Shown here: in pieces, positions 1 through 21,405 of the stretch | How the letters are laid out: every line of letters starts with the position of its first letter | Numbering within the stretch: the first letter of the stretch is position 1 | NCBI GenBank assembly: GCA_000310025.1 | Contig: FN649736.1 | Coordinates: 3,147,416-3,168,820, forward strand | Source: Ectocarpus siliculosus | Lineage: Eukaryota > Sar > Phaeophyceae > Ectocarpales > Ectocarpaceae | Reading direction: 5' to 3' | DNA length: 21,405 nt | The notes under the pieces: generated by a model | What the model saw: the letters and a program-made list of their open reading frames with translations, nothing else | What the model was told of the DNA's origin: nothing | Databases searched by the model: none | Position numbers and translations under genes: made by a program

Positions 1-398
1 GTGTGACTCTCTACGTACTCGAATTGCTTGCTTGATTTCTTCGTCCCACCACTTCACTGCTCTCTTACAAACTATCAACTTTCTACCTAGAACTCTACTT
101 GCTGTTGTGTTTACCAGCTCTTCCCACCCTTCTATGATTCTAGACCCGGCCTGGTCCCGGCCTTCGGCATCCTTCGGTGTACCCATTGCCTCTATCAACT
201 CCGAGAGTTTCTTGTCGTTTATAGCCATCTCTTCTTGGAACTCTACCCTCGTTTCTTCTACTTCTAGCTTATCTATTCTCCATCTGTACATTTTCCTGCG
301 TCGCCTACTCTGTATGACTCTCGTCTGTTGTAGGGCTGTCCACACCAACGCGTGGTCTGTAGTGCCTACATCCGTTGTGCATACTCGTACTTCAGTGT
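1..398 (-). mobile_element. LINE (non-LTR retrotransposon) ORF2 fragment, end of endonuclease and linker before RT
   Basis: Read on the minus strand, one frame stays open from about position 398 to the window edge, roughly 131 codons. It begins with VRVCTTDVGTTDHALVWTAL, which resembles the last strand and the SDH-type histidine motif of the APE-like endonuclease of LINE ORF2 proteins. A basic, Glu/Lys-rich coiled stretch follows, then KWWDEEIKQAIRVRRE, matching the WW..EI..A...R segment that precedes the reverse transcriptase in many non-LTR elements. The reverse transcriptase itself would lie to the left, outside the window. The open frame suggests a young or recently active copy. The element starts abruptly inside the endonuclease, as expected for a 5'-truncated insertion, and abuts the duplicated LPMO intron near 398-408. 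Family (Jockey, CR1, RTE or other) cannot be decided from this piece. Confidence 0.75.
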
Positions 399-970
399 GT
401 GTGTGGGGGGGGGATTGGTGGTCTGACAGCTCTGCCTGCGAGCGGAAGCATCCGGACTAGACCAAACGGAACGGCGACGGAAGAAACGCACACCACCATC
501 TCGTCGGAAGACAAGAGAGACACAACGTAGCGACAGCACGAGTCCTCCTACGTTCAATTTTCCGAGTGCGGCCAAAACAACAACCGTTCCCTAGCGTGAA
601 CGCTTCGTTTATTGCAAATAAATCCGTAAGATCATACACACACCAAGAAGAACGTGAGGAAGGAAGTTTTTGGCAGATCGTCGGGCTTGCATCCGGAATG
701 TAAATAATGACATGAAATACTGCATCCCAGCTCCTAGTGTGACGTTGGGCGCGTGCGGACAGTTTCGTGCAGGAGGCTTGCTCAATTGCTCACCGTTGGC
801 GGCTCGCGCCCATGTTTCCGCGCCAGAGGGTACCGCGCAAAACGGCATACATTGACAACACCAGCGTGGTCAATATTGGGGCTCGGGAATCCTAATCTTC
901 CCTCTACACACGATAGGCGTTAGGTGTGGGGGCAGGCTAAGGTTTGCTGTTGATTGCGATTCCTTCTTAC

Positions 971-3615
971 CCAGTGGTAGGCGTTCATGACGACGTTAAA
1001 CTCGAGATCCTGCCCGCTCTGGAACGTGGTCAGGGGTTCCCAGTTGCTGCTGGCGGTGCTGTACGTGTTGCTGCCCGAAGGTTTGTTCTGCCGACAAACA
1101 GGTGCAGAGTCAGTCTTTAATACTCTCTCGCTCTGTCTGTTGTCTCTCTTTGCTTCCATGCATGTGGAAGTGGAGAGCTAAATGTATGTGCACCATCACT
1201 ACTGTCACCAACAAGTGAGCACGCTGTCCCACAAAGTCGTTACACGCCTGCGCCGTCGACGACATTTCAAGCAACAGCCTAAGTAGCCCGTCACACGGTG
1301 CAAAAGTGTGTATAGCTGCGATGATGTTGCATGAGCCGGGCCGGGGGGGGGCGAGGGCGTAGGTGTAGGTTGTTATACGATCCCCTCTTCCCCGCCTCGT
1401 CCATGATACCACACAACACCCTTGCTTTCTGCATGCGATACAACCTGCTCAAACAAGCTGGCTTGTACATGCGAGACGGGCGGGGTCTTTCACGCAACCA
1501 CTCAAAGGTAGAGGTCGTCACGTGGGGCCCTGGTTCAGTCGATGGGTCACGGGGGGCGCGAGAATATTAATATCTACCGCCCAGCTTCGCGAAAAGATCA
1601 CAATGAGCACACGACAACCCCCTGTTCCTACTGCCAGAAAACAACCCAGAAAAACAAGCAGTGCCTGGTACAGGTACGAACAGCTGCTCGGCGGTAGAAA
1701 GGGTCACGAGAAAAAGACGGGTATTGCGGTGGATGTGCCCACGCGTTTTTTCATTCACCACATGCATACCTGCTCGGGATCGCCGCACACGCCGTGGCGG
1801 ACTGCGACCTCGTTGGGCTCGAGGTAGTTACCGTTCGGGGCCCGCGGGACGAAGGACAGCGGGAAGTCGATCCCCCCCCCGTGTTTTGCGAGCACGTCCG
1901 GGTCCATGAGCTCATTCCCCCGCGCTTTTGTCCCGTTGGATCCATGGGCGTTGTAGCACTGAGGGCATCCGTCGAAGTTCGGATCGTCCCTGCGGTGGAG
2001 CAAAAGAACGTCACGGCCACGCGAGCGTTTGGGGGTTGCGGGGGAGTGAGCGCTGAGTGTGGCAAGTTCGGGCTCCTCACATCTACGAACCACACCGCTT
2101 CGCTTTGTCGTCCCGCCGCTTCGCCCCGTGGTTGAAAGGAACAGACCAGCACCATTCAACGCGCGCCGTTTGGTGGGTGCAGGCCAACGCCTGGACCTAA
2201 TGGAAAGGTCATCTGGCGAGCCCTCGCGACCCCCGTCATGATTGCTAAGGAAGCCGAATTCGTTTATTTTTGTTTTCACTTCAAATCAGCGCCCACAGCA
2301 CTGTAGTGCCGTTTACTCCAATCCGTGGTCACACAGAAGAGCCCCTCTCTATCCTCCCCTTCTGCGGTACTTTGCCTTCGAGTTTTAATGAGAGAAGGGT
2401 AGAGTACTCTCTTCCCTCTGTGTACAATACACACCAACTACTGTAGCGCTATCCACTACCAGGCCAGGAGCGGAAGCGAGAGAACAACTCACCTTGCAAG
2501 AAAAGCTCGTTTGCGCCGGGATTCGGACCCCTGACCTGACCTCTAGCAGGTTTCGAGGATACACCGGGGCGCCCGAACTACTACCCGACGTTTATTAATG
2601 CAAATTTGTAGCCGATGTTCTGCATTTACTGCGGTAAACTATTACATGGGTCCTGGGAAACTCGCACAAGTTACATACACAGTTCGCTCAAAGCTAGGGT
2701 TTTCGGCCAATGGCCAAAGATGATTTCGTGTTTCTGCTCTTCCAAGAAATCCATTGCAAAAGAATGGCAGAGATGAAACCGTTCTTTGCCGTCCCTTCGT
2801 CTACCTGCTCTTCCGCGTTGTCACTTCGAGAAATCACGCGTCAGTGAGTTCGACTTCGTGGGGGAACTCACTGTTCGTTCACTCGAACCAAGTAAGGTTT
2901 AGACTTGTATCTACTTCCTCAGACATAGGTATTCGCATAGCAATCGACCGCCTAACAAGCAGGGGACAAAAACAAACCACAGCTTGTGGTAAGGAGATCG
3001 TTTTGATTTACTGTATTCAATCGCGCGGTTGCTACAGCAAGATCTGTTGGAGAACTGTCTCGGTTGGGTTGTCGTTCACGGGAAAGTCTTTTCAAAACCC
3101 GAGCGGCCTGTTTTCTCGACGTTCACTTTTCTTTGTACCATCCATGAACACGGTTAGTTACAGTTATGAGGAGACGGTCGGGAGAAAGTTGGGCGCCGTC
3201 CACGCTATCTCCGCCAGGGCCCAGAAGTGAAAGTACACCACACACGTGATGGTTGGTATTCCCTGTACACAGACTGCAGACCAGATAAACACACGCATTG
3301 CAATATTCGAACACGCATGAACAGCCGTCCGTTCAACGCCGGATCGTCGAGTCCCTCCTTCCCGATCTGTTTTGGGAGATTTCATGTCTCCTGTGGCTTC
3401 TGGGTAGCAGTGGCAGCTACTCAGTCAACTAACCTTTCAATAGCCACATAGCCTCTCATATCGATCGCGACTCCTCCACAAGGCTCTTGAACTTACATAT
3501 CGAGGAAGGACTCGCTGTTCGCGAAGGATCGCGACATGGGGTATAGCTGGTAGATGTGGCCCTGGGCCTTGCGCAGAGCCGCCGCCAGGAGAACAGTGCA
3601 GAAGCGAGTCATCAT
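971..3615 (-). CDS. Partial second copy of the AA15-like LPMO gene, exons 1-3 only
   Basis: Three exons are visible on the minus strand: exon 1 at 3497-3615, exon 2 at 1770-1989 and exon 3 at 971-1087. All have GT-AG junctions and the same phases (2, 0, 0) as the complete copy at 8015-15356. Exon 1 encodes a signal peptide ending in KAQG, followed by HIYQLYPMSRSF, so the mature protein would start with the copper-binding histidine. Exon 2 carries CPQCYNAHG and the VRHGVCGDPEQ motif. Exon 3 ends NAYHW; the histidine before W aligns with the second copper ligand of the complete copy. Against that copy, 9 of 73 residues differ in exon 2 and 9 of 39 in exon 3, with no stop or frameshift. Two in-frame ATGs open exon 1 (3615 and 3612); the second matches the start of the other copy. 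Exons 4-10 are not in the window. They may lie left of the LINE fragment or be lost, so functionality is undecided. Confidence 0.85.
2265..2605 (-). mobile_element. tRNA-derived SINE-like insertion in intron 1 of the left LPMO copy
   Basis: This stretch is missing from the otherwise homologous intron of the right copy (gap near 14190-14230). On the minus strand it holds a good RNA polymerase III B-box, GGTCCGAATCC, at 2519-2529, within a T-arm-like GGGG...CCC context. Upstream is an arm ACCTG/CAGGT with an 8-base loop, and partly matching acceptor halves (GGCGCC...GGCGC). The loop is one base too long and the acceptor stem is incomplete, so it is not a working tRNA gene. A tRNA-like head with an unrelated tail of 200-250 bases fits a SINE. 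Target-site duplications were not clear to me. Confidence 0.45.
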
Positions 3616-3755
3616 CTGAAGGTGGTCGTCGGAGCGGCTAGCTGCACGCGCGTATGCGACAGCAGTATTTCGACGGTGACGTTCGTCAAGGATGCGGCGC
3701 TTGTCCTTTTGATAGCAGCGCAGGAAGCGTGGCGAACTCGTGGCGGAACTACTGA

Positions 3756-4572
3756 GAATACCCGTTCTCTCTACAGAGAATCAGAGTCCCTGAAATGGTG
3801 TTTCAACCGTCACCAGCGGAGATATTTGCCTCTCTTGATGTGCGGCGAGGACGCGCCAAGCGTAGCCAAGTCTCGGCTTAGCTAGTTCAAGTTCTGGAAA
3901 GGTGGAAGTGAGAGAGGGGGCGCCTTCGTGGACAATCTCCCCATCTCCGAGATTCACATGAATGGTCAAGGTATTCTATGGATCTTCCGGCTGCAATCTT
4001 TGGACGGTAGAACATTGTCCATGTACATACCGTCCGTTGTAGTCCGCAAAAAAGCTCAAAAGAACATTGGTCATGTACCTACATCATTAGTGCGGGACAT
4101 TTTTCATGTATGTACACGAACAACAGACCATTGTGAATGCACAAATATTAGTGCCCGAAAACAACAGACGGGGTGTGTGTCCCAAACTACGCATACAGCC
4201 TGAACCGCTTTGATCTGGACAACATGTAATCATCAGTTACAATTTCCAGCACACAGGAAACAGCAGTGACATCATATACAAATACAAGGGGGATAACGCC
4301 GGCGACCGGGGGGGGCGGGCCAATCGTTCCCCTATTACCCTGACTACAGTGCCGGCCCGGTCGTGAGAGAGACCTGCGTAAGAAATCGAGACTCAGGATT
4401 TTGAAAATTCGTGGAAAAGCGCCGTAGAATTGAGCTCATTCGACGGAGAGTAGAAGAAATGGAATAATAAGAAAGGCACAAATTCGACTTCATACCACTA
4501 CACCAGACACAAGAAAAAGAGGATTCAAGGTTGGCTGCAGGAAATAAGAGACTGCCTCCGCTCGAATACGAC
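3756..4572. other. Intergenic stretch upstream of the left LPMO copy, no gene recognised
   Basis: To the right of the duplication breakpoint I see no exon with domain-like sequence. A 62-codon minus-strand frame at 3781-3969 has no recognisable motif. Around 4008-4165 there are loosely repeated phrases such as GAACATTG(T/G)TCATGTAC, suggesting decayed repeat DNA. Confidence 0.4.
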
Positions 4573-4848
4573 GGGGGGGGGGGGGGTGGTACTCATAGCC
4601 GTGCATGCCGTAGTCGTCATAGACCATTGACCTCGCATCCCTACAAAGCCGGGACGGAGAACGCCGGGTTCTCACCCGACAAGGCTCTCACGTCACCAAG
4701 CGCGAAGCGCCGTGAGGTATTCGACGAGTCAGATGAAGGGTGCGCTGCATCCTGCTAAGGATGTTCGACATCTTGTGCGTACTTCCTCGCGTACGGATGA
4801 CAGCTGCGTATGACTTAATTTGTTTTCTGGTGCTTTCACTTACAGGGC
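4573..4848 (+). repeat. Dispersed G-tract-headed repeat, copy 1
   Basis: The unit begins with 14 consecutive G (4573-4586) and ends near TGCTTTCACTTACAGGG. It matches 16261-16533 in inverted orientation over about 270 bases with only scattered substitutions. A frame of about 60 codons read from the G-tract (through THSRACRSR, SHPYKAGTE, SPSAKRREVF to GCAASC and a TAA stop near 4756-4758) is open in both copies without an indel, but matches no family I know. It may be a non-autonomous mobile element, a conserved RNA or a short coding repeat. Confidence 0.7.
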
Positions 4849-5822
4849 GGGGGGGGTATTCTTTCCTCGCAAATAGGGTGGGTCCACCGGCGGAAATAAT
4901 GGCGTTCATGAAGAAATCAAACGTCATATTTGCATGGTGGAAAACTAATATATGGCGAAAATTAGAAATTGTGCAAATATCCTCGGGAAAATACGAAATG
5001 ACATTGTAATTTTTTGGAGGTAGACATGCATGCGATCATGGTTGACCATGGTTGACCATGGTTATTTGGCGCCGTCGGATGTCCTTAGACGTGACGTCAT
5101 GCTATATGAGGGCTTTATGCCGAGGCATGTGCCCTTCTGTTCAGTGTGCGTGCAGACGATCTGGTGATCGTGTGTGCTTGGGATCTTGTGGGTTGGCTTG
5201 GAAAGCGTTAACCAAGAGAAAGAGAACAACGGAAAGCAGCAACATTCGGCACATGTATTCGGACAAGGGAGTTCCACACAGCACAAAGATAATAAATTCT
5301 AAAGGAAGGGGTCAAATCTCATTACAACCTAAGAAGTTCAGCTCACTATGGTGGCGGTAATCAGATTTGAGTCTCGGCTGAAATAGGTGTTTCTTACGAG
5401 CGGGCCGGCACTGTATAGCATTAAAATTATGAAGCAGCACACACCAACGGAGGAAATACGTTTCGACCAATGCGACCCCTGGGGGACTGTACCAACCATC
5501 ACACGGCAGATCGAACCTCAGCGCAGCCGGAACTACTTGGTCCACCGCTGGTGTTAGTACCTACCACACGGACGGCTCATCAAGCAACAGACGCCCCCGA
5601 GGGGGTGGGGTGGGAGAAAAGGAACGTCCTCCTATACCCCATTCATCCATGCAAACAACCCGCAGCTGATTCCACTATTTACGACGGATGCACGAATTCT
5701 ACATACCGAGACTTCAGCAAGACGTGCTACCAATATAGACTTCGTTGGTGTGCCCCACACAAGAAGACCGGTGCTGCACACGCGCTACAATATCGAGTTT
5801 AGCGACCAGCGATTGTTGTTAC
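4849..5822. other. Intergenic stretch, no gene recognised; short tandem GGTTGACCAT repeat
   Basis: At 5041-5062 the 10-base unit GTTGACCATG is repeated twice and continues into a third partial copy, giving overlapping palindromic ACCATGGT cores. Two longer open frames, 5052-5360 and 5470-5802 on the plus strand, show no domain motif, signal peptide or splice-supported continuation, so they are not called as genes. Confidence 0.4.
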
Positions 5823-5865
5823 GATGCACGATAACCACTAATAATTCACTAGGCAGCGCTGGAAC

Positions 5866-5902
5866 TGCACGATGACCATGGTGGCGTAGTGGTCATCGTG
5901 CA
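5866..5902. repeat. Perfect 13-base inverted repeat (hairpin) with 11-base loop
   Basis: TGCACGATGACCA at 5866-5878 is the exact reverse complement of TGGTCATCGTGCA at 5890-5902. The right arm is part of a tRNA-like A-box region (5882-5892). The hairpin appears to be two oppositely oriented starts of the same element meeting head to head. Confidence 0.8.
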
Positions 5903-5935
5903 CCTTAACAAAGGTTAAGGTTTATGCCCGAGTCC
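5882..5935 (+). mobile_element. tRNA-like (SINE-head) fragment, plus strand
   Basis: An A-box-like TGGCGTAGTGG lies at 5882-5892 and a weaker B-box-like TGCCCGAGTCC at 5925-5935, spaced 32 bases apart. Between them is a 7-base stem CCTTAAC/GTTAAGG. The stretch TAGTGGTCATCGTGCACCTT closely matches the minus-strand element at 6095-6149, so the two are relatives. No full cloverleaf can be drawn, so this is called a tRNA-derived repeat and not a tRNA gene. Confidence 0.4.
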
Positions 5936-6094
5936 GTCAAGCTTTCTTTCAAACCACAAACAAACACGTCCGCCCCAGAGTTGCCACCCCTGTGGTCTCG
6001 GTCATATCTTTCGAACCCTCGTCTGACTTATCCTCATATGTCTGGCTCAAAAATTACCCTCGAAGGATTTCTCGAAGGATAAAATGCTATGGGG

Positions 6095-6149
6095 AGATTT
6101 GAACCCCGGACGAAAGCTTTTGTGAAGATGCACGACGACCACTAGACCA
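6095..6149 (-). mobile_element. tRNA-Glu-like (SINE-head) fragment, minus strand
   Basis: On the minus strand there is an A-box TGGTCTAGTGG (6139-6149) and a B-box GGTTCAAATCT (6095-6105), 33 bases apart. The T-arm is nearly complete (GGGG TTCAAAT CTCCCC), and the anticodon-loop region contains CTTCAC, reminiscent of tRNA-Glu(UUC). No 5' acceptor strand complementary to CCATAGC is present, so a functional tRNA is unlikely. It converges on the related plus-strand fragment at 5882-5935. Confidence 0.45.
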
Positions 6150-6168
6150 CTAGTCAGCGCTGACTAGT
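6149..6168. repeat. Perfect 20-base palindrome
   Basis: ACTAGTCAGCGCTGACTAGT equals its own reverse complement. It sits exactly at the head of the tRNA-like element at 6095-6149. A degenerate relative, CACTAGGCAGCGCTGGAAC, lies near 5848-5866 next to the other tRNA-like head, so the sequence appears to belong to the element family. Confidence 0.75.
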
Positions 6169-6189
6169 AGGCTAGTCGACATCACGCCT

Positions 6190-8014
6190 CTAACATTTTT
6201 GACAGAAAAATGTCGTGAAAAATTCGTCAGGGTATCATTTTCTTCTTGAATGTGACCCCATGCGGCTGGCTGGCGAGTCGGTTGTTCACTTCCTCACAAC
6301 CTTATTCTACGTCCTTTCACGGGTGGTCTGTGCTACTACGTCATCAAAATCTTTGGCAGGTGAATTCGTTATAGCAAATCTGTCTGGCGGTCTCCCGAGA
6401 TTCGATGCCTGGCGGGTGACGAGATATTGGGTCCGGGTATTGCTGCCTCTCGAATCAGAATCAGGTACACGCTTCCTGGGTAGGCCATTGTGAACAAAGA
6501 TATAGTTGACATGAATAGCCTTTTATATCCTTGTTCCTCGGCGTATAGTTGACATCCGCACCTTTTGGTTCACTTCACAACATGGCTTGGGCAACAAAGT
6601 ACTTCGCCATTTTCTTGAGATGACGTCGGGCTATGCGGCAAAGTTGTCTCTGTTCCCAATTATTCCTGAGCATGAAGACGAGTTGTTTCCACAATACGGC
6701 TGCTCTGGGTTCGACGCTAGCTCGCATCGACCGTGTTACAACGGAAAGATGGATACACCCTGTGTTTGCGGGTAATAATCCCATTCACAGCCCTTAATCT
6801 TGTTTGCTGTGAATGTTGGGCGTATCAGCCGGGTTCACAGACGGGGAACGCCTCACGCGGGGAACGCCGCACAGGCGTGGTTCTCCATCTTTCTTCTGCA
6901 GTGCTTGCGTTCACGTTGGTCACGAAAATGAATCATGCACTGTTCTTTTCCCTCACTGACGAGCCGGGCACTCGCACAAAGTATGATCTATGCTCATGAA
7001 TGATCAAATAGCGTTTCCTTGATCCGTGTGTGACTGTGACGAGATTCACAGTCACGCGTACCCAGCGTCGTCCGAAGAGAGTTTCGAGGCTACCAGCTGA
7101 AAATACCAGGAGGATTGCTGTGTGTGTTTCATTCCATCTTTCCCTCTCGACATCGCTATGACTGGGCCGCTTGGTAATGCTTTTTCTTGTACGCACCAGC
7201 CGGTTCGCGCGGACAGGAGAACACAAGACAACCACCGAAAGAAACATGAAAGCAATCAAGTTTTCACAGCAGACCTAATTATTGCGAACTCCAATCCCCT
7301 CTCTATCTCCCTATCCTCGACTGTGTGTACCTCTCTCTCATTCGCTCTCGCTCTCTCTCGGTTTTCCCTTCCCACTCCGCTGTTTGTTTCCTGTCTCTGT
7401 GTCATTGTTACATTCGTACGGTTCGATTGCACGTCGGAGACGATTCACAAGGTCAAAGCATGATGATCAACCCATCTTTACACGCACGCGTTTTCTTCGA
7501 TGTGTTCAGCACAACCCGCGAAACACCCGAACACGCCTTACTACAATATGTGAGAGAACGTGGTCTATCACGTGTACAATGCCTGAAATCAGTCGCCATG
7601 AAATGGTCTGATTCTTACGCATTCTTCTTTCAACCACAAGACCACGGGTGCGTGTGTGTGCCAGTCAAGATCATCGGCGAGGTCGTTGTTCTCGAATGAC
7701 ACAAGTAGCGATTGAGGCAAGAACATTTTCAGATATGCGTTCATGAATCTCCCACTCGCCTACCAACCCCCCCGCTCCCCCACTTCATATGTGCGTGGAT
7801 AGTGCCCCAACGGCCATCCTTCCGAACAGCAAGCGTGAGGCAGCATCGGCCAAGAGTGAACCGCTAAAGGATGACTGGATGTCCGGGGGGGGGAGAGAAC
7901 CGTGAGTGGCCGTTCAGTACGAGAGAATGCTACACATTCTGTCCGTAGGTAGCCATCGTTGACGTCCGAATGGTGGGGGGCGTTTGATGGCGACGGCGGG
8001 GTCCGCGCTTAAGC
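6190..8014. other. Region downstream of the complete LPMO gene, no gene recognised; two perfect hairpins
   Basis: CATTCACAGC (6782-6791) pairs with GCTGTGAATG (6806-6815) around a 14-base spacer. GTGACTGTGA (7030-7039) pairs with TCACAGTCAC (7046-7055) around a 6-base loop. The 12-base phrase TATAGTTGACAT occurs twice, near 6501 and 6545. The pyrimidine-rich stretch at about 7300-7400 creates overlapping Ser/Leu-rich open frames that look non-coding. The LPMO 3' UTR should lie just left of 8015, but I see no clear polyadenylation signal. Confidence 0.4.
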
Positions 8015-11000
8015 TCAGCGGCCGTCGTAGTCATCTGGGCGGCACTCGGACCACCACTGGGAGTAAACAAACAAACAACGAAGAGAGCACGAAAGGACGA
8101 TAGTTGTTTTCGTGGATCATTTCCGTTTCGGTAGAGCGGGCGAGCCGAAATTATTTCGCAGGATAGGTAGGACATAGCGGCTCTTGGAGGGAGGCAGGGT
8201 TTCCTGCGGAAAAAATGCTCTGTTGCGTTTTTGTTGTGGGTTGTTGTTCACATATGAACCGCGTGAAGTGAATGAAGTAAGAATGTTGGAACACGAAGTA
8301 GAGAGAACGTATTGCTGGACGCTGTATCACATGCGCCACCCATTTAAGAATTCACACACACACTAATAAAAAAAACACACCCTCCAGATGGTCGATCTCC
8401 CTGCACATACGTACCACGTCCTTCTTGGTGCACGTTGAACCGGAGACACAGCAGGTAGGGCCGGTCCAGACGCCGTCGACGGCGCCCCCGCCAGCACCGC
8501 CGCACTGTCCCCACTCCTCGGCACACTCCGTGGGTTCTTCCGGGGTGTCGTCGGAGCTGCTGTCACCCGTCGGGCGGCACTCAGACCACCACTGTCGTGA
8601 CGGCACAAGAAAAGGCATGCGGACGCATATGGCATTATATTTCGTGTCTTCATGCGCAACAGGCAGTGTACGTGAGGGGACAAGAAAGGTGGTATGCACG
8701 AGCCACAGACACACAAGGGGGGCGACCCACTGCCCGATTGGAGAAAACGCTTTCATCGGTGGACCTATTCCCGCGGTGGGAAAGAGAAAAAAGCAAATTC
8801 GGATTGGCACGGAGAAAACAACGATGGAGCAGCGTTTGCTGCTGAAGCAACAGGCATTCTTGTAGGGAGAGAAGAAGAAGGCAGAGACAGGAACACGTGG
8901 AAAGATGGTTCCTTGACGTCAGCCACCATTCCCGCGGGGCACGGCAGCCGCGAAGACAAAGTAGCAGAAGCAAGCGGAGTTCCAGACCCAGTTTTCGTTT
9001 CGGTGTTCCAAGCTGCGCTCTCCCGGATGGAAAAAAGTGCCCAACGCTTGTTGACGCATCTCGAAGCCATCGTCTAGAAAAAAATGTGAGCCGCAACAAA
9101 GATGCGCACGTCGCGACGTTCACGCTCTTCGCGCGAAATGCTTACCTCGTCCTTGTAAGAGCAGGTGGTCCCAGACACGCAGCAGGTGGGGCCTGTCCAG
9201 ACACCATCCACAGCGCCCCCGCCGGCACCACCGCTGAAGAGGGAAGCATAAAAAGTTGTACAAAAAAATAGGCGGTTGACGCGAAAAACAACATGGTGAA
9301 AGCGCCGGCATCAGGCAGGAGCAGTCCTGCCTTTCGCGATGACGGCGTCATGGTTCTGCTTCTACATCCAAGAGAGGGGTTGGGTGTGTGTGTCTATGAC
9401 GATAGAGAGAGAATGATCCTATCCTTGTTTTTCGAGGAGAAAAGGACCGGCCTGCTTTGCCGCCATACTCCCAAACCGGTTCCTGTCGACCATCTCATCA
9501 TCGGCGAAAGACCATCGAAAACAAGAACGGGCTACCTATATCTGGGACCACTCTTTGTTGCTGGTACGTGTGACTTAGCCAACAAGCTTACACATGCATG
9601 GACGCATAACAAACAAACGAGCGACCGAATCCTTCAAAACTCACCACTGTCCCCATTCCTCGGCACACTCTGTTGTTCGCGTTGTTGCCGTGGAAGGGAG
9701 TTCCAAAAACGAGCGGCGCACCAAGAAGCGGTCGATGGGTGGCGGATGGTCAGGTATTATGCGGAGATTCCAGAGGTCCGTCGTGCTCTTGAAACGGTGA
9801 ACGCACGTACATCAGTATTCGTAACATATTGAAGTGCAAGGAGGGAGTTGACTACGGTTTTGTAGTATCTTGTGCTTGGTATTCGGGAGGACTTGCATAG
9901 GATTACTACTCGACTTCACGAGAGTTCCCAAATATCTTCCATCGCTGGGTGGTGGGTGGCAAGCGTCCTTCTCGCGCGTGTACGAACTCCACTCAAACGA
10001 TCGACAGCCCTAGTGGTCCTTTAAAGACCAGGGTATGTGCCAAATGATAAACCCGGCCTTGTAGCAGGTGCCCTCAGGACGTAGACTATATCGGTTAGTT
10101 CAGCAGTGGAAGCTTCATTCCGTAACCTATCGTGTGACAAGGTGTGTGACACGCGGTGTTACCGGCCTCGTCACACCGACGAATAGAGAGGATCACCAGT
10201 CGTGTACAGCACGGCGCGACAATAACCATGAATCTATGTCTATACGAACTTTGGCCTCTGCACAAACAACTGTGCGATCAACAACAATAACAACAGGAAG
10301 CTTCAAAGGGCCGGAGTTCGTGACCCAATCCGGCCGCCCCCCCCTCTGCCCCTCACCGGTTGGCTCGTTAACCGGGGGAATGGTCTCCACCGAGGGGGTT
10401 GGGCTCGGCGGCGTCGCATCTGGAGGGAATGCAAGCAGAGGGTGGACCACCGGGCGTGCATGACTATCAGAGTGATGAGGCATCCGGCACAGCCTTTCTC
10501 CTGATGGCCGCTGAGATGGTAGTCTCACAACCCAACGGAGAAGAGCGTCAGAGCAAGGACGATGGGTATATATGGGTAGCAGAACCAGGGGAGTGGCACT
10601 GACCGCTCTAGGCTAGACGCGAGGTTGGATCTCTGCTCTCGTTTCCCTGCCACAGCAAGTCTTATCACGGGCGATGGACGTCTTGGCGGGACGGGAGGGT
10701 GGTATGCACATCAACAAAGAGTAAGAGTGTTGATTCGAAATACTCTGCGAGTTGATGTGAGGAGCCGGAAAATCGGCGGCGCATGGTTGGCTCTTGTGTG
10801 AATGACCGCATGGACCACATTCGTAGTACGGCAAGAAACATGGCGTGTGGTCATCATCTTCTGTCCCGAGCGATTCCAACCGCACACAACAACAGCAGAA
10901 CTACATACAGACACCAGCACCCGCAAGACATAAATCCGTACATGCACCCCCCGCCCCCCGAACCTGTACCGAGCGCTACATACTCGCTCACCGCGCGTGA

Positions 11001-13044
11001 TGCTAAAGTCGGAGCACGCCCAGAACTCCTCGGGGTAGTAGCCCCCCTGCCCGCACGCCTCCCGGGTGGTGTCCACCCAGTCTTCCTTGTTGGGGGCGCA
11101 GGCGCTAGGCCACGAGGGAGGGTTGAACTCTTCGTACCCGATGTGGTGGCAAGTGTTCCCGGTGTCTTTGTTGCCGACATTACATGTTATTCATTCGATA
11201 CATACATAGCATTGACGCGCGAAGTGTGTGTGGGGAGGGTAAGACGTAAGCAATGACGTGTGTATGAGGATGTCAAGGAAACCTGGTTCGTGTGATGACG
11301 CGCAGAAAAGGAGATACACGACGCGTGGGCGAAATGCACTGCAGTACTCCTGCGGTTGCTTTGAATTTTGTCGCCAACGCGTTTTTTGTTATGCATGTTC
11401 TAGTTTCGTATCTGGCAGCTGCTGCCAACGTGCACCACACCCTCAATCTGATGCTCGACACAGAAACACCCGGTTCGGTCCTTGCGTATGGCGGTAGCAA
11501 CGTACGCCGTCGACGGTCGGGGAACTCGTGGTTGCAACGGCGGTTCGATGTCGTATCCACGTGCGTACCGAACCTACTCACGATAGACAGGGTGGTCGAG
11601 TCATTGTCAGGGGGTCGTGCAATTAGAGTACACTTCACGAATGTTGTGTGTGATGTGAGCTTGAACAGCACTAAACTGGCAACTCGATGAACCCCACCAC
11701 CACACACACCAGCAAGACTATCAACAACAACAACAACAACGAAAACTACAACGACGACGACAACGACAACAACGACAACAACAACAACAAACAACAACAA
11801 CAACGACAAACAACAACAACCAAACGTCCCGACTCACGGTACACCATCTGCAGGATGCAGTGCGAGCACTCGATGTCCGGCAGCACGTAGCGCATCTTCA
11901 TGTTCTCGCCGGAGATGGCGTGCAGGGGCTTGGTCTGGTCCACCTCGCCCGTCTGCCCGCGGCAAGTCGGGTCGCAATAGTAGCGCCCCGGGAAGTTGGG
12001 ATCGATTGGACTGTTGTCATCGTCTCCTTCCGCGCGCGTGAGTGGGTATTCGTTGAAGCACTCTTGGGTGGGGATACCGTCGGGATCGTTGTCGGCGTTG
12101 CAAATGAAGAACTCGAGGTGACCCTGCAACAAGTATGAATCGGGGCGGGGGGGTTGCTCATGTCAACGCAGGCCATAGTCATTTGACCTTTGACCACGCG
12201 TCCTCGAGAGGACGGAGCATGTCGGGAGGGGGAGGGGGGGGGGGGTGAACACACGCCGTACACGTTTGGCCTTTGACCTCGCATTCCTGCATTGCCGGGG
12301 CAGTGCGATGTGCCAGGTTTCCGTCGGCCCGTGCCATTGATCGGGAGAGGGTCGGGGGGGTTATTCCTGGCCTAATAGCGCTGCCTGCACGAGGAATCCG
12401 GACCAGACCAAACGGAACAGAAACAAACACGAATGGCCACTCTCTTGTCCGTGTCCGAGACAAGTGAGTCCTCCAAAGTATAGTTGTCAGCGTGTGGCGA
12501 AAACAATAACCGGTGGCAAGGGCGAACGGGTGGTTTCTTGTAACGAAGTTCATACACACACCAAGAAGAACCTGAGAAAGGAAGTTTTTGCAGATGTTCG
12601 GCTTGCATCCGGAATGAAACCACGAGACGAAATATTGCATCGAAGTTCCTAGCGTGGCGGTCGGCGCAGGCGGACGGTTTCGCGCAGGGGGCTTGCTCAA
12701 CTGCTCACCGTTTTCGGCTCGAGCGCATATTTCCGCGCCAGAGGGTATCGCGCAAAACGGCACATGCGGACAATACATACGTGGCCAATACTTGCGACTC
12801 CGGAGTCTCCCCCTACATACGGCAGGTGTTGGGTTTGAGGTCAAGCTAAGGTACTGCCTTTGAGTGTGATTCTTTCTTACCCAGTGGTGGGCGTTCATGA
12901 CGATGACAAACTCGAGCACCTGCCCGCTCCGGTACGTGGCCAGGGGTTCCCAGTTGCTGCTGGCCGTGCTGTACGTGTTGCTGCCCGCAGGTTTGGTCTG
13001 CCAGCAAACAGGTGCAGAGTCAGCCTTTAATTCTCTCTCTCCCT

Positions 13045-13076
<32 letters not shown>

Positions 13077-15356
13077 GTTATCTCTTTTTGTCTCCGTGCG
13101 TGTAGAAGTGGAGAGCTAAATGTATGTGCACCATCACAACTGTCACCAACGCGTGAACACGCTGTCCCACAAAGTCGCTACACGCCTGCGCCACATTTCA
13201 AGCTACCGCCTCAGCAGCTCATCACACGGTACCAAAGTGTGCATAAACGCGATGATGCTGATTGGGCCGGGCCGGGGGGGGGCGAGGGCGTCGGTTTAGG
13301 TTTTACGATCCCCTCTTCCCCGCCTCGTCCGTGATACCACACAATACTCTTGTTTTCTGCATACGATGCAACCTGCTCAAACAACCTGGCTTGTACATAC
13401 GCGAAACGGGTGGGGTATTTTTTACGCAACGACTCAAAGGTAGAGGTCGTCACGCGGGGCGCTGGTTCAGTCGATAGATAACGGAGGGCGCTAGAATACT
13501 AATCCTACCGCCCAGCTTCGCGAAAATATCACAATGAGCACACGACAACCCCCGCTTCCTACTGCCAGAAAACAATCCAGGAAAACAAGCAGTGCCTGGT
13601 ACGGGTACGAACAGCTGCTCGACGGGAGAAACGACCACCAGAAAAAGACAGTTGAGCCGTGGGTGCACCCGCGCGTTTTTCATTCACCACATGCATACCT
13701 GCTCGGGATCGCCGCACACGCCGTGGCGGACGGCGACCTCGTTGGGCTCGAGGTAGTTACCGTTCGGGGCCAGCGGGACGAAGGCCAGCGGGAACTCGCT
13801 CCCCCCGCCGTGGCTTTCGAGCACGTCCGGGTCCATGAGCTCAATCCCCCGCGCCTTTGTCCCTGCGGATCCATGGGCGTTATAGCAGTGGGGGCATCCG
13901 TCGAAGTTCGGGTCGTCCCTGAGGTGGAGCAAAAGAACGTTACGGCCGCGCGAGCGTTTTTCCGGGGTAGGGGGGGGTGCGCGTTGAGTGTGGCAACTTC
14001 GGGTTCCGCACATCTACCTACCACAACGCTTCGCTTTGTCATGCCGCCGCTTCACCCCGCGGTCGAAAGGAACAGACCAGCACTATCCAACGCGCGCCGC
14101 ATGGTGAGCGCAGGCCAAGGTCTAAACCTAGCAGAAAGGCCATATCTGGCGAGCCTTTGCGACCCCCGTCATGATTGCTAGAGAGGCCAATTAACCAACG
14201 TCTGTCAATCAACGCTAAAGTCAATGTTCTGGATCGACAGCAGATTATCATAGTAGGACGTTGTTAACAGAACACATGCGTCCAGCGAAACTAACATATT
14301 GTTATTTATGTAGTTCGCTGAAAGTTAGAGGATTCTTGGCCCATGGGCAGAGATGGTTTTCGTGTTCTGCTCTTGAAAGATTTTTTTTGTGGAAGAACGA
14401 CAGAGATGAAACGTTTCTTTGCTGTCCCTTCGCCTACCTACCGGATTATGCTTTTCCGTTTTGTAGCTTCGAGTTCAAACAACCACCGTATCGCGCGTCA
14501 GTGAGTTCGATTTCTTGAGGGAACACGCTGTCCGTCCCACTCAAGAAAGCAGGTTTAGGCTTGTCTACGCTACATTTTCTCACAAAGAGGTATTTGCATG
14601 GCATTTGGGACGTTCTAACTTCTAACTTTGTATGGGATCGTCTATGCTGTAGTCAATCGCGAAGTTGTTGCAGCAAGATCGGTCTATGTAAGTAATGTCT
14701 CGGTTGGGTTGCCGTTCACAAGTACGAGTGCATTTGAGCGAACTTTCTGCAAGGGACGGAGCACAGACGGCAAGCCTTTTCAACGCGCGAGCCAAGAGCG
14801 GTACATGTACATGTAGTTCTCTCGACGTTCGCTTTTGTTTGTACCGTCTGAGAACGAACGGTGGGGAAATTGATGAGGAGACGGTGGGGAGCACTGTTGG
14901 GCGATGTCCACAATATATCTTCGCCAGGCCCCGGAAGTAAAGCACACCCTCACACGGTTGGTCATGCATGGCTGTTGCATGTGCGCGGGAATAATCCCGT
15001 CCGCCTGCACACAGATTGTCGAAGAGATCCACACACACACGAATTTCAATTTTACACACATGAACAGCGGCAAAATGCCGATCGTCGAGTCCCTCCTTCC
15101 GATCTATATTGCGGGACCGCATGTACATGTCAACCCTAACCCTATGTAGCAGTAGCAGCTACGGTAGAGTAGCCAACCTTTCAACAACCACACAGCCTCT
15201 CTCATCGATCGCGACTCCTCCATGACGCTCTCGGACTTACTTGTCGAGGAAGGACTCGCTGTTCGCAAAGGACCGCGACATGGGGTATAGCTCGTAGATG
15301 TGGCCCTGGGCCTTGCGCAGAGCCAGGGCCAGTACAACGGTGCAGACGCGAACCAT
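8015..15356 (-). CDS. Secreted AA15-like lytic polysaccharide monooxygenase with two C-terminal CBM1 modules
   Basis: Ten minus-strand exons with GT-AG introns join in frame to 435 residues: 15241-15356, 13699-13918, 12881-12997, 11838-12123, 10992-11165, 10357-10419, 9645-9669, 9146-9233, 8415-8591 and 8015-8056 (stop). Residues 1-18 are a signal peptide ending AQG, leaving His19 as the mature N-terminus, the first arm of the copper histidine brace. Residues 19-304 form an LPMO_10/AA15-like domain: CPHCYNAHG, RHGVCGDPEQ, TYRSGQVLEF, NAHHW-GHLEFFIC (His150 as likely second ligand), CSHCILQMVYHTGN and EEFWACSDF (aromatic axial residue near Phe294). A Pro/Thr linker (about 305-325) leads to CBM1 modules at 327-368 and 386-427. 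Each has six cysteines, WGQCGG, WTGPTCC and WWSEC, supplying the three aromatic binding residues. The enzyme should oxidatively cut crystalline cellulose or chitin outside the cell; which substrate is unknown. Met at 15356 was chosen because it precedes the signal peptide, although the frame is open further upstream. Basic residues near the cleavage site are unusual. Confidence 0.92.
9645..9669 (-). other. 25-base microexon (exon 7) of the LPMO gene
   Basis: The sequence from an AACAG acceptor to a GTGAGT donor encodes only the start of the first CBM1, CAEEWGQ plus split codons at both ends (phase 1 in, phase 2 out). It is supported by near identity with the matching part of the second CBM1 in exon 9 (ECAEEWGQC). 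It also supplies exactly the phases needed to join exons 6 and 8. Automated gene finders are likely to miss it. Confidence 0.85.
11722..11820. repeat. Imperfect CAA/CGA trinucleotide microsatellite in LPMO intron 4
   Basis: CAA, CGA and AAC units run for about 100 bases and end just downstream (on the minus strand) of the exon 4 splice donor at 11832-11837. On the minus strand it is a GTT/TTG-rich intron start. Long poly-Val or poly-Asn reading frames here are artefacts of the repeat. Confidence 0.9.
12142..12300 (+). repeat. Two degenerate G-tract-headed repeat units in LPMO intron 3
   Basis: Two successive units each consist of a G-run, about 35 bases of variable sequence, and TTTGACC(T/C)... 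followed by GCGTCC or GCATTCC (near 12150-12205 and 12232-12296). The second resembles the start of the dispersed repeat at 4573 and 16533: G-run, CCGTA..CGT, TTGACCTCGCAT.CCT.CA, GCCGGG. They look like divergent partial relatives of that family. Confidence 0.45.
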
Positions 15357-15505
15357 GATCTGAAATTGGCTGTCGGAGCTGCCGGCCGCACGCCCGTGTG
15401 AGAGGGCAGTGTTTTGGCGGCAACGCTCGTCAAAGGTGCGGCGTGTGTGCCACTGATTGCAGCGCCGAGTACCATGGCACAACTCTCGTGCCAACGGAAC
15501 TACTG
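12352..15505 (-). repeat. Right copy of the tandem duplication carrying the LPMO 5' half
   Basis: The block is homologous to 400-3755 in direct orientation, covering exons 1-3, introns 1-2, most of intron 3 and about 150 bases upstream of the start codon. Homology fades at a G-run near 12354 on the left and just past AACTACTG near 15505 on the right. It contains a CT-rich microsatellite at about 13033-13077, which is far shorter in the left copy. Confidence 0.85.
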
Positions 15506-15541
15506 TAATAGTGGATTGGTTCTTCCGCGTTTTGTTCTCTT

Positions 15542-15549
15542 CTTATATA
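15542..15549 (-). promoter_or_regulatory. Possible TATA box of the complete LPMO gene
   Basis: TATATAAG on the minus strand lies about 190 bases upstream of the start codon, just outside the duplicated block. It could set a start site with a 5' UTR of roughly 160 bases. There is no other support, and AT-rich matches occur by chance. The left copy has no counterpart because homology ends before this point. Confidence 0.3.
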
Positions 15550-15556
15550 ACATACA

Positions 15557-16260
15557 TTGGATGACGAATGCATGCAAACAGCCAACACGCTGCTGACAGA
15601 GAAATCCGAACAAAAGATTCTAAAACTTACACACCTTGATTCTTCTACGTACGGACGCCCAACCTCTTCACAGGAAGCTAGCTACCCCCCCGCTTGGTGA
15701 TTCAAGGGAAGTGGGGAGGAGTTTCTGACGAGCGGTACCCATTCTTTCATAAAAAATATGAAAGCGGATCTTGCAAGGTTTAATTCCACTGCTGTTCCGA
15801 ATTTCCCAACGGCAACAATGTTCCCGCTTGTGATCTGTATGCATCAAAATACTCAAGAAGTCGTAGAATAGCATGACCCACCGAAAAGTGGTGTGAATGT
15901 ACGTACAAGTACTACCATCTCGGTTGCAAAGAACTTCAAAGTAGTATCAAAACATCGATCAGGTATTCGTCCATCCCAAAATAATGCCCGTGTTTGCCAT
16001 CGGGGTTGGGTTGGGTTGGGTTTTCGTCGCTTTGCAGCGATGTTGCACTTCGTGAGCTCGGCAACCAGGTGGCCGCTTCTGTTTTTTACCTTTGATTTTT
16101 TTTTTTTGCTAGCCATGAATGGTGGTCGAGTTGGTCGAGTAGGTTATATGTTGTGGGGGGTCGAGAACCCTCACTCCGCGCATAGGGGATATTCACACCG
16201 CGTTGTGTTAAAAATGGTAAAGCATCCTCGAGGCAGTTGCATAGTGCTTATTTTATAACT
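15557..16260. other. Intergenic stretch with a G-quadruplex motif, no gene recognised
   Basis: GGGGTTGGGTTGGGTTGGG at 16002-16020 has four G-runs with two-base loops, a canonical quadruplex pattern resembling telomere repeats but only four units long. The plus-strand frame at 15893-16258 crosses this motif and a T-run at 16098-16107; it has no domain features. Confidence 0.4.
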
Positions 16261-16533
16261 GTCCCTGGAAGTGAAAGCACCAGAAAATAAATTAAGTCAT
16301 ACGCAGCTGTCATCCGACGCAAGGAAGTAAGCACAACAAGATGCCGAACACCCTTAGCAGGATGCGGCGCACCCTTCATGCGACTCGCTGAATACCTCAC
16401 GGCGCTTCGCGCTTGGTGATGTGAGAGCCTGGTCTAGTGAGAACCCGGCGTGCTCCGTCCCGGCTTTGTAGGGATGCGAGGTCAATGGTCTATAACGACT
16501 ACGGCATGCACGACTATGAGTACCCCCCCCCCC
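16261..16533 (-). repeat. Dispersed G-tract-headed repeat, copy 2 (inverted relative to copy 1)
   Basis: On the minus strand this begins with 11 G (C-run at 16523-16533) and runs to TTTCACTTCCAGGGAC. It matches 4573-4848 with substitutions and few indels. The frame shared with copy 1 ends GCAASC and stop in both copies. Confidence 0.7.
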
Positions 16534-18020
16534 TTTAGAGAAAGGATTCAATATACATCCAGATCGGTTCAGGTGATGGCGCGGAATCTACCGTCACCAA
16601 CACCGTACGCACCCTTGAAGGGCACTTGTGTCGGGTGAACTACACACATCAAGTGCAGACAAGGTACTACAGTACGATTTTTGATGTTTTTTAGGCCGTC
16701 GAACGATACTGACTGCAGTTAGCAACACATGTGCCCCTAATATCCCCCCCAACAATGCGGCCCTGAATGGAAGCCACACAGCAACATGAGAGAGCAAGGA
16801 GAAGAACAAAACAACTACGCATATGTACACACAGATCCAACTACCGATTCGGTACTCTCAAGACTCAATTCTTCAGACACAGACGTGAGGATACACTGCG
16901 TTTCAGACTCAGACAACGCTCAGGCTCAATCGGCAAGTGAATTCGCACACAAGTGGCGGCGTGATGGCAACATATAACAACCCTGATGGTTGTTTCAAGT
17001 CTGAACAAGTACGGGATGAGCGGTGAGAGGTGCCCTAAAAATCAACATTTTATGTATGATAGCAACACGGAGGTGACAATGGCCAGGGTACACTGGAATG
17101 GACGTACGTACAAAGATATCCCCCCACACGCAAACAAACAACGCACGGCAAGGAAATCAATCATCAATGGCGAGAGAGCCTTCATGTCACAACAACGCTA
17201 AAACTACGTGTTTCCTCCTTTTCCGCTGTCCCAACCGATTCAGTGCCGCCCCAGCCAACAACACGTCTCCAAGACGTTCTTCGTGATGCCTTCATACCCA
17301 CAAAGAGCATCCCACTATCATGACACAACACATGGGAAAGCTGCAGGGACAAAAACAAACCAATCGCGTTTGGCACATCAATCGCGCTCGGCGGTTTGGT
17401 TGATGGGCCCGCCTCGCCAGCGCTGGCTTCCACGGCTGTTGCAACAGCACTACAACGGGACAAAAAAAGAATTAACAGAAAAACCGGAGCGTACAGGCAC
17501 ACTCGCGCGTAAAATCGAAACGAAAAGGTGAACAATAATCGCCGCTGAACCTATTATACAACCGCCGCGACGAGTCTCGCCGCGACGGGCCATTACACCA
17601 TCACCGCCCTGCTTATCTTCGTCACATGTGCCCTAGGGGACAGACAGCCGAGGAGGCGGGGGCAGCACGCGCCCACATACCGCGCGCTGCTTGCTGGTCA
17701 TGCTATCATACATGCTGAAAAACACATCAATCTTCCGGCGAACTACATGCGAAAACAGCAGCAAGGAAAGCCAGTCGTTGCGAGAAAACAACTCTCCCTT
17801 TTTCCAGCACACACACCCGTGGGTACCATTTTGTCGTGCACAAAAACACCACCCTTTTCGACAACTGCAGGGGGAGAGCATCCATCAACACTCAGGCAGG
17901 CGACGCACACGCTGCTGCTGGCGCATCTGGGCTCTCGCTCCCTCCCCCTACCGGCAACGTCAAGGAGGCGAACCGAAACCAAGCGTCGCTACAGCGGCAA
18001 CTATCATAGCTACACTGGAG
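16534..18020. other. Intergenic stretch between the lipid synthase and LPMO genes, no gene recognised
   Basis: This should contain the 3' UTR of the lipid synthase and possibly distal promoter sequence of the LPMO gene. A minus-strand frame at 17182-17535 starts with a hydrophobic, signal-like segment (LLILFLSRCSAVATAV) but has no recognisable domain and no splice support. I leave it uncalled. Confidence 0.4.
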
Positions 18021-19190
18021 TCACGGGCGCTTGGCCATGGTGTACGCGAGAAGGTCTTGCTCCCGTATCTCGTCCGACTCGAGCCACTCCATCACCAAAA
18101 CGTTCTTCCGCAGCAAGTCGTGCAGCGCCCAGTCGTGGTAGAAGGAGAAGGTGCTTCTCATTTATTTATTTTACGTTGAACCAGGTTAGAGACGTAACAC
18201 CGACAACAACACGCAGCGGCAGGGAGAGGGGGGAGTATCGCGTTAAGGCGGCGTTGGAAGTGGTAGGGCTGGCAACTACAGCAGCGAAATGAGAGGCGAT
18301 GGCTAGGTACACGACGTGACGTGACCCACGTCGCGACACCCACCAGATGACGTGCGTATGCACAGTCCCCCAAAACAAAAACACAAGATATAGACGCTGC
18401 AAGCACGATCACAGCACGTGCTAGGTCCGAAAGGAGGCAAGGAGATCAGAGCGCGCGCTGAGTTCACTTCCCCACGGCAAGGTACCCCTTCAAGTGCTGA
18501 CTACGCACGCCACCCACTCCACTGCAAGTGCAGCCCGGCTACGCTTCCTACCCCCAAGCGGGGTCACTGTCAACGCAAGAGCGACCTTTCGCGAACCCAG
18601 TCTCCCAGAGCAAACATAACCCAAAAAACGACCTAGGACATATTACAGATTGCGCCGAAGCACTTCGTGTCGGCCTTTCTAGGGATGCAGCAGCATGGAG
18701 CAAATGAAGAACTGCGCACAGCCTTTTCGCGTGAGCACGACCACGCCGCCCCTCCCCATCCCCCCCCCCCTTCTCCGCCTAAAAAACAAAATCACCCGCT
18801 CACGAGCCTTGCATGAGAACAAAAACCACGCTCCCCCACGGCCACAACAAAAAAAAAAAAAACTCTCACCAGAAGGTAACGAGAACAGCCAGCAGAACGT
18901 CCAGCGTGTAGTGCAGCTTGGACCCGATGATCACCAGGGCCCCCAGGGCCACGTACGCGTAGACCGCCCGTCTCACCGCCGACAAGACGCCTTCGGACAG
19001 GTGGAAACCCCTTAGGAGGACCTTCGTCTGGAGCTCCGAGGCGCGGCAGTACCTCCGGAAGGTCATCGCCACCATCACCAGGCAGGTCGTGTGCCCCGAG
19101 AAGACCATGTCGCCGCTGGTGGTTTGTTTTTAACGAAAGGCCGCGACGGGGTGAGACAGTAGTAGCAGGGGAAGTTGTAACAACAACAAC

Positions 19191-19254
<64 letters not shown>

Positions 19255-20713
19255 AAGCTGCAGCGATGGTGGTAGCCGTGATCTTGAAGAGGAGTACGGT
19301 GTAGGAGGGGGAGGAGGGAAGGGCAAAGCATTTGGTAGGAACGTTGCGCGATTGGTAGTAGTTGGGCGCAAAACCTTCCTGTTCCGAGGACGTCGTGTGG
19401 TACCCTCTGGTTTGGGGCAGGCACGGCCAAGGCCACGAGCCGCCTTGCCTTTCGATTGGCCAGGAAGCGAGAGCGTGTAGAATACATCAATCAGTGCACA
19501 AGCAGGACAGAGAGGCAGTGAGAGCTGCGTCTACTTCGCGCGTCGCGCGGGGACGTGGGCGGGCTCTCAAGCACACCGAAAACCATCGGATGCCTCTCCG
19601 ATTCTTCACCCGTCCATGAACGCCGGGGTAGTAGGGGAGTGACTAATAATAGTGTGTGCTGTTATGTTAGGTACTGCTGTAAACAAACGCAACTCTTTTC
19701 ACAAACTCTTTTCACAAGAAAAGGAGAAAAAAAAAAACTTGGAGATCAGAGCCCGATACGACACGAGGAAAAAAACTCACCAGGTGACAAAGCTTGTGGG
19801 CGACCATACGAATCTCGCCGCCTCCAAAAATGCGCCGGGGAAGAGCTCCGCGATAGCCGCGTCCTCCTGTGTCAGGACGCAAAAAAAAAAAAAAGTAGGC
19901 ACAGCAACAACCCCAGAGAGCGTCGGGTGGGTGCGCATCAAAAGCGCGCGTCCATTTATCCGTGAGCAAAGTTACACGACGTCGATCTCCGGCGACTAAA
20001 TAAATAACATATTTTGCTGGTCAGTCGATTAAGCAAGCGTGATCGGTGCTAACAAATGCAGTGGTACACACGTATCCCGATAAAAGGCATCTGTCTTTAC
20101 CAATGGTCAGCCAACTATTGATAGTGCTGCCGATGCGATCTCAAGATACACGCCCACATACACGCACCAGAGAGCGCATTCGCAACATTTTTTCCGCTGC
20201 TTAAGCCTGACGCTGTGCAGCGGTCAGCCGCAAAAATGTGGTTAATTCCAACAAGAGCAACACGCACACACATACCACATCATGCATGGCCTTTAGAAGA
20301 ATTTCGTGTTTTCAAGCGCACCGAGACTCATGGGTCAGCCGGTTAGGGCGGTCGACGCTAACACACACACACACACACATCGCCCCCTTTTCGGGGTCCC
20401 AGTTCATGGCATTTAGAAGTGTTTCATGTTTTCTGGTCAGCCGGTTAGCGCGGTCGATGCTATTACTAATAATGACACACACACACACACCTCAAATCTC
20501 TCGCGACACACAGGCGACGCGTCCGGGAGCACCGTCACCGACACAGACACCGCCCGCATCATCAGCACCGTCCCGAAGATGATGAAGACCCTGCGCATGA
20601 TCTTCAAGCGCTGCGGGTGGCACAGGATGAAGAGGTCGCCCACCATCCCCGCGAAAGACACCATGCGGTCTGGGAGGGCGTGCTCGTCGATGTAATCCGT
20701 GTGATGCCCGAGC
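18021..20713 (-). CDS. Sphingomyelin / inositol-phosphorylceramide synthase-like protein, C-terminal exons (5' incomplete)
   Basis: Four minus-strand exons join in frame to about 228 residues: 20491-20713, 19781-19866, 18870-19115 and 18021-18153 with a TGA stop. The first has HALPDRM, a membrane helix (RRVFIIFGTVLMMRAVSVSV) and TVLPDASPVC, the usual lead-in of this family. The next two join as SFVTC-GDMVFSGHTTCLVMV, the PAP2_C signature with the first catalytic His. LHYTLDVLLAVLV then supplies the His-xxx-Asp pair. The family transfers a phosphocholine or phosphoinositol head group to ceramide in Golgi or plasma membranes; which head group cannot be told here. The tail ends EQDLLAYTMAKRP. 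The first exon could instead start at 20744, and its donor could be at 20512, which also keeps the frame. The N-terminal helices are not found and probably lie beyond the right edge. Confidence 0.85.
19178..19255. repeat. CAA (GTT) microsatellite in an intron of the lipid synthase gene
   Basis: About 25 nearly perfect CAA units lie in the intron between exons 19781-19866 and 18870-19115, about 60 bases upstream (minus strand) of the SGHT exon acceptor. Poly-Leu and poly-Cys frames in this stretch are artefacts. Confidence 0.95.
20286..20490 (+). repeat. Two tandem roughly 90-base units ending in AC microsatellites, intron of the lipid synthase gene
   Basis: Unit 1 (20286-20379) and unit 2 (20406-20490) share ATGGC(C/A)TTTAGAAG, TTTC(G/A)TGTTTTC and GTCAGCCGGTTAG(G/C)GCGGTC, and each ends in an (AC)n run. 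The second run directly abuts the exon edge at 20491, so the splice donor on the minus strand is itself part of a (GT)n tract. Confidence 0.75.
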
Positions 20714-20749
20714 CTGAAGTAGCGCCGTTTGGAGACGGAGCGCACTCAT

Positions 20750-21405
20750 GTTAGGGTGGAGGGGCAGTGGTTTTCGGCCACGGGTGATGAACGTCTTGAG
20801 TACCTCGACTGCACGCGTTCGATGCTGGTGTTGCCTTGGCATTGTGAATAAAAACGTTCCGGTCTCTGCTCAGCACCTTCTCATTTCCGCCTGTACTGGA
20901 CCGGTCTAACCGACGCGGACGCCTTCCATGGTCACAGGCCAAAACCAAGGGTTAAAACACTTTGAATATCCGTCGATTCAAGAAAGAAGGAAAGTAACGC
21001 GGGTCAAGACCAGTGCACCACATCAATAAAGTCGATTTCCCCACGCTTTGTTCCGCGTGGACTTCCAACCGTGTGCTACTTCCACTGTAGCTCGAATCTT
21101 AACACTCCGCACGTGTAGGTCAAAAACGTCACGAGTGCATGCCGTACCCTCGTTGCTGTTGTTCGGTCTGAACTTCGACAACATCTCCCTGTGTCCATCC
21201 ATGTCTATTCAAAGAGGTGGTCACCAGCGCGCCGGCAATATATCGCCATCAACCCCACGGTACACCCCCCCCACCACCCCCCCACCCCGCCCCCCCAACA
21301 GGGCACCTGTTTCTGTTTCGGCAACACCTACCGGGTATCAAAGAGGCGGCCTGAACATGAAAAAAACAAAAAGTTGTTAGAATTTCGCGTTATTCTACCC
21401 CCCCC
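20750..21405. other. Right end of window, probable intron of the lipid synthase gene
   Basis: No exon for the missing N-terminal transmembrane segments could be recognised on the minus strand. C-runs (about 21265-21297 and the window end) and short open frames without hydrophobic helices are present. One minus-strand frame of about 59 codons near 21030-21205 has no recognisable feature. Confidence 0.35.

Follow-up and report, generated by a model that had tools for sequence, protein, structure and literature searches.

What does a ten-exon gene in Ectocarpus siliculosus encode, and on which polysaccharide would its product act? How brown algae loosen the cellulose of their own walls is, to our knowledge, poorly understood, and a gene in the window analyzed here (the whole stretch of 21,405 nucleotides) bears on this question. 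A first-pass annotation had described this gene (gene A) as an in-frame ten-exon gene with a signal peptide, an N-terminal histidine, an AA15-like LPMO core and two CBM1 modules. Our gene model and its paralogs agree with that description, and at the sequence level the observation is confirmed.

Gene A and its tandem paralog

Gene A lies on the minus strand at 15356..8015, with its start codon at 15356 and its stop codon ending at 8015. The nine introns are all GT-AG, and the joined frame runs without an in-frame stop to give 435 aa, which comprise, in order, a signal peptide, a histidine that starts the mature protein, the LPMO core, a linker and two six-cysteine CBM1 modules. Exon 1 (15241..15356) holds the start codon, a hydrophobic, signal-like stretch (aa 1-18, with the cleavage site placed by eye and hydrophobicity), His19, which would become mature His1, and the start of the core. 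The core continues through exon 2 (13699..13918; CPHCYN...HGVCGDPEQ), exon 3 (12881..12997; to NAHHW, with the second brace residue His150) and exon 4 (11838..12123; GHLEFFICN...CILQMVY), and ends in exon 5 (10992..11165) with the axial Phe294 in EEFWACSDFSI. Exon 6 (10357..10419) encodes a linker rich in Pro, Thr and Ser. The first CBM1 module starts in exon 7 (9645..9669), has its body in exon 8 (9146..9233) and ends in exon 9 (8415..8591; phase 0-0), which also encodes a linker and the second module; the latter is completed in exon 10 (8015..8056) by WWSEC, followed by a short tail and the stop codon.

Against the same DNA, none of 20 shuffled copies of the protein scored above 87, compared with 2425 for the real protein, and eight paralog protein queries recovered 9, 9, 8, 8, 7, 6, 5 and 5 of the nine introns; a chance origin of the model is therefore very unlikely. 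Seven of these queries were themselves modeled from gene A, and the sole independent one, which comes from an intronless paralog, lends support to introns 1-4 and 9, five in all. The weakest-supported exon is exon 7, for which a fourth query starts 2 nt later than the placement found by three others. Contamination was rejected: the contig that carries gene A is 5.5 Mb long, and paralogs elsewhere in the assembly, on separate contigs, have introns at the same positions. The algal origin suspected in the first-pass annotation is supported by an EsV-1-7 family in the genome, which points to a brown alga.

A tandem paralog, gene B, is also on the minus strand, and the window holds only its start: exon 1 (3497..3612; signal peptide and mature His1), exon 2 (1770..1989) and exon 3 (971..1087). 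The gene runs beyond the window to G000:C11:3136554, and its exons 4-11, with three CBM1 modules that Pfam recognizes as three CBM_1 stretches, lie to the left. Exons 1-5 of the two genes are equal in length and 86.8-96.2% identical (87.9, 91.8, 89.7 and 96.2% for exons 1 to 4), whereas introns 1-4 are 73.5-88.2% identical over aligned bases, with many gaps. Between the two cores dN/dS is below 1 (0.52 by NG86, 0.25 by YN00).

The core is assigned to AA15

The Pfam LPMO_10 model matched gene A at residues 21-300 with an E of 1.8e-15, above its curated cut-off. AA10 and AA9 LPMOs also have a histidine-brace copper site, and we judged the family assignment against solved structures, using PDB matches up to E 1. 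The sole solved LPMO to match was TdAA15A (PDB 5msz), at E 4.3e-8 with the single sequence and at E 3.1e-11 when seven family members were combined in a profile, in agreement with the AA15-type core proposed earlier. Up to E 1, no AA9 or AA10 chain was found among the PDB sequence matches, and on this ground an AA10-type or fungal AA9-type core was rejected. NCBIfam returned only a weak match, to an SCE4755 family monooxygenase-like model (26.6 bits against a cut-off of 75).

The brace residues of gene A are H19 and H150, the latter aligning with His91 of TdAA15A. Across the 17 AA15 loci that we found in the genome, the second histidine is invariant, and His1 is present in 15, the other two models being without exon 1. 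The axial Phe, which in gene A aligns weakly and over a short stretch with Tyr184 of TdAA15A, also recurs in 17/17 loci. So do ten core cysteines, which were chosen as invariant in seven members; ten conserved core cysteines, possibly at the same positions, are given as an AA15 trait for Thermobia and its animal matches. Ala148 of gene A varies across the family, being Ala, Thr or Asn. At E 0.01 the LPMO_10 model missed gene B and a C15 member, which we view as the model's limit because the core of gene A is 86% identical to that of gene B and 64% identical to that of the C15 member. Gene A reads as almost certainly encoding an AA15 LPMO with CBM1 modules.

CBM1 modules occur within an expanded AA15 family

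Pfam detected two CBM_1 stretches on gene A (whole-protein E 1.1e-13, 51.2 bits against a cut-off of 20.6), and the joined protein carries both these and LPMO_10 above cut-offs, as anticipated. Both modules have six cysteines, a Trp before QCGG and two neighboring aromatics before the last cysteine. A sequence pattern caught 11 of the 23 modules in the genome, and all 11 have six cysteines, with a Trp where CBHI has Tyr5 and two adjacent aromatics where it has Tyr31/32, positions which we take to be the binding-face aromatics of CBM1.

Thirteen of the 17 AA15 loci carry CBM1, with one to three modules per gene, and the family is partly tandem (the family alignment, A1, contains an earlier gene B model that lacks one CBM1 exon). 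Four C456 members have no CBM1 match, so that cellulose targeting need not hold family-wide. All 23 CBM1 matches above cut-off lie within or overlap AA15 gene models, which suggests that, as far as detected, CBM1 exists in this genome solely as part of the AA15 system. According to an earlier survey, brown algae have no CBM1 (PMC3532174), and AA15, CBM1 and LPMO are absent from the main text of a survey of matrix genes in brown algae published in 2024 (PMC11468063); AA15 itself is already listed for brown algae in the accessible parts of PMC8393829 and PMC5823890. The enzyme type is known, and an AA15-CBM1 set of this size in an alga seems little described.

A cellulase search with Pfam models, which covered GH9, GH5 and GH7, gave no match in the genome. 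With the GH7 model, control genomes gave no match either, and the same kind of search with LPMO_10 detected just one of the 17 AA15 loci, so we claim no absence of GH9, GH5 or GH7. The single match of the cellulose synthase model was marginal and has a stop inside.

Cellulose of the own wall as a candidate substrate

Cellulose is present in brown algal walls (PMC13235733, accessible part), and it is plausible, as first proposed, that the gene A enzyme is aimed at crystalline cellulose of the alga's own wall. After removal of the signal peptide, His1 and His150 would bind copper, while the CBM1 modules would tether the protein to crystalline cellulose. Supplied with a reductant and either H2O2 or O2, the copper site would oxidize a glycosidic carbon and break the chain without extracting it from the crystal, and the likely use would be a loosening of the wall during growth or reproductive-cell release. 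We consider cellulose the probable main substrate; own-wall remodeling as the role is a serious candidate that falls somewhat short of probable. As a whole explanation, a secreted AA15-type LPMO with two C-terminal CBM1 modules that loosens own-wall cellulose is the reading that we cautiously favor.

The core might instead act on chitin or another polysaccharide, with CBM1 merely anchoring the enzyme to the wall, which we regard as unlikely. In Thermobia, the axial residue is Tyr in most AA15s and Phe in three, among them TdAA15B, which is described as specific for chitin (PMC5823890); AA15s of Aphanomyces astaci are described as chitin-active in the accessible part of PMC8393829. Gene A shares its axial Phe with TdAA15B, and therefore the core alone is no pointer to cellulose; the CBM1 modules are. 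However, some AA10 enzymes with an axial Phe cleave cellulose, so this residue alone is indecisive on substrate. CBM1 can also bind chitin, and we do not know of chitin as a main wall polymer in brown algae.

We give equally little credence to a role in defense, in which the expanded AA15-CBM1 set would attack the walls of algal parasites, e.g., cellulose-walled oomycetes, rather than the own wall. A large, partly tandem, secreted family with one to three CBM1 modules is a pattern also seen in defense and diet genes, but nothing here ties the AA15-CBM1 genes to infection, the cellulose of the own wall is closer at hand as a substrate, and the dN/dS between genes A and B does not hint at positive selection when the core is taken as a whole. 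That gene A is decayed or mis-modeled and makes no such protein is very improbable: several introns exceed 700 bases and exon 7, only 25 nt long, was placed identically by three of eight queries, but the frame is intact, all introns are GT-AG, the junctions are common to the paralogs and the intronless copy, and exons are more conserved than introns. Under the favored reading, own-wall loosening, the AA15 family with its 13 CBM1-bearing loci offers concrete candidates for the enzymes that loosen brown algal walls.

An intronless copy near a giant-virus capsid match

The intronless AA15-CBM1 gene lies 55 kb from the sole giant-virus capsid match found in the genome, which makes it probable that this gene is part of an integrated virus, on C16. 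In the AA15 tree, which is unrooted with the C456 clade taken as root by choice and has weak deeper nodes (43, 75 and 77), this copy is placed with the host loci of C3/C25 (ultrafast bootstrap 98), and its branch is long. The gene may have been transferred from virus to host. Searches of viral contigs, from which records very close to the source genome may be missing, yielded no pattern match with the intronless protein and 29 pattern matches with the A1 profile, none of them confirmed; with the same profile, genome contigs searched for prokaryotic relatives yielded 23 pattern matches, again none confirmed, and records very close to the source genome may be missing here as well. It is a tentative and rather doubtful proposal that an expanded oxidative system of AA15 LPMOs, each bearing one to three CBM1 modules, is a main means by which brown algae loosen their own cellulose, and that a giant virus that inserts itself into brown algal genomes captured one such host gene to pass the wall. 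If the copy does reside in an integrated giant virus, this would suggest that the same chemistry serves infection.

Comparison with oomycete, fungal and insect systems

The first-pass annotation considered the pairing of AA15 with CBM1 uncommon, which is not supported: the fusion was noted already at the discovery of the AA15 family (PMC5823890, accessible part), and for three species of Saprolegniales the accessible part of PMC8393829 gives CBM1 on more than half of all AA15 domains, but for Aphanomyces astaci on just 1/31; in the present genome it is the majority arrangement. In these Saprolegniales enzymes, compared here by description, CBM1 is C-terminal to the AA15 core, as in gene A; that part of the source makes no mention of tandem or triple CBM1, such as genes A and B carry.

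Compared with fungal CBM1 (CBHI, PDB 1cbh), the modules of gene A share the pattern QCGG...C..G.TC......S.C and three aromatic positions, and differ in two extra cysteines and, in genes A and B, a 7-residue insert after QCGG. With TdAA15A and TdAA15B of Thermobia domestica (PMC5823890), gene A shares the histidine brace, secretion, an Ala two residues before the second histidine, the core pattern CGD...TQ(D/E)CF...C..C(V/I)LQ and the end motif EE(Y/F)..C(A/S)D. Its core is longer than theirs, its axial site is Phe as in TdAA15B and not Tyr as in TdAA15A, and it carries two CBM1 modules, whereas the Thermobia AA15s, in the accessible part of that source, consist of the core alone.

Architecture and support of gene A

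Gene A, the AA15-type LPMO gene, is read on the minus strand of the window (15356-8015), where ten in-frame exons without internal stops give a predicted 435-residue product and all nine introns carry GT-AG borders. A signal-like N-terminus (residues 1-18) is followed directly by His19; the core extends to about residue 304 and leads through a Pro/Thr-rich linker to CBM1 module 1 (about 326-368), a second linker, CBM1 module 2 (about 385-427) and a short tail. With the exons joining in frame and both Pfam families above their cut-offs (LPMO_10, 58.5 bits versus 23; CBM_1, matched in two stretches with a whole-protein score of 51.2 bits versus 20.6), the first-pass annotation's proposal of a signal peptide, N-terminal His, LPMO core and two six-cysteine CBM1 modules holds; Toxin_7 fell far short (12.3 versus 27). 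Three aromatic positions make up the binding face of CBM1, and both modules carry aromatics at all three, along with six cysteines each. A CAA-type microsatellite is seen in intron 4 (11721-11824).

The core had also been called AA15-like, and PDB chain searches agreed: gene A alone matched 11 sequences, among which the sole LPMO up to E 1 was the AA15 enzyme 5msz from Thermobia domestica (E 4.3e-8), the other ten bearing CBM1. A seven-member profile of the family in the genome assembly matched 18 sequences, with 5msz at E 3.1e-11 and no other LPMO up to E 1; a spider toxin and two YPT7 chains, three weak rows among these, were discarded as unrelated.

We tested the predicted model in three ways, using a spliced aligner written for this analysis. 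When the proteins of eight paralogs were aligned to this DNA, they recovered 9, 9, 8, 8, 7, 6, 5 and 5 of the nine introns, although seven of these queries are not fully independent because they were modelled starting from gene A. The eighth, independent query, the protein of an intronless copy on contig C16 that forms one contiguous open frame, recovered introns 1-4 and 9 in spliced alignment and did not recover the linker introns. Exon 7, of 25 nt, was placed identically by three of the eight queries, and the best of 20 shuffled queries scored 87 on the same DNA versus 2425 for the real protein. Exons 1-5 are equal in length between gene A and its tandem paralog, gene B, at 86.8-96.2% identity; for introns 1-4, identity across the aligned bases is 73.5-88.2%, and the alignments contain numerous gap columns. 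Over 305 core codons, dN was 0.076 and dS 0.146 (NG86), or 0.068 and 0.270 (YN00), mild evidence for purifying selection.

Gene B and probable gain of a CBM1 module

Gene B starts at window position 3612 on the same strand and extends beyond the window to C11:3136554. Its predicted model, built on a stretch containing N, has 11 exons, all GT-AG, and encodes 467 aa with three CBM1 modules. The first modules of the two genes form the closest cross-gene pair (117/132 nt), and gene B modules 2 and 3 share 125/132 nt with each other and at most 110 with any other module. Two adjacent 138-nt exons of phase 0-0 each hold most of module 2 or 3, whereas gene A has a single phase 0-0 exon (177 nt) at that place; duplication of a symmetrical exon would be the simplest explanation for two versus three modules.

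With an E limit of 0.01, the Pfam search listed LPMO_10 for a member on C456 and not for gene B or the C15 member; since the latter two share 86% and 64% core identity with gene A, we read the miss as the model's sensitivity limit. Intron 3 of gene B (C11:3141270-3148385) spans 7116 bases versus 757 in gene A, and the portion examined held no 180-aa ORF and no 60-base repeat. Upstream of both genes lies an inverted match (window 16263-16533 versus 4579-4847; 272 columns, 91.5% identical), possibly a small mobile element. A PAP2_C domain exon (18866-19126, minus strand, E 1.2e-11) marks a neighbour upstream of gene A that we read as sphingomyelin-synthase-like.

An AA15 family across the genome

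The assembly comprises 189 Mb in 492 contigs, with the window at C11:3147416-3168820. Searching the assembly with gene A gave 69 matches, and with a member lacking CBM1, 60. By our grouping, 17 loci, gene A included, hold most of the core: three on C11 (genes A and B and one near 2.19 Mb), one each on C15, C16, C25, C70 and C226, five on C3 and four on C456; a lone exon-5 match at C75:212072 was left out. Least secure are the models of C70, C25 and C456_910k, together with the CBM1 portion of C11_2191k, which lies 12 kb past the core of that locus; the stretches used for C70 and C3_6059k contain N. The second His, the axial Phe and ten core cysteines occur in all 17 loci and His1 in 15. All 16 intron-bearing loci have introns at positions matching gene A codons 113, 152 and 247, in unchanged phase, in models that all had gene A as first query.

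CBM1 is present in 13 of the 17 (three modules at one locus, two at eight, one at four). Of the 36 listed CBM1 matches, a count to be taken as a lower bound, 13 fell below cut-off and were set aside; all 23 matches above it lie within or overlap exons of AA15 models. The C456 tandem array (C456:908000-952000) has no CBM1 match; its four cores are 90-97% identical mutually, its models end in Pro/Glu/Thr-rich stretches, and an additional exon-1 match sits beside it at C456:899183.

An intronless copy in a probable giant-virus setting

The C16 gene (C16:4493631-4494737) has no introns and one CBM1. In the surrounding C16:4484400-4504399, long open frames match Erv1/Alr, SNase, thaumatin, SET, Kre9/KNH and F5/8-type-C above cut-off; three of the ten scanned frames lack any family match, and repeat-rich frames are also present. 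The NCLDV major capsid model matches just once in the assembly, 55 kb away at C16:4438430; among three VLTF3 matches, the one at C16:4423235 is the strongest. The other two VLTF3 matches, one with stop codons, form a stretch at C9:5559519-5560014 that is probably an older viral relic. The EsV-1-7 family is expanded in brown algae; its motif gave 150 scored matches (880 candidates) here and none in 14 control genomes. This result and the giant-virus genes of the assembly indicate a brown alga as the source, probably one near Ectocarpus.

Given the frames and viral matches around it, the C16 gene probably lies inside an integrated giant virus, which would carry an LPMO; it may instead be a host gene adjoining the insertion. 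Ectocarpus phaeovirus insertions of 288-407 kb are described (PMC13236599), and the Fig. 2 legend of PMC5823890 places AA15 in unnamed viruses. Monooxygenase, polysaccharide, cell wall and chitin are absent from the main text of PMC13236599 and, together with LPMO and cellulose, from that of PMC12993054.

Likely function and comparison with known enzymes

The sequences show a secretion-like signal, copper-brace residues, CBM1 modules and the scale of the family. The gene A enzyme would be predicted to bind copper and to cleave chains oxidatively, with cellulose as its putative substrate and the alga's own wall as a candidate target. Searching the assembly with cellulase models for GH5, GH7 and GH9 found nothing, but such a search is insensitive in this intron-rich genome; we claim no absence, because LPMO_10 itself found only one of the 17 AA15 loci.

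A rival reading takes the core as chitin-active. Aligned with TdAA15A (5msz; residue names from PMC5823890), His150 matches the second brace His, A148 matches Ala89, and F294 matches Tyr184 in a short stretch that is non-significant by itself; the axial residue of gene A is therefore Phe. TdAA15B is likewise a Phe-type enzyme and is described as chitin-specific (PMC5823890), which argues against inferring cellulose from the core alone. A role in defence against parasites is a further rival to remodelling of the wall.

Phaeophyceae are among the AA15 holders, and AA15-CBM1 fusions are already mentioned, in PMC5823890. In three Saprolegniales, CBM1 accompanies more than half of AA15 domains, versus 1 of 31 in A. 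astaci (PMC8393829). Brown algae, represented by E. siliculosus, are stated to be without CBM1 (PMC3532174), the main text of PMC11468063 does not mention AA15, CBM1 or LPMO, and the openly accessible literature searched contained no report of CBM1 or AA15 expansion in brown algae. Given these earlier records of AA15 and AA15-CBM1 and these literature negatives, the gene A protein is of a known kind, and its setting seems to have been little described.
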